In this document: piece by piece, positions 1 to 64,000 of the stretch
Layout: every line of letters begins with the position of its first letter
Position numbering within the stretch: position 1 is the stretch's first letter
Source: Thermoactinospora rubra
GTDB taxonomy: Bacteria > Actinomycetota > Actinomycetes > Streptosporangiales > Streptosporangiaceae
Assembly (NCBI RefSeq): GCF_002093975.1
Contig: NZ_MSZZ01000032.1
Coordinates: 1 to 64,000 of the forward strand
Length of the DNA: 64,000 nt
Direction: 5' to 3'
Program-made: the position numbers and the translations under genes
The notes under the pieces: model-generated
Databases searched by the model: none
Told to the model about the DNA's origin: nothing
The model's input: the letters and a program-made list of their open reading frames with translations, nothing else

Positions 1-7
1 CCCCGAC

Positions 8-34
8 TTGACAACACGCGGTGGGCCTTAACTA
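8..34 (+). promoter_or_regulatory. Possible promoter of the rhomboid gene
   Basis: A perfect TTGACA lies at 8-13. A weak TAACTA-like element follows at 29-34, but the spacer is only about 15 bases, shorter than ideal. The pair sits about 30 bases ahead of the rhomboid start, which fits a short leader. I call it on the -35 match alone, so confidence is low. Confidence 0.25.
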
Positions 35-60
35 CCCGGCATTGGATCTAGGCTGGCTCC

Positions 61-924
61 ATGACGAGTCAGCCTGCCCAGCCCTCGGAGACGGTGCCCA
101 CCTGTTACCGCCACGCCGACCGTGAGACCTGGGTCCGCTGCCAGCGCTGCGACCGCCCGATCTGTCCCGACTGCATGCGCGACGCCGCCGTCGGCTTCCA
201 GTGCCCCGAGTGCGTGGCCGAGGGCAACAAGACGGTACGGCAGGCGCAGACCGTCTTCGGCGGCCGGCCGGTCGCCACGCCGTACGTCACGTGGACCATC
301 CTGGGCGCGGTCCTGGTGGCGTTCGCGGCGCAGTACCTCACCGGCGACGTGGTCACCGCCGAGCTGGCCATGAACGTCGCCGCGGTGGCCGGCCTCGACC
401 AGTACTACCGCATGATCACCAGTGCGTTCCTGCACTTCGGCATCATGCACATCCTGTTCAACGGCTGGGCCATCTGGGCCATCGGCCCCTCGCTGGAGCG
501 GGCCTTCGGCCACGTCAGGTTCGCGGCGCTCTACCTGCTGAGCGCGTTCGGCGGCAGCGTCATGAGCTACTGGTTCGACGCGCCCAACGTGTGGAGCGCG
601 GGCGCGTCGGGCGCCGTCTACGGCCTGTTCGCCGCGATCTTCATCGTGGGCCGCAGGCTCAGGTTCGACGTGCGCGGCGTGGTCGTCATCATCGCCCTCA
701 ACCTGGCGATCACGTTCCTGCCGTGGCTCATCCCCGGCGTCTTCGGCTTCCGCCTCAGCTGGACGGCCCACGTGGGCGGCCTGATCACCGGAGCGGTGGT
801 GTCGGCCGCGCTGGCCTACGCTCCCCGGGCCAACCGCACGCTGGTGCAGACGGTGGCGCTGGTGGGGGTGGCGGTTCTGCTCGTCGGGCTGACGGTGGTC
901 AGAACCGCGCAGCTGGCCGGCTGA
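61..924 (+). CDS. Rhomboid-family intramembrane serine protease with N-terminal zinc-ribbon
   Basis: 287-residue membrane protease predicted to cut substrates inside the bilayer. Residues 15-51 form a compact cysteine/histidine module (CYRH, CQRC, CPDC, CPEC) that looks like a B-box/zinc ribbon, as in many actinobacterial rhomboids. The rhomboid core follows with several hydrophobic segments; the GASG motif gives the likely catalytic Ser183 and the partner His is H237 in the later helix (TAHVGG). The ATG at 61 is taken because it precedes the zinc module directly. The gene is monocistronic and points towards the convergent crgA. The substrate cannot be read from sequence. Family assignment is secure; the role of the zinc domain is inferred. 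Confidence 0.9.
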   Translation: MTSQPAQPSETVPTCYRHADRETWVRCQRCDRPICPDCMRDAAVGFQCPECVAEGNKTVRQAQTVFGGRPVATPYVTWTILGAVLVAFAAQYLTGDVVTAELAMNVAAVAGLDQYYRMITSAFLHFGIMHILFNGWAIWAIGPSLERAFGHVRFAALYLLSAFGGSVMSYWFDAPNVWSAGASGAVYGLFAAIFIVGRRLRFDVRGVVVIIALNLAITFLPWLIPGVFGFRLSWTAHVGGLITGAVVSAALAYAPRANRTLVQTVALVGVAVLLVGLTVVRTAQLAG

Positions 925-960
925 ACCTTCCCCAGGGTGTGGAAAAGACTGTGGAAAGAA

Positions 961-1221
961 CTAACGCCACCGGGTGGAAAGCACCACACCGAAGATGATG
1001 AAAGCAAACCCGATGCCGAGGTTCCAGTTGCCGAGATCGGTCATCAGCGGAACGCGGACGCTGGCCACGTTGGTGACATAGAACACCGCGATCCACAGAA
1101 TGCCGATAATCCACGCGGCTACCATGGTCGGCGCGAGCCAGCGCGGGCTCAGCTTGACCTCTTGGGCCTTCTTCGGCGGCGTGTAGACCGCCTTCTTGTT
1201 GCGCGACTTGGACTTGGGCAC
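961..1221 (-). CDS. crgA: Cell division protein CrgA
   Basis: 86-residue protein with a basic, proline-containing N-terminus (MPKSKSRNKK) and two transmembrane helices, about residues 30-51 and 66-82, matching the size and layout of CrgA. In mycobacteria and Streptomyces CrgA is a septal membrane protein that helps coordinate FtsZ-ring and peptidoglycan factors. The GTG at 1221 is chosen because translation from it starts exactly at the conserved PKSKSR segment; the frame stays open upstream but that part has no family resemblance. Its position next to trpG and the pknB operon is the conserved actinobacterial order. Confidence 0.93.
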   Translation of the reverse strand: MPKSKSRNKKAVYTPPKKAQEVKLSPRWLAPTMVAAWIIGILWIAVFYVTNVASVRVPLMTDLGNWNLGIGFAFIIFGVVLSTRWR

Positions 1222-1455
1222 GGTCACTCCTGCTGGTGGCCTGGGCATCCGGATCATCCACAGGCTCTGCGTTAAGCGTAGTTGAAGCCTGGCCAAGGAT
1301 AGTCGCCACGGCCGTGTCGTGGCGATTTCGAGTCCTACGGCGATCGGGCTCGGCCCGGTCGCGGCGGCGGGAGCCGTACTCTGGTATGTGGCCCTTCCAT
1401 GCCCGAACCGGATGCCCGAGCCAGCGGTGCCGATCGACGAGGTGACCGTCCGCCA

Positions 1456-2040
1456 GTGAACCCCCGCGTGCTCGTCGTGGACAACCACGACAGCTTCGTC
1501 CACACGATCGTGCAGTACCTGCGCCTGCTCGGCGCCGACTGCGACGTACGGCCGCGCGACGTCGTGTCCGTGTCCGACGCTCGCGGCTTCCACGGCGTCC
1601 TCGTCAGCCCCGGCCCCGGCACCCCGGAGGCGTCGGGCGTGAGCCTGGCCCTGGTCCACCACGCGATCGAGCACGGCGTGCCCCTGCTGGGCGTGTGCCT
1701 CGGCCACCAGGCCATCGCCGCCGCCCTGGGCGCCACGGTGGCCCGCGCGCCCGAGCTCATGCACGGGCTGACCAGCGACGTCCACCACGACGGCCGCTCG
1801 GTGTTCAAGGGGCTGCCGTCACCGGTGCGCATGACCCGCTACCACTCGCTCGCCGTCGTCCGGCCGACCCTGCCCGAGGAGCTGGAGGTCACGGCGGAGA
1901 CGGCCGACGGCGTCGTCATGGGGCTGCGCCACCGCGAGGCGCCCGTGGAGGGCATCCAGTTCCACCCCGAGTCGGTGCTGTCCGAGCACGGGCACCGGCT
2001 GCTCGGAAACTGGCTCGAAGGACTCGAGGAAGTCGTGTAA
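1456..2040 (+). CDS. trpG: Glutamine amidotransferase subunit of anthranilate/aminodeoxychorismate synthase
   Basis: 194-residue class I glutamine amidotransferase that would release ammonia from glutamine for a chorismate-using partner (TrpE or PabB), so it serves tryptophan or folate synthesis. The catalytic triad is visible: Cys81 in GVCLGHQA, His170 and Glu172 in FHPES; the N-terminal VVDNHDSF motif is typical. I start at GTG 1456 because the family begins right at this motif; an in-frame ATG at 1399 would add 19 residues without homology. No synthase large subunit is nearby, so TrpG versus PabA cannot be decided; a shared amphibolic subunit is possible. Confidence 0.9.
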   Translation: MNPRVLVVDNHDSFVHTIVQYLRLLGADCDVRPRDVVSVSDARGFHGVLVSPGPGTPEASGVSLALVHHAIEHGVPLLGVCLGHQAIAAALGATVARAPELMHGLTSDVHHDGRSVFKGLPSPVRMTRYHSLAVVRPTLPEELEVTAETADGVVMGLRHREAPVEGIQFHPESVLSEHGHRLLGNWLEGLEEVV

Positions 2041-2145
2041 CGCTCGGGCTCTTCGCGACGACTTACTGGGTGAGCGTCCCCGCCGTTGCCCCCGAGCGGC
2101 GGGGACGTTCCCATGTCCCGGCCCCCTCAATCGGCCGCTGAACAA

Positions 2146-2187
2146 ACGGGAAAGGCCCCCGAGCCGTCGCTCGGGGGCCTTTCCCGT
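2146..2187. terminator. Bidirectional hairpin terminator between trpG and pknB
   Basis: An 18-bp perfect inverted repeat (2146-2163 with 2170-2187) with a six-base loop lies between the converging trpG and pknB genes. It is GC-rich at the tip and AT-containing at the base, with AAA/TTT runs inside the stem, so it could stop transcription from both sides. Confidence 0.8.
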
Positions 2188-2195
2188 CGGTTTCG

Positions 2196-4046
<1,851 letters not shown>

Positions 4047-4089
4047 TGTCCCTTACCGTTCATCATCGGGTGCCGGCCGCGCTGTGACC

Positions 4090-5472
4090 TCATAGCGGCC
4101 ACCGGTCTCCATCATCGACCCCGCGACCCATCGCGTGTGCTCCTTCGGCCGGTTTTGTGTCGCCTGGGTCCGGCGAGGCCGTCGGTGACGAGGTGGTCGG
4201 CGTCGGGGTGGGGGTCGACGATGGTGTGCGTGTCGGGGTTCTGGTCGGCGTCGGTGTCGGCTTGTTCGTCGTCGGCGGCCTCTCGGGAGTCGGCGTAGTG
4301 CTTACGGTAGCCGACCGTGAGGGTACCGGCTTAGCCGACGTGACCGGAACCGTCGGGCTCCGCCGCGGTGGTGCCGTTTTCTTGATGCTCTTTGTCGGGG
4401 GTTTTGTAGTGACCGATTTGGAGGGGGAGGCCGTCTGCGACGGGTCCGCCACCGAGGGTGGGCCGCCCCGCTCCACGAGCGCCGCGGCGAGCGCGCCGAG
4501 ACCCACCACCGCCGCGCATCCCGCCGTGGCGACCACCACCTTCGTACGGCGGCGTCCCCTCCGCGGCCCCTCGCCCAGCCGTACGGTGGCCACGGGCCGG
4601 TCGGGCTCCTGGCGCACGGGGAAGCCGGAGGGGTCGGTCAGCATGCTCAGCTCGGTGAGGTGCTGGGTGCCCGCCAGGGTCTCGCGGAGCGCGGCCGCCT
4701 GGTCGGCGAGCTCCATGGCCGTGGCCGGCCGCCGCCCGGGATCCTTCGACAGCAGCCGCATGACCAGCTCGCGGACCGGGGCGGGGACGTCCACGCCCAG
4801 GGGCGGCGGCTGCTCGTTCAGGTGCCGCAGGGCGATCGCCACCTGGGTGTCGCCGGTGAACGGCGGGCGCCCGGCCAGGCACTCGTAGGCCACGACGCCC
4901 AGGGAGTACAGGTCGGTCGCCGGGGTGAGCGGCAGCCCCTGGGCCTGCTCGGGGCTGACGTACTGGGCCGTGCCCAGCACGGTGCCGGTCTGGGTGACGG
5001 GGGCGGCCTCCATCGCCCTGGCGATGCCGAAGTCGGTGATCTTGATGGTGCCCTCGGGCGTCACCAGCAGGTTGCCCGGCTTGATGTCGCGGTGGATCAC
5101 CCCGGCCGCGTGGGCGGTGTGCAGCGCCCTGGCCGTCTGGTGCAGCACGTCCAGCGTCACCTCGGGCCCCAGGACGGGGTTGCGCGCCAGGATGGCCGAC
5201 AGCGACTCGCCGTGCACCAGCTCCATCACCAGGAAGGCCAGGTCGTCCTGCTCGCCGTAGTCGTAGACCTGGGCGATGCCGGGATCGGCCAGGCCGGCCG
5301 TGATGCGGGCCTCGTTGCGGAAGCGCGCCACGAACGAGGCGTCGTGCTTGTGCAGCAGCTTGACCGCCACCTCGCGGCCGAGCAGCTCGTCGCGGGCACG
5401 CCAGACCTCGCCCATGCCACCCCGCGCGATGCGGGACAGCAACAGGTAACGGCCGCCGAGACTCGTGCTCAT
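4090..5472 (-). CDS. pknA: Serine/threonine kinase PknA-like
   Basis: 460-residue transmembrane kinase. The kinase domain covers about 8-270, with ARGGMGEVW, Lys38, HRDIKPGN (Asp129) and DFG (Asp147). A single membrane helix lies near 303-325, and the extracellular tail is a long Ser/Thr/Pro-rich stretch without a recognisable sensor domain. Its place between pbpA and pknB is the conserved pknA position; in actinobacteria PknA phosphorylates division and growth proteins. It starts 31 bases after pbpA ends and stops 43 bases before pknB. The tail repeats TPTPT-like units, which suggests a flexible wall-spanning stalk. Confidence 0.93.
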   Translation of the reverse strand: MSTSLGGRYLLLSRIARGGMGEVWRARDELLGREVAVKLLHKHDASFVARFRNEARITAGLADPGIAQVYDYGEQDDLAFLVMELVHGESLSAILARNPVLGPEVTLDVLHQTARALHTAHAAGVIHRDIKPGNLLVTPEGTIKITDFGIARAMEAAPVTQTGTVLGTAQYVSPEQAQGLPLTPATDLYSLGVVAYECLAGRPPFTGDTQVAIALRHLNEQPPPLGVDVPAPVRELVMRLLSKDPGRRPATAMELADQAAALRETLAGTQHLTELSMLTDPSGFPVRQEPDRPVATVRLGEGPRRGRRRTKVVVATAGCAAVVGLGALAAALVERGGPPSVADPSQTASPSKSVTTKPPTKSIKKTAPPRRSPTVPVTSAKPVPSRSATVSTTPTPERPPTTNKPTPTPTRTPTRTPSSTPTPTPTTSSPTASPDPGDTKPAEGAHAMGRGVDDGDRWPL

Positions 5473-5503
5473 CGGCCGCTCACTGCTGCTTCCCGTGACG
5501 GGC

Positions 5504-6967
5504 TCACTGGTTGAGCACCGCCTCCATCACGACCTTGGCGATGGGCGCGGCCACGCCGCCGCCCGTCGCCTCCGCGCCGACGCTGGCCGCGCCGGACTCC
5601 ACCAGCACCGCCACCGCGATCTTGGGGTTCTCGGCGGGCGCGAAGCCGATGAACCAGGCGTGCGGCGGCTGGCCCTTGGCCGTCTCGGCGGTGCCGGTCT
5701 TGCCGCCCACCGCGACGCCGGGGATCTGGGCGTTCTTCGCGGTGCCGTTGTTGACGACGCTGACCATCATGTCGCGCAGCTTGCGGGCGTTGTCGGCGCT
5801 CATGGCCTCCGACAGCTCCTGCGGGTCGGCCGCATCGATCTCGTCGCCCTTGGCGTCGGTGACCTTGTTGACCAGGTAGGGCTTCATGACCTTGCCGTCG
5901 TTGACGACGCCGGCCGCGATCATCGCCATCTGCAGCGGGGTCATCTGCGTGCTGCGCTGGCCGATCGCGGTCATGGCGATGGCGGCCGGGTCCTCCTGCG
6001 GGCCGATGTCGCTGGGCGCCACGGACATGGGGATGCCGATCCGCTGCCGGATGCCGAACTTCTGGGACTGCTCCAGCATCTTGTCGTAGCCCAGGTCCAG
6101 AGCGATCTTGCCGAACGGCGTGTTGCAGGACTTCTCCAGCGCGTACACCATCGGCGGCCGGCCGTCGCCGCACGCCGCGCCGCCGTAGTTGGGCAGCTGG
6201 TGGCTGGTCTGCGGCAGCGACAGCCGGACCGGCGCCTCGACCGGGGTCTGCGCGTCGCGGCTGGAGTCCTCCTCCAGCCACGCGGCCGTGGCGACCACCT
6301 TGAAGGTCGAGCCGGGCGCGTAGGTGCGGTCGATGGTGCGGTTGAGCAGCGGCTGGGACTTGTCCTTGGCCAGCTCGTCGTAGCGCTGGAAGACCGGCTG
6401 CTTCTGCGGCTTGGACAACTCCGCCGGGTCGTAGGTGGGCAGCGACACCATGGCCAGGATGGCGCCGGTCCTGGGGTCGAGCGCCACGACCGCGCCGCGC
6501 TTGCCCTCCTGGCGCAGCGCGTCGTAGGCGGCCTTCTGCGCCCTCGGGTTGAGGGTCAGGTCGACGTTGGCGCCCCTGGTCGGCTCGCCGGTGAACAGGT
6601 CGATGCTGCGCCGCAGCAGCAGGTCGGGGCTGGAGCCGTCGAGCAGCTCGTTGGTGGCCTTCTCGATGCCCGACTCGCTCTCGGGCGAGAAGAAGCCGGT
6701 CACGTGCGCGTACAGCGGGCCTTCCGGGTACTCCCGCAGGAAGCGGAAGTCGCCCTTGTCGGTCTCCACCGACTGGGCGAGGATCACGTCGCCGCCCGCG
6801 GTGATGCGGCCCCGCTGGACCTCGTAGCGCTCGAAGTAGTTGCGCTGGTTGCGGGTGTCCTCCTCGAGGTCGGAGGCCCTGACCGCCTGCAGGTAGTTGG
6901 CGTTGATCATGAGCAGCGCGAACATGGCCAGGCAGGCCACCGCGGTCCGCTTGAGCGTGCCGTTCAT
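5504..6967 (-). CDS. pbpA: Penicillin-binding protein, PBP2-type DD-transpeptidase (PbpA)
   Basis: 487-residue peptidoglycan transpeptidase that cross-links stem peptides on the outer face of the membrane. One N-terminal membrane anchor (about residues 8-25) is followed by a dimerisation-type domain and the transpeptidase domain with all three motifs: SxxK at Ser220-Lys223 (GSTFK), SxN at Ser280-Asn282 (SCN), and KTG at Lys423. The ATG overlaps the rodA stop by four bases, so the two are probably translationally coupled, as expected for a SEDS-PBP synthase pair. Confidence 0.95.
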   Translation of the reverse strand: MNGTLKRTAVACLAMFALLMINANYLQAVRASDLEEDTRNQRNYFERYEVQRGRITAGGDVILAQSVETDKGDFRFLREYPEGPLYAHVTGFFSPESESGIEKATNELLDGSSPDLLLRRSIDLFTGEPTRGANVDLTLNPRAQKAAYDALRQEGKRGAVVALDPRTGAILAMVSLPTYDPAELSKPQKQPVFQRYDELAKDKSQPLLNRTIDRTYAPGSTFKVVATAAWLEEDSSRDAQTPVEAPVRLSLPQTSHQLPNYGGAACGDGRPPMVYALEKSCNTPFGKIALDLGYDKMLEQSQKFGIRQRIGIPMSVAPSDIGPQEDPAAIAMTAIGQRSTQMTPLQMAMIAAGVVNDGKVMKPYLVNKVTDAKGDEIDAADPQELSEAMSADNARKLRDMMVSVVNNGTAKNAQIPGVAVGGKTGTAETAKGQPPHAWFIGFAPAENPKIAVAVLVESGAASVGAEATGGGVAAPIAKVVMEAVLNQ

Positions 6968-8340
6968 CGCTGGAACACCTGCGTCAATCCTTCGTTCTGG
7001 ATCGCCTGGGGCGGGGGGCGTCTCGCGGCATCCGACATGCGTACCAGGAGCGCGATAAGGACCCAGTTAGCGAGCAGGGCGGAACCGCCCTGGGACATGA
7101 ACGGGGTGACCAGTCCGGTCAGCGGGATGAGGTTGGTCACGCCGCCGACGATGATGAACACCTGCCAGGCCAGCAGGAACGACAGGCCGCCGGCCAGCAG
7201 CTTGGAGAACGGGTCGCGCGCCGACAGCGAGGTGCGCAGGCCGCGCTCCACGATCAGCGCGTAGACCATGAGGATCGCCATCACGCCGGTCAGGCCCAGC
7301 TCCTCGCCCACGGCGGCGAAGATGAAGTCGGAGAACGACAGCGGGATCAGGCTGGGGTGCCCCTGCCCGAGCCCGGTGCCGAGGATGCCGCCCGCGCCCA
7401 TGGCGAACAGGCCCTGCATGAGCTGCTCGCTGCCGCCCACCTTGCGGAACAGCTCGTCGTTCTCCGGGTTCAGCCACACGTCGATGCGCTGCTGCACGTG
7501 GTCGAAGAGCTGGCTGGCCACGAACGCGCCGCCGACGAACAGCAGGATGCCGATGAGCACCCACGACGTGCGCTGCGTGGCGATGTAGAGCATCACGATG
7601 AACGTGCCGAACAGCAGCAGCGAGGAGCCCAGGTCCTTCTGCATGACCAGCACGCCCAGGCTGACGCCCCAGGTGATGAGCACCGGGCCGAGGTCGCGGG
7701 CGCGGGGCAGGTCGATGAACAGCAGCCGCCGTCCCGCCAGCGCCAGCACGTCGCGCTTGGCCACCAGGTAGCCGGCGAAGAACACCACCAGGGCGAGCTT
7801 GGCGAACTCGGCCGGCTGGATGGTGGCGGGGCCGAAGCCGATCCAGATCCGTGCGCCGTTGATCTCCTTGCCCAGGCCCGGAATGAGCGGCGAGACCAGC
7901 AGGAACAGGCCGATGAAGCCGGAGGTGTAGGTCAGGCGCTGCAGGGCGCGATGGTCGCGCAACGCGATCAGGGTGACGGTGAACAGCACCACCCCGGCGC
8001 CGGTCATGATGAGCTGGTTGGTGGCCGAGGCGAGGTCCTCGCCGCCCCGCTCGATCCGGTAGATCATCACCAGCCCGATGCCGTTGACCAGCGTCACCAG
8101 CGGCAGCAGCAGCGGGTCCGCCCAGGGGGCGAACCTGGCCAGCACGAGGTAGGCGGCCAGCATCAACCCGCCCAGGCCCAGGCCGTACGTCAGCATGCCC
8201 GACGGGATCTGCTCGTCGATGGCCAGGCCCACGTTGGCGTAGGCGACCATGACGATCAGCACGGCGAAGGCCAGCATGACCAGCTGGGCCACACGCCGCT
8301 TGGCCGGCATGGGGACGGGGGCAGCAACCACTTCGCTCAC
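6964..8340 (-). CDS. rodA: RodA/FtsW-family peptidoglycan glycosyltransferase
   Basis: 458-residue SEDS protein with about ten to twelve membrane helices; it polymerises lipid II into glycan strands and pairs with the adjacent PbpA. Family features include the hydrophilic loop with GLGQGHPSLIPLSFSDFIFA and the C-terminal PFMSQGGSALLANW region. GTG 8340 is chosen because it overlaps the pstP stop as GTGA; the frame is open further upstream only because it runs antisense-free through pstP. Both ends overlap neighbours by four bases, a tight operon. Confidence 0.94.
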   Translation of the reverse strand: MSEVVAAPVPMPAKRRVAQLVMLAFAVLIVMVAYANVGLAIDEQIPSGMLTYGLGLGGLMLAAYLVLARFAPWADPLLLPLVTLVNGIGLVMIYRIERGGEDLASATNQLIMTGAGVVLFTVTLIALRDHRALQRLTYTSGFIGLFLLVSPLIPGLGKEINGARIWIGFGPATIQPAEFAKLALVVFFAGYLVAKRDVLALAGRRLLFIDLPRARDLGPVLITWGVSLGVLVMQKDLGSSLLLFGTFIVMLYIATQRTSWVLIGILLFVGGAFVASQLFDHVQQRIDVWLNPENDELFRKVGGSEQLMQGLFAMGAGGILGTGLGQGHPSLIPLSFSDFIFAAVGEELGLTGVMAILMVYALIVERGLRTSLSARDPFSKLLAGGLSFLLAWQVFIIVGGVTNLIPLTGLVTPFMSQGGSALLANWVLIALLVRMSDAARRPPPQAIQNEGLTQVFQR

Positions 8341-9614
8341 CTGTTGGTCTTCTTCGTGGGGGACGCGCTGGGGGATGGCGTGGCTGTTGCGCTCGGTTTC
8401 GTGGTCGGCTTGGCCGTGGGGGTGGGAGTGGGGAACCTCAGCGCGGCGATCGTCTCCAGCCCGTCGGGGATGCTGGCGACGGGGATGCCGTCCACGACGG
8501 AGGCCTGCTCGGCGGCGGGCAGGCCCTTGAGGCTGAGGCCGGTGCCCTTGGCCACGGAGTACAGCTTGATCGGCCCGATCTCCTGCTGGATGCCGCGGTA
8601 GACCACCACCTCGTCGTCTCGGGCCCCGACGAAGTAGTGGTCCTGCGTCCAGCTGTAGCCGAAGTAGCCGCCGACCCCCAGCACGACCACGACAGCGGTG
8701 ACCAGCACCGGCCAGACCCGGCGACGCCGTACCGGCGGGGGGACCGGCTCGTAGTCGTCGTCGAGGATGGCCGGCTGGGGTGCGGTCACCGCGTTGGATC
8801 GCCCCGGCGGCCCCGCCTGGGTGTCGCCTCTGAGCCGGTTGGCGCCGGCCGCGCCGACGATCGCCACCTCGCTGGGCGGCAGCTCGTAGCCCTCGCCGAT
8901 CTCCAGGACGTCGGCCACCACGCAGGTGATGTTGTCGGGGCCGCCGCCCCGGTTGGCCAGGTCGATGAGCTGGCGGACGACCTCGTCGGGGTCGTCGATG
9001 TTGGTCAGCGTGGCGTGCAGCGTCTCGGCGCTCACCACGCCGGACAGGCCGTCGGAGCACAGCAGGTAGCGGTCGCCCACCTGCGCCTCGCGCAACGCCA
9101 GGTCGGGGCGGACCTCCTCGCTGCCGTCGAGCGCCTTCAGCAGGATGGAGCGCTGCGGATGCGTCGCGGCCTCCTCCGGCGTGATGCGGCCGTCATCGAC
9201 GAGCTGCTGCACCAGCGTGTGGTCGTGGGTGATCTGGTACAGCTCGCCGCGCCGGAGCAGGTAGGCCCGGGAGTCGCCCACGTGGACCAGGGCGACCTGC
9301 GTGCCGTTCCACAGCATGGCGGTGAGGGTGGTGCCCATCCCCTTGAGCGAGGGGTCGCGGCCGACCATCTCGTGCAGCTTGCGGTTGGCGTCCTGGACGG
9401 CGGCCTCGATGGCGTCGAGGAGGTCGACCCCGTGGGCCTCCTCCAGGGAGGCCATGGCGGCGATGGCGACCGAGCTGGCCACCTCGCCGTGTGCGTGCCC
9501 GCCCATGCCGTCGGCGACGGCAAGCAGGCGTCCGCTGGCGTACGCCGAGTCCTCGTTCCCTTCGCGGAGGAGGCCGACGTCCGAGCGGGCGGCGTAGCGG
9601 AGTGCGATGGTCAT
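8337..9614 (-). CDS. pstP: PP2C-type Ser/Thr phosphatase PstP
   Basis: 425-residue phosphatase that reverses PknA/PknB phosphorylation. The metal-dependent PP2C domain fills about 1-240 with VADGMGGHAHGE, HVGDSRAYL and LLCSDGLSG motifs carrying the aspartates that bind Mn/Mg. A basic RRRR stretch and a membrane helix lie near 300-320, and the C-terminal part ends in a Ser/Thr/Pro/Lys-rich low-complexity tail. It overlaps fhaB upstream and rodA downstream by four bases each. Confidence 0.95.
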   Translation of the reverse strand: MTIALRYAARSDVGLLREGNEDSAYASGRLLAVADGMGGHAHGEVASSVAIAAMASLEEAHGVDLLDAIEAAVQDANRKLHEMVGRDPSLKGMGTTLTAMLWNGTQVALVHVGDSRAYLLRRGELYQITHDHTLVQQLVDDGRITPEEAATHPQRSILLKALDGSEEVRPDLALREAQVGDRYLLCSDGLSGVVSAETLHATLTNIDDPDEVVRQLIDLANRGGGPDNITCVVADVLEIGEGYELPPSEVAIVGAAGANRLRGDTQAGPPGRSNAVTAPQPAILDDDYEPVPPPVRRRRVWPVLVTAVVVVLGVGGYFGYSWTQDHYFVGARDDEVVVYRGIQQEIGPIKLYSVAKGTGLSLKGLPAAEQASVVDGIPVASIPDGLETIAALRFPTPTPTAKPTTKPSATATPSPSASPTKKTNR

Positions 9615-10078
9615 TTGCGCAATTCAATGACTGTCTTGCCGACCCGGATGGGCACTCCGAGCGGCACGGGGGTCGGGCGGGTGACTTTCGAGCGGTCCAG
9701 ATACGTGCCGTTCGTCGAACCGAGATCTTCCACGATCCACTGACCGTCCTGGGGGAAGAGCCGGGCGTGCCGGCTGGATGCGTAGTCGTCGTTGACGACC
9801 AGCGTGGCGTCGGCCGCCCTGCCGATGGTGATGGGCGACTCCGAGAGCGTGATGGTGGTGCCCTGCAAGGGGCCACCGGTGACAACGAGCTGGCGGGGCT
9901 CCCCCTTCTTGGGCTTCGCGGCGGGCCTGGACGGCTTGGCGGCCTTGCGCGGCGCTGTGGCCGGCGCCGTGCGCGAGCCGAACAGATCCGTGCGGATCAC
10001 GCCGACTGCGGCAATGACGAAGAACCACAGCACCGCCAGGAAGGCGAGCCGGATCAGCAGCAGCGTGAGCTCGGACAT
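9611..10078 (-). CDS. fhaB: FHA-domain protein FhaB (FipA-like)
   Basis: 155-residue protein with one N-terminal membrane helix (about 6-28) and a C-terminal FHA domain (about 64-150). The phosphothreonine-binding signature is intact: SRHARL and GSTNGTYLD. FHA domains bind phosphothreonine on PknA/PknB targets, so the protein is expected to assemble division or wall-synthesis complexes at the membrane. It overlaps pstP by four bases and follows fhaA by 17 bases. Confidence 0.93.
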   Translation of the reverse strand: MSELTLLLIRLAFLAVLWFFVIAAVGVIRTDLFGSRTAPATAPRKAAKPSRPAAKPKKGEPRQLVVTGGPLQGTTITLSESPITIGRAADATLVVNDDYASSRHARLFPQDGQWIVEDLGSTNGTYLDRSKVTRPTPVPLGVPIRVGKTVIELRK

Positions 10079-10095
10079 GGACCGTTTGTCTACCC

Positions 10096-10836
10096 CTAAT
10101 CGCGCCGGAACACCAGAGTCGTGCGCCCCAACGTCACTCGCGTGCCGTTCTGGAGCTCGATCCTGCGTACCGGCTGGCCGTTGACGAAAGTGCCGTTCGT
10201 GGAGCCCAGGTCGACGAGCACGACCTGCGGCCCCTCCACGCGCAGCTCGGCGTGGTGACGGGACACGCCCGGATCGACGAGACGAAGATCACAGTCGGTG
10301 CCCCTGCCCAGCAGGGTGACCGGAGTGGTCAGCTCGTAGGAGCGGTCGCCCTGCGGGTCGTCCTGGGTGGACACCAGCAGCCTCGGCCGGCCCGGGAAGG
10401 CGTGCGGACGCGAGGGCGGCAGGTCGCTGACGGGCTGGCGGATCTCGTCCTGCTCGACCGTGGCGCCGCGGATGACGCCCGAGCGGATCCGAAACAGCCC
10501 CACGGCCAGGTCGGCCGCCGTCTCGAAGCGGACCCTGACGGGCCCCACGAACGAGTAGCCCTGCTCCTTGGCGTACTCCCTGGCGAGGTTGGCCAGCTCG
10601 TGGCTGATGCTGTCGGCGTAGACCTCCAGCCGCTCGCTGTCGGTGGTCGACAGCTCCACCACGAAGTCGTTGGGCACGAGTGTGCGCCCCTGCGCCACGA
10701 TGGCCGCCCGCTCGTCCATCTCCCGCTGAACCGCGCTGGCGACCTCCACCGGCTGCAGGTCGGACTTGAACGCCCGCGCGAAGGCGCCCTCAACCAAGCC
10801 CTCGAGCCTTCGCTCGAAGCGCTGAAGGACTCCCAC
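10096..10836 (-). CDS. fhaA: DUF3662 and FHA domain protein FhaA
   Basis: 246-residue cytoplasmic protein with an N-terminal DUF3662 domain (about 1-125) and a C-terminal FHA domain (about 165-245) carrying SRHHAEL and GSTNGTFVNG. In mycobacteria FhaA binds phosphorylated pseudokinase MviN/MurJ and so tunes lipid II export. GTG 10836 is preferred because GGGAGGT lies eight bases before it; an in-frame ATG at 10860 would precede the Shine-Dalgarno. It is the first gene of the leftward operon to pknB. Confidence 0.93.
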   Translation of the reverse strand: MGVLQRFERRLEGLVEGAFARAFKSDLQPVEVASAVQREMDERAAIVAQGRTLVPNDFVVELSTTDSERLEVYADSISHELANLAREYAKEQGYSFVGPVRVRFETAADLAVGLFRIRSGVIRGATVEQDEIRQPVSDLPPSRPHAFPGRPRLLVSTQDDPQGDRSYELTTPVTLLGRGTDCDLRLVDPGVSRHHAELRVEGPQVVLVDLGSTNGTFVNGQPVRRIELQNGTRVTLGRTTLVFRRD

Positions 10837-11033
10837 CGGGTGTACCTCCCTCTCGTGCACGTGAGGCCTGCTGGTTGTGCCGGCAAGCCCGGCACCCTGC
10901 CTCCTTCCACGGGCGCGTGGACTCTGGCGCCTCGCCTCCGCGCCCTGCTCCTCCGCTCCCGTGTCTTATGCGATCGTATCCGGGTTCAGTACCACCAGCC
11001 GATCCGTGCTACTGTTTCTCCGCACCCAACAAC

Positions 11034-11116
11034 GGGCGGGTGGCGGAACGGCAGACGCGCACGGTTCAGGTCCGTGTGTCCGAGAGGACGTGAGGGTTCA
11101 AATCCCTCCTCGCCCA
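11034..11116 (+). tRNA. tRNA-Leu (anticodon CAG)
   Basis: An 83-base class II tRNA: acceptor GGGCGGG pairs with CTCGCCC, with one G-U. The anticodon arm is CACGG-TTCAGGT-CCGTG, with CAG at 11067-11069. The long variable arm is GTCC-GAGA-GGAC and the T arm is GAGGG-TTCAAAT-CCCTC. No CCA is encoded. The position next to fhaA is conserved in actinobacteria. Confidence 0.96.
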
Positions 11117-11237
11117 CACGGTTCGACCCAGTGGCTTGTGGCGGCGATCCCAGCATCGCTCCCGCAGGCCACTTCGTCGTTTGACGGCAAGGATGCCCCC
11201 GCACCCCGGTCGCCGACCGGAACCGGCAGACCCACAG

Positions 11238-11285
11238 TGACGAAACAAGGCCCCGGTTCGCAAGAGCCGGGGCCTTGTTTCGTCA
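11238..11285. terminator. Strong hairpin terminator after tRNA-Leu
   Basis: A near-perfect 48-base inverted repeat (TGACGAAACAAGGCCCCGG paired with its complement) closes on a GCAA tetraloop, with TTGTTT in the falling strand. It separates tRNA-Leu from the leftward CNNM pair and can serve both directions. The rest of 11117-11393 shows no gene. Confidence 0.8.
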
Positions 11286-11393
11286 GCATGCGTGTCCTCG
11301 CATCAGTCTCCGGTGAGACGAGGCTAACACCGGCGCCTTGCGTCACGCTTTCAGATCGCTTGAACGGTTTCGCGCAGAGCTGAAAACCGCACG

Positions 11394-12404
11394 TCAGGCG
11401 GCACGGGTGTCGAGCAGCTCGCCCAGCAGGTCGGCGAGGCTCACCATGCCGATGACCGTGCCGTCGCCGCCCGTCACCAGCGCCAGGTGAGCCCTGGCGT
11501 CCTGCAGGGCAGCCACCGCCTCCGGCACCTGCGTCACGCAGGGCAGGCGCGGCATCGGCCGGGCCAGCTCGGCCGCCGTCGCCTCCGGCCGCAGCACGGC
11601 GTCGCGCGCGTGCAGCACGCCCAGCACGCCGGCGGGCTCGCCCACCAGCAGGCGCAGGTGGCCGCTGCTCGCCGCGACGTGCTTGATCTGCTGGGAGCCG
11701 GCCGAGGCGGGCACGAAGACGGCCTTGTCGATCGGCACCATGAGCCGCTCGACGCCCTCGGCCTCCAGCCGCAGGGCGCGCGTGAGCAGGTCGTGCTCCT
11801 CCCGGTCCAGCAGGCCCATCCGTCCCGACTCGCCCACCAGCATGGCCAGCTGGCGCGGCGTCCTGGTGGTGGCCAGCTCGTTGCGCGCCCGCACGCCGAA
11901 GGCGTGCAGCAGCAGGTTGGTCAGGCCGTTGAGCGACCACAGCAGCGGCCGCATGAGCCAGGTGAAGGACCGGAACGGCACCGTGAGCACCATGGCGGCC
12001 AGCTCGGGGTGCGTCAGCGCCCACGACTTCGGCGCCATCTCGCCGACGACCATGTGCAGGAACGTGACCAGGGCCAGCGCCAGCGTCAGCGAGACGGGCA
12101 CCCGGAAGGCCTCGGGCACGCCCAGCGCGGCGAACACCGGCTCCAGGCCGTGCTCGATGGCCGGCTCGGTCACCATGCCCAGGCCCAGCGTGCACAGCGT
12201 GATGCCGAGCTGCGCCCCGGCCAGCATGAGGCCGAGCTGCCGGCTGCCGGTGGCCGCCGACTTGGCGACGAACCTGGTGAACCGGCCGCCGCCGGCCATC
12301 TCCTCCAGCCGGTGCCGCCGGGCCGCGACGAAGGCGAACTCCGCCGCGACGAACAGCGCGTTGCCGGCCAGGAGCGCGAGGCTGAGGAGGATCATGCCGA
12401 TCAT
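11394..12404 (-). CDS. CNNM/CBS (HlyC/CorC-family) membrane protein, second of pair
   Basis: 336-residue membrane protein with an N-terminal DUF21/CNNM domain of about four helices (residues 1-190) and a CBS pair (about 205-330). Related proteins (CorC, YfjD, CNNM) handle Mg/Co efflux or regulate other carriers. It lacks the C-terminal CorC_HlyC domain that its upstream partner has, so the two may work together. ATG 12404 overlaps the partner's stop (ATGA). The reading frame stays open well upstream of this ATG, but that segment is antisense-free overlap with the partner gene and shows no domain. Confidence 0.88.
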   Translation of the reverse strand: MIGMILLSLALLAGNALFVAAEFAFVAARRHRLEEMAGGGRFTRFVAKSAATGSRQLGLMLAGAQLGITLCTLGLGMVTEPAIEHGLEPVFAALGVPEAFRVPVSLTLALALVTFLHMVVGEMAPKSWALTHPELAAMVLTVPFRSFTWLMRPLLWSLNGLTNLLLHAFGVRARNELATTRTPRQLAMLVGESGRMGLLDREEHDLLTRALRLEAEGVERLMVPIDKAVFVPASAGSQQIKHVAASSGHLRLLVGEPAGVLGVLHARDAVLRPEATAAELARPMPRLPCVTQVPEAVAALQDARAHLALVTGGDGTVIGMVSLADLLGELLDTRAA

Positions 12405-13726
12405 CGCGCGACCTCCACCCGCGCCGGCGCCAGCCGTACCCACTCGGGAACGCGGCGGTGCAGCGAGAGCACCGTCAGCACCGCGTGCTGGTCCTGCGGC
12501 TCGTCGTCGAACGGGTCGACCTCCGGCGTCAGCTCCACGGTCACCGTGTCGCCGGGCTCGGGCATCCGGCCCAGCCGGGCCAGCACGAGGCCGGCCACGG
12601 TGTCGTAGTCGTCGCTCTCCGGCAGCGCGACGCCGGTCGCGCGCTCGACCTCGTCGAGGCGGAGCGTGCCGGGGACGTCCCACACGCCGCCCGGCTGCTC
12701 GATCGCGCCCAGCGGCTCGGGGTCGCTCTCGTCCACGAGCTCGCCGACCAGCTCCTCGGCCAGGTCCTCGACCGTGATGACGCCGGCCAGCCCGCCGTAC
12801 TCGTCGATCACGCAGACCAGGTCCTGCCTGGCCTGCCGCATCCGCTCCAGGACGGCGGGCAGCGGCAGGGAGTCGGGCACCAGGACGGCCGGCCGGGTGA
12901 TCTGGCTGACCAGCCCGGCCTCCTGGCCGGAGGCCAGCAGCTCCCGCACGCCCGTGACGCCTGCGACGTCGCCGTCGGCGCCCAGCACGGGGAAGCGCGA
13001 GTGGCCGCTGCGGCGCATGCATTCGACGAGCTGCGAAATCGGCTGGTCGTCGCGCAGCGTCCGCACGCGCGGACGCGGCACCATGATCTCCTCGGCGATG
13101 CGGTCGCCGAACTCCAGCGCCCGCTCCAGCAGCTCCGACAGCCGCGGGGGCAGCTCGCCGGCCTTGGTGGACTCGGCGATGATGCGGGCCAGCTCCTCCG
13201 GCGTGGCGCCCTGCTCGACCTCCTCCACCGGCTCCACGCCCACGCGGCGCAGCAGGCCGGCGGCGGCCGAGTCGAACAGCCGGATGACGGGCCCCGCGAC
13301 GGCCAGGTAGGCCAGCGTCGAGCGGGACAGCGCCTTGGCGACCGGCTCCGGCTTGGCGATGCCGAGGTTCTTGGGCAGGAGCTCGCCCATGACCATCTGC
13401 ACGGCGGTGGCCGCCAGCACGCCGATGGCCACGGACACGCCCGCGGGCAGGTCGCCGAGGAGGGGGCGGACGAGGGCGGCGATCGCGGGCTCGGCCAGGA
13501 AGCCGACCAGCAGGGCGGTCACCGTGATGCCGAGCTGCGCGCCGGAGAGCATGAACGACAGCCGGGAGGTCACCTTCAGCGCCCTCTCGGCGGCGGCGTC
13601 GCCGGCGTCGGCCTGGTCGCGCAGGACGCCGCGGTCGGCGGCCACGAACGCGAACTCCTGGGCGACGAAGTAGCCGGTGGCCGCGGTGAGGAGGAACAGG
13701 GCCGCCAGGCCCAGATAGGCGCTCAC
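12401..13726 (-). CDS. CNNM/CBS/CorC-domain membrane protein, first of pair
   Basis: 441-residue protein with DUF21/CNNM membrane domain (about 1-195), tandem CBS domains (about 205-330) and a C-terminal CorC_HlyC domain (about 345-430). The CBS pair is expected to sense nucleotides; the last domain is typical of Mg/Co-linked transporters. It is co-transcribed with the 336-residue paralogue through a four-base overlap. Such tandem hemolysin-like pairs are common in actinobacteria. The transported ion is not evident from the sequence. Confidence 0.9.
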   Translation of the reverse strand: MSAYLGLAALFLLTAATGYFVAQEFAFVAADRGVLRDQADAGDAAAERALKVTSRLSFMLSGAQLGITVTALLVGFLAEPAIAALVRPLLGDLPAGVSVAIGVLAATAVQMVMGELLPKNLGIAKPEPVAKALSRSTLAYLAVAGPVIRLFDSAAAGLLRRVGVEPVEEVEQGATPEELARIIAESTKAGELPPRLSELLERALEFGDRIAEEIMVPRPRVRTLRDDQPISQLVECMRRSGHSRFPVLGADGDVAGVTGVRELLASGQEAGLVSQITRPAVLVPDSLPLPAVLERMRQARQDLVCVIDEYGGLAGVITVEDLAEELVGELVDESDPEPLGAIEQPGGVWDVPGTLRLDEVERATGVALPESDDYDTVAGLVLARLGRMPEPGDTVTVELTPEVDPFDDEPQDQHAVLTVLSLHRRVPEWVRLAPARVEVAR

Positions 13727-13939
13727 CTCAGCGCGCCTTCAGACGGTCCCGTGCACGTGCACGGGCTGGTACTCCAAGGGTCCGGAGTGGACACTGTCAT
13801 CCCTTCGACAATGGACGTCCATCAACGGTAACGGGGCAGGCGGGGTCAGATGTTTCCGCCGTGCCCACTGCGTACTTCTACCTCCCCAAGAATGCGACGG
13901 GCGCAGTAACGTCGAAGTCAAGCAAGGGGGGAGACCTAC

Positions 13940-15163
13940 GTGCCAGAAGACGACCGCACCCGAGCCGTGCGCAGGCCAGAGGACAGGCGCCCATGGCCAG
14001 GCCGGTCAGATCAGCCGCCACGTGCGGCGGGCGCGCCCGCCTACCCGCTTCCGCCCGCGCCGACGGGTCCCGCCGACGACGCCCCCAGGGCGCGTTCCCG
14101 GGTGTACGGCAAGCCGCGCGAGGGCAGGAGCCCCGTCAAGCCGCTGGAGGCTCCCCGCCAGAAGGAGCCTCGCCAGAAGGAGCCTCGCGGGCCGCGCGTC
14201 CGGCGGCGCATCCGCGCCTCGACGATCCTGAAGATCCTCGCCGGGTTGCTGGTCGGGCTGCTCGTGGCCGGGATCGGGCTGTTCTTCTGGGTCGACTCCA
14301 GGATCCGCGGCATCCCCGGCGTGCTCGACGACTACGAGGGCCGCCCGGCCGACACGCCGGGCACGACCTGGCTGCTCGTCGGCTCCGACAGCCGCGAGGG
14401 CCTGACGCGCGCGCAGCAGCGCAAGCTCGCCACCGGCCGGGCCGTGGGCAAGCGCACCGACTCGATGATGCTGCTGCACATCCCCGACGGCGGCGGCAGG
14501 CCCACGCTGGTCAGCCTCCCCCGCGACTCGGCGGTCACCGTCCCCGGCATGGGGCGCAACAAGCTCAACGCCGCCTACGCGCAGGGCGGCGGCAAGCTGC
14601 TCGCCCGCACCGTGGAGGGCGTGACGGGCCTGCGGATCGACAACTACATGGAGATCGGCTTCGCGGGCTTCGTCGGCATCGTCGACGCCATCGGCGGAGT
14701 GGAGATCAACGTCGCCGAGAACATCAACGACCCCAAGGCCGGGCTGAAGCTCAAGAAGGGCAAGCAGGTGCTCAGCGGCGCCGAGGCGCTCGGCTACGTG
14801 CGCACCCGCTACAACGGCGCGCTGCCCGACTTCGAGCGGACCAAGCGGCAGCGGCAGTTCCTGGCCGCGGTGGTGCGCAAGGCGGCCAGCCCCGGCGTGC
14901 TGCTCAACCCGTTCACGTCGATCCCGCTGGCCATGAGCGCCACCGACTCGGTCGAGGTCGACTCCGGTACCGGGGCGTTCGACCTGCTGTCGCTGGGGCT
15001 GGCGATGGGCGACAGCCCGGTCACCACCGTGGTCCCCTTCGGCGGCACCGAGAGCGTGGCCGGCGGCGAGGGGATCAAGTGGGACAGGGCCAAGGCCCTG
15101 CGGCTGTTCGAGGCGCTGAAGGAGGACCAGCCGGTGCCCAAGGACGTGCTGTCGGGCGGCTGA
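13940..15163 (+). CDS. LytR-CpsA-Psr family cell-wall glycopolymer ligase
   Basis: 407-residue LCP protein. A basic, proline-rich cytoplasmic segment (1-92, with KEPRQKEPRQ repeats) precedes one membrane helix (about 94-118), then an extracellular LCP domain with the characteristic WLLVGSDSREG, RTDSMMLLHIP, SLPRDS and ALGYVRTRY motifs. The family transfers glycopolymers such as arabinogalactan or teichoic acids from polyprenyl-phosphate to peptidoglycan. GTG 13940 is preceded by GGGGGGAG eight bases upstream. The 213 bases before it hold no gene that I can support. Confidence 0.92.
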   Translation: MPEDDRTRAVRRPEDRRPWPGRSDQPPRAAGAPAYPLPPAPTGPADDAPRARSRVYGKPREGRSPVKPLEAPRQKEPRQKEPRGPRVRRRIRASTILKILAGLLVGLLVAGIGLFFWVDSRIRGIPGVLDDYEGRPADTPGTTWLLVGSDSREGLTRAQQRKLATGRAVGKRTDSMMLLHIPDGGGRPTLVSLPRDSAVTVPGMGRNKLNAAYAQGGGKLLARTVEGVTGLRIDNYMEIGFAGFVGIVDAIGGVEINVAENINDPKAGLKLKKGKQVLSGAEALGYVRTRYNGALPDFERTKRQRQFLAAVVRKAASPGVLLNPFTSIPLAMSATDSVEVDSGTGAFDLLSLGLAMGDSPVTTVVPFGGTESVAGGEGIKWDRAKALRLFEALKEDQPVPKDVLSGG

Positions 15164-15213
15164 CGGGACACCTGGCCCCGATTGCCCAAGGACTGCTGTC
15201 GGGCGGCTGACGG
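15135..15213 (+). repeat. Tandem duplication of the LCP gene's 3' end
   Basis: The 32 bases spanning the LCP stop (15135-15166) recur almost exactly at 15183-15213, with a two-base change; both copies read TGCCCAAGGAC, then GCTGTCGGGCGGCTGACGG. The second copy is downstream of the stop and is not translated as part of the gene. Confidence 0.85.
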
Positions 15214-15236
15214 AACCGCCCGCCGCCCCGGGGCCC

Positions 15237-15887
15237 TCAGCCTGACGCGGTGGCGGCGGCGATGGCCGCCACGGCGCCTGCCATCACCGCCGCGTTGATG
15301 GCGGCGATGGTCTTGGCGACCGCGTCCCCGGCCCACCGGCCCTCGGCGATCTGCTTGATCCGGTCCTTGTCGGCGCCGGGGAACGCCTTGCGGTCCAGCT
15401 TGCACGCATGCATGATCGCGACGAGCACCGCCGTACGCGCGTCCGGGTCGGCGCCGGCCAGCGCCGAGGCCACCCGCTCGCGCACGCCCGCCTCGATGCG
15501 GCCGTCCGCCTCCGGCCAGCGCGTCGTGGGGAAGACGCCGAGCACCTTGCCCTTGCGCTCGCTCAGCGCGCCGCGGTCGGCGAGCCTGGTGAGCAGGCGC
15601 TTGCGCAACTTGGCGGAGTGGAACTTGTGGATCCACCAGTCGGGCTTGCGCTCCTTGCCGTCCTCGGCGATGCGCGCCAGCGCCGCGTCCAGCTCCTCGT
15701 CGCCCAGGGGAGTGGCGTCCCGGACCGCGACCTTCTTCCCTTCGAGGTCGACGCGGCCGCCCAGGGCCAGCTCGGCCAGGATCGCCCCGCTCAGCGCCGC
15801 GTCCAGGGACGTGGAGTCGATGAGCTGCCTGCCTTCGTCCTCGCTATGGGCGAGAAGGAGCAGTTCCTCCGCGATCGTCACGCTCAT
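15237..15887 (-). CDS. GPP34-family (GOLPH3/Vps74-like) protein
   Basis: 216-residue protein with the GPP34 pattern: SVTIAEELLLLAHSEDEG at the N-terminus, LDAALSGAILAELAL, and the KHDRWW-like segment here as KPDWWIHKF. The eukaryotic relatives bind phosphatidylinositol 4-phosphate and retain glycosyltransferases in the Golgi. In actinobacteria the family is abundant, and its role is unknown. The C-terminus is an Ala-rich helix (about 170-216). It diverges from the Fpg/Nei gene with 40 bases between starts. Confidence 0.88.
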   Translation of the reverse strand: MSVTIAEELLLLAHSEDEGRQLIDSTSLDAALSGAILAELALGGRVDLEGKKVAVRDATPLGDEELDAALARIAEDGKERKPDWWIHKFHSAKLRKRLLTRLADRGALSERKGKVLGVFPTTRWPEADGRIEAGVRERVASALAGADPDARTAVLVAIMHACKLDRKAFPGADKDRIKQIAEGRWAGDAVAKTIAAINAAVMAGAVAAIAAATASG

Positions 15888-15927
15888 GCTCGTAGTGTTC
15901 CACAGGGCAGGACCCTAGTCTGGAGCC

Positions 15928-16806
15928 ATGCCGGAGCTTCCCGAAGTCGAGTCGCTCGCCGACTTCCTGCGCGACCGCGCCGTCGGCCACACGATCCTCG
16001 GCGTCGACGTGGTCGCCGTGCAGGCGCTGAAGACCTTCGACCCGCCCGTCGCCGCGCTGGGCGGGCTGACCGTCACCGGGGTCGCGCGGCACGGCAAGTT
16101 CCTCGACCTCGACTGCGACGGGCTGCACCTGGTGATCCACCTGGCCCGCGCGGGCTGGCTGCGCTGGCGCGAGGACCTCTCGGGCGCCAAACCGGTCCGT
16201 CCCGGCAAGGGTCCCCTGGCCGTCCGGGTACGGCTGTCGCCGAACGAGCTGGGCATGGCGCCGGGCTTCGAGCTCACCGAGGCGGGCACGCAGAAGCGGC
16301 TGGCCGTCTACGTCGTGCGGGATCCGAAGGAGGTGCCCGGCGTCGCCTCCCTGGGGCCCGACCCGCTGGACCCGTCCTTCACCGCGGACAGGCTCGCGGA
16401 GATCCTCCGCGGGAGCCGTACGCAGATCAAGGGCCTGCTCAGGGACCAGAAGGTGATCGCGGGCATCGGCAACGCCTACTCCGACGAGGTGCTCCACGCG
16501 GCCAGGATGTCGCCCTTCAAGATCGCCGGAACGCTGACCGACGCCCAGGTGGCCGACCTGCACGAGGCGATCGTCCACACGCTGCGGGAGGCGGTGGAGC
16601 GGGCCCGCGGGATCGCGGCCAAGGACCTCAAGGCGGAGAAGAAGTCGGGGCTGCGCGTCCACAACAGGACCGGGCAGCCGTGCGACGTGTGCGGCGACAC
16701 CGTCCGGGAGGTTTCCTTCGCCGACTCCGCGCTGCAGTACTGCCCGACGTGCCAGACCGGGGGCAAGCCCCTGGCCGACCGGCGGCTGTCGCGCCTGCTC
16801 AAGTGA
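15928..16806 (+). CDS. Fpg/Nei-family DNA glycosylase
   Basis: 292-residue base-excision repair enzyme that removes oxidised bases and cleaves abasic sites. After Met removal the N-terminus is Pro-Glu (MPELPEVES), giving the catalytic Pro nucleophile and Glu. The helix-two-turn-helix segment includes LLRDQKVIAGIGNAYSDE, and the C-terminal zinc finger has CDVC and CPTC pairs ending in RRLSRLLK. MutM versus Nei specificity cannot be fixed from motifs alone. A rhodanese gene follows after about 50 bases. Confidence 0.92.
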   Translation: MPELPEVESLADFLRDRAVGHTILGVDVVAVQALKTFDPPVAALGGLTVTGVARHGKFLDLDCDGLHLVIHLARAGWLRWREDLSGAKPVRPGKGPLAVRVRLSPNELGMAPGFELTEAGTQKRLAVYVVRDPKEVPGVASLGPDPLDPSFTADRLAEILRGSRTQIKGLLRDQKVIAGIGNAYSDEVLHAARMSPFKIAGTLTDAQVADLHEAIVHTLREAVERARGIAAKDLKAEKKSGLRVHNRTGQPCDVCGDTVREVSFADSALQYCPTCQTGGKPLADRRLSRLLK

Positions 16807-16857
16807 CACCTCCTGGGAGGCGGCGCAGGAGGCGAGCATCGCCCGGGACCGGCGACA

Positions 16858-17190
16858 ATGGACACCATGACGGTTCCCGAGATCCCCGCCCGAGACGTGC
16901 CGGAAGACGCCTACCTGCTCGACGTGCGAGAGCCGGGCGAGTGGCTGGCCGGGCACGCGCCCGACGCGGTGCACATCCCCCTCGGCCAGCTGCAGGCCCG
17001 CGTCGGCGAGCTGCCCGCCGACCGGACCGTCTACGTCGTGTGCCGCGTGGGCGGCAGGTCCTACAACGCCGCCGCGTGGCTGAACCACATCGGCCGCCAC
17101 GCCGTCAACGTCGAGGGCGGCATGCAGGAGTGGGCCGCCGCCGACCGCCCGATGGTCAGCGAGACGGGCCAGCCCCCCTTTGTAGCCTAG
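16858..17190 (+). CDS. Rhodanese-like sulfurtransferase domain protein
   Basis: 110-residue single rhodanese domain. DVREPGEWLAGH begins the fold and the active-site loop CRVGGRS carries the Cys expected to hold a persulfide. Single-domain rhodaneses shuttle sulfane sulfur; the substrate is unknown. Two ATG starts (16858, 16867) are three codons apart and no strong Shine-Dalgarno separates them. The next feature downstream is a TPP riboswitch, so a link with thiazole sulfur supply is conceivable but is my inference. Confidence 0.87.
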   Translation: MDTMTVPEIPARDVPEDAYLLDVREPGEWLAGHAPDAVHIPLGQLQARVGELPADRTVYVVCRVGGRSYNAAAWLNHIGRHAVNVEGGMQEWAAADRPMVSETGQPPFVA

Positions 17191-17229
17191 AAACCCCGCC
17201 GATGGCATAATTCGGTCGAATTTCGCAAC

Positions 17230-17321
17230 CCCGCGGGAGCTTGGGGCAACCAGGCTGAGAGGGCGACTACGGCTGTCGCCGACCGCATGAACCTGTCCGG
17301 GTAATGCCGGCGTAGGGAGCG
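17230..17321 (+). ncRNA. TPP riboswitch (THI element)
   Basis: The leader of the NCS1 permease carries the conserved THI-box blocks in order: GGGAGC, GGCTGAGAGGG, a variable hairpin GGCGACTACGGCTGTCGCC, GACCGCATGAACCTG, GGGTAATGCCGGCGTAGGGA. This aptamer binds thiamine pyrophosphate. The AGGGA end of the element also serves as the Shine-Dalgarno of the following gene, so ligand binding would be expected to block translation directly. Confidence 0.95.
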
Positions 17322-17325
17322 TGTG

Positions 17326-18681
17326 ATGACGCATGTCGCCGATCCGAAGCGTGCCGAAGTACCGCTGACCCTCGAGGAGGAGCCGCCCAAGGTCCTGGGC
17401 GTCCTCGACCAGGGCGCCTTCTGGGCCAACCTCGGGGTCAGCCTGCTGGGCTTCGCGTTCGCGCTGTTCCTCATCGACCCCCTGGGCAGCGGCAGGCCGC
17501 TGTCGGTGCCCGCCGCGATCGTGGCCACCGTGGTCGGCAGCCTCATCGGCACCGCGATGGTCGGCCTGGCCGCCGTGCCGGGCGCGCAGACGGGCAGCCC
17601 GGCGATGGTGCTGCTGCGCGGCCTGTTCGGGGCGAGGCTGTCCTACGTCCCGACCGTGCTCAACATCGTCCAGATGCTCGGCTGGGGCGCCTTCGAGCTG
17701 TGGGTGATCGCCAAGGGGGCGCAGGCGATCTTCGGTACGGCGGTGCCGTACCCCGTCTGGGTCCTGGTGGCGGGCGCGCTGACCGTGGGCCTGACGATCT
17801 ACCCGCTCGGCGCGATCCGGCTGATCCGCCGCATCGTGACCGCCGGCGTGATCGTCGCCACGATCTGGTTCGCGGTCGTGTTCGTCCGCCAGGCCCCGCC
17901 CGTGACCGGCTCGTGGGAGGCGTTCGTCCCGGCCGTGGACTTCGTGATCGCCCTGTCGGTGTCGTGGGTGCCGCTGGCGGCCGACTTCGCCCGGCACTCC
18001 CGCTCCAGCGGCGCGGCCTTCAGTGGCGCGGTGATCGGTTACACGCTCGCCCAGGTGGCCTGCCTGGGGATCGGCGTGTACGCGGTCGCCATCGCCGGGC
18101 ACCAGGCCGTGGCCGGCGACCCGACGGCGGTGTTCGCGCCGTTCGTGGCCGCGCCGCTCGGCGTGCTGTTCTTCGGCATCCTCGTACTGCGCGAGACCGA
18201 CCAGTCCTTCGCCAACGTCTACTCGACCACGATGTCCCTGCAGAACCTCATGCCGCGCGTCGACAGGCGGATCTTCTCGGTGGCGATCGGCGTCCTGACC
18301 GTCGGCGTGGCGCTGGTGGTGGACGTGAACTCCTACAGCGCGTTCCTCAGCATCATCGGCGCGGTCTTCGTGCCGATGTTCGGCGTCCTGGTGGTCGACT
18401 ACTTCCTGCTCGGCGGGCGCCACGGCTGGAACACCGCGCAGGACGCCCCCTCGCGGCTGCTGATGACCGTCCCGTGGGTGCTCGGCTTCGCGACCTGGTG
18501 GCTGCTGGCCGCGCCGTCGCAGGTGGCCTGGTGGGCCGCCATCTGGAACGGCGTGCGCGAGGCGATCGGGTTCACCCCGCAGCCGTGGATGAGCGCGGCG
18601 CTCGGCGCGTTCCTGGTGTCCGGCCTGGTGACGCTGGCGGTCGGCGCCGTGCGGCCGCGCCGGGTCAGTGTTCGAGCCTGA
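17326..18681 (+). CDS. NCS1-family permease, probable hydroxymethylpyrimidine/thiamine-precursor transporter (CytX-like)
   Basis: 451-residue membrane protein with about twelve helices in the purine-cytosine permease (NCS1) family. Control by the TPP riboswitch immediately upstream points to import of a thiamine precursor such as HMP, as proposed for CytX; that substrate is inferred from regulation, not from residues. The second of two adjacent start codons (ATG 17326) is used because it sits eight bases after AGGGAG. The last 17 bases overlap the convergent ogt gene. Confidence 0.85.
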   Translation: MTHVADPKRAEVPLTLEEEPPKVLGVLDQGAFWANLGVSLLGFAFALFLIDPLGSGRPLSVPAAIVATVVGSLIGTAMVGLAAVPGAQTGSPAMVLLRGLFGARLSYVPTVLNIVQMLGWGAFELWVIAKGAQAIFGTAVPYPVWVLVAGALTVGLTIYPLGAIRLIRRIVTAGVIVATIWFAVVFVRQAPPVTGSWEAFVPAVDFVIALSVSWVPLAADFARHSRSSGAAFSGAVIGYTLAQVACLGIGVYAVAIAGHQAVAGDPTAVFAPFVAAPLGVLFFGILVLRETDQSFANVYSTTMSLQNLMPRVDRRIFSVAIGVLTVGVALVVDVNSYSAFLSIIGAVFVPMFGVLVVDYFLLGGRHGWNTAQDAPSRLLMTVPWVLGFATWWLLAAPSQVAWWAAIWNGVREAIGFTPQPWMSAALGAFLVSGLVTLAVGAVRPRRVSVRA

Positions 18682-19207
18682 GCAGGCGTTCCTTGGCGGC
18701 CGCGCCTCCGGCGTAGCCGCCTTCGTCGCTCACCCGGTGGCAGGGCACGATGACGCACACCGGGTTGGTGGCCAGCGCGTTGCTCACCGCGCGCAGCGCC
18801 TGCGGCCGGCCGATGCGCGCGGCCAGCTCGGCGCGGGTGGTGGTCGCGCCGTACGGCACCGCCGCGACCATCTTCAGCACGGTCCGCGCGAACGGCGTGG
18901 CCAGCTGGAGGTCGGCCTGCACGGTGAAGGCGCGCAACCGGCCGGAGAAGTAGGCGTCGAGCTCCCGGCGCACCGGATCGAGCCGGCCGGGGTCGGACCC
19001 GATCGAGGCGCCGATCACGCGGCTGACCCGCTCGAAGACGACGTGCTCGTCCTCGTAGCTGCAGGCCGCCACGCCCCGCCCGGTGACGGCGAGGACCAGC
19101 CGGCCCACGGCGCCGTCGTAGGCGCCGAACGCGACGTCGGGCGGTGACTCGCCCCGGTAGGTGGGCGAGGTCACCCGCAGCAGGGCATCGAGGTCGGCTG
19201 AAGACAT
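18665..19207 (-). CDS. ogt: Methylated-DNA-protein cysteine methyltransferase (Ogt)
   Basis: 180-residue suicide DNA repair enzyme that moves alkyl groups from O6-alkylguanine to its own cysteine. The active site PCHRV places the acceptor at Cys156; the DNA-binding helix region and the RAVSNALATNP segment precede it. An N-terminal ribonuclease-like domain (1-95) completes the family layout. It converges on and overlaps the NCS1 permease by 17 bases. The final residues RLLRLEH match the usual end of the family. Confidence 0.94.
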   Translation of the reverse strand: MSSADLDALLRVTSPTYRGESPPDVAFGAYDGAVGRLVLAVTGRGVAACSYEDEHVVFERVSRVIGASIGSDPGRLDPVRRELDAYFSGRLRAFTVQADLQLATPFARTVLKMVAAVPYGATTTRAELAARIGRPQALRAVSNALATNPVCVIVPCHRVSDEGGYAGGAAAKERLLRLEH

Positions 19208-19263
19208 GGTGAACGCAGCGTATCGGACGGATCGGCCTGCGCGGCCGCTCCGTCGTCGGCACT

Positions 19264-21159
19264 ATGGGGAATGTGAGTGGCGACTGGGACAACGGCGTGG
19301 CGCCGGCCGACGACGGCTTGGTGCACGCCGTGCTGGCCAGCGCGCCCAACGCCGTGGTCGCGCTGGACCGCGACCAGACCGTGCTGGTGTGGAACGCCGC
19401 GGCGGAGAAGCTGTTCGGCTGGACGGCCGAGGAGATGCTCGGGCGCCGGGCCCCGATCGTGCCCGCCGAGCTGACGGCCGAGCACCACGCGGTGCTGGAG
19501 CGGGTCCGCACCGGCGGCCAGGTCAGCTTACGCACCAAGCGCTTCCGCCGGGACGGCACGCTGCTCGACCTGCGCGTCGACACCAGCGCCCTGTGGCAGG
19601 GCTCCTCGGTGGCCGGGTACGTGTGCGTGCACCACAGCGTCAAGGACGACATCGCCGCGCGGAACCGCGGCGCGCGCCGCGCCCACCTCGTGCGCAAGCT
19701 CACCGACGTGGTCGCCGACATCAACGCGGCGCTGGAGCTGTCGGCGGTGCTGGACCGGATCGCGGCCAGCCTGACCGAGCTGACCGGCGCCGACGCGGGC
19801 GGCTTCGTGCTCATCGAGGATGAGCGGGTGCGCCTGGTGTCCTCCCACCGGCTGCCGGAACGGCTCAAGGGCGCCACCGCCGACCTGGGGGCCAGCCTGG
19901 TGGGCAAGCTGCTGCGCACCGGCAAGACGGTTTTGCTGGAGACGCGCGAGCTCGACGACCTGATCTGGGCCGAGCTGCCCGGCCTGCACACCATCGCGCT
20001 GGGCCTGGCCGCCGTGGGCGGCCGGCCGTACGGCGCCCTGTATGCCCTGTTCGCCAACGGCAAGCCCGGCCACATCGAGCTGGAGCTGCTGGAGCTGCTG
20101 GCCGGGCACGCGAGCATCGCGGTGGGCAACGCGGTCGCCTACCAGGACGCGGTACGGCAGCGCGCCCACGAGCGCGCGGTGTTCGACGCCAGCGCCGACG
20201 GCATCGCGGTCCTCGACCGGCACGGCTCGGTGATCCAGTGGAACCCGGCGGCCGGCGAGCTGACCGGGTTCTCGGCCGAGGCCGTGCTGGGCGGGCCGCC
20301 GCCGTTCCCGCTGCCGGAGCCGGGCAGCAAGCGGACGGTGCAGCTGGAGTCCGGGCGCTGGCTGGACATCGTGGCCGCGGAGATCTCCGAGACCGGCGAG
20401 GTCGTGGTCGACTTCCGCGACGTGACCGCGGCCAAGGAGCTGGAGGAGGCCAAGGACCTGTTCCTGGCCACCACCAGCCACGAGCTGCGCACGCCGATCA
20501 CGATCGTGCGCGGCTTCGCCAGCACGCTGGACTCCCGCTGGGACAAGCTGACCGACGCCGAGCGCAGGGCGGCCGTCCACACCATCGCCGAGCGGGCCCG
20601 CTCCCTCGGCCGGCTGATGGACCACCTGCTGCTGGGCGCCAGGGCGGGCGCGGAGGAGCTGTCGGTCCGCATCGAGGCCTTCGACGTGGGGGAGCGGATC
20701 CACGCCGCCACGCTGGGCCTGCCCACGCTGTCGGACAAGCACCGCGTCGAGGTGCACGTCCCGCCCGATCTGCCCAGGGCCATGGGCGACGCGCTGGCCA
20801 CCGACATCATCCTCGGCCAGCTGCTGGAGAACGCCTTCAAGTACTCGCCGAGCGGCGGCCTCATCTCCGTGGCGGCCTGGCGGGAGGACCAGGCCGTGGT
20901 GGTGGTCGTCGACGACGACGGCGTGGGTATCCGGCCCGCGGACCGGGAGCGGATCTTCGAGCGGTTCGTGCAGGCCGACAGCGGCGACCGCAGGCGGTTC
21001 GGCGGCGTCGGGCTGGGCCTGTACATCGTGCGGAGCCTGGCCCGGGCGCAGGGCGGCGACGTGACGGCCCACCCCAGGCCTGGTGGCGGGACGCGGATGC
21101 GGCTAGCCTTACCTGCCGAACCGGCATCATTTATCGGACGCGACACACCCAGGCGGTAA
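19264..21159 (+). CDS. Soluble multi-sensor histidine kinase (PAS-GAF-PAS-HisKA-HATPase)
   Basis: 631-residue kinase with no membrane helix, so it senses a cytoplasmic cue. Domains in order: PAS (about 15-130), GAF (about 155-295), PAS (about 300-390), dimerisation/phosphoacceptor (397-465, SHELRTP with His406) and a HATPase domain with LLENAFKYSP, DDDGVGI and GVGLGLYIV. No response regulator is adjacent, so it is an orphan or signals to a distant partner. An ATG at 19264 or a GTG at 19273 are both possible starts. Confidence 0.92.
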   Translation: MGNVSGDWDNGVAPADDGLVHAVLASAPNAVVALDRDQTVLVWNAAAEKLFGWTAEEMLGRRAPIVPAELTAEHHAVLERVRTGGQVSLRTKRFRRDGTLLDLRVDTSALWQGSSVAGYVCVHHSVKDDIAARNRGARRAHLVRKLTDVVADINAALELSAVLDRIAASLTELTGADAGGFVLIEDERVRLVSSHRLPERLKGATADLGASLVGKLLRTGKTVLLETRELDDLIWAELPGLHTIALGLAAVGGRPYGALYALFANGKPGHIELELLELLAGHASIAVGNAVAYQDAVRQRAHERAVFDASADGIAVLDRHGSVIQWNPAAGELTGFSAEAVLGGPPPFPLPEPGSKRTVQLESGRWLDIVAAEISETGEVVVDFRDVTAAKELEEAKDLFLATTSHELRTPITIVRGFASTLDSRWDKLTDAERRAAVHTIAERARSLGRLMDHLLLGARAGAEELSVRIEAFDVGERIHAATLGLPTLSDKHRVEVHVPPDLPRAMGDALATDIILGQLLENAFKYSPSGGLISVAAWREDQAVVVVVDDDGVGIRPADRERIFERFVQADSGDRRRFGGVGLGLYIVRSLARAQGGDVTAHPRPGGGTRMRLALPAEPASFIGRDTPRR

Positions 21160-21301
21160 CGAGGCGGTCACGGATCTGCTGATCTATCGTCCAATGTGGG
21201 CAAGCTGTGATCGGAGCCCGGTTTCTGGGACCGATTAACGGGGCATTTCGGTCGTACCGGGGTGTGTTCCCTCGGGGGGACCAGGGAGCGGGGAGGTGGG
21301 T

Positions 21302-21715
21302 GTGTCGAGCGTGGTGCTCCTGCCGTACGCACCGTCGAGCGTCGCCGTCGCACGCCAGCGCCTCAGCACTGACCTGCGGGAAAGCGGGGTCTACCCCGAC
21401 GCCGTCGACGATGCGGTGCTGGTGGTGAGCGAGTTGCTGAGCAACGCGCTGCGCCACGCCCACCCGCTGCCGTCGGGCATGATCAGGGTGGCCTGGATGT
21501 GCAGCGACGACCGGGTGGAGGTCGCTGTGAGTGACGGGGGGTCGGCCACCGAGCCGCGCGCCGGCCGTCCCACCCTGTCGTCGCTGGGCGGCCGGGGGCT
21601 GGGGATCGTCGACTACGTCGCCGAACGGTGGGGTGTGCGCCACGAGGGCGACACCACCACCGTCTGGGCCGTGCTGCCGGCTCCGCAGGAGAAACTCCTG
21701 CAAGAGGCCGGTTAG
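21302..21715 (+). CDS. Anti-sigma-factor-like ATP-binding protein (HATPase_c_2, RsbW/SpoIIAB type)
   Basis: 137-residue GHKL ATPase with VSELLSNALRHA (N box), VSDGG (G1) and GRGLGIV (G2). Such small proteins act as anti-sigma kinases in partner-switching networks with STAS antagonists; two STAS proteins occur in this window at 25.4 and 42.0 kb, but not next to it. GTG 21302 is chosen because GGGGAGG lies six bases ahead; the GTG at 21296 lies inside that ribosome site. Its stop overlaps the convergent yidC stop. Confidence 0.88.
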   Translation: MSSVVLLPYAPSSVAVARQRLSTDLRESGVYPDAVDDAVLVVSELLSNALRHAHPLPSGMIRVAWMCSDDRVEVAVSDGGSATEPRAGRPTLSSLGGRGLGIVDYVAERWGVRHEGDTTTVWAVLPAPQEKLLQEAG

Positions 21716-22341
21716 TAGAGGACGAGCCGCTCCGTGTAGGTCCACGCCGTGGACACCAGCAGGTAGAGCCCGGCGGCCAGCGGCAGGAACAGCGCCGCGG
21801 CGGCCGAGCCGTACGCCATCAGCGGCAGGATCCTCCGCATCATTTCGGGCTGGTCTTCAGGTAGCCTCTCCTTCACTTTCCGCGAGGTCAGCCAGGCCAC
21901 GACCAGGATCGCGGCGACCAACACCGCGAAGACCATAAATGGCCAGCTAATCAGACCGAAATTGGCGACCACGGCGGCGACGTTCTGCCCCAGCGGCGCG
22001 CCGAACAGGTCGTGACCCACCAGCGCGGTCGGATGGGTGGCCACCCGGTACATCAGCCACAGGAACGGCAGCTGCGCCAGACCCGGGAGGATCCCGGCGA
22101 ACGGCGAGCTGCCCTCCTTGGCGTACAGCGCCATGACCTCCTTCCGCAGCCGCTCGGGGTTCCTGGCGTAGCGCTTTTGGAGCTGCTTGAGCCTGGGCGC
22201 CAGCCGTTCTCTGAGCTTGACGCCGCGCGCCTGGCGGATGCCGAGCGGGAGGAGGAGCGACCGTACGGCGAGCGTGAACAGGACGATCGCGAGAGCCGGG
22301 TGCGTCAGCCCGGTGATGAACGCCACGAAAGTATCGATCAT
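21712..22341 (-). CDS. YidC/Oxa1-family membrane protein insertase, short paralogue
   Basis: 209-residue insertase with about five membrane helices; the family inserts and folds inner-membrane proteins. The cytoplasmic charged loop (LRERLAPRLKQLQKRYA) and the FAGILPGLAQLPFLWLMYR segment are typical. It is shorter than the essential YidC normally found beside rpmH near oriC, so this is probably a second, specialised copy. ATG 22341 follows GAAGGG by three to eight bases. It lies at the end of a leftward cluster with a DUF6412 protein and a tiny membrane protein. Confidence 0.9.
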   Translation of the reverse strand: MIDTFVAFITGLTHPALAIVLFTLAVRSLLLPLGIRQARGVKLRERLAPRLKQLQKRYARNPERLRKEVMALYAKEGSSPFAGILPGLAQLPFLWLMYRVATHPTALVGHDLFGAPLGQNVAAVVANFGLISWPFMVFAVLVAAILVVAWLTSRKVKERLPEDQPEMMRRILPLMAYGSAAAALFLPLAAGLYLLVSTAWTYTERLVLY

Positions 22342-22390
22342 GAGCCCTTCTTCGGGAACGGTGTCCTTCAGGGCTCGACACGAGCCCCGC

Positions 22391-22624
22391 CTACGTGAAG
22401 ACGGGGCGAAGGGATGGCGCTCGCGGCCGCGGCCTGCCCGCGGCGTCGGGATCGCGCTGCCGCAGGAACGCGGTGCGCCTGCCGTACATCCGCACAAACG
22501 CGGGCACGCCGGGCTCGCGCACGGTGGGCAGCCTGCCGCTCGCCCAGAAGGCCAGCAGCAGGCTCGCGACGACGATCAGGCCGGCCGGGTCGTGCAGGAG
22601 GGCCAGCGCGAACAGGAACGTCAC
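22391..22624 (-). CDS. DUF6412-type small membrane protein
   Basis: 77-residue protein with one or two N-terminal hydrophobic segments (LFALALLHDPAG, IVVASLLLAFWASG) and an Arg/Pro-rich tail. The layout agrees with the DUF6412 proteins that accompany short YidC paralogues in actinobacteria; that association is from memory and not searched here. GTG 22624 overlaps the upstream gene's TGA by four bases. It may be a partner or substrate of the neighbouring insertase. Confidence 0.7.
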   Translation of the reverse strand: MTFLFALALLHDPAGLIVVASLLLAFWASGRLPTVREPGVPAFVRMYGRRTAFLRQRDPDAAGRPRPRAPSLRPVFT

Positions 22625-22797
22625 CGGTAGGACGACGAGGAACCGCTGACCAGCCGGACGACCAGGAAAACCACGACGCCGATGACGCCGATGATCAGTG
22701 CCACCTTCACCAGCCCCACCACCATGGGGAGGATGAAGTTGAACAGCACGAAGAGGCCGAGCAGAGTGCCCGCCACGAGCATGATGATTCGACCCAT
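22621..22797 (-). CDS. 58-residue two-helix membrane protein
   Basis: Very small hydrophobic protein with two predicted helices (about 5-22 and 28-48) and a Ser-rich basic end (GSSSSYR). Evidence that it is real: ATG 22797 is immediately ahead of a purely membrane-type sequence, and its stop overlaps the next gene start (GTGA), which marks an operon of small protein, DUF6412 protein and, 49 bases later, the YidC paralogue. I do not recognise its family. Confidence 0.65.
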
Positions 22798-22893
22798 GCG
22801 CCCACCGTACGTCTTCCGCGCCCGAACCGCGATGGATCTTACGGACCCGTGACGATGCTGCCGCATTCCGGCCCCCCGCCGTACCGTTGACAG

Positions 22894-23583
22894 GTGAGCA
22901 CCCGCATCCTGGTCGTCGAGGACGACCCCACCGTCGCCGAGGTCGTGGCCCGGTACCTCGAGCGCGACGGGCACCAGGTGGAGTGCGTGGGCGACGGCGC
23001 CGAGGCGCTGCGCAGGGCGCTGGCCCAGCCGCCCGACCTGATGGTGCTCGACCTCATGCTGCCCAAGGTCGACGGGCTGCAGGTGTGCAGGAAGCTGCGG
23101 GAGCGCTGGCCGGTTCCGGTGATCATGCTGACCGCGCTGGGCGAGGAGATCGACCGCGTCGTGGGCCTGGAGACCGGCGCCGACGACTACGTCACCAAGC
23201 CGTTCAGCCCCCGGGAGCTGGCCCTGCGCGTGCAGTCCGTGCTGCGCCGCGCCCGCGGGGCCACCGTCACGGGCGGCACCGGGGTGCTGCGCGACGGGGA
23301 CCTCGTGGTGGACGTCGGCGCCCACGAGGTACGGCTCGGCGGCAGGGAGGTCATGCTCACCACGAGGGAGTTCGACCTGCTGGCCTACCTCATGCGCAAC
23401 CCGCGCCAGGCGTTCAGCCGGGCCGCCCTGCTGAACCAGGTGTGGGGGTGGTCCTTCGGCGACACCTCGACCGTGACCGTCCACGTGCGCCGGCTGCGGG
23501 AGAAGATCGAGCCCGACCCCACCGCGCCCCGCCGCATCGTCACGGTCTGGGGGGTCGGCTACCGGTACGAGCCGCTGTCATGA
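22894..23583 (+). CDS. OmpR/PhoB-family response regulator
   Basis: 229-residue two-domain regulator. The receiver (1-120) has the acidic pair Asp10/Asp11, the phosphoacceptor Asp53 (MVLDLMLPK) and Lys in DYVTKPFSP. The C-terminal winged helix (about 135-228) includes [12 protein letters not shown] and [15 protein letters not shown] 22894 is the start. The stop overlaps the next gene by four bases (ATGA), so kinase and regulator are a translationally coupled pair. Confidence 0.95.
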
Positions 23584-24656
23584 CCGTCCTGGAGATCATC
23601 ACGATCACCGCCGGGCTGGGCGGCCTGGTGGCCCTGGCGGGCGTGGCCGTGCTGTCCCGGCTGCGGACCCTGCGGGCCATGGTGGTGCTCGTCGTGGTCG
23701 TCGCGGTGCTCGCGACCCTGGCGGGCGTGGTCGCCGGGATCTTCAAGATGGCCATCGAGGGCTCGGCACGCGACACCGTGCTCGGCGTCGTCGCCGTCGG
23801 CGGGCTGGTCGGGCTCGCGGTGGCGGCGATGCTCGCCCGGCGCGTCGTGGCCGAGAGCGGGAGGCTGGCGCAGGCCGTACGGGCCAGCGACTACGTCGCG
23901 CCCCAGGGGCTCCCGGCCGAGCTGCAGGTCATCGCCGACGCCCTGGAGGAGTCGTACGCGCGGGAACGCTCCCTGGAGGGCGCGCGGCGCGAGCTGGTCG
24001 CGTGGGTGAGCCACGACCTGCGCACCCCCCTGGCCGGCATGCGCGCCATGGTCGAGGCGCTGGAGGACGGCGTGGTGACCGATCCGGCGACCGTGAGCCG
24101 CTACCACGCGCAGATCCGGGTCGAGGTCGAACGGCTGTCGGCGATGGTGGACGACCTGTTCGAGCTGTCGCGCATCCACGCGGGGACGCTGAAGCTGTCG
24201 CGCGCCCGGGTCGGGCTGGCCGACCTGGTGGCCGACACCATCGACCAGACCGAGCCGCTGGCCAGGGCCAAGGGAGTACGGCTGGCGGTGTCGGCCGAGC
24301 CGATCCCCATCGAGGCGGACGCCGGGGCCCTGGGGCGGGCGCTGGGCAACCTCGTCGTCAACGCGATCCGGTACACCCCCTCCGACGGGGTCGTGGAGCT
24401 GCGGGCGTTCCAGGACGAGGACGCGGTGTGCGTGTCGGTCCGGGACGCCTGCGGGGGCATCCCGGAGAAGGATCTGGAGCGCGTCTTCGACGTCGCCTTC
24501 CGTGGCGAGTCGGCCCGCACCCCCGGCAAGGACGGGGGCGCGGGGCTCGGGCTGGCGATCGCGCAGGGGATCGTGGAGGCCCATCAGGGCGCGATCGGAG
24601 TGGTGAACGACGGGCCGGGATGCCGGTTCGACATCCGGTTGCCGCTCAGGGGTTGA
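23580..24656 (+). CDS. Membrane sensor histidine kinase paired with the upstream regulator
   Basis: 358-residue kinase with two N-terminal membrane segments (about 5-25 and 32-56), a third near 66-86 and almost no extracellular domain, so it may sense the membrane itself. A short HAMP-like stretch leads to SHDLRTP (His145), and the HATPase domain has [22 protein letters not shown] and a D(A/G)CGG variant of the G1 box (DACGGIPE). The last 11 bases overlap the convergent hypothetical gene. Confidence 0.93.
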
Positions 24657-25137
24657 GCTCGTGCTGCGGGTCCAGCTCCGGCGGTGTGCCGGGAGGCGGT
24701 TCGGTGAGCTGGGCCGGGCTCGCGTCGGCGGGCTGGGCCGGGCTCGCGTCGGCCGGGAGTGTCAGACTTGCATGGAAAGCCTCTGACATCGCCCGGAATG
24801 TCGGACAGGGCCAGCGCCACATGCAGCTGCGGCACCGCAGGATCGGATGCGCGGCGTCGCTGGTGATCCCGCCCGCGTCGCGCGGCTGGTGCAGGTCCAG
24901 CAGGCGCAGCCCCAGCTCCACGAACATGAGCAGGGTGTCGCGCGCCCCGGCCAGGAAGTCCAGGTCCTCCCTCGCCAGCCGGGCGCGGACCGGCACGAAC
25001 CCCTCGTGGTTCACCAGCCCCCGCAGGCGCGTCGCCTGCTCCTCCCAGGACCGCGCCTTCTCCGTGCGCAGGAGCAGGTCCTCGAGGATCTCCCGGAGCC
25101 GGTGTCGTTGCGGATCGTCGGACAGCTCGTTGGTCAT
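24646..25137 (-). CDS. Hypothetical protein with cysteine-tryptophan motif
   Basis: 163-residue protein, function not recognised. The first half is helical and charged ([18 protein letters not shown]), the middle has a compact [18 protein letters not shown] motif with three cysteines that could bind a metal, and the end contains two DASPAQPA-type repeats. I chose ATG 25137; an upstream in-frame GTG is possible. It converges on the histidine kinase with an 11-base overlap. Confidence 0.6.
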
Positions 25138-25392
25138 GCGATGCTCGGGCCCGATCGGTCTGGCCACCCGTGTCCCCCTTCGTACGTCAGGGTCGTGATT
25201 CGCACGTGAACGTGGTGGACCGGACTCGGAGGTAACCGGGCCTTCCCCCCCTTCCGGCCGCGCCGGTGTCACACTGTTAAGCTTCGCGTACTCAGCGTTT
25301 TCGCGGAGCCCAAACGGGGCACAAAAAGCTGATCACCTCGGATTGGCGTGACAAGCGTGACCGGAGGCCTTCGTGCGGATAGCCTGCCCTCT

Positions 25393-25740
25393 GTGGAGCT
25401 GAAGGTCTCGACTCGATCACATGCCGGCCACGCCCTGGTGGCGATCGTCGGTGAAATCGACCTCTATACGGCCCCGAGGCTGCAGGCGGAGTTCACCCGG
25501 CTGCTCCAGGAAGGGCCCCGCCGCGTGGTCATCGACATGTCCGGCGTGGAGTTCTGCGACTCCACGGGCATGAACGTGCTGCTGTCGGCGCTCAAGCGCA
25601 CCAAGGAGCAGGGCGGCGCCCTCGAGGTCGCCTCGCCCCGCCCGGCCGTACGCAAGATCCTGCAGGTCACCGGGCTCGACTCGGTGTTCACCGTGCACGA
25701 CGCGGTGCCCGAGGAGCTCCTGATCGCCGAGGGCTCGTGA
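25393..25740 (+). CDS. STAS-domain anti-sigma-factor antagonist
   Basis: 115-residue STAS domain of the SpoIIAA/RsbV type, acting by binding an anti-sigma kinase when unphosphorylated. The phosphorylatable Ser lies in EFCDSTGMNVL and the fold begins GEIDLYTAPRLQAEF. I chose GTG 25393 because the family starts there; a GTG at 25348 would add 15 residues with no homology and no better ribosome site. A GT2 gene follows after nine bases, probably co-transcribed by chance of spacing. Confidence 0.85.
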   Translation: MELKVSTRSHAGHALVAIVGEIDLYTAPRLQAEFTRLLQEGPRRVVIDMSGVEFCDSTGMNVLLSALKRTKEQGGALEVASPRPAVRKILQVTGLDSVFTVHDAVPEELLIAEGS

Positions 25741-25749
25741 GGGTGTTGC

Positions 25750-26466
25750 GTGACTGCTGACACCGCGGTCGTCATCCCGGCCAGGAACGAGGCCGAGCGC
25801 ATCGCCGCCACCGTGACGGCCGCGCTGGAGCTGCCCGGCGTCGACCTGGTCGTGGTCGTCGACGACGGCTCCACCGACCAGACCGGCCGCGTGGCGCGTG
25901 CCGCCGGAGCCCGTGTGGTACGGCACAGCCGCAACCGCGGCAAGGCGGCCGCCATGGAGAGCGGGGCGGAAGCCGTACGCCTGCTCGACGGCGACGTGCC
26001 CCGGCACCTGCTGTTCCTCGACGCCGACCTCGGCGCCACGGCGTCGGCCGCCGCCCCGCTGATCGAGCCGGTGCGGGAGGGCGCGGCCGACATGACGATC
26101 GCCGTGTTCGCCAACCGGGTCAAGCTGGGCGGGCACGGGTTCGTGGTGCGCCTGTCGCGCGAGGGCATCCGGCGGCTGACCGGCTTCGAGGCGGCCCAGC
26201 CGCTGAACGGCCAGCGCTGCATCACCCGTGCCGCCTTCGAGGCCGCCCGCCCGCTCGCGCACGGCTTCGGCGTCGAGACGGGATTGACCGTCGACCTGCT
26301 GCGCAAGGGGTACCGCGTGGTGGAGGTCGAGGTCGACATGGCGCATCGGGCGACGGGGACGGACTGGCGCGCGCAGGTGCATCGGGCGCGGCAGTTCCGG
26401 GACGTGGCGCTCGCGCTGGCGGCCCGTGAGCCCGCTCTGCGGGATCTGCGGCGGTTGCGGCACTGA
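25750..26466 (+). CDS. Family 2 glycosyltransferase
   Basis: 238-residue GT-A fold enzyme. VVIPARNEAERIAATV starts the domain, followed by VVVDDGSTDQTG and the metal-binding DADLG; the nucleotide-sugar donor cannot be deduced. The layout (NRGKAAAMESGAEA) resembles the glucosyl-3-phosphoglycerate/dolichol-phosphate sugar synthase group. It lacks membrane helices. GTG 25750 is the start, nine bases after the STAS gene. Confidence 0.85.
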   Translation: MTADTAVVIPARNEAERIAATVTAALELPGVDLVVVVDDGSTDQTGRVARAAGARVVRHSRNRGKAAAMESGAEAVRLLDGDVPRHLLFLDADLGATASAAAPLIEPVREGAADMTIAVFANRVKLGGHGFVVRLSREGIRRLTGFEAAQPLNGQRCITRAAFEAARPLAHGFGVETGLTVDLLRKGYRVVEVEVDMAHRATGTDWRAQVHRARQFRDVALALAAREPALRDLRRLRH

Positions 26467-26918
26467 GGGGCCTTCGCCGGGGCATGGTCGGTGGCCTTGG
26501 TACGGCGAGGCGTGCCGGTGCGTTGTGCGGATGCCGTGTGTTGGCGCTGTGTGGCGGCGTTGCCAGGGGCGCGACTCCGATGGCGCGGTGCTCATGACGT
26601 AGCGCCAGATGGCAGCTTCCCGCGCCTGTCCGCCGGTCACCCGTCTCCACGCGCAAATGGCAACCCCTGGGGTTGGGCGATTTGCCTGATATGCGATGTG
26701 CCGAATTAGGGACGGGCGAAACGCCGAGACCGTGGGTTTGCGGATGCACCATTCCCCACGTGGCGGCTCCCTCTTTCCCGATCGCGGCACCGACGTCCCA
26801 TACGCCCGCTTCAGGAAGCAGCGGCTCGCCCCCGCCGCACGTGTTGCAGCAACGACCGCCCCGGTAGCCCGAGTGGCGGTAGGCCCGCCCCGCCGTACCG
26901 TGCGGCACCAGTTCCCGA
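26467..26918. other. Intergenic stretch with short palindrome
   Basis: About 450 bases without a gene that I can support. It contains CAACCCC-T-GGGGTTG at 26661-26675, flanked by an imperfect AAAT/ATTT outer arm, which could be a regulator site ahead of the mannosyltransferase gene. Short open frames here have no domain features. Confidence 0.4.
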
Positions 26919-28688
26919 ATGTGCTGGAATTTGCGGGTGAGATGGGAACGCGCGACACGGCCGGCAGGCCGGTCGGCCCTGGCCGCCTCGGTGGCCGCGG
27001 TCGCCCCCGCCGCCTCGATCGCCTCCGTCCTCCTCACCATCGCCGTCGCGGCCCTCGGCCCCTCCGCCATGGCCCCCGCCCTCCCCGGCCCCGCCTGGCA
27101 GCCGCCGTACTCCCTCGGCCTCCACCCCAGCCCCCACCTGGCCGTCTCCCTGGCCGCCGCAGCCGTCATCCTCGGCGGCCTCGGCCTCCTGGGCTCGCTG
27201 TATGCCCTCCACGCCACGCCCTCCAGTGCCGCGCCACCACACGGCTCCAAGCCCGCCACGAGCCCCGCATCCACCCACTCGGCGCGTCACCGTAGGGCCG
27301 GAAGGCTCGCCGTGCTCGGTTCCCTCGCCGCCGGGATCCTCGCCTTCCTTCCCCCCATCGGCTCGGCGGACCACCTCAACTACGCCGCCTACGGCCGCAT
27401 GGTCACCCTCGGCCTGAGCCCCTACACCCACGGTGCCGCCGACCTGCCCGGTGACCCCATCGCGGACGCGGTCGAGGACCCGTGGCGGGAGGAGCCCAGC
27501 GTCTATGGCCCGGTCGCCACGGCCGTCCAGGCGTTGGCCGCGTGGATCGGCGGCGACTCCCTGCGCCTGACGATCTTCGTCCTCGCAGCCGTCAACGCGG
27601 CCGCCTTCATCGCCACCGGCCTCCTCATCGACCGCTTCACCAGGCACGACCCCGACCGCCGGCTCCGCGCCGCCCTCCTGTGGACCGCCAACCCCCTGCT
27701 GCTCTACCACCTCGTCGCCGGCATGCACGCCGACACCCTGGCCATCGCCTGCGTGGTCGCCGCCCTGCTGGCCCGGGGGCGTCTGGTCACGAGCGGCGTC
27801 CTGCTGGGCCTGGGCGTCGCCGTCAAGCTGAACGCCGGCATCGTCGCCCTCGGCCCGGCGTGGGAGCTGCGAAGGCACCGCGGCAAGCTGCTCGTGGTGT
27901 CCGGTGTCGCGCTGGCGGTCGCCGGGGTGGGCTACGCGATCGCCGGCCTGGACGCTTTCAGCCAGGTCAGCACGACGGGCAAGGCCATCTCGCACGCATC
28001 GCTCTGGAAGCTCGTCCAGCGATGGTTCTGGATGGTTTTCGGGGAGGGTACGGCTTATCGCACGCAGATCCAGCTGTGCGCGCTCGCCGTCATGATCCTC
28101 CTGGCGTGGGGGCTGCTCCGGCGCCGCGCCGACCTCCTGGCCTCCGGTTCCCCGGGGCTGGCCAGCCGGCCGACGTCAGTCGTGTCCGGCGTCGACGAAT
28201 TGGCCCCTTCCCCAGGGTCCAGGGGAACCGGCTCCGAACCGGCCGGCGCCCGGACCGCCTCGGCGTTGTCGCCGCCCGGCGGAGCGGTGGAAGGGCCGGT
28301 GCCTCCGGGCCGGGCGGCCGACGGCATGGCCGGTGCGGATGCGCCGACCGTGGCGGCGGTGCTGGCGATCGCCTACCTGTTCGCCACGCCGTACATCCTG
28401 CCCTGGTACGACGGCCTGGCCTTCGGGCTCCTCGCCATCGTCGCCGCCTCCAAGCTGGACCTGTTCGTCGCGGCGCACATCGCGATCCTCTCGCTGGGCT
28501 ACCTGCCGGCGCGGGTGGAGGTGCCGCCGTCGGAGCTGGTGGAGTGGCTGCGGAACGTCGTGAGAATCGCCGTGGTGCCCTGGGCCTTGCTGGCGTTGAC
28601 GGCCCTGCTGTTGTGGTGGGTGTGGCGTGCTGGGGGCGGCGACCGCCGGAGGCGTGGTTCCCCGCCCCGTGGGGCTGGTTCACGGTGA
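26919..28688 (+). CDS. GT-C polyprenol-phosphate mannosyltransferase, MptB-like
   Basis: 589-residue membrane protein with roughly a dozen helices. The first extracellular loop carries SADHLNYAAYGR and SVYGPVATAVQ, the pattern seen in MptA/MptB-type alpha-1,6-mannosyltransferases that extend lipomannan from polyprenol-phosphate-mannose. Residues about 410-470 are a Gly/Pro/Ser-rich insertion between two helices, unusual for the family. Downstream neighbours include another GT-C protein (GT87), consistent with envelope glycan synthesis. The precise acceptor is unknown. The ATG at 26919 has no clear ribosome site; GTG 26937 is an alternative. Confidence 0.65.
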   Translation: MCWNLRVRWERATRPAGRSALAASVAAVAPAASIASVLLTIAVAALGPSAMAPALPGPAWQPPYSLGLHPSPHLAVSLAAAAVILGGLGLLGSLYALHATPSSAAPPHGSKPATSPASTHSARHRRAGRLAVLGSLAAGILAFLPPIGSADHLNYAAYGRMVTLGLSPYTHGAADLPGDPIADAVEDPWREEPSVYGPVATAVQALAAWIGGDSLRLTIFVLAAVNAAAFIATGLLIDRFTRHDPDRRLRAALLWTANPLLLYHLVAGMHADTLAIACVVAALLARGRLVTSGVLLGLGVAVKLNAGIVALGPAWELRRHRGKLLVVSGVALAVAGVGYAIAGLDAFSQVSTTGKAISHASLWKLVQRWFWMVFGEGTAYRTQIQLCALAVMILLAWGLLRRRADLLASGSPGLASRPTSVVSGVDELAPSPGSRGTGSEPAGARTASALSPPGGAVEGPVPPGRAADGMAGADAPTVAAVLAIAYLFATPYILPWYDGLAFGLLAIVAASKLDLFVAAHIAILSLGYLPARVEVPPSELVEWLRNVVRIAVVPWALLALTALLLWWVWRAGGGDRRRRGSPPRGAGSR

Positions 28689-28729
28689 CGTTGGGGCGGT
28701 TGCCGAGTCGCGTGGGGCGTCTCCGCCGG

Positions 28730-29395
28730 TCATGAGGCGGCGGGAAGAACCCGCACGAGATAGTCGGCCAGCTCGCCCGGCCGCGACAACATCACCATGT
28801 GGCTGCCGGGCATCTCGTCCGGGGTGACGCCGAGCCGCTCCTTCACGTGGCGGCGCACGAACTCGGGAGTGAAGAAACGGTCGTCGCTGCAGAGCAGGTA
28901 TCGCGTGGGAACCTCCGGCCAGCCGGCCAGCGGCCACGGTTCGTAGTAGGCGCGGTCCATGGACATGCTCTCGGCGAGCGCGCTGTCGTGGGCCATCACC
29001 CGGTCGGCCAGATCGCGCGGGACGTCGTGAAGGTAGAGCTCGTATTCGTCCTCGATGCCGGACGACTGCCATCCGCTGCGTTCCCACCAGTCCTCCGGCG
29101 TCTCACCGGGACTCGGGATCATGGCGGTCACCATGACGAGCGCGGCGGCACTGGTACGCGCGCAGACGAGAGGGCCGACGAATCCGCCCCAGGAGTGGGC
29201 CACCACCACGAGGGGCCGGCGCTCGCCGGTCGCCTGGACGACGGCGTCCGCGTAGTCCCAAAGCCCGGCCTGGGGGTCGGACATCGGCAGGTTCACCGCG
29301 ACCGTGTCGTGCCCGCGGCTGCGGAGTTCGGCTTCGACCAGGTGCCAGTCGAAGGCACTCCCGCCGCCGCCGTGGATGAGAGCGAAGGTTGTCAT
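28730..29395 (-). CDS. Alpha/beta-hydrolase fold protein
   Basis: 221-residue esterase-like hydrolase. ALIHGGGGSAFDW forms the oxyanion region, AHSWGG gives nucleophile Ser68, His199 lies in GSHMVML and the acid is probably Asp171 or Asp172 in CSDDRFF. This subgroup (EstA/salicylate esterase-like) cleaves small esters. No signal peptide is seen, so it is cytoplasmic. It stands alone between an MptB-like gene and a large membrane protein. Confidence 0.85.
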   Translation of the reverse strand: MTTFALIHGGGGSAFDWHLVEAELRSRGHDTVAVNLPMSDPQAGLWDYADAVVQATGERRPLVVVAHSWGGFVGPLVCARTSAAALVMVTAMIPSPGETPEDWWERSGWQSSGIEDEYELYLHDVPRDLADRVMAHDSALAESMSMDRAYYEPWPLAGWPEVPTRYLLCSDDRFFTPEFVRRHVKERLGVTPDEMPGSHMVMLSRPGELADYLVRVLPAAS

Positions 29396-29546
29396 GACGG
29401 TACTGACCGGCGGCGGCGCGGAAACTCATCGGCGCTGCCCAGGGCACTTCGGATGATCAAGCTGCCGTTGGATGCCTGGATGCCTGGGTACCGTGGCGAG
29501 GCTTGGGCGCCGTCGCGGGGTGTCGTCTGGTGTCGTCGCCGCGTGG

Positions 29547-32036
29547 TTACGGCTCCGGCGTCGCCCGCCGCGTCGGCGAGGACGGCAGTGCGTCTGGAGG
29601 CGCGGCGAGTTGCAGGGCGCGTACGGAGGCCGCCAGCGCCAGAGGGACCGCGACCGTGAGCGCCATGGCCGGGATGGCGATGCCCGAGTCGTTGACCAGG
29701 AAGCCGATCAAGGCACACGTGAGCGCGCCGAACAGGCCGGCCCGGAGCGGTGGCGCCAGAGCGTAGGCCTGGCCCAGAGCCGAGGCGCCCCAGCGGGAAG
29801 GCCGGTCGAGGACCAGGAACAGGAAGGCCAGCGCCACCAGGGACAGCAGGGTCAGCGACCAGTTCCCGACCGTGACGCCGATCATGGCGCTGAACTTGCG
29901 GCCGATCACCGTCAGCGCCGAGCCGTCGAGGATCTGCTGGACGAACGTGCCGAGGTGCGTGCGCTGCGTCGCGGGGCGGAGCCAGTCGGCGAACGCCAGC
30001 GAACCGATGACCAGCGCCCCGGCCAGGCCCACCACGATCAGCTTGACGATCGAGACCCGGCGCCCGGACAGCAGGATCAGGAACACGGCGAGCCCGACCA
30101 CGAAGGGCGGTACGCCACCGAAGTCGGCGCCCCAGGCCGGCCAGCCGTCCGCGAAGACAGCCAGGAGCCCGTACGCCGCGCAGGCCAGGACGACGAGCAC
30201 GCGGGACACCCCCCGGCGCAGGAGCCATTGCGCCGCTCCGGCCAGAGCCAGGATGGTCCCCGTGGAGTAGACGGCGAACGCGATGTTGCTGAAGCCGTAG
30301 AACCGCCCGCCGGTCACCGGCTCGTATCCCGTGACGGCGTTCACCTGGAGGCTGGAGCCGGTCATCACGTCGATCAGCAGCGCGAGTGACGTCACACCGG
30401 CGACGACGGTGAGCGGGCCCAGCACGTGGCTGCGCCACGGCCCCGCGAAGGCGATCGCCGTGATCAGCCCGGCGAACGCCAGGATGGTGGCGATCACGCC
30501 GATCATGGGGGCGGGGAGGTTCCACCACGGCGCCAGCTGGGCCAGGAAGGTGGCCACCGCGATCGAGCCGCTGACCACCGCGACGACCTGCACGGCCGCC
30601 AGCACCCGGGACACCGCCGCACCGGACCCGCCGGCCTCCGCACGGCCTGCCGTTCCCCCGCCTGGTGTTCCGGCACCGCCTGACGTTCCAGCGCCCGCAG
30701 CTGGGTTCTCCGCTGCCGGGGTGGCCTCCGGCCCGCCGCCTCCTGCCTGGGGCCTGCCGGTCCCGGTGACCTCTGTCCGCGCGCCTCGCGTCCACGTGTC
30801 TTGTGCCGCCTGTGCCCGTCTCCCTCGCACCGGGACGCTCTCCGGCCGGATCTCCCGCGCCCCGGTTTCGTCTCCAGCGGCTTGCGCGGGCACGGCCCCA
30901 CCCACGGAGCCTGCCGGCGTGGAAGCCGCCGGCTCGGAGCCGGCGACGGCACGGGACCTGCGACGGAAGATCGCCGCGGCCGTCACGTAGAACAGCAACT
31001 GAAGCGTCACGAACACCGCGAAGAACGGCCCCCGGACGTCACGCAACACCTGGCTCGCCAGGTTTTGGTCCGCCAGGCCCGACACCGTCTGGCCGACGCC
31101 CGCCGCCCCGCCGCCATTGGCCCAAGCGCGGCCGACGATCGTGGCGGGCGGCTCCAGGCCGAGCAGCTCCAGCGCGGTCGCCGTCAGGTCGGTGATGGTG
31201 ACGAGCCCGTCCTGGCGGGTGGAGGTCGCCGTCAGATAGCCGGGACGGTACGGCCCGCCGCGCGCCATCGCGACGTGGAGCTGCGCGTTCACGCCGGTGT
31301 CCGACACCCCGGCCACCAGGACCGCGGTGTCCGGCGGCAGCTTGCCGAGCAGCGCCCCGACTCGCTGGTCGGCGCGCGTGACCGCGGCCCGCCTTTCCTC
31401 GGCGGGCAGGTCGCGCGGGAAGCCGAGCTCGTCGCGCGGCCGCGCGAGCCACGCCTCCGCCAGATCTCCCGCCTCCAGGGCGACGAGCGAGTATTGCCGC
31501 AGGTCGGCCACGTCCGCCGGGGAGCTCGCGTAGGCGGTGACCTTCCCGGACGAGTCGGCCACGCCCAGCGCCGCCCCGGGCCCGATCGCCAGGACCTTCC
31601 CTCCGGCGTCGGCGACGAGCTGCCCCAGCGTGCCGATGCGCGCGTCGAACCCCGTGGTGTCCTGGTGGGCGGCCAGCTCGGCCCAGCCGGGAACCGTGGT
31701 GCCCCGCGGCGCCGGAGCCGGGGAGCATCCCCGGCCGGGAGCTCCGGCGCGCTGCCCGGCCGAGACGGTGAGCCAGCCCTGCACGGGACACGTGACGCCA
31801 CGGTCGGGCGGGGGCACGGCCCGCGTGGACATCGACGCGACGGCGCTCTCCCCGACGAGCCGCCACAGGTTGGGGGTGCCGCGCTCGGACAGGTCGCTCC
31901 ACCGCAGGCCCGGGACGCCGACGACGGCCACCCGGCCCTGGCCGCTCGCCACGCCGGCCGCCGCGGCGGCAGCCGTGCCCAGGACCGGGACGGCTGCCAG
32001 CGCGGACAGCAGCACGAGCACGGCGAGACGGCGCAT
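29547..32036 (-). CDS. Large membrane protein with alkaline-phosphatase-like extracellular domain
   Basis: 829-residue protein. A signal peptide (LAVLVLLSALAAVPVLG) leads to an extracellular domain of about 340 residues (VVGVPGLRWSDL, VAGVSDTG, DLTATALELLG) resembling phosphodiesterase/alkaline-phosphatase-fold proteins, but I do not see a full metal site. A low-complexity Gly/Pro/Ala linker (about 385-515) precedes some ten membrane helices. I start at ATG 32036 because the signal peptide begins there. It diverges from the GT87 gene by 61 bases, so a shared promoter region is likely. Function is not known; an envelope-glycan role is inferred from context. Confidence 0.7.
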   Translation of the reverse strand: MRRLAVLVLLSALAAVPVLGTAAAAAAGVASGQGRVAVVGVPGLRWSDLSERGTPNLWRLVGESAVASMSTRAVPPPDRGVTCPVQGWLTVSAGQRAGAPGRGCSPAPAPRGTTVPGWAELAAHQDTTGFDARIGTLGQLVADAGGKVLAIGPGAALGVADSSGKVTAYASSPADVADLRQYSLVALEAGDLAEAWLARPRDELGFPRDLPAEERRAAVTRADQRVGALLGKLPPDTAVLVAGVSDTGVNAQLHVAMARGGPYRPGYLTATSTRQDGLVTITDLTATALELLGLEPPATIVGRAWANGGGAAGVGQTVSGLADQNLASQVLRDVRGPFFAVFVTLQLLFYVTAAAIFRRRSRAVAGSEPAASTPAGSVGGAVPAQAAGDETGAREIRPESVPVRGRRAQAAQDTWTRGARTEVTGTGRPQAGGGGPEATPAAENPAAGAGTSGGAGTPGGGTAGRAEAGGSGAAVSRVLAAVQVVAVVSGSIAVATFLAQLAPWWNLPAPMIGVIATILAFAGLITAIAFAGPWRSHVLGPLTVVAGVTSLALLIDVMTGSSLQVNAVTGYEPVTGGRFYGFSNIAFAVYSTGTILALAGAAQWLLRRGVSRVLVVLACAAYGLLAVFADGWPAWGADFGGVPPFVVGLAVFLILLSGRRVSIVKLIVVGLAGALVIGSLAFADWLRPATQRTHLGTFVQQILDGSALTVIGRKFSAMIGVTVGNWSLTLLSLVALAFLFLVLDRPSRWGASALGQAYALAPPLRAGLFGALTCALIGFLVNDSGIAIPAMALTVAVPLALAASVRALQLAAPPDALPSSPTRRATPEP

Positions 32037-32097
32037 GGTGGCAAACCCCCGATGGTGTGGAACCCGCGGATCTGGACTCACGGTAACGTGCCGGGAC

Positions 32098-33294
32098 GTG
32101 ACACGAGGCGCCCGGCACCTGTGGGTGTGGACAACCGCGGGGTTGATCATCCTCCTGGGGATAACCCCGCTCGTCGAGTACTGGCTGACCAATCCCGACG
32201 ACCAGCGCCTGGTCGATCTCGACGTCTACCGCACCGGCGGCCAGATGGTGCTGGAAGGCCGCCCGGTCTACGACTTCTTCACCCCCGCGCCGCAGCTGCT
32301 GCCCTTCACCTATCCGCCCGTGGCGGCGCTGCTGGCCGTACCGCTGGCGATGATGTCGTGGGAGACCGCCCAGTGGGTGTGGACCGCCGGGATCTTCCTC
32401 GCCCTGGGCGTCACCGTGGCGTACTCCTTCCGGGAGTCGCTGGGCGACCGTCTGGCGCTCGGGAAGCACGCCGCCTGGCTGTTCGCGTTCCTGGTGGTCG
32501 CGTGCTCCTACCTCATGCCCATCAGGGACCAGGTCAGGTTCGGCCAGGTCGACATCCTGCTGGTCGCCCTCTGCCTGGCCGACTGCGTGGCCAGGCGGCC
32601 CTGGTGGCCGCGCGGGCTGCTGATCGGGCTGGCGACCGCCGTGAAGCTCACGCCCGGTGTCTTCCTGATCTATCTCCTCATAACCCGCCAATGGCGGACC
32701 TTCTGGATCGCGACCCTCGTGACCGCCCTCCTGACGCTGCTGCCGTTCGCCGTCATCCCGCAGGACGCGGCCGACTTCTGGTTCTCGGCCCTGCTCGACC
32801 CCGAGCGTCTCGGCTCGAACGCCGCCACCACCAACCAGTCGACGAGGGGCATGCTGATCCGCCTCTACCTGCCCTCCGACCTGCTCACCTCCTTGATCTG
32901 GCTGGCTCTGGTCGCCGTGGTCGGCTGGTACGGCTTCCGCCACGCCAGGCAGGCCTACCTCGCCAAGGACACGATGACCGCGGTGGCGCTGGTGGGCCTG
33001 ATGGCCGTACTGCTCTCGCCGGTCGCCTGGATCCACCACCTGGCCTGGGTGGTCGTCGTGCTCGGCGCGATCGCGGGAAACGGAGCCGACCCCGTGCGCC
33101 TGCGCGTGGCCACGGGCGTGTGGCTGTACTACGTGGTGCCGATCCCCTGGTGGGGCGTGGCGTTGCGGGCGGTGGAGATCCCCGTGGTGAGCCCGGTGCT
33201 CGGCAGGATCGTGCAGAACGCCTTCGGCCTGGGGGCGCTCGCCCTGGTATGGGTCCTGGGCACGTGGCTGCCGAAACGGCGCTACTCTTTGTGA
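32098..33294 (+). CDS. GT87-family polyprenol-phosphate sugar transferase
   Basis: 398-residue GT-C protein with about ten helices. The first periplasmic loop has DLDVYRTGG with the catalytic-type aspartates, and PFTYPPVAALLAVPL and RFGQVDILL follow as in the GT87 (PimE-like) mannosyltransferases. GTG 32098 is used because it starts right before the first helix. It is followed after one base by the DUF4446 gene. Confidence 0.83.
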   Translation: MTRGARHLWVWTTAGLIILLGITPLVEYWLTNPDDQRLVDLDVYRTGGQMVLEGRPVYDFFTPAPQLLPFTYPPVAALLAVPLAMMSWETAQWVWTAGIFLALGVTVAYSFRESLGDRLALGKHAAWLFAFLVVACSYLMPIRDQVRFGQVDILLVALCLADCVARRPWWPRGLLIGLATAVKLTPGVFLIYLLITRQWRTFWIATLVTALLTLLPFAVIPQDAADFWFSALLDPERLGSNAATTNQSTRGMLIRLYLPSDLLTSLIWLALVAVVGWYGFRHARQAYLAKDTMTAVALVGLMAVLLSPVAWIHHLAWVVVVLGAIAGNGADPVRLRVATGVWLYYVVPIPWWGVALRAVEIPVVSPVLGRIVQNAFGLGALALVWVLGTWLPKRRYSL

Positions 33295-33295
33295 T

Positions 33296-33724
33296 GTGTT
33301 GGTTACCGCATGGGTGGCCGTTGGGCTCCTGGCCGGGGCCGGCGGCGTCGTCATCGGCTACGTCGCGCTCAGGCGGGCGCGCGCCGCGGTCGACGAGTGC
33401 CGTCAGGCGCTGGCCAGGCAGACCGCCGCGGGCGCGAACGGCGACCTCAAGGCGATCCGCGACGTGGCCGTCTACCGTTACGACGCGCTGGAGGAGATGG
33501 CGGGCCGCCTGTCGTTCTCGATCGCGATGATCAACGGCCTCGGCGACGGCATCGTCCTGACCTCCATCAACGGGCGGTCCGAGACGCGCACCTACGTCCG
33601 CCCGGTGGTCGGCGGCAAGGGCGCCCAGCCCCTCTCGCCCGAGGAGGAGGAAGCCGTCCGGGCGGCCAGGCTGGGCCTCGGTCCCGTGTTTGAACCTCAC
33701 ATGGCAAGACGGTCGTTACCCTAG
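33296..33724 (+). CDS. DUF4446 family membrane-anchored protein
   Basis: 142-residue protein with one N-terminal helix (about 4-24), a short coiled coil and the DUF4446 signature RDVAVYRYDALEEMAGRLSF followed by SIAMINGLGDGIVLTS. The family is widespread and uncharacterised. GTG 33296 begins one base after the GT87 stop and the gene ends four bases before pheA, so it belongs to the same transcript. Confidence 0.87.
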   Translation: MLVTAWVAVGLLAGAGGVVIGYVALRRARAAVDECRQALARQTAAGANGDLKAIRDVAVYRYDALEEMAGRLSFSIAMINGLGDGIVLTSINGRSETRTYVRPVVGGKGAQPLSPEEEEAVRAARLGLGPVFEPHMARRSLP

Positions 33725-33728
33725 GGAT

Positions 33729-34646
33729 ATGCGTCTCGCCTATCTCGGTCCGGAAGGCACCTTTTCGGAGGAAGCGCTGCGCACGCTTGCTCCCGAAGCC
33801 GAGCGCCTGCCATACCCCAATGTCAGCGCGGCCCTGAACGCCGCGCGCTCCGGCGAGGCCGACGGCGCGGTGGTGCCGCTGGAGAACTCGCTCGAGGGCG
33901 CGATCACCACGACGCTCGACGAGTTCGCGTGGGGCGAGCCGCTGCACATCACCGCCGAGCTGCTGCTGCCCGTGCGGTTCTCGCTGCTGGCGCGGCCCGG
34001 CACCGAGATGAGGAACATCAAGCGCCTCTACTCACACCCGGCCGCGCTGACGCAGTGCCGCGGGTTCATCGCGCGGGAGCTGCCCGACGCCTACGTGGTG
34101 GCCGCGCCGTCGACGGCGGCGGCGGCCCAGGAGGTGTCGCTGCCCGGCTCGCCGTACGACGCGGCGATCGCGGCGCCGATCGCCGGCGAGGTGTACGGCC
34201 TGCGGGAGATCGCCTCCGACATCGGCGACAGGTCCGACACGGTCACGCGGTTCGTGAAAGTGTCGCTGCCCGGCGAGCTTCCGGCGCCGACGGGCAGGGA
34301 CCGCACGACGCTCGTCGTCTTCCTGGCCGACGACCACCCCGGCGCGCTGCTGGAGATGCTCACCGAGTTCGCGGTGCGCGGCGTCAACCTGACGCGCATC
34401 GAGTCCCGGCCCACCGGCGAGGGGATCGGGCGCTACTTCTTCCACTTCGACTTCGAGGGGCACGTGGCCGACGCACGTGTCGGCGAGGCCCTGTCGGGCC
34501 TGCACCGGGTCTGCGGCGACCTGCGGTTCCTGGGCAGCTACCCGCGGGCCGACGGCGTCGCGCCGCAGATCAAGAGGGGTACGGCCGACGCCGACTTCGC
34601 CGAGGCGGCCGAGTGGCTGAGCCGCATCCGGGCGGGGCTGGCCTGA
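33729..34646 (+). CDS. pheA: Prephenate dehydratase
   Basis: 305-residue enzyme that converts prephenate to phenylpyruvate in phenylalanine synthesis. The catalytic domain (1-185) begins LAYLGPEGTFSEEA and includes the conserved SDTVTRF before the regulatory ACT domain (about 200-280; PGALLEMLTEF, NLTRIESRP). ATG 33729 is preceded by TAGGGAT. ACT domains allow feedback by phenylalanine. serS follows after 58 bases. Confidence 0.95.
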   Translation: MRLAYLGPEGTFSEEALRTLAPEAERLPYPNVSAALNAARSGEADGAVVPLENSLEGAITTTLDEFAWGEPLHITAELLLPVRFSLLARPGTEMRNIKRLYSHPAALTQCRGFIARELPDAYVVAAPSTAAAAQEVSLPGSPYDAAIAAPIAGEVYGLREIASDIGDRSDTVTRFVKVSLPGELPAPTGRDRTTLVVFLADDHPGALLEMLTEFAVRGVNLTRIESRPTGEGIGRYFFHFDFEGHVADARVGEALSGLHRVCGDLRFLGSYPRADGVAPQIKRGTADADFAEAAEWLSRIRAGLA

Positions 34647-34704
34647 AAACCCGCGGGGCGGAATACACGAGCGAAGCGCCGCCGGAGGTCGGTAGCCTTG
34701 GTAC

Positions 34705-35967
34705 GTGATTGACCTGCGAACCCTTCGTGAGGACCCCGACAGGCTGCGTGCTTCGCAGCGCGCCCGCGGCGAGGACGAATCGGTCGTCGACTCGCTGCTC
34801 GACCTCGACGAGCGTCGTCGTTCCGCGCTGGCGTCGTTCGAGTCGCTGCGCGCCGAGCAGAAGTCCCTGGGCAAGTCGGTCTCCAAGGCGTCCGGCGAGG
34901 AGAAGCAGGCCCTGCTCGACCGCGCCAAGGAGCTGGCCGCGCAGGTCAAGGCGGCCGAGGCGGAGGCGGAGAAGCTCGGCGCCGAGCTCGACGAGCTGCT
35001 GCAGACCGTCCCCAACATCGTCGACCCCGAGGCGCCCCACGGCGGCGAGGACGACTACGTCGTGCTGGAGACGGTCGGCACGCCGCGCGAGTTCGACTTC
35101 GAGCCCCGCGACCACGTGGAGCTGGGCGAGCTGCTCGGCGCCATCGACCTCGACCGCGGCGCCAAGGTCTCCGGCGCGCGGTTCTACTTCCTGCGCGGCG
35201 TCGGCGCCCGCCTGCAGCTCGGCCTGCTCAACATGGCCATGCAGCAGGCGATCGAGGCCGGGTTCGTCCCCATGATCACTCCGGTGCTGGTCAAGCCGGA
35301 GACCATGCAGGGCACCGGCTTCCACGTCGCCCACGACAAGGAGATCTACCGCCTGCCCGAGGACGACCTCTACCTGGTCGGCACCAGCGAGGTGTCGCTG
35401 GCCGGCTACCACGCCGACGAGATCCTCGACGCCAAGGACCTGCCGCTGCGCTATGCGGGATGGTCCTCGTGCTTCCGGCGCGAGGCCGGCTCCTACGGCA
35501 AGGACACCCGCGGCATCATCCGCGTCCACCAGTTCGACAAGGTCGAGATGTTCTCCTACTGCCGGCCGGAGGACTCGCGCGAGGAGCACCTGCGGCTGCT
35601 GAACTGGGAGAAGGAGATGCTCGCCAAGATCGAGATCCCGTACCGGATCATCGACACGGCCGCGGGCGACCTGGGCATGTCGGCGGCGCGCAAGTTCGAC
35701 TGCGAGGGCTGGATCCCCACCCAGGGCCGCTACCGCGAGCTGACCTCGACCTCCAACTGCACGGAGTTCCAGGCCCGGCGCCTGTCGGTCCGCTACCGCG
35801 ACAAGGACGGCAGGCCGCAGACCGCCGCGACGCTGAACGGCACGCTGGCCACCACGCGGTGGATCGTGGCGATCCTGGAGAACCACCAGCAGAAGGACGG
35901 CTCCGTGGTCGTCCCGAAGGCGCTGCGCCCCTACGTGGGCCTCGACGTCCTGGAGCCGGTCAAGTAG
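34705..35967 (+). CDS. serS: Seryl-tRNA synthetase
   Basis: 420-residue class II synthetase that charges tRNA-Ser, two isoacceptors of which are in this window. The N-terminal tRNA-binding coiled coil spans about 30-100; the catalytic core has motif 2 ([20 protein letters not shown]) and motif 3 ([18 protein letters not shown]). The start is GTG 34705. The nearest GGAGG is about 20 bases upstream, farther than normal. Confidence 0.96.
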
Positions 35968-35975
35968 CAGGCCGT

Positions 35976-36020
35976 GGCGCCCGCCGTACACCCCGGGGAT
36001 CGGGCCGTACGGCGGGCGCC
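35976..36020. terminator. Hairpin terminator between serS and the lipoprotein gene
   Basis: A perfect 14-bp stem (GGCGCCCGCCGTAC, 35976-35989, with 36007-36020) encloses a 17-base loop, placed nine bases after the serS stop and between convergent genes. There is no T-run, as is common for terminators in this GC range. Confidence 0.65.
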
Positions 36021-36066
36021 TCCGGCTCGGCGGTGAAGGCCCGGCCGGGCACGCCTCAAGGGCCTG

Positions 36067-37113
36067 TCACCCGGCCCGGCGCCGGCGGACGTAGGTCAAT
36101 CCGGTTACGGCGGCGGCCAGGCCGAGCACGACGGCCGCCACCGCCGCGCCGCCGTAGGAGGCGAGCCACCCGGCGGACCACAGCCAGAACGGCGCGAGCA
36201 CGGCGATGGACACCGCCAGGCCGCTCGACACCGCCCGGGTGATCGCCGGGCCGCCGAGCTTGGAGGTGGCCGCGACCGCCCAGGCGACGAGCGCGACCAC
36301 CGCGCCGGTCAGCGTGCCGAGCACGCCCAGCAGCGCAAGCAGCGGCTCGTCCGTCAAGATGCCGAGGGAGAATACGGCGCCCGCCGTGCCGATGCCCGCG
36401 AGCACGCCCAGGGTCTTTCTGGCCCGCCGGTCGGCAGCGGCCAGGAAGAAGCCCACGGTCAGCGCCCACAGCCCGGCCAGCACCGCCGCGGCACTCTCCT
36501 GTCCGATGAGCTCGCCCGGCTGGATCGACGGCATGGCGGCGCTCTCCCTCAGCTCCCCGTCGCCGTCGACGGTGTACCGGCGCCAGACGCCCGTCTCGTC
36601 GCGGACGGTCAGCCCGTAGGAGCCGTTGGCCACCGCGACCACGTGCCGTCCCGAGGGGCGCTTCTGCACGGCGACCGCGCGCGACCGCAGGCTCTCGTCG
36701 CGGGCCGTATCCAGGGCGCGTTCCAGCAGCTCCACGCGCTCGGGCGGGATGGACCACGCCGGGCGGAACGTGCTGCCGCCGTCGGCCGACTGCTCCACGG
36801 CCAGCCGTCCGGGGACGACGCGGTAGCAGTACCCGCTCACGCAGGCGCTGGTGTGCACCACGACCTCGGGCTCGCTCACCGTCGCCGTCCAGGTCCTGCC
36901 GCCGTCGTGGGAGACCCAGCCGTCCTCCGCCGGGCGCGGGTCGCTGGGATAGGCGCCGTAGCCGGCGAAGGCGATGAGCGTGCCGTCCCGCTCCTCCACC
37001 GAGTTGACGGCCTCGGGAGGGGCGGACGGACCGCAGCCGGCCAGGGCGATCACGGCCAGCGGGGCGAGAGCCGCCAGCCGGAGCCGGAAGAACCTCCGTA
37101 GAACGCCGCTCAT
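36067..37113 (-). CDS. Lipoprotein with extracellular domain and polytopic C-terminus
   Basis: 348-residue protein of unknown function. The N-terminus is a lipoprotein signal ending in LAGC, then an extracellular domain (about 30-185) with two BNR-like turns (SHDGGRTW and SADGGSTF), as in beta-propeller sialidase-type repeats, then five or six membrane helices (about 190-340). A lipoprotein anchor followed by a polytopic tail is an uncommon layout. ATG 37113 is chosen on the signal peptide. Confidence 0.7.
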   Translation of the reverse strand: MSGVLRRFFRLRLAALAPLAVIALAGCGPSAPPEAVNSVEERDGTLIAFAGYGAYPSDPRPAEDGWVSHDGGRTWTATVSEPEVVVHTSACVSGYCYRVVPGRLAVEQSADGGSTFRPAWSIPPERVELLERALDTARDESLRSRAVAVQKRPSGRHVVAVANGSYGLTVRDETGVWRRYTVDGDGELRESAAMPSIQPGELIGQESAAAVLAGLWALTVGFFLAAADRRARKTLGVLAGIGTAGAVFSLGILTDEPLLALLGVLGTLTGAVVALVAWAVAATSKLGGPAITRAVSSGLAVSIAVLAPFWLWSAGWLASYGGAAVAAVVLGLAAAVTGLTYVRRRRAG

Positions 37114-37281
37114 AGTCGAATAGACGCGCGTGAAGATCCCGTGGTTCGTGCGGGTGCGCGTTTCGAGGCCCACCTGTGACCATGCCATGCCGGGAGGGCG
37201 CCCGGAAGCCTCGGAGGTGCCCGGAAAGGCGGGGGCTGTCCCGGACACGCCCAAGGCTTTGGAAGTGCCGGAAAACGCGAA

Positions 37282-37306
37282 CGGGACCCACCCGGAGGTG
37301 GATCCC
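37282..37306 (-). terminator. Hairpin after the cold-shock gene
   Basis: CGGGACCCACC and GGTGGATCCCG pair with one mismatch around a CGGA tetraloop, 23 bases beyond the csp stop. A plausible terminator for the leftward csp transcript. Confidence 0.55.
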
Positions 37307-37328
37307 GCTGCCGTTGGCCGTCTCTGAA

Positions 37329-37532
37329 TCAGAGGGCGCGGACCTGCGAGGCCTGCGGGCCCTTCTGACCCTGCGTGACCTCGAACTCGACCCGCTGGCC
37401 GTCCTCGAGCGAACGGTAGCCGTTGCCCTGGATCTCGGAGAAGTGAACGAACACGTCCGGCGCACCGCCGTCCGGGGCGATGAAGCCGTAGCCCTTTTCG
37501 GCGTTGAACCACTTGACGGTTCCCTGAGCCAT
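37329..37532 (-). CDS. Cold-shock protein (CspA family)
   Basis: 67-residue single cold-shock domain that melts RNA secondary structure. RNP1 (KGYGFIAP) and RNP2 (VFVHFS) are both intact, and the size is typical. The start ATG follows a GGAGAGC-type site. The leader of more than 100 bases upstream of it could contain thermosensitive structure, but I see no diagnostic cold box. Several csp copies per genome are usual, so induction by cold is not certain. Confidence 0.96.
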
Positions 37533-37752
37533 GAAGCTCTCCTCAGGATGGTGAAACTAAGGCAGCCGCACCTCGCGGCTCCCGGTGGTCGTACAGCAAG
37601 CACCCCTGGGTGGCTCAGACAAAGACGTGCTGGTCTTCACTTCGGGATCAGCTAATACAACGCTCCTTCATCTAACACCATCGAGAGCCCTCGGTGTTCC
37701 GCCACGGGGAAGATTTCTGGGCGGCCGCATCTCAGTGCAAACTGGAAGCGTC

Positions 37753-38550
37753 ATGGAAGTGCCCCGTCTCGTCGCCACCGACCTCGACGGAACAGCCCTG
37801 CGCAGCGACGGAACAGTCTCCCCCCGTACGGCTGCCGCCTTCGCGCGGGTGGAGGACGCCGGCGCGATGCTGGTGTTCGTCACAGGCCGCCCACCTCGGT
37901 GGATGAACTGCGTGGCGGGAACCGTACGCCACCGGGGCCTGGCGATCTGCGCCAACGGCGCCCTGGTCTACGACCTGCACAGCGAGAGGATCGTGGAGTC
38001 GCATCTGATCGACGCCGAGGTGGTCGCCGAGGTGGTCAGTCAGCTTCGAGCGAACTTCCCCGACCTCTCATTTTCGGTCGAGTACGAAGGCGGTTTTGCG
38101 CACGAGTCAGAATTCAGCCTCGGCGGCCTGGACCGGACGAGCGTGGCCGGGCTGCGCGTCGGCGCCGCCACGCTGACCGCGCGGCCGTGCTTCAAGCTGC
38201 TCGCGCTGCATCCCCGGATGGCGCCGGACGAGCTGCTGGCGGCCGTCCAGGAGCTCGTGGGGCACCTGGTGACCGCCACTCACTCCAGCGGCCGCGGGCT
38301 GATCGAGATGAGCGCGCACGGGGTGACGAAGGCCTCGGCGCTGGCCGCGCTCGCGGCACGCCACCAGATCAAGCCCGCCGAGGCCATCGCCTTCGGGGAC
38401 ATGCCCAACGACCTGCCCATGCTGAGCTGGGCGGGCACGTCGTACGCCGTGGCCAACGCCCATCCCGCCGTGCTGGCCGCGGTCGACCACGTGACCGCGG
38501 CCAACAACGACGACGGCGTCGCCCAGGTGCTGGAGACCCTGTTCGGGTGA
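37753..38550 (+). CDS. HAD-superfamily (Cof-type, IIB) phosphatase
   Basis: 265-residue phosphatase. Motif I is ATDLDGTALRSDG with the nucleophile Asp and acid Asp; motif II is FVTGRP; motif IV GDMPNDLPML binds Mg. The cap domain (about 85-190) is the IIB type, acting on small sugar phosphates or similar. ATG 37753 begins the domain; upstream in-frame sequence has no homology. Substrate unknown. Confidence 0.88.
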   Translation: MEVPRLVATDLDGTALRSDGTVSPRTAAAFARVEDAGAMLVFVTGRPPRWMNCVAGTVRHRGLAICANGALVYDLHSERIVESHLIDAEVVAEVVSQLRANFPDLSFSVEYEGGFAHESEFSLGGLDRTSVAGLRVGAATLTARPCFKLLALHPRMAPDELLAAVQELVGHLVTATHSSGRGLIEMSAHGVTKASALAALAARHQIKPAEAIAFGDMPNDLPMLSWAGTSYAVANAHPAVLAAVDHVTAANNDDGVAQVLETLFG

Positions 38551-38560
38551 CGGGAAGCCC

Positions 38561-38628
38561 CGGTCCGGGCGGCCACGGTCCGGGCGGCCTGCGGGCCTAC
38601 AGGTAGAAGCCGAAAACCCTACAGGTAG
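38561..38628 (+). repeat. Two short direct duplications downstream of the HAD and Bpa stops
   Basis: CGGTCCGGGCGGCC occurs at 38561-38574 and again at 38576-38589. CTACAGGTAG occurs at 38597-38606 and 38619-38628; the second copy encodes the final Tyr-Leu-stop of Bpa on the minus strand. Small slippage-type duplications between two converging gene ends. Confidence 0.7.
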
Positions 38629-39131
38629 GGGCCGGAACCGCCCTGCCGGCCGTCCTGGGCGGCCTGCTGGATGCCTCCGGGCAGCGCGCGCCGCATCTGC
38701 TCCAGCTGCGCACGGGCGGCCATCTGCTGGGCGAACAGCGTGGTCTGGATGCCGTGGAACAACCCCTCCAGCCAGCCGACGAGCTGGGCGTGCGCGATGC
38801 GCAGCTCCGCCTCGGTGGGCGGCGCGCCGTTGTCGTCGGTGAACGGCAGCGACAACCGCTCCAGCTCCTCCACCAGCTCGGGCGCCAAGCCGTCCTCGAG
38901 CTCCTTGATCGAGCTCTCGTGGATCTCCTTGAGCCGCTTGCGGCTGGCCTCGTCGAGCGGAGCCGCCCGCACCTCCTCCAGGAGCTGGCGGATCATGCTG
39001 CCGATGCGCATGACCTTGGCGGGCTGCTCGACCATGCTGGCGATCGAGCGCTCCTCGCCCTCCTCCTGCTGCTTCTGGAAGTCCGAACCCACGACCACGA
39101 TGTGGGGGGTGTTGTTCTGCTCAGCATTCAT
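38619..39131 (-). CDS. bpa: Bacterial proteasome activator (Bpa/PafE)
   Basis: 170-residue DUF2587 protein. Bpa forms a dodecameric ring that docks on the 20S proteasome and opens its gate without ATP. The helical core begins MVEQPAKVMRIGSMIRQLLE and the protein ends in GPYL, equivalent to the GQYL docking motif of mycobacterial Bpa. The proteasome genes are not in the window. ATG 39131 has a poor ribosome site; GTG 39140 is an alternative. Its stop is duplicated just downstream. Confidence 0.92.
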   Translation of the reverse strand: MNAEQNNTPHIVVVGSDFQKQQEEGEERSIASMVEQPAKVMRIGSMIRQLLEEVRAAPLDEASRKRLKEIHESSIKELEDGLAPELVEELERLSLPFTDDNGAPPTEAELRIAHAQLVGWLEGLFHGIQTTLFAQQMAARAQLEQMRRALPGGIQQAAQDGRQGGSGPYL

Positions 39132-39136
39132 AAGTT

Positions 39137-40093
39137 TCACCGTACTAGCAGGATCTTCCCGATGTGGTCCCCGGAATCGAGCATCCTGTGGGCCTCGGCG
39201 GCCTGCGCCATCGGCAGTTCCGCGTGCACCACAGGCCGCACGGCTCCCGCCGCGACCAGGGGCCAGACGTCCTGCACCACGCCCCGGCAGATGACGCCCT
39301 TCTCGTCGGCGGGGCGCGAGCGGAGCGTCGTGCCGTGCACCGAGGCCCGCTTGGTCAGCAGCGCCCTCAGGTCGAGCTCGGCCGTGGCGCCGCCCTGCAG
39401 GCCGATGACCACGAGCCGGCCACCCGTCCGCAGTGCCTTGATATTTCGGGACAAGTACTTCGCGCCGATGATGTCCAGGATCACGTCGGCCTCGACCTTC
39501 TCGGCGAAGTCCTCGGTGCGGTAGTTGACCACCTCGTCGGCGCCCAGCTCCCGCAGCCGCCCGGCCTTGGCGTCGCTGCCGGTCGTGGCCACGACCCGCG
39601 CGCCGTGCGCCTTGGCCAGCTGGATGGCCATCGTCCCGACGCCGCTGGCTCCGCCGTGCACGAGCAGCGTCTCGCCGCGCCGCAGCCGGGCGGTCATGAA
39701 GAGGTTCGACCACACCGTGCACGCGACCTCGGGCAGCCCGGCCGCCTCCACCTCGGAGACCCCCTCGGGCAGCGGCATGACCTGCTGCCAGGGCACCGCG
39801 ACGCGCTCGGCGTACCCGCCGCCGGCCAGCAACGCGCACACGCGGTCCCCGACAGACAGGCCCACGACGTCCGGGCCGGTCTCAACGATCACTCCGGAGC
39901 ATTCCAGCCCGGGATATTTCGATTCTCCCGGCGGCGGGTCATAAAAGCCCATTCGCTGGAGGATGTCGGCCCGATTGACCGCGGAAGCGGTCACCTCGAT
40001 CAGCACATCCCCAGGTCGGAGCGTCGGCTCGGGCACCTCGCGCCACTCCAGCACCTCCGGCCCGCCGGCCCCGTTGATCACAATCGCGCGCAT
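39137..40093 (-). CDS. Zinc-independent NAD(P)H quinone oxidoreductase (MDR, PIG3-like)
   Basis: 318-residue medium-chain reductase. The catalytic N-domain starts MRAIVINGAGGPEVL and has NRADILQRMGFYDPPPG, typical of the PIG3/zeta-crystallin group; the nucleotide site is HGGASGVGTMAIQLAK. The enzyme reduces quinones or enones with NADPH, and lacks the zinc-binding cysteines. The gene ends five bases ahead of the bpa start, so both are probably one leftward transcript. Confidence 0.9.
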   Translation of the reverse strand: MRAIVINGAGGPEVLEWREVPEPTLRPGDVLIEVTASAVNRADILQRMGFYDPPPGESKYPGLECSGVIVETGPDVVGLSVGDRVCALLAGGGYAERVAVPWQQVMPLPEGVSEVEAAGLPEVACTVWSNLFMTARLRRGETLLVHGGASGVGTMAIQLAKAHGARVVATTGSDAKAGRLRELGADEVVNYRTEDFAEKVEADVILDIIGAKYLSRNIKALRTGGRLVVIGLQGGATAELDLRALLTKRASVHGTTLRSRPADEKGVICRGVVQDVWPLVAAGAVRPVVHAELPMAQAAEAHRMLDSGDHIGKILLVR

Positions 40094-40195
40094 GCCACCA
40101 CGCTAACTTGCGGGTTGGCCTCCTTCGGCGGAACGGCAAACGTTAATCTGCAATGTGTTTGCTGCCCCTTTGCACCCGTCCCGAGGGGGAACACG

Positions 40196-41821
40196 GTGGC
40201 ACGACACGATCGCGAAGAATCGCTTGAGGAACAGCTGGCCTGGCTGGACGCCATCAAGGAGGCCGAGGACTCCACGCCGATCGCGGTGAGCGCGGTCACG
40301 GCGGCCGAATCGCCCTACCCGAAGGACCCCTGGGCGGAGACCTCGCGCACGCCGCTGTTCCCCTCGGCCGTGGAGACCGTGAAGGGCCCCGGGGAGACCG
40401 GCAGGGGAACCGGAGACGGCCCGCAGGAGCCCGCGGACACCAGGCAGGACACCAGGCAGGACACCAGGCAGGGCGCCGTGCAGGACGCGGCGCAGGGCAC
40501 GGCCGACGCCGCGCAGGGCTCTGGGCACGCCACGGACGACCGCGAGGCCCCGGCCGAGGAGGCCGCGACCACGCCGACCGCGCCGGACGCGCGCCGCGAG
40601 ACTGACCCCTTCCTGGCCCCGCTCAAGCCCCTGCCCCGGCCCGACGACACCGACACCAGGCTCCAGCCGCCCTCCCGCGGCATGTTCGAGCCCGCGCAGG
40701 AGGAACCGGCCTGGCCCAAGCCGCCGGAGTGGCCCCAGGCGTACGAGGAGCCAAGGTACGAGGAGCCGACGCCCCGGGCGTACGAGGACCCGCAGCCGGT
40801 CGCGCACGCCGCCGAGCCGGAGGTCCGTGAGGAGCCCCGGCGCCGCCGCCACATCCCCATGCCGCAGGCCCCCGCGCGGCCCACCGCCGAGAGCCTGGAC
40901 CCCGAGTCGCTGCTGCGCGGCGGCGGTCGCCGTAACGCTCCCTCCACCGGCTGGCGCCGCCTGGTCTACAAGGCCTCCGGCGGCTGGATCCGCCCCGGCG
41001 AGTCTCCCGAGGTACGGCGGCGCCGCGAGCTGCTGCGCCGCGCCCGCACGCCCGTCGCCACCGGGCACCACCGGGTGGCCGTGCTGAGCCTCAAGGGCGG
41101 CGTGGGCAAGACGACGACGACCGTGGGCCTCGGCGCGACCCTCGCCCAGGTGCGCGGCGACCGGGTGATCGCGGTGGACGCCAACCCCGACCGCGGCACG
41201 CTGTCGGACAAGGTGGAGCTGGAGACCTCGGCGACCGTGCGCGACCTGCTCAACGAGCGCGACCAGATCAAGCGCTACGTCGACATCCGCGCCTTCACCA
41301 CCCAGGCTTCCTCGCGCCTGGAGGTGCTCGCCTCCGACCGCGACCCGTCGATCTCCGAGGCGTTCAGCGGCGCCGACTACCAGGCCGTCGCCCAGGTGCT
41401 GGAGAACTTCTACTCCATCTGCATCACCGACTGCGGCACCGGCCTGCTCCACTCGGCGATGGGCGGCGTGCTGGGCCTGGCCGACCAGATCGTGCTGGTC
41501 AGCTCCCCCTCGGTGGACGGCGCGCGGGCCGCCTCGGCCACGCTGGACTGGCTGGAGGCGCACCACTACGCCGATCTGGTGCGGCAGGCGACCGTGGTGC
41601 TGTGCAGCGTGCGCCCGCGCTCGAAGTCGGCGGTGGACATCAAGAAGCTGGAAGCCCACTTCGCCGCCCGCTGCCGGGCCGTGGTGCGCGTGCCGTACGA
41701 CCCGCATCTGGAGGAAGGCGCCGAGATCGACCTGGACCGGCTCCAGGAGGCGACCAGGGACGCCTACCTCCAGCTGGCCGCCCACGTCGGGGACGGCTTC
41801 GCCGGGCTGAGCGGAGGGTGA
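40196..41821 (+). CDS. ParA/MinD-like ATPase with long acidic N-terminal region
   Basis: 541-residue protein. The last 250 residues are a deviant Walker A ATPase (LKGGVGKTTTTVG near 297-309, then VDANPD and the ITDCGTG switch), as in MinD/ParA and the EspI-like ATPases of type VII secretion loci. Residues 1-275 are acidic, Pro/Glu-rich and disordered, with a short ARHDREESLEEQLAWLD helix at the very start. GTG 40196 follows GAGGGGG by six bases. No ParB or ESX gene is adjacent. The stop lies inside the convergent tRNA-Ser. Confidence 0.8.
   Translation: MARHDREESLEEQLAWLDAIKEAEDSTPIAVSAVTAAESPYPKDPWAETSRTPLFPSAVETVKGPGETGRGTGDGPQEPADTRQDTRQDTRQGAVQDAAQGTADAAQGSGHATDDREAPAEEAATTPTAPDARRETDPFLAPLKPLPRPDDTDTRLQPPSRGMFEPAQEEPAWPKPPEWPQAYEEPRYEEPTPRAYEDPQPVAHAAEPEVREEPRRRRHIPMPQAPARPTAESLDPESLLRGGGRRNAPSTGWRRLVYKASGGWIRPGESPEVRRRRELLRRARTPVATGHHRVAVLSLKGGVGKTTTTVGLGATLAQVRGDRVIAVDANPDRGTLSDKVELETSATVRDLLNERDQIKRYVDIRAFTTQASSRLEVLASDRDPSISEAFSGADYQAVAQVLENFYSICITDCGTGLLHSAMGGVLGLADQIVLVSSPSVDGARAASATLDWLEAHHYADLVRQATVVLCSVRPRSKSAVDIKKLEAHFAARCRAVVRVPYDPHLEEGAEIDLDRLQEATRDAYLQLAAHVGDGFAGLSGG
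40436..40471 (+). repeat. Three perfect 12-base repeats in the ATPase gene
   Basis: GACACCAGGCAG is repeated three times end to end, encoding DTRQ units in the disordered N-terminal region. A candidate for length variation between strains. Confidence 0.85.
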
Positions 41822-41898
41822 GGGATTCGAACCCTCGAGGCCATCGCTGACCTGGCCGCTTTCAAGGCGGCTGCACTAGTCCACTATGCGAACCCTCC
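41812..41898 (-). tRNA. tRNA-Ser (anticodon TGA)
   Basis: An 87-base class II tRNA. Acceptor GGAGGGT pairs with ACCCTCC; the anticodon arm is GCCGC-CTTGAAA-GCGGC, anticodon TGA; the long variable arm is present and the T arm is GAGGG-TTCGAAT-CCCTC. No CCA is encoded. Its last ten bases overlap the end of the ATPase gene on the other strand. Confidence 0.96.
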
Positions 41899-41985
41899 TG
41901 TGCGGGAACCACGATAGCGGCCCCTGACGCGGCGCGCTGCGAAGGTGTACCGTCAGGGCCAGGACGATGGCCGGGAGGCGACTCG

Positions 41986-42321
41986 TTGGCAGGTCTCGCC
42001 GTCGAGGTGGAGAGAGCCGGTTCCACCGCCGTGGTGCGCCTCGACGGGGATCTCGACAAGCTCTCGTCTCCGCTGCTGCGCGAACGGCTCACGGAGCTGA
42101 TCGGCGACGGCTGCGACATCGTCGTGATCGACGCGGGCGAGCTGGGGTTCTGCGATTCCAGCGGGCTGTGGGTGCTGCTGGAGGCGCAGCGGGCCCTGGG
42201 CCGCCAGGGCGGGTCGCTGCGCCTGGCCCACGTTCACGGGGTGCTGCGTCGCGTCCTCGACGTCACCGGGCTGAGCGCCGCCTTCCCGCCCGACGTCGAC
42301 CCCGGCACCGCCTCCGGCTAG
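41986..42321 (+). CDS. STAS-domain anti-sigma-factor antagonist
   Basis: 111-residue STAS protein. GDLDKLSSPLLRERL and the phosphorylation segment GFCDSSGLWVLLEAQ are typical of RsbV/SpoIIAA antagonists that release a sigma factor by binding its anti-sigma kinase. A TTG start at 41986 is supported by GGGAGG seven bases upstream. No anti-sigma gene is next to it. Confidence 0.87.
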   Translation: MAGLAVEVERAGSTAVVRLDGDLDKLSSPLLRERLTELIGDGCDIVVIDAGELGFCDSSGLWVLLEAQRALGRQGGSLRLAHVHGVLRRVLDVTGLSAAFPPDVDPGTASG

Positions 42322-42328
42322 TGACCTG

Positions 42329-43168
42329 TCAGAGCCGGTTCAGCACCCACGACGGCCCGCGCACCTCGGCGCCGAGCTCGGCCAGCCGCCGCCGCAGCTC
42401 CCGGTCCGCGGTCACCACGGTCACCCGCTCCCACGGCCTGGCCCGCCGTACGACCTCCACGATCGCGTCGTCACCGCCGGCCCGCGCGGCGACGACCTCG
42501 ATGCCGTCCACCGCGGCCGCATCCCTGGCGGCGCCCTCCACGACGGCCACGATCCTCGGGAACCACCGGGCCAGCACCGGATGTTCCAGCCCGGCCGTCC
42601 GGAGGTCGCCCAGCAGCCGCTCCGCCGCGCCGCGCCGGTCGTGCCACCAGCCGTGCTCGGCCCGCGCGCCCACGATGTTGGCCACGTCGAGCACCACCGT
42701 CTGCGGGCCGATCAGCTCGCGGACCACCGGCCAGCTCGCGGCGAACCCCGGGTGCAGCGGCTTGGCGGCCACCTCGTCGAGCCTGAGCCAGCGCAGCGCC
42801 GTACTCTCGAGGTTGGCCGGACGGGCGTCGATCAGCTCGGCCGCCTCGGCGATCACCGTCTCGAACGCCCACCCGCCATGGTCGTCGCGGTAGACGCCGG
42901 CGATGCGCAGGCCGTCCTCCCCCAGCCCGGCCTCCTCCCTGGCCTCACGCAGCGCCGACGCGACGGCGTCCTCGTGGCTGTCCCGCGCCCCGCCCGGCAG
43001 CCCCCACGTCCCGCCGTGATGGCTCCACAGGGCGCGCTCCTGCATGAGGACGTACGGCACGCCGGCCGTGTCGTGGTGGACGGCGAGCAGCCCCGACGCG
43101 CCGTGGACGCCCCAGTGCATGTGGCCCTGGGAGCACTCGATCCAGCCGTCGCCGTCCTTCGCCGCCAT
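42329..43168 (-). CDS. NUDIX hydrolase fused to a NYN/PIN-like domain
   Basis: 279-residue two-domain protein. The NUDIX domain (1-130) has the box split across GLPGGARDSHEDAV and REAREEAGL with the metal-binding glutamates intact. The C-terminal part (about 150-279) reads VVLDVANIVGARAEHGWWHD, RIVAVVEGAA, VTVVTADRELRRRL, a pattern resembling NYN/PIN nucleases with Asp residues at strand ends. The first domain would hydrolyse a nucleoside diphosphate derivative, the second may cut RNA. The nuclease assignment is by pattern only. Confidence 0.8.
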   Translation of the reverse strand: MAAKDGDGWIECSQGHMHWGVHGASGLLAVHHDTAGVPYVLMQERALWSHHGGTWGLPGGARDSHEDAVASALREAREEAGLGEDGLRIAGVYRDDHGGWAFETVIAEAAELIDARPANLESTALRWLRLDEVAAKPLHPGFAASWPVVRELIGPQTVVLDVANIVGARAEHGWWHDRRGAAERLLGDLRTAGLEHPVLARWFPRIVAVVEGAARDAAAVDGIEVVAARAGGDDAIVEVVRRARPWERVTVVTADRELRRRLAELGAEVRGPSWVLNRL

Positions 43169-43197
43169 GCCAGGATTCTGTCAGCCGTCCCGGCCTG

Positions 43198-43656
43198 TCA
43201 CCTCTCCTGGCAGTTGGTGTGGTCGTGGCGGCTGGAGTCGTAGGCGCACTTGTCGACCAGCCTGCCGTCGGCGCGCCGCAGGTAGGCGGTGTCCTTGTCG
43301 TTGTTCCACACGTACCAGCGGCGGCCCCAGTACACGGTGGAGGCGCCGTCGTCGCCCTGGCCGGAGCGCAGCACGAGCTTCTTCTTGCCGCCCAGCACCA
43401 CGTCGGGCCCGAACTCGTAGACGAACCCCGTCTTGTCGCGGATCGTCCAGCCTTCGAGGCCGATCGGCTTGCGGGTGGTGTTGAGGATGACGATGTACTC
43501 GCCGTTGACGGACTTGTTGCCGCCCCGGTCGCTGCCGGGCGAGTCGTAGTGGATGCGGGTGATCTGGACGGCGGGCGTCGCGGCCTGGGCCGCCGGGGAC
43601 GCCCATAAGACGGCCGCGACGGCCGGGGCGAGGATCAGGGAAATGTTTCGCACCAA
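43198..43656 (-). CDS. Secreted lamin-tail-domain protein
   Basis: 152-residue exported protein. A signal peptide (about 1-26, ending AAQA) precedes an LTD fold (about 29-150): VQITRIHYDSPG, NGEYIVILN, IGLEGWTIRD, GKKKLVLRSGQG. Lamin-tail domains are often attached to secreted nucleases or occur alone as here; the function is unknown. Two cysteines near the C-terminus (KCAYD, NCQER) could form a disulfide. Confidence 0.85.
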   Translation of the reverse strand: MVRNISLILAPAVAAVLWASPAAQAATPAVQITRIHYDSPGSDRGGNKSVNGEYIVILNTTRKPIGLEGWTIRDKTGFVYEFGPDVVLGGKKKLVLRSGQGDDGASTVYWGRRWYVWNNDKDTAYLRRADGRLVDKCAYDSSRHDHTNCQER

Positions 43657-43769
43657 GGAGAGACGGCCGAGCCCCGTGTCCGGTTGTCCTCGGCTCCCCG
43701 TGACCGTCGCCGCCGTGCTGGTGGCCGTCGTCCCCGCCGCCCTCGGTCTCCTGACCGTCTTTCCCGTGG

Positions 43770-43791
43770 GGGTACGGCTCAGGCCGTACCC
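43770..43791 (-). terminator. Hairpin after the 164-residue membrane protein gene
   Basis: GGGTACGGC and GCCGTACCC form a nine-base-pair stem with a TCAG loop, ten bases beyond the stop of the gene at 43801. The rest of 43657-43769 holds nothing I can support. Confidence 0.55.
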
Positions 43792-43800
43792 ACAACACTG

Positions 43801-44295
43801 TCAGTGGGGGGTCACGAACGTCTTGAGCGCGATGACGGCCAGGCCGAGCACGAGGTTGGCCAGGCCCGACAGCACCACCATCCCGGTGGATGCGCGGGTG
43901 CCGACCGCGGCGGCGACCGCCCAGACGACCTGGTTCACCACCGCGGCGGCCAGCGCTCCCCAGGTCGCCACCGTGTCCGACATGCCGAGCCCCGACAGCA
44001 GCGCCGCGGTGATGGCGGGCGGAAGCGCCGCCTGCGCCACCGGCCACTCCTGGCGTCCGGCCGCCCGCAGCCACCGCCAGGTCGGCGGGGTTCCCTGGGC
44101 CACCACGTGGGCGTACACGTGGGCGAGCCAGAAGACGGCCCCGGTGCTGATCAGCACGGTCACCAGGCCCGTGGCCGGGAGGGGCGTGCCGTCGACCGCG
44201 CTGCCGACGGCCACGGAGGCGGCCAGCAGCGAGCCGTACACGGCGCCGGCGTACTCCGCCCGGGGACGGGGGCTTTGCGTGTCGTGCGCGTCCAT
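43801..44295 (-). CDS. Hypothetical four- to five-helix membrane protein
   Basis: 164-residue protein with helices near 18-32, 43-66, 90-110, 115-130 and 140-160 and a hydrophilic N-terminus (MDAHDTQSPRP). AHVYAHVV with two histidines in a helix is the only polar pattern of note. Proteins of this size and pattern occur widely in actinobacteria; I know of no function. Its promoter region borders the arsenic cluster. Confidence 0.6.
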   Translation of the reverse strand: MDAHDTQSPRPRAEYAGAVYGSLLAASVAVGSAVDGTPLPATGLVTVLISTGAVFWLAHVYAHVVAQGTPPTWRWLRAAGRQEWPVAQAALPPAITAALLSGLGMSDTVATWGALAAAVVNQVVWAVAAAVGTRASTGMVVLSGLANLVLGLAVIALKTFVTPH

Positions 44296-44388
44296 GACAG
44301 CAGTCTGACCAGACCGTGGCCGGGCGGGCGTCGCGGCGTGCGGGGAATGCGCAGTCTTGGGGCTTTCGAGGGCGTGTCAACCTAGCTT

Positions 44389-44457
44389 AGAAGGACATCT
44401 AATTTGACATCCTTCTATCCAAGGGCCATGCTGGAGGCTGATTCGATATCGGTCTAA
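44389..44457 (+). promoter_or_regulatory. Control region of the arsO-like gene
   Basis: AGAAGGA at 44389-44395 and TCCTTCT at 44410-44416 form a seven-base inverted repeat around an AT-rich centre that includes TTGACA. CGGTCTAA at 44450-44457 is the reverse complement of TTAGACCG in front of arsR. Both elements are candidates for ArsR binding. Confidence 0.5.
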
Positions 44458-44477
44458 TCAAAACCTCGGGAGGGGCG

Positions 44478-45971
44478 ATGAGCGAGAACGCCGGTGGCCA
44501 GGGCGCCGGAGGATGCTGCGGGGTGAGCGGCTGCTGCACCCCGAGCGAGCGGGCCCTGGACCCCGCCACCACGGTGGCGCAGGCCAAGGCGGACAGCGGC
44601 TGCGCCTGCGTGACCGCCGCCCGGGGCGATGCCGAGCGCGCCCTGCCGGTGGTGGTGATCGGCGCCGGGCCCGTGGGCCTGGCCGCCGCCGCGCACCTGA
44701 CCGAGCGTGGCATCGACTTCGTGGTCCTGGAAGCGGGTCGCCAGGTCGCCGCCTCCGTCGCCCGATGGGGACACGTCCGCCTCTTCAGCCCGTGGAGGTA
44801 CAACGTCGACGCCGCCGCCCGCCGCCTGCTGGAGGCCGCCGGCTGGACCGCGCCCGACCCCGACTGGCTGCCCACCGGCGCCGAGCTGATCTCCGGCTAC
44901 CTCGCCCCGCTGGCCGAGCTGTACGGCGAGCGGGTACGGCTCGGCGCGAAGGTCGCCGCGATCAGCCGCCTCGGCTATGACCGGGTGCGCACCGCCGGCC
45001 GGGAGGACGCGCCCTTCGCGCTGCGCCTGTCCACCGGTGAGGAGATCCTGGCCAGGGCGGTCATCGATGCCTCCGGGACGTACTTCACCCCGAACGTGCT
45101 GGGCGCCAACGGCCTGCCCGCCCACGGCGAGGCCGAGGCGAGCCGTTTCATCGACCACGCGCTGCCCGATGTGCTGGGCGCCGACCGGGAGCGCTATGCG
45201 GGCAGGCACACGCTGGTCGTGGGCGCCGGCCACTCGGCCGCCACCACTCTGCTGGCCCTGGCCCGGCTCGACGACACCACCATCACCTGGGCCATCCGCG
45301 CCGGCAGCGCGAGCCGTACCTACGGCGGAGGCGCGGCCGACGCCCTCCCGGCCCGCGGGGCGCTCGGCACCCGGCTGCGGGCGCACGTGGCGTCCGGCCG
45401 CATCCGGCTGCTGACCGGCTTCTTCACCCACCGCCTGCGCAGGACCGCCGAAGGGATCGAGGTGATCAGCCGCGACCCGTCCGGCCACGAGCGCAGCCTG
45501 GTGGTCGACCGCATCGTGTCGGCCACCGGGTACCGCCCCGACCACACGATCGCGGGCGAGCTGCGCCTGGATCTGGATCCGGTCCTGGGCTCCACCCGGC
45601 GGCTGGCCCCGCTGATCGACCCCAACCACCACTCCTGCGGCACCGTCCCGCCGCACGGGGTCGACGAGCTGGCCCACCCCGAGCCCGGCTACTACGCGGT
45701 CGGCGTCAAGAGCTACGGCCGGGCGCCCACGTTCCTGCTGGCCACCGGGTATGAGCAGGTCCGCTCGGTGGTCGCCGCGCTGGCCGGCGACTGGGAGGCC
45801 GCCCGGCAGGTGCGGCTGGAGCTGCCCGAGACGGGCGTGTGCTCCTCCAGCCTCGCCGAGGCCCAGGAGCGGCGGCTGGGCCTGGCCACCGGCGTCGGCG
45901 GCGGCCTGCTGTCCACCCCGCTCCCGCTGGCCACCGTGTCCGCCTCCACCGAAGGCGGCTGCTGTGGCTGA
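44478..45971 (+). CDS. arsO: ArsO-like FAD/NAD(P)-dependent oxidoreductase with cysteine-rich ends
   Basis: 497-residue flavoprotein similar in architecture to flavin-containing monooxygenases found in actinobacterial ars operons (ArsO). FAD binding is at VVVIGAGPVGLAAAAHL, the NADPH motif at LVVGAGHSAATTLL, and ATGYRPDH is near the end. Unusual additions are a leader GGCCGVSGCC plus SGCACV, and the very last residues GGCCG, which could bind arsenite or carry it to the active site. It precedes arsR and arsC on the same strand. ATG 44478 follows GGGAGGGG. The chemistry on arsenic is inferred from context. Confidence 0.75.
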   Translation: MSENAGGQGAGGCCGVSGCCTPSERALDPATTVAQAKADSGCACVTAARGDAERALPVVVIGAGPVGLAAAAHLTERGIDFVVLEAGRQVAASVARWGHVRLFSPWRYNVDAAARRLLEAAGWTAPDPDWLPTGAELISGYLAPLAELYGERVRLGAKVAAISRLGYDRVRTAGREDAPFALRLSTGEEILARAVIDASGTYFTPNVLGANGLPAHGEAEASRFIDHALPDVLGADRERYAGRHTLVVGAGHSAATTLLALARLDDTTITWAIRAGSASRTYGGGAADALPARGALGTRLRAHVASGRIRLLTGFFTHRLRRTAEGIEVISRDPSGHERSLVVDRIVSATGYRPDHTIAGELRLDLDPVLGSTRRLAPLIDPNHHSCGTVPPHGVDELAHPEPGYYAVGVKSYGRAPTFLLATGYEQVRSVVAALAGDWEAARQVRLELPETGVCSSSLAEAQERRLGLATGVGGGLLSTPLPLATVSASTEGGCCG

Positions 45972-45980
45972 GCCGTAGGA

Positions 45981-45996
45981 GCCTATAATTTAGACC
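45981..45996 (+). promoter_or_regulatory. Promoter and probable operator of arsR
   Basis: A perfect TATAAT lies at 45983-45988 and is immediately followed by TTAGACCG (45989-45996), the reverse complement of the element before the arsO-like gene. Overlap of a -10 box with this motif fits repression by ArsR. No good -35 is visible. Confidence 0.55.
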
Positions 45997-46020
45997 GTCG
46001 TCGAAGTAAGGAGTCGCGTC

Positions 46021-46407
46021 ATGGCCGCCGCCTGCTGCGCCCCCATCACCCGCGAGCCGCTCTCGGAGGCCGACGCGGCCGAGCTGGCGGTGCTGCTGAA
46101 GGCGGTGGCCGATCCGGTACGGCTGCGCCTGCTGTCGATGATCGGCTCCCACGCGGGCGGCGAGGCCTGCGTGTGCGACCTGACCGACGCCTTCGACCTG
46201 ACGGCCCCCACCATCTCGCACCACCTGAAGGTGCTGCGCACCGCCGGGCTGATCGACGGGGAGCGGCGCGGCACCTGGGTCTACTACCGGATCGTCCCGG
46301 AGACGGTGAACAGGCTCGGCGCCCTGTTCGCCCCGCTGGCCGAGCCGGCTCCCGCCACGGGTGGCCCGGTGGAAGTGGAGCTCGTGCCGCTCGCGGCATC
46401 GCGTTAG
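46021..46407 (+). CDS. arsR: ArsR-family arsenic-responsive repressor
   Basis: 128-residue winged-helix repressor. The DNA-binding region has LTAPTISHHLKVLRTAG, and ACVCDLTDAF supplies the ELCVCDL-type arsenite site at the start of the recognition helix region. The N-terminus adds another cysteine pair (AAACCAP). Arsenite binding releases the protein from DNA. It starts 25 bases after its probable operator and is 28 bases ahead of arsC. Confidence 0.93.
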   Translation: MAAACCAPITREPLSEADAAELAVLLKAVADPVRLRLLSMIGSHAGGEACVCDLTDAFDLTAPTISHHLKVLRTAGLIDGERRGTWVYYRIVPETVNRLGALFAPLAEPAPATGGPVEVELVPLAASR

Positions 46408-46435
46408 CCGAGGCGACCGAGAGGAAGGCGATCAC

Positions 46436-46840
46436 GTGTCCGGCAAGCCCAGCGTGCTGTTCGTCTGCGTCCACAACGCCGGACGCTCCCAGATGGCCGC
46501 CGGCTGGCTGTCCCACCTGGCCGGCGACCGCATCGAGGTCCGCTCCGCCGGTTCCGCCCCGGCCGAGGCGGTCAACCCGGTCGCCGTCCGAGCCATGGCC
46601 GAGGTCGGCGTCGACATCACCGGCCGGCGTCCCAAGATCCTCACCGCCGAGGCGGTCCAGGACTCCGACGTGGTGATCACCATGGGGTGCGGCGACGCAT
46701 GCCCGGTGTTCCCCGGCAAGCGGTACGAGGACTGGCAGCTCGACGACCCCGCCGGGAAGGACATCGAGGCCGTCCGCCCGATCCGCGACGAGATCCGCGA
46801 CCGCGTCGAGAAGCTGATCGGCGAGCTGACGGCGGGCTGA
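46436..46840 (+). CDS. arsC: Arsenate reductase, low-molecular-weight phosphatase type
   Basis: 134-residue ArsC that reduces arsenate to arsenite. The P-loop CVHNAGRS (CX5RS) begins the protein, and the resolving cysteines lie in MGCGDACPVFPG, which identifies the thioredoxin/mycoredoxin-linked class. GTG 46436 is preceded by GAGGAAGG. Its 3' end is partly duplicated downstream. In the absence of a nearby pump its product arsenite would be handled by ArsM/ArsO or a distant exporter. Confidence 0.94.
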   Translation: MSGKPSVLFVCVHNAGRSQMAAGWLSHLAGDRIEVRSAGSAPAEAVNPVAVRAMAEVGVDITGRRPKILTAEAVQDSDVVITMGCGDACPVFPGKRYEDWQLDDPAGKDIEAVRPIRDEIRDRVEKLIGELTAG

Positions 46841-46880
46841 CGGCGGACGACGGGAGCGGATCGGCGAGCTGACGGCGGGC
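46816..46880 (+). repeat. Duplication of the arsC 3' end
   Basis: A 21-base segment of the arsC end (46816-46836, GATCGGCGAGCTGACGGCGG core) is repeated exactly at 46859-46879. The repeat spacing of 43 bases places the second copy in the gap between arsC and the convergent ArsM-ArsN gene. Confidence 0.8.
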
Positions 46881-46905
46881 GACGGGCGCTGATCGGCCTC
46901 CCCGG

Positions 46906-48135
46906 CTACCCGCCCACGGCCGGGCTGCGGCGTTCCATGAGAACGACGTCCCGCCAGACCCCGTGGTGGCGGCCGATGCGTTCGCGCGTGCCGACGACCC
47001 GGAAGCCCAGCTTCCGATGCAGGGCCAGGCTGGCGGTGTTCTCCGGGAAGATGCCGCCCTGGATCGTCCAGATCCCGGCGTCCTCGCTGGCGGCGATGAA
47101 GGCGGTCAGCAACGCCCGGCCGATGCCGTGCGCCTGGCACCCGGGGTGGACGTAGAGGCTGTGCTCCACCACCCCGGCGTAGACGCACCGGCTCGAGACC
47201 GGTGAGGCGGCGACCCAGCCGAGCACCTCGCCGCTGCCGGTGTCCACCGCGACGTACCGCGGGTGCGGCAGCCTGCCGCGGTCGAACGCCTCCCAGCTCG
47301 GTGCGGCGGTCTCGAAGCTGGCGTTGCCGGTGTCCAGGCCGGCCTGGTAGATCTCCAGCACCTGGGCGGCGTCCTGCTCGCGCATCGGGCGGATCTCCAT
47401 GCCCGGCCCGATGGCGGGCTTGACGGCCTGGACGATGGCCGAATGAACCCCGTCGCCGTGATCGGCGGTGAGGCGGATGGCGATGCCTGCGAACCCCGCT
47501 CGCCGGAGGAGGTCGCGGTACTCCTCGACCGTCAGCGCCCCGGCCACGCAGCCCACGCGCCGCTCGGCCGCGGCCCGCCGTACCGGATCGGGGTCGCCGT
47601 CGGTGACCACGTCGCTGACGGCGAACCGGCCGCCGGGCCGCAGCACCCGGAAGGCCTCGGCCAGGGCGGCGGCCTTGTCGTCGGACAGGTTGATGACGCA
47701 GTTGGAGACGACCGCGTCCACCGCGTGACCGGGCAGCGGGACGGCCTCGATGGCGCCGTGCAGGAACTCGACGTTGGCCGCGCCCGCCTGGGCGGCGTTG
47801 GCGCGGGCGAGGTCGAGCATGTCGGGGCTGGCGTCCAGGCCGTACACCTTGCCGTGCGGCCCGACGCGGCGCGCCGACAGCAGCACGTCGATGCCGCCGC
47901 CGGAGCCCAGGTCCAGCACCGTCTCCCCGGCGCGCAGCCCGGCGACGGCCACCGGGTCGCCGCAGCCGAGGCCGGCGCGCAGCGCGCCTTCGGGCAGGCC
48001 CGTGGTGTCGCCGTAGCCGGCCGCGCCGAAGCAGCCCCGCTCGAACTCGCCCGCCTCGCAGTCGACGACCACCTTGCCGGCCAGCGCCTCCCGGGCCAGC
48101 TCTGAGTACCGCCGGACGACCTCGTCGTGAGCCAT
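46906..48135 (-). CDS. arsM: Arsenite methyltransferase (ArsM) fused to a GNAT acetyltransferase (ArsN-like)
   Basis: 409-residue fusion. Residues 1-244 are an ArsM-type SAM methyltransferase: VLDLGSGGGIDV binds SAM, and the three arsenite-binding cysteines are in place at Cys58 (GLGCGDP), Cys146 (SNCVINLS) and Cys196 (RVGCVAG). Residues from 246 are a GNAT domain of the phosphinothricin acetyltransferase type (MEIRPMREQD, VHPGCQAHGIGRALL, GGIFPENTASLALHRKLGF), the family of ArsN1 that acetylates arsinothricin. The start is ATG 48135 (GGAGAGG ahead). Volatilising arsenite and blocking an arsenical antibiotic in one chain is my inference. Confidence 0.85.
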   Translation of the reverse strand: MAHDEVVRRYSELAREALAGKVVVDCEAGEFERGCFGAAGYGDTTGLPEGALRAGLGCGDPVAVAGLRAGETVLDLGSGGGIDVLLSARRVGPHGKVYGLDASPDMLDLARANAAQAGAANVEFLHGAIEAVPLPGHAVDAVVSNCVINLSDDKAAALAEAFRVLRPGGRFAVSDVVTDGDPDPVRRAAAERRVGCVAGALTVEEYRDLLRRAGFAGIAIRLTADHGDGVHSAIVQAVKPAIGPGMEIRPMREQDAAQVLEIYQAGLDTGNASFETAAPSWEAFDRGRLPHPRYVAVDTGSGEVLGWVAASPVSSRCVYAGVVEHSLYVHPGCQAHGIGRALLTAFIAASEDAGIWTIQGGIFPENTASLALHRKLGFRVVGTRERIGRHHGVWRDVVLMERRSPAVGG

Positions 48136-48177
48136 CGCGCCTCTCCTTCTCGTCACAGGCCTTTAGTCGCAGGCCTT

Positions 48178-48513
48178 CTAGTCACAGGCAGGAGCCGCCG
48201 GGACGGGGTTGCCCATCACCACGTCGGCGGCGGTGGGGAAGCAGCTCACGCACTTGTCGTTGATCCGGTACAGGCTGGAGGCGCCCCGCCTGTCGACGAG
48301 CACGAAGCGCACCTCGGCCAGGATCTTCAGGTGGTGCGACACCGTCGACTGGCCGACTCCCGAGGCCGCCACGATCTCGCCCACGCTCATCGGCCTGCGC
48401 CGCCGCGCCAGCAGCGACACGATCTGGATCCGCGTCGCGTCCGCCAGCGCCCTGAACCAGCTCGCGTACTCCTCGGCCTCGGCCCGTCCCAGAGGTCCGT
48501 CCATCTCACCCAT
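48178..48513 (-). CDS. arsR2: Second ArsR-family repressor
   Basis: 111-residue winged-helix regulator. SVGEIVAASGVGQSTVSHHL is the DNA-binding part. It lacks the ELCVCDL-type site of the first ArsR; instead cysteines cluster near the C-terminus (KCVSCFP and the final PACD), like ArsR variants whose metal site evolved independently. It follows the reductase gene with an eight-base overlap and precedes the ArsM-ArsN gene by 42 bases. Its ATG sits on the edge of a palindrome, with no room for a ribosome site, so it may be leaderless or coupled. Confidence 0.85.
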   Translation of the reverse strand: MGEMDGPLGRAEAEEYASWFRALADATRIQIVSLLARRRRPMSVGEIVAASGVGQSTVSHHLKILAEVRFVLVDRRGASSLYRINDKCVSCFPTAADVVMGNPVPAAPACD

Positions 48514-49579
48514 CGATAATCGACGATAGTCGATGAATCTGGGAGGGGGAAGCGGTGGAGTCGAGCGAGATGTGCGGCGAGAGGGCATGGAGGAAGTCGA
48601 GCGCGTCGAACATCTCGCCCGCCGAGGCGACGCCGACCGTCTTGGTCCGCCCCGTGAGGGCACGGTGGACGGCTTCCACGGCGAGCGGAGCGCTGACCGC
48701 GTAGATGTCCTGGCCCCGCGCCACGGCGCGCCGCCGCGTGTCGCCGGAGCGGACGACCACGTCGACCAGGAACCTCTGCGCCGACCGCCCCCGTCCGTCC
48801 GCCGCGGCCGGTGCCGGTGTGTCCGGGGAGGTCACGTCCCTGGCCGCCTCGACGGTCATGTACGTGCGCACCTCGGGGATGGACAGGTGGCTGGGGATGG
48901 TGACGACGTCGGCCATGGTGAACTCGCCGATGACGGCGCGGCTGCCCATCGGAGCAGGGAAGGGCCACTCCAGGGTCGGCGGGTCGTCGTCGCGGTACTC
49001 CAACCGGCCGCCGGCGTAGCGGACACGCAGGCCGTTGCGCCGCTGCCGGGAGACCCTGCCCGCGGCGCGGGTCCCGGCCGTGGGGTGCCAGCTGCTCAGG
49101 CCGTACGCGACATGCGCCTCGTCGGCCGCCGTCCAGTCGCCCATGGCCGCCGTGGCCAGCAGGTCGCCCAGGCCCCCGAAGAAGGCCATCGCGGGGACGA
49201 CCACGGCTCCCTCGGCTCGCGCCCGGCTCGCGAAGCGCGCGAACGTGTCGAGGTTGGCCTCGATCTCGGCCGCGACGTCCACATAGGGAATCCCGGCCCG
49301 CAGCGCTGCCTCGATCACGGGGGCGGCCGTCGTGGCGAAGGGCCCGGCGCAGTTGATCACGGCGGCCGTGCCGGCCAGCGCGCGGTCGAGCGAGGCGGGA
49401 TCGTCGACCGACGCCGGCCGGACGTCGAGCCCCCGACCGGACGCCGCCAACTCCTCCAGCTTGCCGGCGTCCCGGCCCGCGAGCACCGGGACGAACCCGC
49501 GCTCCCGCAGCTCCGCCACCACGAAGCGCCCGGTGTGCCCGTAGGCGCCGTACACCGCGACCGCATGACCTGTTCCCAT
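48506..49579 (-). CDS. Saccharopine-dehydrogenase-like NAD(P)-binding reductase
   Basis: 357-residue protein of the trans-acting enoyl reductase/saccharopine reductase-like group. The Rossmann start is VAVYGAYGHTGRFV, followed by INCAGPFATTAAP; IPYVDVAAE is the typical linking segment. Substrates in this group vary from lipids to amino acids. It runs into arsR2 with an eight-base overlap; whether it has any part in arsenic metabolism is unknown. It diverges from the GlxA-type regulator gene. Confidence 0.82.
   Translation of the reverse strand: MGTGHAVAVYGAYGHTGRFVVAELRERGFVPVLAGRDAGKLEELAASGRGLDVRPASVDDPASLDRALAGTAAVINCAGPFATTAAPVIEAALRAGIPYVDVAAEIEANLDTFARFASRARAEGAVVVPAMAFFGGLGDLLATAAMGDWTAADEAHVAYGLSSWHPTAGTRAAGRVSRQRRNGLRVRYAGGRLEYRDDDPPTLEWPFPAPMGSRAVIGEFTMADVVTIPSHLSIPEVRTYMTVEAARDVTSPDTPAPAAADGRGRSAQRFLVDVVVRSGDTRRRAVARGQDIYAVSAPLAVEAVHRALTGRTKTVGVASAGEMFDALDFLHALSPHISLDSTASPSQIHRLSSIIDG
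48512..48534 (-). promoter_or_regulatory. Palindromic operator within the end of the reductase gene
   Basis: ATCGAC-GATA-GTCGAT at 48519-48534 is a perfect inverted repeat, followed by ATCGAT at 48512-48517, so three half-sites lie in 23 bases directly over the arsR2 start. It is a likely ArsR2 operator that also encodes the last residues of the upstream gene. Confidence 0.6.
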
Positions 49580-49677
49580 CGGTTCTCCCGTGCTCGAATG
49601 CGCGACGAAGGCATCGTGGCGAAGGGTGGCGATCCAGCACGAGTGTCCGGAACGACATCATGCGTACAATTTCCGAC

Positions 49678-50664
49678 ATGCCAAAGGTCGCGCTGGCCGT
49701 CACCGACGGGATGCTGCACTTCGAGCTCGCGGTGGCGTACGAGGTCTTCGGCGGCGACTGGACCGACGCGCCCGACCCCTGGTACGAGGTCGTCGTCTGC
49801 GGTCCGCGTGCCGCCCGGACCGGTGGCGGGTTCCGGCTCGATCCCGATTGCGGGCTCGACCAGCTGGCGCGGGCCGACACCGTGATCGTTCCCGCGTGGG
49901 CCGACGTCGACGAGGACCCGCCCGCCGACCTGGTCGACGCCGTCCGCGCGGCCCACGAAGCCGGGGCGCGGGTGGCCTCCCTCTGCACGGGCGCGTTCGT
50001 GCTGGCCGCCGCCGGCCTGCTGGACGGGCGGCGCGCCACCACGCACTGGGCGCACGCCGAGACGCTGGCCGCCCGCTACCCCCGGGTGGAGGTCGATCCG
50101 GCGGTGCTCTACGTCGACAACGGCAGCGTGCTCACCTCCGCCGGCAAGGCCGCCGCGCTGGACCTGTGCCTGCACCTGGTGCGCCGCGACCACGGCTCGG
50201 CGGTCGCCAACGCGCTGGCCCGGCGGCTGGTCGTGCCGCCGCACCGGGCCGGCGGCCAGGCCCAGTTCGTCACCACCCCGATACCCGACCAGCCCGACCA
50301 CCCTCTCGGCAGGCTGTTCCCCTGGGTGCTCGAACGGCTGGACCAGCCGTTGACGGTGGAGGCCCTGGCTCGCCAGGCGAACATGAGCTCGCGCAACCTG
50401 GCCCGCCACTTCAGGGCGATGACCGGCACCACGCCGCTGCAATGGCTGCTGACCCAGCGGATCCGCCGCGCCCAGGAGCTCCTGGAGACCACCGACGACA
50501 GCGTGGAGGCCATCGCCGAGGCCACCGGCATGGGCACCGCCACGACGCTCCGCCGCCACTTCAACCGCACGGTCGGCGTCTCCCCGGACACCTACCGCCG
50601 CACCTTCCGCAGCCGGCAGGCGCTCATCTCGGACCGACCCGTGGGAAAGTCGCTTTCGTTCTGA
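49678..50664 (+). CDS. GlxA-type transcriptional regulator (DJ-1/PfpI domain plus AraC domain)
   Basis: 328-residue regulator. The N-terminal DJ-1/PfpI-like domain (1-170) includes the nucleophile-elbow ASLCTGAFVLAAAGLL; the C-terminal AraC domain (about 215-315) has two helix-turn-helix parts (VEALARQANMSSRNLARHF, then AEATGMGTATTLRRHF). Such proteins respond to small amine or carboxyl ligands and often control a divergent gene, here the reductase at 49579. I use ATG 49678; ATG 49660 adds six residues. Confidence 0.88.
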   Translation: MPKVALAVTDGMLHFELAVAYEVFGGDWTDAPDPWYEVVVCGPRAARTGGGFRLDPDCGLDQLARADTVIVPAWADVDEDPPADLVDAVRAAHEAGARVASLCTGAFVLAAAGLLDGRRATTHWAHAETLAARYPRVEVDPAVLYVDNGSVLTSAGKAAALDLCLHLVRRDHGSAVANALARRLVVPPHRAGGQAQFVTTPIPDQPDHPLGRLFPWVLERLDQPLTVEALARQANMSSRNLARHFRAMTGTTPLQWLLTQRIRRAQELLETTDDSVEAIAEATGMGTATTLRRHFNRTVGVSPDTYRRTFRSRQALISDRPVGKSLSF

Positions 50665-50690
50665 AACGTACCGGTGAGCGGAGATGGTGA

Positions 50691-51158
50691 GTGTCGGACG
50701 ATCTCGCGCAGCTCGTGTTGTCCTTCGCTGACGAGGAGCTGATCCTCAACCGGGAGGATGTGAACGCGGAGGCCCGGGGCAATCTGGTGGCGTTCGGCGT
50801 CGGCCCGGAAAGCTTCGACGCGCGGTCCGTCGAGCGTGCGCTCGGCGTGGTTGGCGAGCGACTCGTCATGCGGTTCGTCGATGTCGCGGGGCCGGTGACG
50901 TTTTATGCCTGGTATGACGAGCAGGCCGGCCAGTTGCGGTGTTCGGTGGCCTCCGTCGAGCCGGGTGACCTGCCGTTCGAGGGGCGGTTCCGCACCGTGG
51001 ACGATCCCGCGCCTGTGCTTGCCCTGATGGCTGCGGATGCGCAGCCAGGTGTGGTGCCGTGGGCCGATCTGAGGGAAGTCTCCGCTGGGGAGGCTGCCGG
51101 CCCGGATGAGCAGGTCGAGCGCTCGTTCCCTGTTTTCGCTGTGAAGCTCACGCGGTAG
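50691..51158 (+). CDS. Hypothetical protein, possible immunity-type
   Basis: 155-residue soluble acidic protein with no family that I recognise. Features seen: an N-terminal helix (DDLAQLVLSFADEEL), a central beta-rich segment with FYAWYDEQAGQLRCSV, and PGDLPFEGRF. Its size, acidity and place just before an Imm26-like gene suggest a second immunity-type protein, but this is inference. GTG 50691 is 27 bases after the regulator's stop and has GGAGATGG upstream. Confidence 0.5.
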   Translation: MSDDLAQLVLSFADEELILNREDVNAEARGNLVAFGVGPESFDARSVERALGVVGERLVMRFVDVAGPVTFYAWYDEQAGQLRCSVASVEPGDLPFEGRFRTVDDPAPVLALMAADAQPGVVPWADLREVSAGEAAGPDEQVERSFPVFAVKLTR

Positions 51159-51220
51159 GCGTCCCCAGAGCATGTGCCCGTCCGCACAGGCGTACCTCAT
51201 GTGTGTGGTAGAACGCCAAT

Positions 51221-51724
51221 ATGAGGATGGACAAGCTGCACTTCGAACAGCTCAAGAGCGCCAGAAGGCGGCTGTCGGCCGGCGATGTTTTCGCGATGCG
51301 GATTAAAGGAAAAGGCTATTTCTTTGGAAGAGTTATCATTCCGCGGCTGCCTGAGGATCACCCTCACACGCATGAGGCGTGTCTAATATACATATATGCG
51401 CGACAGCATGACGGTCCCCTGCCGGATAATTCTTGTATGAGGCCGGACATGCTCCTTCTTCCTCCTCTCTTCACTAACAGGCTTCCCTGGAGAGCAGGCT
51501 TCTTTCAAACGGTGTCAAACGTGCCGCTCGGCACCGATGACCTACTTCCTCAGCATTGCTTCCACGATGCGATTTTCGGGCGCTACGTAGACGAGATGGA
51601 GCGCCCGATCCGCGCGAAGGTCGAGCCGTGCGGCATCTTTGGCGTGCACAGTTATTCAGGAATCAGCAGTGCCATCGGCGACGCTCTGGGCCTACCCCAG
51701 CTGGAGACTCCAGAAGATTACTGA
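51221..51724 (+). CDS. Imm26-like immunity protein
   Basis: 167-residue protein. The start resembles the Imm26 family of polymorphic-toxin immunity proteins: a helix, then GDVFAMRIKGKGYFFGRVI, and later a hydrophobic strand ACLIYIYA. Codon use is clearly AT-richer than all neighbours (for example ATTAAAGGAAAAGGC), which points to recent acquisition. No toxin gene is next to it, so it could be an orphan antidote protecting against a neighbouring strain's toxin. ATG 51221; the start could also be the ATG two codons later. Confidence 0.65.
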   Translation: MRMDKLHFEQLKSARRRLSAGDVFAMRIKGKGYFFGRVIIPRLPEDHPHTHEACLIYIYARQHDGPLPDNSCMRPDMLLLPPLFTNRLPWRAGFFQTVSNVPLGTDDLLPQHCFHDAIFGRYVDEMERPIRAKVEPCGIFGVHSYSGISSAIGDALGLPQLETPEDY

Positions 51725-51825
51725 CATGGTTTTCCCGCTGCAGAGATTAAAAAGATTGAGGTCGTTCCGCGTCGGTGCATGGCGAACCGTAGGCCGGGCG
51801 CTATGCCGGGACATCGGCCCGGGTC

Positions 51826-52566
51826 TCAGCCCCCACCCTTCGAGAAGTGCTGGTAGTCCTTCGTGCCGGACCAGTAGCCACCCCACTCCCAGCCCAGCGC
51901 CTCGAACGCCCGCACCACGCGGTCGCCGGGATTGATCACGCCCTTGCCCTGCAGCGGGCGCCGCTTGAACTTCTGCGCGTTCGCGTGCGCCGTCGTCCCC
52001 GACGCGGTCACGTACGGGTTCTCGCGCGGGTTGATGTCGATGGCCTGGCCGTAGGCGTGCTTGGACCAGCTGCTCGAACCCGTGGCCCGGCGGCAGTTGA
52101 AGGCCGAGGTGTTGTCCGCCTCGATCGAGTCGAAGTCGCTGCCCTTGTAGACGTCGACCAGCTCCATGCGCCTGATGGGCCAGCGCCAGCCGTACAGCTT
52201 GCCGAAGACGGTGACGACGTCGTCGGCGACCCGCTCGTGGACGACGAGCTCGCCCGTGTGGGCCTTGTCGTCGAAGCCCCAGTAGGTGAGCTTGATCAGC
52301 CGCAGGTCGCCGAGGGGGACCGGGCAGCCGGGGCGCCAGGAGTACGGCACGCGGTCCCTGGGCACCTTCGACACCTGCGCGGCGAACTTCGGCGGGCCGG
52401 GAGGCGTCGTCGGCCGCGGGCTCGGCGACGGGGCCGAGGAAGGAGCCGAGGCCGGGGTCGAACTAGGACTGGGCGGGGAAGTGGCGGCCGAGGTGGCCGC
52501 GGGCTCGCCCGTCGAGCAAGCCGCCACCACCAACGCCATCCCGACGAGTACGGCTGGACGCATCAT
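51826..52566 (-). CDS. Lipoprotein M15-family (VanY/DacB-like) peptidase
   Basis: 246-residue lipoprotein. The signal ends in VVAACS, then a Ser/Pro/Ala-rich linker (20-65). The zinc peptidase domain has SSSWSKHAYGQAIDINP (SxHxxGxAxD, with His and Asp ligands) and the final histidine in DYQHFSKGGG. The family cleaves D-Ala-D-Ala or L-Ala-D-Glu cross-bridges in peptidoglycan. MM start at 52566/52563 follows GGTGGGG. It stands alone. Confidence 0.87.
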   Translation of the reverse strand: MMRPAVLVGMALVVAACSTGEPAATSAATSPPSPSSTPASAPSSAPSPSPRPTTPPGPPKFAAQVSKVPRDRVPYSWRPGCPVPLGDLRLIKLTYWGFDDKAHTGELVVHERVADDVVTVFGKLYGWRWPIRRMELVDVYKGSDFDSIEADNTSAFNCRRATGSSSWSKHAYGQAIDINPRENPYVTASGTTAHANAQKFKRRPLQGKGVINPGDRVVRAFEALGWEWGGYWSGTKDYQHFSKGGG

Positions 52567-52643
52567 CGCCCCACCATATGCGACGCCGCGAGCGCCCTGG
52601 GTGATCAGCACTGGTCAGGGCACGCTCCGAGCGCCGATGCGTG

Positions 52644-54194
52644 TTACTTCGCGACTTCCTCGGTGACGCGCTCGGGACGGCCCGGGGTCCGGCCGGACCG
52701 CAGCGGCAGCTCCTTGAGGAACAGCACGGCCACGAACCCGAGCAGGGCGATGGGGACGCCGACGAGGAAGACGGTCTCCAGGGCCCGGGTGAAGGCCTCC
52801 AGAACGATCCCCCTGTACGGCTCGGGCAGCCCCTGGATCGCCTCCGGGGTGCCCAGGTGGGCGCCTCCCGCGGGAGGACGGACGTGCGCGGCGGCCATCA
52901 GCCCGGCCATCTCGTCCTTCAGCCGGTTGGTGAGGATCGCGCCGAACGCCGCCACGCCCACGGCGCCGCCCAGCGAGCGGAAGAACGACACGCCGGCCGT
53001 GGTGGCGGCCATGTCGCGCGGCTCGGCGGCGTTCTGGGCGGCGAGGATGAGCATCTGCATGGTCAGGCCCAGGCCGGCGCCGAGGACGGCGATGTCGAGG
53101 CCGACGACCCACTGCCCGGAGTCGACGTGCAGCCGCGACAGCAGGTACAGCGCGACCGCCACGAGGACCATGCCGGCCACCGGGAAGGCCTTCCACCGCC
53201 CGGTGCTGGTCACGATCTTGCCGGACACGACGCCCGAGACGAACATCGTGCCGACCATCGGCAGCATCATCAGGCCCGACGCGGTGGGCGACATGCCCTT
53301 GACGATCTGCAGGTACTGCGGCAGGTAGATCATCGCGCCGAACAGCGCGATGCCGACGAGCAGCGAGGCCAGGCTGGTCAGGACGAAGGTGCGGTCGCGG
53401 AACAGCCGCGGCGGCAGGATCGGGTCGCGCGCCCCGCGCTCGGCGAGGACGGCCAGCGCCAGCATGACCAGGCTCACCGAGCCGAGGAGGTAGGTCCACA
53501 AGGAGTTCCACTCGAACTCGTGACCGCCCAGCGAGAGCAGCAGCATGAGCGCGCCGGCGCTCGCGGTGATGGTGGTGGCGCCCCAGACGTCGACGGTCGT
53601 GTCGCGCTTGATCCTGGGCAGCCGCAGGACCTTCTGGATGACCAGGAAGGCCACGACCGCGAGCGGCACGCAGACGTAGAAGCACCAGCGCCAGCCGAGC
53701 CCGTCGGCGTCGACGAGGAAGCCGCCGAGCAGCGGGCCGGCGACGGTCGAGATGCCGAAGACCGCGCCCATGTAGCCGGAGTAGCGGCCGCGCTCGCGCG
53801 GGGAGACGACGTCGCCCAGGATCACCTGCGACAGCGCCGACAGCCCGCCGACGCCCAGGCCCTGGACGGCGCGGGCGGCGATGAGCTGGCCCATGTCCTG
53901 CGACATGCCGGCGGCCAGCGAGGCGGCGACGAAGGTCACCAGGGCGGTCTGGAACAGCAGCTTCCTGCCGAACAGGTCGGAGAGCTTGCCCCACAGCGGC
54001 GTGGAGACCGTCATGGTGAGCATGGTCGCGGTGGCGACCCACGAGTACTGCTCCTGGCCGCCGAGCTCGCCCACAATCGTCGGCAGCGCCGTACCGACCA
54101 CCGAGGTGGAGATCATCGAGGTCAGCATGGCGAGCATCAGCCCGGAGAGGATCTCCAGGATCTCGCGGTGGGTGTAGTGCGTTCGGGTTGCCAC
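52644..54194 (-). CDS. DHA2-family (14-helix) MFS drug transporter
   Basis: 516-residue exporter with 14 predicted helices. The DHA2 marks are present: LWGKLSDLFGRKLLF (motif A), AARAVQGLGVGGL (motif B) and GPLLGGFLVD (motif C). Acidic and aromatic residues in helices suggest a proton-driven drug or cation substrate. GTG 54194 begins eight bases after TATACT, so translation may be leaderless. Control by the divergent TetR gene is likely. Confidence 0.9.
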   Translation of the reverse strand: MATRTHYTHREILEILSGLMLAMLTSMISTSVVGTALPTIVGELGGQEQYSWVATATMLTMTVSTPLWGKLSDLFGRKLLFQTALVTFVAASLAAGMSQDMGQLIAARAVQGLGVGGLSALSQVILGDVVSPRERGRYSGYMGAVFGISTVAGPLLGGFLVDADGLGWRWCFYVCVPLAVVAFLVIQKVLRLPRIKRDTTVDVWGATTITASAGALMLLLSLGGHEFEWNSLWTYLLGSVSLVMLALAVLAERGARDPILPPRLFRDRTFVLTSLASLLVGIALFGAMIYLPQYLQIVKGMSPTASGLMMLPMVGTMFVSGVVSGKIVTSTGRWKAFPVAGMVLVAVALYLLSRLHVDSGQWVVGLDIAVLGAGLGLTMQMLILAAQNAAEPRDMAATTAGVSFFRSLGGAVGVAAFGAILTNRLKDEMAGLMAAAHVRPPAGGAHLGTPEAIQGLPEPYRGIVLEAFTRALETVFLVGVPIALLGFVAVLFLKELPLRSGRTPGRPERVTEEVAK

Positions 54195-54201
54195 GGTGTC
54201 G

Positions 54202-54219
54202 AGTATACGAATGTTTACT
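54202..54219. promoter_or_regulatory. TetR operator and promoter between transporter and regulator
   Basis: AGTATAC (54202-54208) and GTTTACT (54213-54219) are inverted with one mismatch around GAAT. On the minus strand the same bases contain TATACT, a -10-like box just before the transporter start. A second TGTA/TACA pair lies at about 54233-54250. Binding by the TetR protein here would block both genes. Confidence 0.55.
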
Positions 54220-54263
54220 AGCCGGGCGGCAAGTGTACGAGTCGGCATACAGTTGGGCACGTG

Positions 54264-54821
54264 ATGCGAACGGCGACGGCGGAGTCCAGGCCGCGTGACC
54301 GGGAGGCCACGCGGCGGCGTCTGCTGCGCGCGGCCCGGGAGCTGTTCGCCGAGCACGGGTACGAAGGCGTGACCGTGCGCATGATCGCCGCCGCGGCGGA
54401 CGCGAACCTGGCCCTGGTCGCCCGCTACTTCGGGTCCAAGGCAGGGCTGTTCGCCGAGGTGCTGAAGGATGAGCCGAGCGTGCGGCAGGTGTTCGAGGGC
54501 GATCCGGCGGGACTGCCCAGGCGCCTGGCGGAGTACGCGGCGCTGCGCATGCACAGCGACCCGGAAAGCCCCATCCTGCGATCCCTCGAACGCTCGGCCG
54601 GCGATCCGGAGATCCAGGCGATCGTGCGCGACCGGCTGCGCAACGCGGTCATCGAACCGCTCGCCGCCCTGCTGCCCGGCCCCGACCCGCAGGCGCGCGC
54701 CCGGCTGGTGACGACCGTCTTCATCGGCATCGGCACCATGCGCCGCCTGCTCGGTCCCGAGGTGCCCACCGAGGCGGACGTGGACCGGCTGACCGCCGTG
54801 TTCGAGCAGGCGCTCCGCTGA
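54264..54821 (+). CDS. TetR-family repressor
   Basis: 185-residue regulator. The N-terminal HTH spans about 15-60 (TRRRLLRAARELFAEHGYEG, then MIAAAADANLALVARYFGSK). The C-terminal ligand domain is helical and typical in length. ATG 54264 is used; a GTG lies directly before it. It diverges from the DHA2 transporter, with the operator in between, so it most likely represses that gene and itself. The stop is 68 bases before the NmrA-like gene. Confidence 0.92.
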   Translation: MRTATAESRPRDREATRRRLLRAARELFAEHGYEGVTVRMIAAAADANLALVARYFGSKAGLFAEVLKDEPSVRQVFEGDPAGLPRRLAEYAALRMHSDPESPILRSLERSAGDPEIQAIVRDRLRNAVIEPLAALLPGPDPQARARLVTTVFIGIGTMRRLLGPEVPTEADVDRLTAVFEQALR

Positions 54822-54888
54822 GAGCATGCCGTACGGCCCGGCCTCGCTTCTACGATGGGCGGAGCCGTACGTCTTGAGGGGGTTTGCC

Positions 54889-55740
54889 ATGGATCAGGGC
54901 ACGACCGAGTCGATCTTGGTCACCGGTGCGACGGGGAACGTCGGCGGCGAGGTGGTGCGGGCCCTCCTGCGCGCCGGGGCGCCGGTCAAGGCGCTGGTCC
55001 GCGCGCCGCGTGACCTGCTTGACGGGGTGGAGCAGGTGGTCGGCGACCTCAACCGGCCGGAGACGCTGGGGGCGGCGCTCGAGGGCGTACGGGGCGTGTT
55101 CCTGCTGCCGGGCTACGACGACATGCCGGGGCAGCTGGAGCAGATGCGCCGGGCGGGGGTCACCCGCGTGGTGCTGCTGTCCGGCCTGTCGACCGTCGCC
55201 AAGGACACGGACAACGCCGTCTCGGCGTACATGATCCGCTCGGAGACGGCGGTGCGGGAGTCGGGGCTGGAGTGGACGTTCCTGCGGCCGAGCGCGTTCA
55301 TGTCCAACACGCTGCGCTGGCTGCCGCAGCTGCGGGACGGCGACGTGGTGCGCGACGCCTTCGGCGGCGTGCCGGTGGCGAACGTCGACCCGTACGACAT
55401 CGCGGCGGTCGCGGCCGAGGCGCTCCTGCGACCGGGCCACTCGGGCAGGATCTACCCGCTGAGCGGGCCGGAGGCGTTGCTTCCCGCGGAACGGCTGGCC
55501 GTCCTCGGGCGCGTGCTCGGCAGGGACCTGCGTTTCGTGGCGCTGTCCGATGAGGAGGCGCGGGCGCAGATGACGGCCGACGGCGTGCCGCCGCAGTACA
55601 TCGAGGCGTTCTTCGGCTTCTACAGCGCTGGGACGTTGGACGAGTCGAGGGTGTACACGACGGTGGAGGACGTGACGGGGCGGCCGCCGCGCACCTTCGA
55701 GGAGTGGGCCCGGGCGCACGCCTCCGAGTTCGCGGCATAG
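54889..55740 (+). CDS. NmrA-like NAD(P)-binding protein
   Basis: 283-residue Rossmann protein: LVTGATGNVGGEVV at the start, then LLSGLSTVAKD and FLRPSAFMSN as in the NmrA/atypical SDR group that includes NAD(P)H:quinone reductases and redox sensors. The catalytic YxxxK of classical SDRs is not seen. ATG 54889 follows GAGGGGG; an upstream ATG at 54826 adds 21 residues with no homology. It may share the TetR transcript. Confidence 0.85.
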   Translation: MDQGTTESILVTGATGNVGGEVVRALLRAGAPVKALVRAPRDLLDGVEQVVGDLNRPETLGAALEGVRGVFLLPGYDDMPGQLEQMRRAGVTRVVLLSGLSTVAKDTDNAVSAYMIRSETAVRESGLEWTFLRPSAFMSNTLRWLPQLRDGDVVRDAFGGVPVANVDPYDIAAVAAEALLRPGHSGRIYPLSGPEALLPAERLAVLGRVLGRDLRFVALSDEEARAQMTADGVPPQYIEAFFGFYSAGTLDESRVYTTVEDVTGRPPRTFEEWARAHASEFAA

Positions 55741-55743
55741 GGG

Positions 55744-56295
55744 TCATGTCGCCTTGTCGGCCTCGTGACATATTCGGCCGATCCTCGCGAGTACGGCGAG
55801 GCCGTCCTCTGACGGTGTTCCGACCTGGGCGGCATGGTGGGTGCCGAGCTGAGCGTCCAGGTGGAGGAGTGCGCCGATCCCCCAAGGATCGTCGTCGCGC
55901 ACGGTGAGATAGCTGAGGAGAAGGGCGGCGTCGGCCGGCTGGCCCAGGCGCGCGAGGGCGAAGCAGTAGCCCTGGGTGGCGTAGGTCGGGTTGCCGTGGA
56001 GGAGCAGGTCGCCGAGCCGTACGCGGAACTGGGCCCGCCGGTCGAACCCGATGAGCCACGCGCCCGTGAGCCCGGCGCGCCACTCGCTGTCGAGCAGCGC
56101 GTCGAGCTCTGTGTCGGTTATTCGCCGGGCGTCCTTGGCGAGGGACTGGATGAACTTCGCCCTCTTGCCGTCGGGCTTGATCATGAAGTTGGCGTGAAGG
56201 AGCTCCAGATAGCGGCGTACGGGCCCGCGCCCGGCCAGGACGTACCGGCGGACCGCCTTCTTGAGCACAGGATCGGACCGTCCCGGTAAGCGCAT
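55744..56295 (-). CDS. Hypothetical protein (DUF6000-like)
   Basis: 183-residue soluble protein with KAVRRYVLAGRGPVRRYLEL, ANFMIKPDGK, LLDSEWRAGLTGAWLIGFDR and YCFALARLGQPADAALL segments, resembling the DUF6000 proteins of actinobacteria as I remember them. Helical and basic in the first half; no catalytic residues recognised. I chose ATG 56295; an ATG at 56346 would add an Ala/Ser-rich leader. It stops three bases before the NmrA-like gene's stop on the other strand and borders the element's left end. Confidence 0.6.
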   Translation of the reverse strand: MRLPGRSDPVLKKAVRRYVLAGRGPVRRYLELLHANFMIKPDGKRAKFIQSLAKDARRITDTELDALLDSEWRAGLTGAWLIGFDRRAQFRVRLGDLLLHGNPTYATQGYCFALARLGQPADAALLLSYLTVRDDDPWGIGALLHLDAQLGTHHAAQVGTPSEDGLAVLARIGRICHEADKAT

Positions 56296-56357
56296 GCCGC
56301 CATCCAGAAGAAGAGAGGAGCCGCCCGACGCCGCGGCGGCGGGCATGGAGAACGGAA

Positions 56358-56387
56358 AGGCCCTTCCCCGGTTGCTGGGAAGGGCCT
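56358..56387 (-). terminator. Hairpin next to the tRNA-Ser remnant
   Basis: AGGCCCTTCCC and GGGAAGGGCCT form an 11-bp stem with an eight-base loop. Its layout is the same as the terminator at the intact tRNA-Ser(GCU): it lies just beyond the repeated tRNA end. It is the likely original terminator of that tRNA before insertion of the element. Confidence 0.7.
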
Positions 56388-56391
56388 CTCA

Positions 56392-56450
56392 TGTGCGGAG
56401 GCTGAGGGACGTGAACCCCTCAATGGGCGGTAAACCCAAACCGCATCGGC
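56392..56450 (-). repeat. Left attachment-site repeat (3' half of tRNA-Ser)
   Basis: This stretch repeats the 3' half of the tRNA-Ser(GCU) gene at 61213-61268. A 24-base core is identical (56423-56446 and 61241-61264), and flanking bases differ at a few sites in the T arm. Such a copy of a tRNA end about 4.8 kb away is what integration of a mobile element by a tyrosine recombinase leaves behind. Confidence 0.85.
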
Positions 56451-56538
56451 AGCTAGAAGCTTGATCGTTCCAGGGCGTTTCATGTGGGCCGATGCGGCTG
56501 CGCGGTCTCGCCGGAACGGGGTGGTACGGCGGGGAACT

Positions 56539-56557
56539 GCAACCTAAACTGCAACCC
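56539..56557 (+). repeat. GCAACC double repeat near the left end
   Basis: GCAACCTAAACTGCAACCC here resembles GCAACCCGAACCGCAACCC at 61135-61153 in the same orientation, near the other end of the element. Pairs of short repeats close to attachment sites are typical arm-type binding sites of tyrosine integrases. Confidence 0.55.
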
Positions 56558-56644
56558 CTCTCGATCTTTACCCGCGCCGGCGAACGCCTCGTTTCCTGAT
56601 CATCCCGATGCTCCTATGGATGTCAAGGAGCCGGCGGCCGGGGC

Positions 56645-56703
56645 GCGCCCCAGGTGGTGTTCACCGACCCGCAGGCCTGCTCGGTCGGCCGCACCGAGCA
56701 GGC
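56645..56703 (+). pseudogene. Fragment of a pyridine-nucleotide-disulfide oxidoreductase
   Basis: Only about 20 codons survive in one frame, reading PQVVFTDPQACSVGRTEQ, the start of the dimerisation domain of the lipoamide-dehydrogenase/mercuric-reductase family. Everything before and after is out of frame or missing. It is outside the intact genes and inside the element. Other bases between 56450 and 57011 show no gene. Confidence 0.45.
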
Positions 56704-57011
56704 GCCCACGCCGACGGCTTCCAGGTGCGCGCTGACCCGCTCTCACGCACCTTCGTCCGCCCCACCGAGTTTCCCGTGGTGAGCATCACGAAGATCCGCG
56801 GCCGCGTGCGCGGGCGTGTCTTGCTCATCCGGGCCGTTCCCTGACCCACCTCTCCGAAAGCTGGATGACCGCCTGCCGATAGTTGAAGCCGCCTCTCCTG
56901 GAATTCGACGGCGAGGGGTGCGAGTGTGGAAGGTAGGACTCCCCCATGGCACAACAGCAGCCCCGGTGGCATACACAGGCCACCGGCATCGAACGGGGAG
57001 GAGCCGACACC

Positions 57012-57458
57012 GTGGACATGAAGCTCGAGGTCGTGGTGCTGCCGGTCGCCGATGTGGATCGGTCCAAGACCTTCTACAAGGCGCTCGGGTGGCGGGAGGA
57101 CACCGACATCGCCGCCGGTGACGGCTTCCGGGCGGTGCAGCTGACTCCACCCGGCTCCGGGTGCTCGGTCATCTTCGGCAGCGGGGTCACCTCGGCCGCG
57201 CCGGGCTCGACGCAGGGGCTGTACCTGGTCGTGAACGACATCGACGCGGCACGGTCCGAGCTCATCGACCGCGGGGTCGACGTGAGCGAGGTGTTCCATG
57301 ACGCGGGCGAGGCACTGCCCCAAGCCGGAACCGAAGGACGACGGGTGCCCGGCCCGGCTCCGGACCGCAAGAGCTACTTCTCTTTCGCCTCGTTCAGTGA
57401 CCCCGATGGCAACGGCTGGCTGCTGCAGGAGGTCACCACCCGCCTTCCGGGGCGGTGA
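57012..57458 (+). CDS. VOC-family (glyoxalase/bleomycin-resistance fold) protein
   Basis: 148-residue VOC protein: LEVVVLPVADVDRSKTFYKA starts the first beta-alpha-beta module; FRAVQLTPPGSGCSVIFG, LYLVVNDIDAARSELIDRG and FASFSDPDGNGWLLQEV complete the fold. The metal ligands characteristic of glyoxalase I are not all obvious, so function is open. I use GTG 57012, nine bases after GGAGGA; ATG 57018 is possible. It is cargo of the decayed element and is followed 51 bases later by a small gene. Confidence 0.8.
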   Translation: MDMKLEVVVLPVADVDRSKTFYKALGWREDTDIAAGDGFRAVQLTPPGSGCSVIFGSGVTSAAPGSTQGLYLVVNDIDAARSELIDRGVDVSEVFHDAGEALPQAGTEGRRVPGPAPDRKSYFSFASFSDPDGNGWLLQEVTTRLPGR

Positions 57459-57509
57459 CCCCGGGGCCGGCGGCGGCCGGGCGGCTGTCCTCGCAGGAGG
57501 AGTACCGAG

Positions 57510-57695
57510 ATGCCAGTGACCTATAACTCCGCGGCCGACCTGGCCGAGGCCCTGCGCCGTGCGGAGGCCGCGCATGGCCGGCATGAGCAGGAGATCGGGC
57601 ACCCCGATCCCGACTGGCCGGCTTGGTATGCGCAGTACATGGTGGACGAGCAGGCCGGGGACGCCGGTGGTGCAAGCCCGGCGGCGAGCGGGTGA
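57510..57695 (+). CDS. Small 61-residue protein downstream of the VOC gene
   Basis: 61-residue soluble protein: an N-terminal helix (SAADLAEALRRAEAAHGRHE) and a conserved-looking tail segment PDPDWPAWYAQYMVDEQAG. A strong GGAGGAG precedes the ATG by five to nine bases. Similar short proteins with a DWPxWYAxYM segment are often placed after VOC genes in actinobacteria, as I remember. No function known. Confidence 0.65.
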   Translation: MPVTYNSAADLAEALRRAEAAHGRHEQEIGHPDPDWPAWYAQYMVDEQAGDAGGASPAASG

Positions 57696-57989
57696 GCACT
57701 GTCCACTATGCCTGTCGGGCTCCCGCTCTCGACACACCGGCACGCTCCTCTGCCGACCGGTCCACGAGATCGGGCACACCGGTGGCGACGACACGGACCT
57801 GGACGGCCGACGGCGGCCCCAGCTGACTGAGTCGTCGCGTTTGAGGCGTGGGCGACGAACTCGACGACCTGACCACCCAGGTCCGAGCCAAGGTCAACGG
57901 CGGCATCTTCGAGCTGGTGTTCGCCCGGATGGGCCTTGGTGATCACGCGCGGATGCTGCGGATGTTCGCCGGTGCGCTGGTGACGCGGC
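57696..57989. other. Stretch without recognisable gene
   Basis: About 290 bases inside the element. An open frame at 57848 (plus strand) reads LDDLTTQVRAKVNGG but runs out of character after about 50 codons; it may be the remnant of a lost gene. I see no RNA, promoter or repeat. Confidence 0.4.
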
Positions 57990-58490
57990 ACGTTTGCCAA
58001 ACGGATCGGATGTCAGCTCACCGTGCGGTGTTCGGGCTTTGTTCGGCGGGACGTGGACCTCGATGTACTCGCCGTGGGACAGCCGCCTGATGACGCCGGA
58101 CTCCACGCCGCCCGCTCGGACGTCGGCCTCCTCCGCGAAGGCCCGGGAACGGCAGCGGGAGCAGTACACCCTGGATCCGCAGACCGGCGCCAGACGACAG
58201 GTCGTCGGGCAGCGAGTAGCCGGTCAGGCCTCCAGCAGCGCCAGCGTCGGCAACATCAGGCCGATCAGACAGTTGAGCTCGCGCGGCTTGCGGTATGCGC
58301 CCGTGAAGAACACGCGGAGCATGTGCGACATCATGCCGGCCACGAACAGCAGGGCCGCCCAGCAGCAGAATGATGAACGAGTAAAGCGCGATCTCGCCCA
58401 GCAGGAACGACCAGCGGTCGGGGAAGACCTTACGCAGGTTCCGTTCAGGAGGCGCCCAGGCCCGTCCGGTCGTCGACGAAACCGCTCGTG
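57990..58490 (-). pseudogene. qcrB: qcrB (cytochrome bc complex cytochrome b) pseudogene
   Basis: Pieces of actinobacterial cytochrome b appear in order but in different frames: [20 protein letters not shown] (first helix region), then [20 protein letters not shown] and [20 protein letters not shown] after an internal deletion, then [18 protein letters not shown] after a one-base loss in GAGGCCTGACCGG (expected GAGGGCCTG). The C-terminal tail resembles [20 protein letters not shown]. At least two frameshifts and a deletion of roughly 80 codons mean it is dead. It is next to an intact type II NADH dehydrogenase. Confidence 0.8.
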
Positions 58491-58520
58491 CTTGCTATGG
58501 GCTTCGGGAGGTTTCCGCTG

Positions 58521-59822
58521 TCACTCGGCGACCGGGGCCGCGCTGTGGCGTGGCCCCAGGTAACGCCAGAAGAAGTCGTTGAGCACGGTGATCCGGTTCC
58601 GCCCGCTCAGCAGGTACGCGATGTGCACGAAGATCCACACCAGCCAGGGGAGCAGGCCATGCATGGTCGCGCCGTTGGGCAGCTGTATCACCGCCTCAGC
58701 GCGGCCGACGATCGCCATGATGCCGGGGTCGCGGTAGGAGAACGGCTGGACGGGGCGGCCCTGGGCGGCGGCGAGGATCTGCCGGCCCACATGCTTGCCC
58801 ATCTGGATGGCCGGCTGGGCGACCTGCGGCAGCGGCTGGGGAGGCAGCGCGAGGTCGCCGGCGACGAACACCTCCGGATGCTCCTCCAGGTTGAGCGCCT
58901 CGGTGACGACGACCCTGCCGCCCTTGCCCTGCGGCAGACCGCAGTCGGCGACCTCCTTGGGCGCAATGACGCCGGGCGCCCAGATGGTGACATCGCTGTG
59001 TAGCCGGGTGCCGTCGTCGAGGATGACAGCGTCCGGTTCGACCGCGGTGACGGTGCTGCCAAGCCTAAGGTTGACGCCGCGCTTGCGCAGCGCGTCGGCG
59101 GCGGCGTCGCGCAGGCGCGGCTTGTACGGTGCGAGCACGTAGTCCAACCGCTCGACCAGGGTGACGCTAGTCTGCTCGGGCTTGATCTCCGAGTGGGTGA
59201 GCGGGATGGTATGGCGGCGTAGCTCGGCCAGGACCCCGGCCGTCTCGACGCCGGTGGGTCCGCCGCCGACGACGACGACGTGAGTGCCGGGGCGCTTGGC
59301 CTCGGCGGTCTCCTCCAGGCAGCGCATCATCCGCTCCCGCAGGGTGACCGCGTCGCGGATGGAGTACATCGGCATGGCGTGCTCCCGGGCGCCTTCGATG
59401 CCGAACCAGTTGGTGGTGACGCCGGTGGCGAGCACGAGGTAGTCGTAGTCGATGGCGGTGCCGTCGGCAAGCTCCACCCACTTGTCGTCGAGGTGCAGAT
59501 TGCTCAGCCTGGCCACACGGACGCGCACGCTGGGGTACTTGCCGGCGAAGGCGCGCAGCGGGTAGGCGACGTCCCCGGCGTTGATGCCTGCCGTGGCGAC
59601 CTGGTAGATCAGCGGCTGAAAGGTGGAGTACGGGCGGGGGTCGACAAGGGCGACGAGCGCGCCGCCGCGTGCGAGCTCTCGGACCGCGTTCAGCCCGGCG
59701 AAGCCCGCACCCACGACCACGACGCGGGGCCTGGCCGGTCGTCCCACCGGCTTATGGCGCGTCCTCACACGTTCCACGGGTGTCTTCACAGCGCTCTTCA
59801 GTGGCGCCAACACACGGGCCAT
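58521..59822 (-). CDS. ndh: Type II NADH dehydrogenase (NDH-2)
   Basis: 433-residue flavoprotein that passes electrons from NADH to menaquinone without proton pumping. The FAD site is VVVVGAGFAGLNAV, with STFQPLIYQVATAGI following, and the NADH site is VVVVGGGPTGVETAG; FVAGDLA is the second FAD contact. A C-terminal amphipathic stretch (LPWLVWIFVHIAYLL) anchors it to the membrane. ATG 59822 follows GGAGG by seven bases. It is the only clearly intact enzyme of the decayed element. Confidence 0.92.
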   Translation of the reverse strand: MARVLAPLKSAVKTPVERVRTRHKPVGRPARPRVVVVGAGFAGLNAVRELARGGALVALVDPRPYSTFQPLIYQVATAGINAGDVAYPLRAFAGKYPSVRVRVARLSNLHLDDKWVELADGTAIDYDYLVLATGVTTNWFGIEGAREHAMPMYSIRDAVTLRERMMRCLEETAEAKRPGTHVVVVGGGPTGVETAGVLAELRRHTIPLTHSEIKPEQTSVTLVERLDYVLAPYKPRLRDAAADALRKRGVNLRLGSTVTAVEPDAVILDDGTRLHSDVTIWAPGVIAPKEVADCGLPQGKGGRVVVTEALNLEEHPEVFVAGDLALPPQPLPQVAQPAIQMGKHVGRQILAAAQGRPVQPFSYRDPGIMAIVGRAEAVIQLPNGATMHGLLPWLVWIFVHIAYLLSGRNRITVLNDFFWRYLGPRHSAAPVAE

Positions 59823-60318
59823 CACCGGGCCTCCCTCCACGATTCGCCTGGCTGCGAAACCGTTGCAGCAACTGGCACCTTGCCGGTCGCACGCTCTGCT
59901 GATGGGAGAGCACGCGGCCTGCTGTGGGAGAGCATGCGGCGGCCCGCAGCCACCATGCCAGCAGTCAGAAAGCAACAGGCAAACCGTACTTGGATCATGA
60001 AGCTCCGCCATTCAGCTTGGACCTTGAGGCGCGCGGGGACGATCGTGGGCGTCCCGGCTTCCGCCCGCCCAAAGGGCTCGCTGCTCGGACTCGCCGTACC
60101 ACCGGATACAGCCGAAGCGGCTCGCCTCGGGGTGGGGTCTCGGTCAGGCGGAGCGGAGTCGCTTGACATTTCGAAGCCTACCAAGGGCGAATTCAAGCCT
60201 TGGTAATGGGCTGCTCAGGCGCCGCCGGTCAAGCCGCCCCAAGGACCGCACTGCGACGAACTGCGCGGTCGGCTGCCGTGCGGCAGGGTCGGCAGTTCAC
60301 GCGACCTAGCCTGAACCC
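59823..60318. other. Upstream region of ndh and AhpD-like fragment
   Basis: About 500 bases without a gene. TTGACA occurs at 60163-60168. TACCAAGG (60179-60186) and CCTTGGTA (60198-60205) form an eight-base inverted repeat spaced by 11 bases, possibly an operator for the truncated gene that starts at 60319. Confidence 0.45.
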
Positions 60319-60474
60319 GTGGCTGAGCAACGACACGTCAACATCGGCAAGCAGCACCCGACCAGCCACAAGGCTCTCATCGCTTCGTCGGCGGAGGCGA
60401 AGGAGAGCGCCGCGGCGGCAGGTCTCGACCTGTCGACGACGGCCGAATTCCTGGATCAGGCCCACTTTCCGTGA
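60319..60474 (+). pseudogene. Truncated AhpD/carboxymuconolactone-decarboxylase-like fragment
   Basis: 51 codons from GTG 60319 read AEQRHVNIGKQHPTSHKAL and LIASSAEAKESAAAAGLDLS, which resembles the N-terminus of AhpD-like proteins but stops before the CxxC active site. The break coincides with the palindromic CCCACTT...AAGTGGG at 60461-60480, next to the IS remnant, so insertion of the IS probably cut the gene. Confidence 0.45.
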
Positions 60475-60480
60475 AGTGGG

Positions 60481-60830
60481 TCCTGTTCAGTCAGCCATCA
60501 GGATGCGTTTGCGCAGGAGATCGGGGGTGGGCGCGGCCATGCATCCGCCGTTTGATCATCTTGGTCCGGTTGCCGTGCCCTTCGACGGGTCCGGAGCTGT
60601 AGGGCGGGGTGAGGCCGGCGGTGACGGCGTCTTGGTCGCGGCGTAATCCGGCGACGAAGAAGTGCAGGCCAGGCAGGTCGTCGCGGAGCACCGCGGTGAT
60701 CCATGCCTGCAGATTTCTGGCCGCGGCGGTTCATCATCATCTCGGCGAACTGGCGGACATGGGTGCGTTCGACGGCCTCGCCGAGATCGCGCCAGACATG
60801 CCGGCGATCAGGACTCGGATGGCCTGAGGT
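60481..60830 (-). mobile_element. ISL3-family transposase remnant
   Basis: Fragments of an ISL3 transposase C-terminus lie in different frames on the minus strand: [44 protein letters not shown], then AVTAGLTPPYSSGPVEGHGN and RTKMIKRRMHGRAHP. A one-base insertion in a C run (CACCCCCGAT) shifts the end, which would otherwise read PDLLRKRILMAD-stop. The N-terminal half, left end and catalytic region are missing. Confidence 0.75.
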
Positions 60831-60854
60831 GCGCCGCGGGCCACCCCGTGGACA

Positions 60855-61131
60855 GACCATGACCTGGTCTTCGCCACAAGGTACGGCGGCCCGATCGAGC
60901 GAACCGAGGACTGGAGGACGCGGAAGTCGATCCTCACGCAGGCGGGTGCCCGGGACGCCTGGGGTTCACGACGCCCGCCACACCGCCGCGACGCTCCTCA
61001 TCGAGGAGGGCGTGCACATCCGCGTCGTCCAAGAGATCCTCGGCCACGCGAGGGTCACGACGACCGAGCGTTACACGAGCCTCCAGATGAAGGACGCCGG
61101 CGACCGTATGGAGCAGGCCCTCTGGGGCTGA
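60855..61131 (+). pseudogene. int: Tyrosine integrase remnant (C-terminal catalytic part, frameshifted)
   Basis: One frame (about 60861-60950) reads [19 protein letters not shown], then the sequence continues in another frame as [20 protein letters not shown] and [20 protein letters not shown]. The residues HDAR, GHAR and ERYT are the catalytic Arg-His, His-Arg and Tyr nucleophile. The N-terminal two thirds are missing and the frames are broken, so the element cannot excise itself. Position next to the intact tRNA is canonical for such elements. Confidence 0.85.
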
Positions 61132-61134
61132 TTG

Positions 61135-61153
61135 CAACCCGAACCGCAACCCG
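61135..61153 (+). repeat. GCAACC double repeat near the right end
   Basis: GCAACCCGAACCGCAACCC lies four bases after the integrase remnant stop and 62 bases from the tRNA repeat, matching the copy at 56539-56557. Candidate arm-type integrase site. Confidence 0.55.
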
Positions 61154-61171
61154 GGCCGGTTGCGTAGATCA

Positions 61172-61204
61172 AAAAAGCCCTTCCCGTGAGACTCGGGAAG
61201 GGCC
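61172..61204 (-). terminator. Terminator of tRNA-Ser(GCU)
   Basis: On the minus strand GCCCTTCCCG pairs with CGGGAAGGGC around a seven-base loop and is followed by TTTTTT. It lies 11 bases beyond the tRNA end, and is similar to the hairpin at the left repeat, so the element brought its own terminator. Confidence 0.8.
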
Positions 61205-61212
61205 TTTCGAAG

Positions 61213-61268
61213 TGCGGAGGCTGAGGGATTTGAACCCTCGATGGGCGGTAAACCCAAACCGCATTAGC
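61213..61268 (-). repeat. Right attachment-site repeat
   Basis: This is the 3' half of the intact tRNA gene and matches 56392-56450, with an identical core at 61241-61264. It reconstitutes the tRNA, so the gene survived insertion. Confidence 0.85.
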
Positions 61269-61304
61269 AGTGCGGCGCCATAGACCTGACTAGGCGAAGC
61301 CTCC
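61215..61304 (-). tRNA. tRNA-Ser (anticodon GCT)
   Basis: A 90-base class II tRNA: acceptor GGAGGCT pairs with AGCCTCC; the anticodon arm is CCGCA-CTGCTAA-TGCGG with anticodon GCT; the variable arm is long; the T arm is GAGGG-TTCAAAT-CCCTC. No CCA is encoded. Its 3' half served as integration target for the element to the left. Confidence 0.95.
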
Positions 61305-61385
61305 TGGTAGCCATCTGGCTCAGCACAGAGTACCGGCCTTCTGGCGAGGCGGCAAAGCGGTTGTCGGGTGCGCCGTCACGGAAGG

Positions 61386-61428
61386 TTATCCACTGGCTGT
61401 GGACAACGTCGTCCACAGCTGTGGACAA
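61386..61428. promoter_or_regulatory. Cluster of four DnaA-box-like sites
   Basis: TTATCCACT (61386-61394), TGTGGACAA (61398-61406), TCGTCCACA (61409-61417) and TGTGGACAA (61420-61428) lie within 43 bases. Two are exact TTGTCCACA boxes. They alternate in orientation and include the palindrome CTGTGGAC/GTCCACAG. A fifth box lies at 62023-62031. They lie six bases from the yceI stop, outside an oriC context. Confidence 0.6.
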
Positions 61429-61434
61429 CCGTCA

Positions 61435-61995
61435 TCAAGCCGGGTTCGCCTCGCCCTCGATCTCGATCTTGACCTTCTTGCCGACCAGCACGCCGCCGGT
61501 CTCCAGGGCCTGGTTCCAGGTCAGCCCGAACTCCTCGCGGTCGAGCTCCGTGGTGATCGTGAAGCCCCAGACCGGGACGCCCCACGGGTTGGTGCCGGCG
61601 CCGCCGTACTCGACCGTGAGCTCGACCTCCTTGGTCACGTCACGGATGGTGAGGTCGCCCAGCACCGTGAACTCGTCGCCCGAGTGGCCGACGACACGCT
61701 TGGAGCGGAAGGTGATCTCGGGGTACTTCTCGACGGCCAGGAAGTCGTCGCTGCGCAGGTGGCCGTCGCGGTCGGCCACGCCCGTGGTGATGCTGTCGGT
61801 GTAAATCGTCAGCTGGGCGGACGACTCGAGCGGGTTGTCGGCGATGGTCACCGAGCCCTCGAACTTCTGGAAGCTGCCACGCACCTTGCTGACCATCATG
61901 TGCTTGACGACGAAGCCGATGGTCGTGTGTGCGGGGTCGAGGTTGTAGGTGCCAGGGGCCGGGATCTCCAGGCCTTCCCAGGTCCGAGTGGTCAT
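61435..61995 (-). CDS. yceI: YceI-family lipid-binding protein
   Basis: 186-residue lipocalin-like protein that binds long polyisoprenoid chains. The fold signature is PGTYNLDPAHTTIGFVVKHM, then SKVRGSF and LTIRDVTKEVELTVEYGG. No signal peptide is seen, so this is a cytoplasmic version common in actinobacteria. ATG 61995 follows GAGGAG by seven bases. It diverges from marR with two palindromes in between. Confidence 0.92.
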   Translation of the reverse strand: MTTRTWEGLEIPAPGTYNLDPAHTTIGFVVKHMMVSKVRGSFQKFEGSVTIADNPLESSAQLTIYTDSITTGVADRDGHLRSDDFLAVEKYPEITFRSKRVVGHSGDEFTVLGDLTIRDVTKEVELTVEYGGAGTNPWGVPVWGFTITTELDREEFGLTWNQALETGGVLVGKKVKIEIEGEANPA

Positions 61996-62031
61996 CGCGG
62001 GCTCCTCATGTAGTGCTTGCTGTGTGGACAG

Positions 62032-62067
62032 TTGCTTAAACAAAGGTCTACACGAGGAATATTCCTC
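62032..62067. promoter_or_regulatory. MarR operator candidates between yceI and marR
   Basis: GAGGAATATTCCTC (62054-62067) is a perfect 14-base palindrome. TTGCTTAAACAA (62032-62043) is a second near-perfect palindrome. Both lie in the 97-base gap between the divergent starts, as expected for autoregulation by MarR that also controls yceI. Confidence 0.7.
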
Positions 62068-62092
62068 ACGTCAAATATCGTCGGGGTACAGT

Positions 62093-62650
62093 ATGAACGT
62101 GCAACGCTTCGATGACCCCCGGCTGACCGCGATGGGCCTCCTCGCCGAGGTCTTCGTCGGCCTGACCGCCAAGATGGCGCCGGTCTTCGCCGCCGCGGGA
62201 CTGTCAGAGGTCGACTTCGAAACATTGATCAGACTGGCCCGCTCGCCGCGGCAGAGCCTGCGCATGAGCGACCTGGCCGCCCAGACCGGCCTGTCGACGA
62301 GCGGCGTGACCCGGGTGGTCGACCGGCTGGAGCGCGAGGGGCTGGTGCGCAGGGTCGCCTGCGCCACCGACCGGCGCGCCTCCTACGCGACGTTGACCGA
62401 CAAGGGCCGCGAGCGGCTCGAGGCCGTGGTGCCCCAGCACGTGGCCGACATCGAGGAGTGGTTCACCGGCCTGCTCGGCCCCGAGGAGCTGGACAGGTTC
62501 CTGGCCACCCTGCGGGTGATCAGGGATGTCGTACGGCCCTGCGCCACGGCCGGCGTGGAGCCGCGCGACCACGCGCACTCCAAGGCGTGCGCGCCGGATC
62601 GCCAGGGAGAGCTGGCGCCCGACCCGCGGGAGGCGGCCTCGACAAGCTGA
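62093..62650 (+). CDS. MarR-family regulator
   Basis: 185-residue winged-helix regulator. The DNA-binding part has LRMSDLAAQTGLSTSGVTRV and VDRLEREGLVRR; DRRASYATLTDKGRE forms the wing. The long Pro/Ala-rich C-terminus (about 150-185) is not part of the usual fold. ATG 62093 is 26 bases from the palindrome. It is divergent from yceI, which in many actinobacteria is a target of such MarR proteins. Confidence 0.92.
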   Translation: MNVQRFDDPRLTAMGLLAEVFVGLTAKMAPVFAAAGLSEVDFETLIRLARSPRQSLRMSDLAAQTGLSTSGVTRVVDRLEREGLVRRVACATDRRASYATLTDKGRERLEAVVPQHVADIEEWFTGLLGPEELDRFLATLRVIRDVVRPCATAGVEPRDHAHSKACAPDRQGELAPDPREAASTS

Positions 62651-62749
62651 CCCGGCGAGCACCGACCGGCCGATCCGGCTCGGCGAGCGCCGACCACCCC
62701 GACCCGACACGCCGACTGACCTTCTGACCTGCGAAGACCCGACACCCCG

Positions 62750-63229
62750 TCAGGACCCCGCCAGCGCGTCCCGCAGCTTGGCCATCGCCCGCGACATCGT
62801 GCTCTTCACGGTCCCCACGCTGACCCCGAGCCGCTTGGCGATCTCCGGCTCGGTCAGGTCCTCGTAGTACCGCAGCAGCACCGCCGCCCGCATCCGCTCC
62901 GGCAGCCGCTGGATGGCCTGTTCGAGCAGCTCGTGCGCCTCGCCCGACGGCTCGACGGGCGCGCACACCTCCGGCAGCTCCTCGGCCGGGTACTCCTCCA
63001 GCTTCCGCCGCCGCCACTGCGAGATGTTGATGTTCACCATCGCCCGGCGCACGTACCCGTCACGGTCATGGATGCGCGCCCAGGCCGCGTAGGTCTTCGC
63101 GAGCGCGCTCTGCAGCAGGTCCTCCGCGTCGACGGGATCGCCCGTGAGCTGGTGAGCCGTACGCAACAGGGCAGGGCCGCGGGTCAGCACGTACTCGCGG
63201 AACTCCTCTTCTTCCCTCGCGCTCTGCAT
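62750..63229 (-). CDS. SigE-family (ECF-type) RNA polymerase sigma factor
   Basis: 159-residue ECF sigma factor with regions 2 (about 10-75; LLRTAHQLTGDPVDAEDLLQ) and 4 (about 100-155; RMRAAVLLRYYEDLTEPEIA, GTVKSTMSRAMAKLR). The short linker and lack of extra domains fit the actinobacterial SigE-like family. No anti-sigma gene is adjacent in the window; regulation is unknown. ATG 63229; the end of the gene is near the MarR gene's tail, on the opposite strand. Confidence 0.93.
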   Translation of the reverse strand: MQSAREEEEFREYVLTRGPALLRTAHQLTGDPVDAEDLLQSALAKTYAAWARIHDRDGYVRRAMVNINISQWRRRKLEEYPAEELPEVCAPVEPSGEAHELLEQAIQRLPERMRAAVLLRYYEDLTEPEIAKRLGVSVGTVKSTMSRAMAKLRDALAGS

Positions 63230-63408
63230 CGACGCCAGAATCCCAGCTCAGAATCCATGTTTCGGCCCGCCGCTATTAAAGGTCGGTCAAGTTCGGTGGC
63301 AGGAATGTCCTCGGGCGGTTGGCACCGGTTCTACCCGGGGATGCGGATTTTGCTCCACTTCGGCCTGTACGGCATGAGCCACCTGCGCGGTCATGTGAGG
63401 CTAGAGGC

Positions 63409-64000
63409 ATGCGAAGAGTGCTCGCAGCCGCGGTGTTCGGCCGTCCGCCGAGCGTGCCGGGGCCCGATCCCGCCTCGGGCGATCCGCTGCGCGCCGTCAT
63501 CGGGGAGATCCTCGACGTCAGCCCGCACGTGATCACCGTCGGCACGGAGGAGGGCGCCGAGGAACGCCTCGTCATCGCGCCCTGGGCCAAGGCGTGGCGC
63601 GGGACCGAGCTGCCGCCCGCCGACGTGCCGGTCGGTTCCCGGGTCACGATGCGGACGCGGCGCGAAGGCCGGGTCGTGGAGCACCTGTGGGCGGACATCA
63701 CCCGCGCCACCGGCGTGATCAGGAGCGTCGAGGGCCGCAAGGACCTCACCGTCGAGCTCGACTGCGGCCCGCACCGCGGGCGCAGGACCGTGATGATCCC
63801 GTACCGCGCCACCGGACGGCTGCGCGTCCGCCACCCCTACCTCGAACCCGGCTTCCTCTTCGACGCGATCGGCGTGCGCGAGGACGGCGTCACCAAGGCG
63901 CTGCTGCCGGCCACCTCGCAGCCTCCCTACCCCGCCCGGTCCGTGCCCCCGCCCCCGCCCGCCTACGGAGGCGTCCAGTCACGCATCTCCGGCACGGTGG
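63409..64000 (+). CDS. Hypothetical protein, incomplete at the window edge
   Basis: An uninterrupted frame from ATG 63409 runs past the end; 197 codons are visible. It reads RRVLAAAVFGRPPSVPGPDP, then a beta-rich series (AVIGEILDVSPHVITVGTEE, LVIAPWAKAWRGTELPP, GVIRSVEGRKDLTVELDC), with a Pro-rich stretch near residue 180 and a new strand (SRISGTV) at the break, suggesting OB-like or repeated beta modules. No family recognised. GC-rich third positions and the length favour a real gene. The 180 bases before it carry no clear promoter. Confidence 0.65.
   Translation, partial: MRRVLAAAVFGRPPSVPGPDPASGDPLRAVIGEILDVSPHVITVGTEEGAEERLVIAPWAKAWRGTELPPADVPVGSRVTMRTRREGRVVEHLWADITRATGVIRSVEGRKDLTVELDCGPHRGRRTVMIPYRATGRLRVRHPYLEPGFLFDAIGVREDGVTKALLPATSQPPYPARSVPPPPPAYGGVQSRISGTV

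Follow-up and report, generated by a model that had tools for sequence, protein, structure and literature searches.

A compact, conserved array of DnaA boxes at the 3′ end of yceI in Thermoactinospora rubra: a candidate origin-proximal site for DnaA sequestration

The analyzed stretch of DNA from the soil actinomycete Thermoactinospora rubra (64,000 nucleotides, hereafter the window) carries four DnaA-box-like 9-mers of alternating orientation within 43 bases (61386–61428), as found by scanning the window sequence. This four-site cluster is real, lies far above chance expectation, and is evolutionarily conserved. With moderate confidence, and by analogy with the systems compared below, we propose that it may act as an origin-proximal DnaA-binding site outside oriC that sequesters DnaA. 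As such, it would probably help to limit DnaA and to time replication.

The array and its surroundings

The four boxes that a preliminary description had placed in these 43 bases are indeed present. They and the neighboring features are as follows.

61420–61428, minus strand: DnaA box A, TTGTCCACA, exact; 6 bases past the yceI stop codon
61409–61417, plus strand: DnaA box B, TCGTCCACA, one mismatch; 2 bp from box A, inverted
61398–61406, minus strand: DnaA box C, TTGTCCACA, exact; 2 bp from box B
61386–61394, plus strand: DnaA box D, TTATCCACT, one mismatch to TTRTCCACA; inverted, 3 bp from box C
61383–61430, minus strand: predicted RNA hairpin in the yceI transcript; A pairs with D, B with C
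61435–61995, minus strand: yceI (PF04264), the gene bearing the array at its 3′ end across the family
61214–61304, minus strand: tRNA-Ser(GCT), downstream of the array and in the same direction as yceI
61327–61356, minus strand: probable tRNA-Ser promoter (TTTGCC, 18 bp, TACTCT), deduced from the upstream regions of relatives
62023–62031, minus strand: fifth site, CTGTCCACA, a single box in the yceI/MarR intergenic region

Read in the direction of yceI (minus strand), the order is TTGTCCACA, 2 bp, inverted TCGTCCACA, 2 bp, TTGTCCACA, 3 bp, inverted TTATCCACT. Boxes C and D form the inverted pair common to nearly all relatives. TTGTCCACA is a high-affinity DnaA box in S. coelicolor and M. tuberculosis (PMC4285127). 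The earlier view of the sites as exact or one-base variants of the box applies to three of them but not to TTATCCACT, which is two positions off TTGTCCACA and a one-base variant of TTATCCACA only. The fifth site had been counted as a member of the array. It is most likely a chance match, because the matching place lacks it in all of the other genus loci that were checked (29/29).

The array lies 82–124 bp upstream of tRNA-Ser(GCT), with its near edge at 82 bases. The probable promoter of this tRNA gene is kept in relatives, and its distance to the array varies; a sigma-70 scan did not call it at 61327–61356. The same tRNA gene is adjoined by an integrase C-terminal fragment (PF00589, 60703–61131), and a second copy of its 3′ part, 90% identical, is found at 56395–56452. 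The partial copy and the fragment suggest the remnant of an element of ~4.8 kb integrated at tRNA-Ser. Partial tRNA copies also occur near tRNA-Ser in many relatives.

Neither dnaA nor dnaN is in the window, as already noted in the preliminary description, and dnaA is found on another contig (C1:55110–56543). The characterization of the cluster as "away from dnaA" holds insofar as dnaA is outside the window, but in the 20 relatives in which a single contig carries both dnaA and the locus, the two are separated by 120–343 kb, always on the dnaN side, and the array is downstream of dnaA in all 20. In the host genome, where the two lie on separate contigs, we infer both the distance of the array from dnaA and its origin proximity. 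The window starts with the crgA-trpG-pknB-pknA-pbpA-rodA-pstP-fha block, which is normally origin-proximal in actinobacteria. The steady position near oriC may simply reflect the synteny of tRNA-Ser and yceI.

Box density, conservation and the link to yceI

For the density count, a box was defined as TTRTCCACA with at most one mismatch, and places with at least four (or three) boxes in 60 bp were sought in 1.64 Mb, taken from seven contigs and the window contig of a genome of 8.22 Mb in 113 contigs. The array was the sole place with four boxes in 60 bp in these 1.64 Mb. Three boxes in 60 bp were found in the region upstream of dnaA and at two other places. Two simulated 8.2-Mb genomes (first-order Markov) gave no place with at least three boxes in 60 bp. 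The alternating core TCCACA..TGTGGA..TCCACA, with gaps of up to 16, has a single occurrence in the 8.22 Mb, at the array, and exact TTGTCCACA occurs 35 times genome-wide versus 10 for the reversed pattern.

When 60 relatives were searched with a query of tRNA plus array, every genome of the same genus matched, and all of the genus loci read (30/30) have two to five boxes upstream of tRNA-Ser. Among the family loci, whose sampling is biased by a query holding both tRNA and array, 69 with yceI nearby have the inverted pair, whereas none of the 24 without yceI does. Four yceI loci failed the test for the pair: in two, the array is kept directly behind yceI and another gene separates it from the tRNA; in the third, the array is degenerate, and the fourth lacks one altogether. 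In a second sample, biased in its turn toward the best yceI matches, 78 of the 80 most similar named loci have at least two boxes within 60 bp downstream of yceI. Across these 80 loci, 275 boxes fall within 400 bp downstream of yceI, compared with 10 upstream of it and 9 within its first 400 bp. The genera covered are Nonomuraea, Planomonospora, Planobispora, Streptosporangium, Spongiactinospora, Thermocatellispora, Sinosporangium, Sphaerisporangium, Microtetraspora, Microbispora, Sphaerimonospora, Planotetraspora, Rhizohabitans, Acrocarpospora, and Bailinhaonella. The two loci without an array belong to Nonomuraea deserti (L265) and Bailinhaonella thermotolerans (L343). The former also has no tRNA-Ser nearby and may therefore be another copy of yceI or a rearrangement.

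Array strength is uneven: some relatives carry two boxes only, and many Nonomuraea have the weaker box variants TTACCCACA and TTATCAACA. The distance from array to tRNA ranges from ~90 to >300 bp among relatives, and in two Planobispora about 1 kb lies between yceI and the tRNA. A literature search found no paper joining DnaA boxes with Nonomuraea.

Outside the family, no boxes were found directly upstream of tRNA-Ser in four genomes of the same order and 16 of the same class, and no array was found behind yceI at 30 loci. A link to tRNA-Ser itself is rejected on the box-less tRNA-Ser of these order and class genomes and on the lack of an inverted pair at the 24 yceI-less family loci, and a link to yceI in general on the 30 array-less loci. 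Because it is present behind yceI within the family and absent at tRNA-Ser and yceI outside it, the array is, on these comparisons, a family-level feature bound to the yceI 3′ end.

The yceI locus is not the only place where the inverted pair TTRTCCACA-N3-TGTGGAYAA occurs. At least one such pair is present in 78 of 297 genomes of the class (examples are found among L141, L143–L155, L158, L159, L161, L163, and L170), with none for the reversed-pattern control, and it adjoins dnaA in several genomes. In one genus (L145–L155), the pair has extended palindromic arms. The host genome itself carries, at C1:89553–89573 (L058 9553–9573), a perfect pair TTGTCCACA-N3-TGTGGACAA flanked by convergent genes, of which one is endonuclease IV-like; this pair lies ~33 kb from dnaA, on the opposite side to the window array. 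Three box-like sites at C1:98476–98553 (L058 18476–18553) lie 80–157 bp upstream of a gene that, identified by eye, looks like dnaB, encoding the replicative helicase, and apparently holds intein-like insertions. Three boxes of the same orientation, 11 bp apart, are found at C36:57789–57819 (L073 7789–7819), upstream of a NuoI-like ferredoxin-type frame.

Hairpin pairing and alternative readings

The shared denominator of the arrays is a closely spaced inverted box pair, with a spacing of 3 bp in 67 and 2 bp in 11 of the 78 named loci. In the window, the array is predicted to form an RNA hairpin of −34 kcal/mol (z −7.3). Part of this strength is to be expected, since inverted boxes are inherently complementary. 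It is conceivable, given this fold and its start 6 bases after the yceI stop, that the element is mainly a yceI terminator or an mRNA 3′-end hairpin insulating tRNA-Ser, the likeness to DnaA boxes being secondary. The predicted fold supplies the stem-loop of an intrinsic terminator at the 3′ end of yceI. Further support comes from 28 loci (mostly Microbispora, Microtetraspora, Sphaerisporangium, and allies), in which the inverted pair is lengthened by 8-bp arms and four spacer positions pair in 28/28, with four Watson–Crick types each; these and the following pairing statistics are raw per-locus counts that ignore kinship among the sequences. Since the arms covary, the structure seems to be under selection, at least there. 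In the same 28 loci, however, box core positions 4–9 show one Watson–Crick type only, so constraint appears to reach the sequence as well as the pairing. In the other 50 loci, changes at box positions 4, 6, and 9 disrupt the pairing and are uncompensated, and the outer arms are mostly unpaired. Hairpin formation thus appears to be selected in one clade, and box sequence to be constrained in both groups. A terminator function is also at odds with the separate GC-rich hairpin found alongside the boxes in many Nonomuraea, and with the occurrence, in another family, of arm-extended pairs close to a DnaA-like reading frame. Moreover, no T-run and no terminator-like site were found at the array; many actinobacterial terminators lack a T-run. 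Overall, we regard an RNA element of this kind as unlikely, if worth keeping in mind.

Alternatively, bound DnaA could regulate tRNA-Ser or block read-through from yceI, linking expression to replication. The array lies between two codirectional genes, a short way upstream of tRNA-Ser, and DnaA is known to act as a transcription factor (PMC11317965). Nevertheless, the distance to the tRNA is very variable, and in some relatives an entire gene intervenes. The array also adjoins the 3′ end of yceI, not its promoter, and is missing wherever tRNA-Ser occurs without yceI. Because of the variable tRNA spacing and the inserted gene, a promoter role for the array looks unlikely, and we consider regulation of this type quite improbable. 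A similarly small chance attaches to a dual element, in which the same inverted boxes would form both a DnaA-binding array and a hairpin at the end of yceI. DnaA binding would then be mutually exclusive with yceI transcription or hairpin extrusion, and local transcription would be coupled to DnaA availability.

It is very doubtful that the array is a DARS-like site, at which inverted DnaA would swap ADP for ATP and thereby be reactivated. The conserved core is an inverted close pair, and DARS boxes are likewise opposing (PMC8682772). E. coli DARS1 and DARS2 differ from the array, however, in spacing and in the orientation of the third box: their layout, read from the E. coli MG1655 record, is + [5 bp] − [3 bp] −, whereas that of the array on the plus strand is + [3] − [2] + [2] −. 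Lastly, box-like 9-mers are frequent enough to turn up here and there (10 one-mismatch matches in the window versus 5.8 expected), yet a cluster arisen by chance and without function is scarcely credible in view of the unique density and the conservation across many genera.

Proposed role and comparison with known systems

Sequestration of DnaA by an origin-proximal array outside oriC is the reading that we prefer. The suggestion of titration or initiation timing in the preliminary description still seems the best one, given the uniqueness of the array, its conservation, its origin-proximal position in relatives, and the lack of a tie to a promoter. We propose that several DnaA molecules would bind the boxes, spaced 2, 2, and 3 bp. 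Because the locus would be replicated early, the copy number of the array would double soon after initiation. The doubled array could then draw DnaA off the new origins, so that free DnaA would fall and premature re-initiation would be hindered. Lying behind yceI, the array would be a local DnaA sink or a local regulatory complex, not a promoter element. The boxes, their uniqueness in the genome, their conservation, their location in relatives, and their independence from promoter spacing are read directly from the genomes. By analogy, we infer DnaA binding, sequestration, and an effect on initiation.

Replication-initiation control outside model bacteria is poorly known. The array would offer one compact, lineage-fixed locus of ~45 bp for studying DnaA sequestration in antibiotic-producing actinomycetes, with natural variants of two to six boxes available for comparison. 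The constraints on box sequence and on hairpin pairing are separable, which makes roles in binding and in RNA structure distinguishable.

Recent work supports titration of DnaA by the E. coli chromosome (PMC12371093). The DnaA protein of this species binds single boxes far less well than pairs spaced 2–3 bp (PMC11317965); the spacing is that of the array, but these pairs are tandem and those of the array inverted. The likeness to E. coli datA drawn in the preliminary description extends to the proposed function only. Like the array, datA is a non-coding DnaA-box site adjoining tRNA genes, and it also holds a downstream inverted 3-bp pair. However, the datA boxes at 4392732 and 4392744 form a tandem pair with 3-bp spacing, whereas neighboring boxes in the array are inverted only. 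In addition, datA relies on IHF, which to our knowledge is not expected in its canonical form in actinobacteria. Because of these differences in spacing and orientation, and those from the three-box core of DARS1 and DARS2 noted above, we class the array as neither datA nor DARS.

Origin-proximal DnaA-box clusters were reportedly described in S. coelicolor by Smulczyk-Krawczyszyn et al. in 2006; the D78 cluster is among them. Such clusters are reported to repress untimely initiation (PMC4585315). Similar to the array, they are found in an actinomycete, consist of high-affinity TTGTCCACA boxes, and lie outside oriC near the origin. There is, by contrast, no evidence of orthology: no boxes were found at tRNA-Ser in a probable Streptomyces genome, a single contig of 9.17 Mb with dnaA at its center, or at five yceI loci of the same family. 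In B. subtilis, oriC-proximal DnaA-box clusters were reportedly studied by Okumura et al. in 2012. These boxes, outside oriC and near the origin as in the array, appear to lower free DnaA, and the clusters hold back untimely initiation (PMC5295017). The array differs from them in being a single yceI-linked, non-promoter site with alternating boxes 2–3 bp apart and, in one clade, hairpin arms. With origin-proximal clusters of this kind it shares an exceptional box density outside oriC and a location near oriC, observed in the 20 relatives and probable in the host genome. On the best reading, the array may be akin to the clusters of S. coelicolor and B. subtilis, at a locus and with an architecture that appear to be new.
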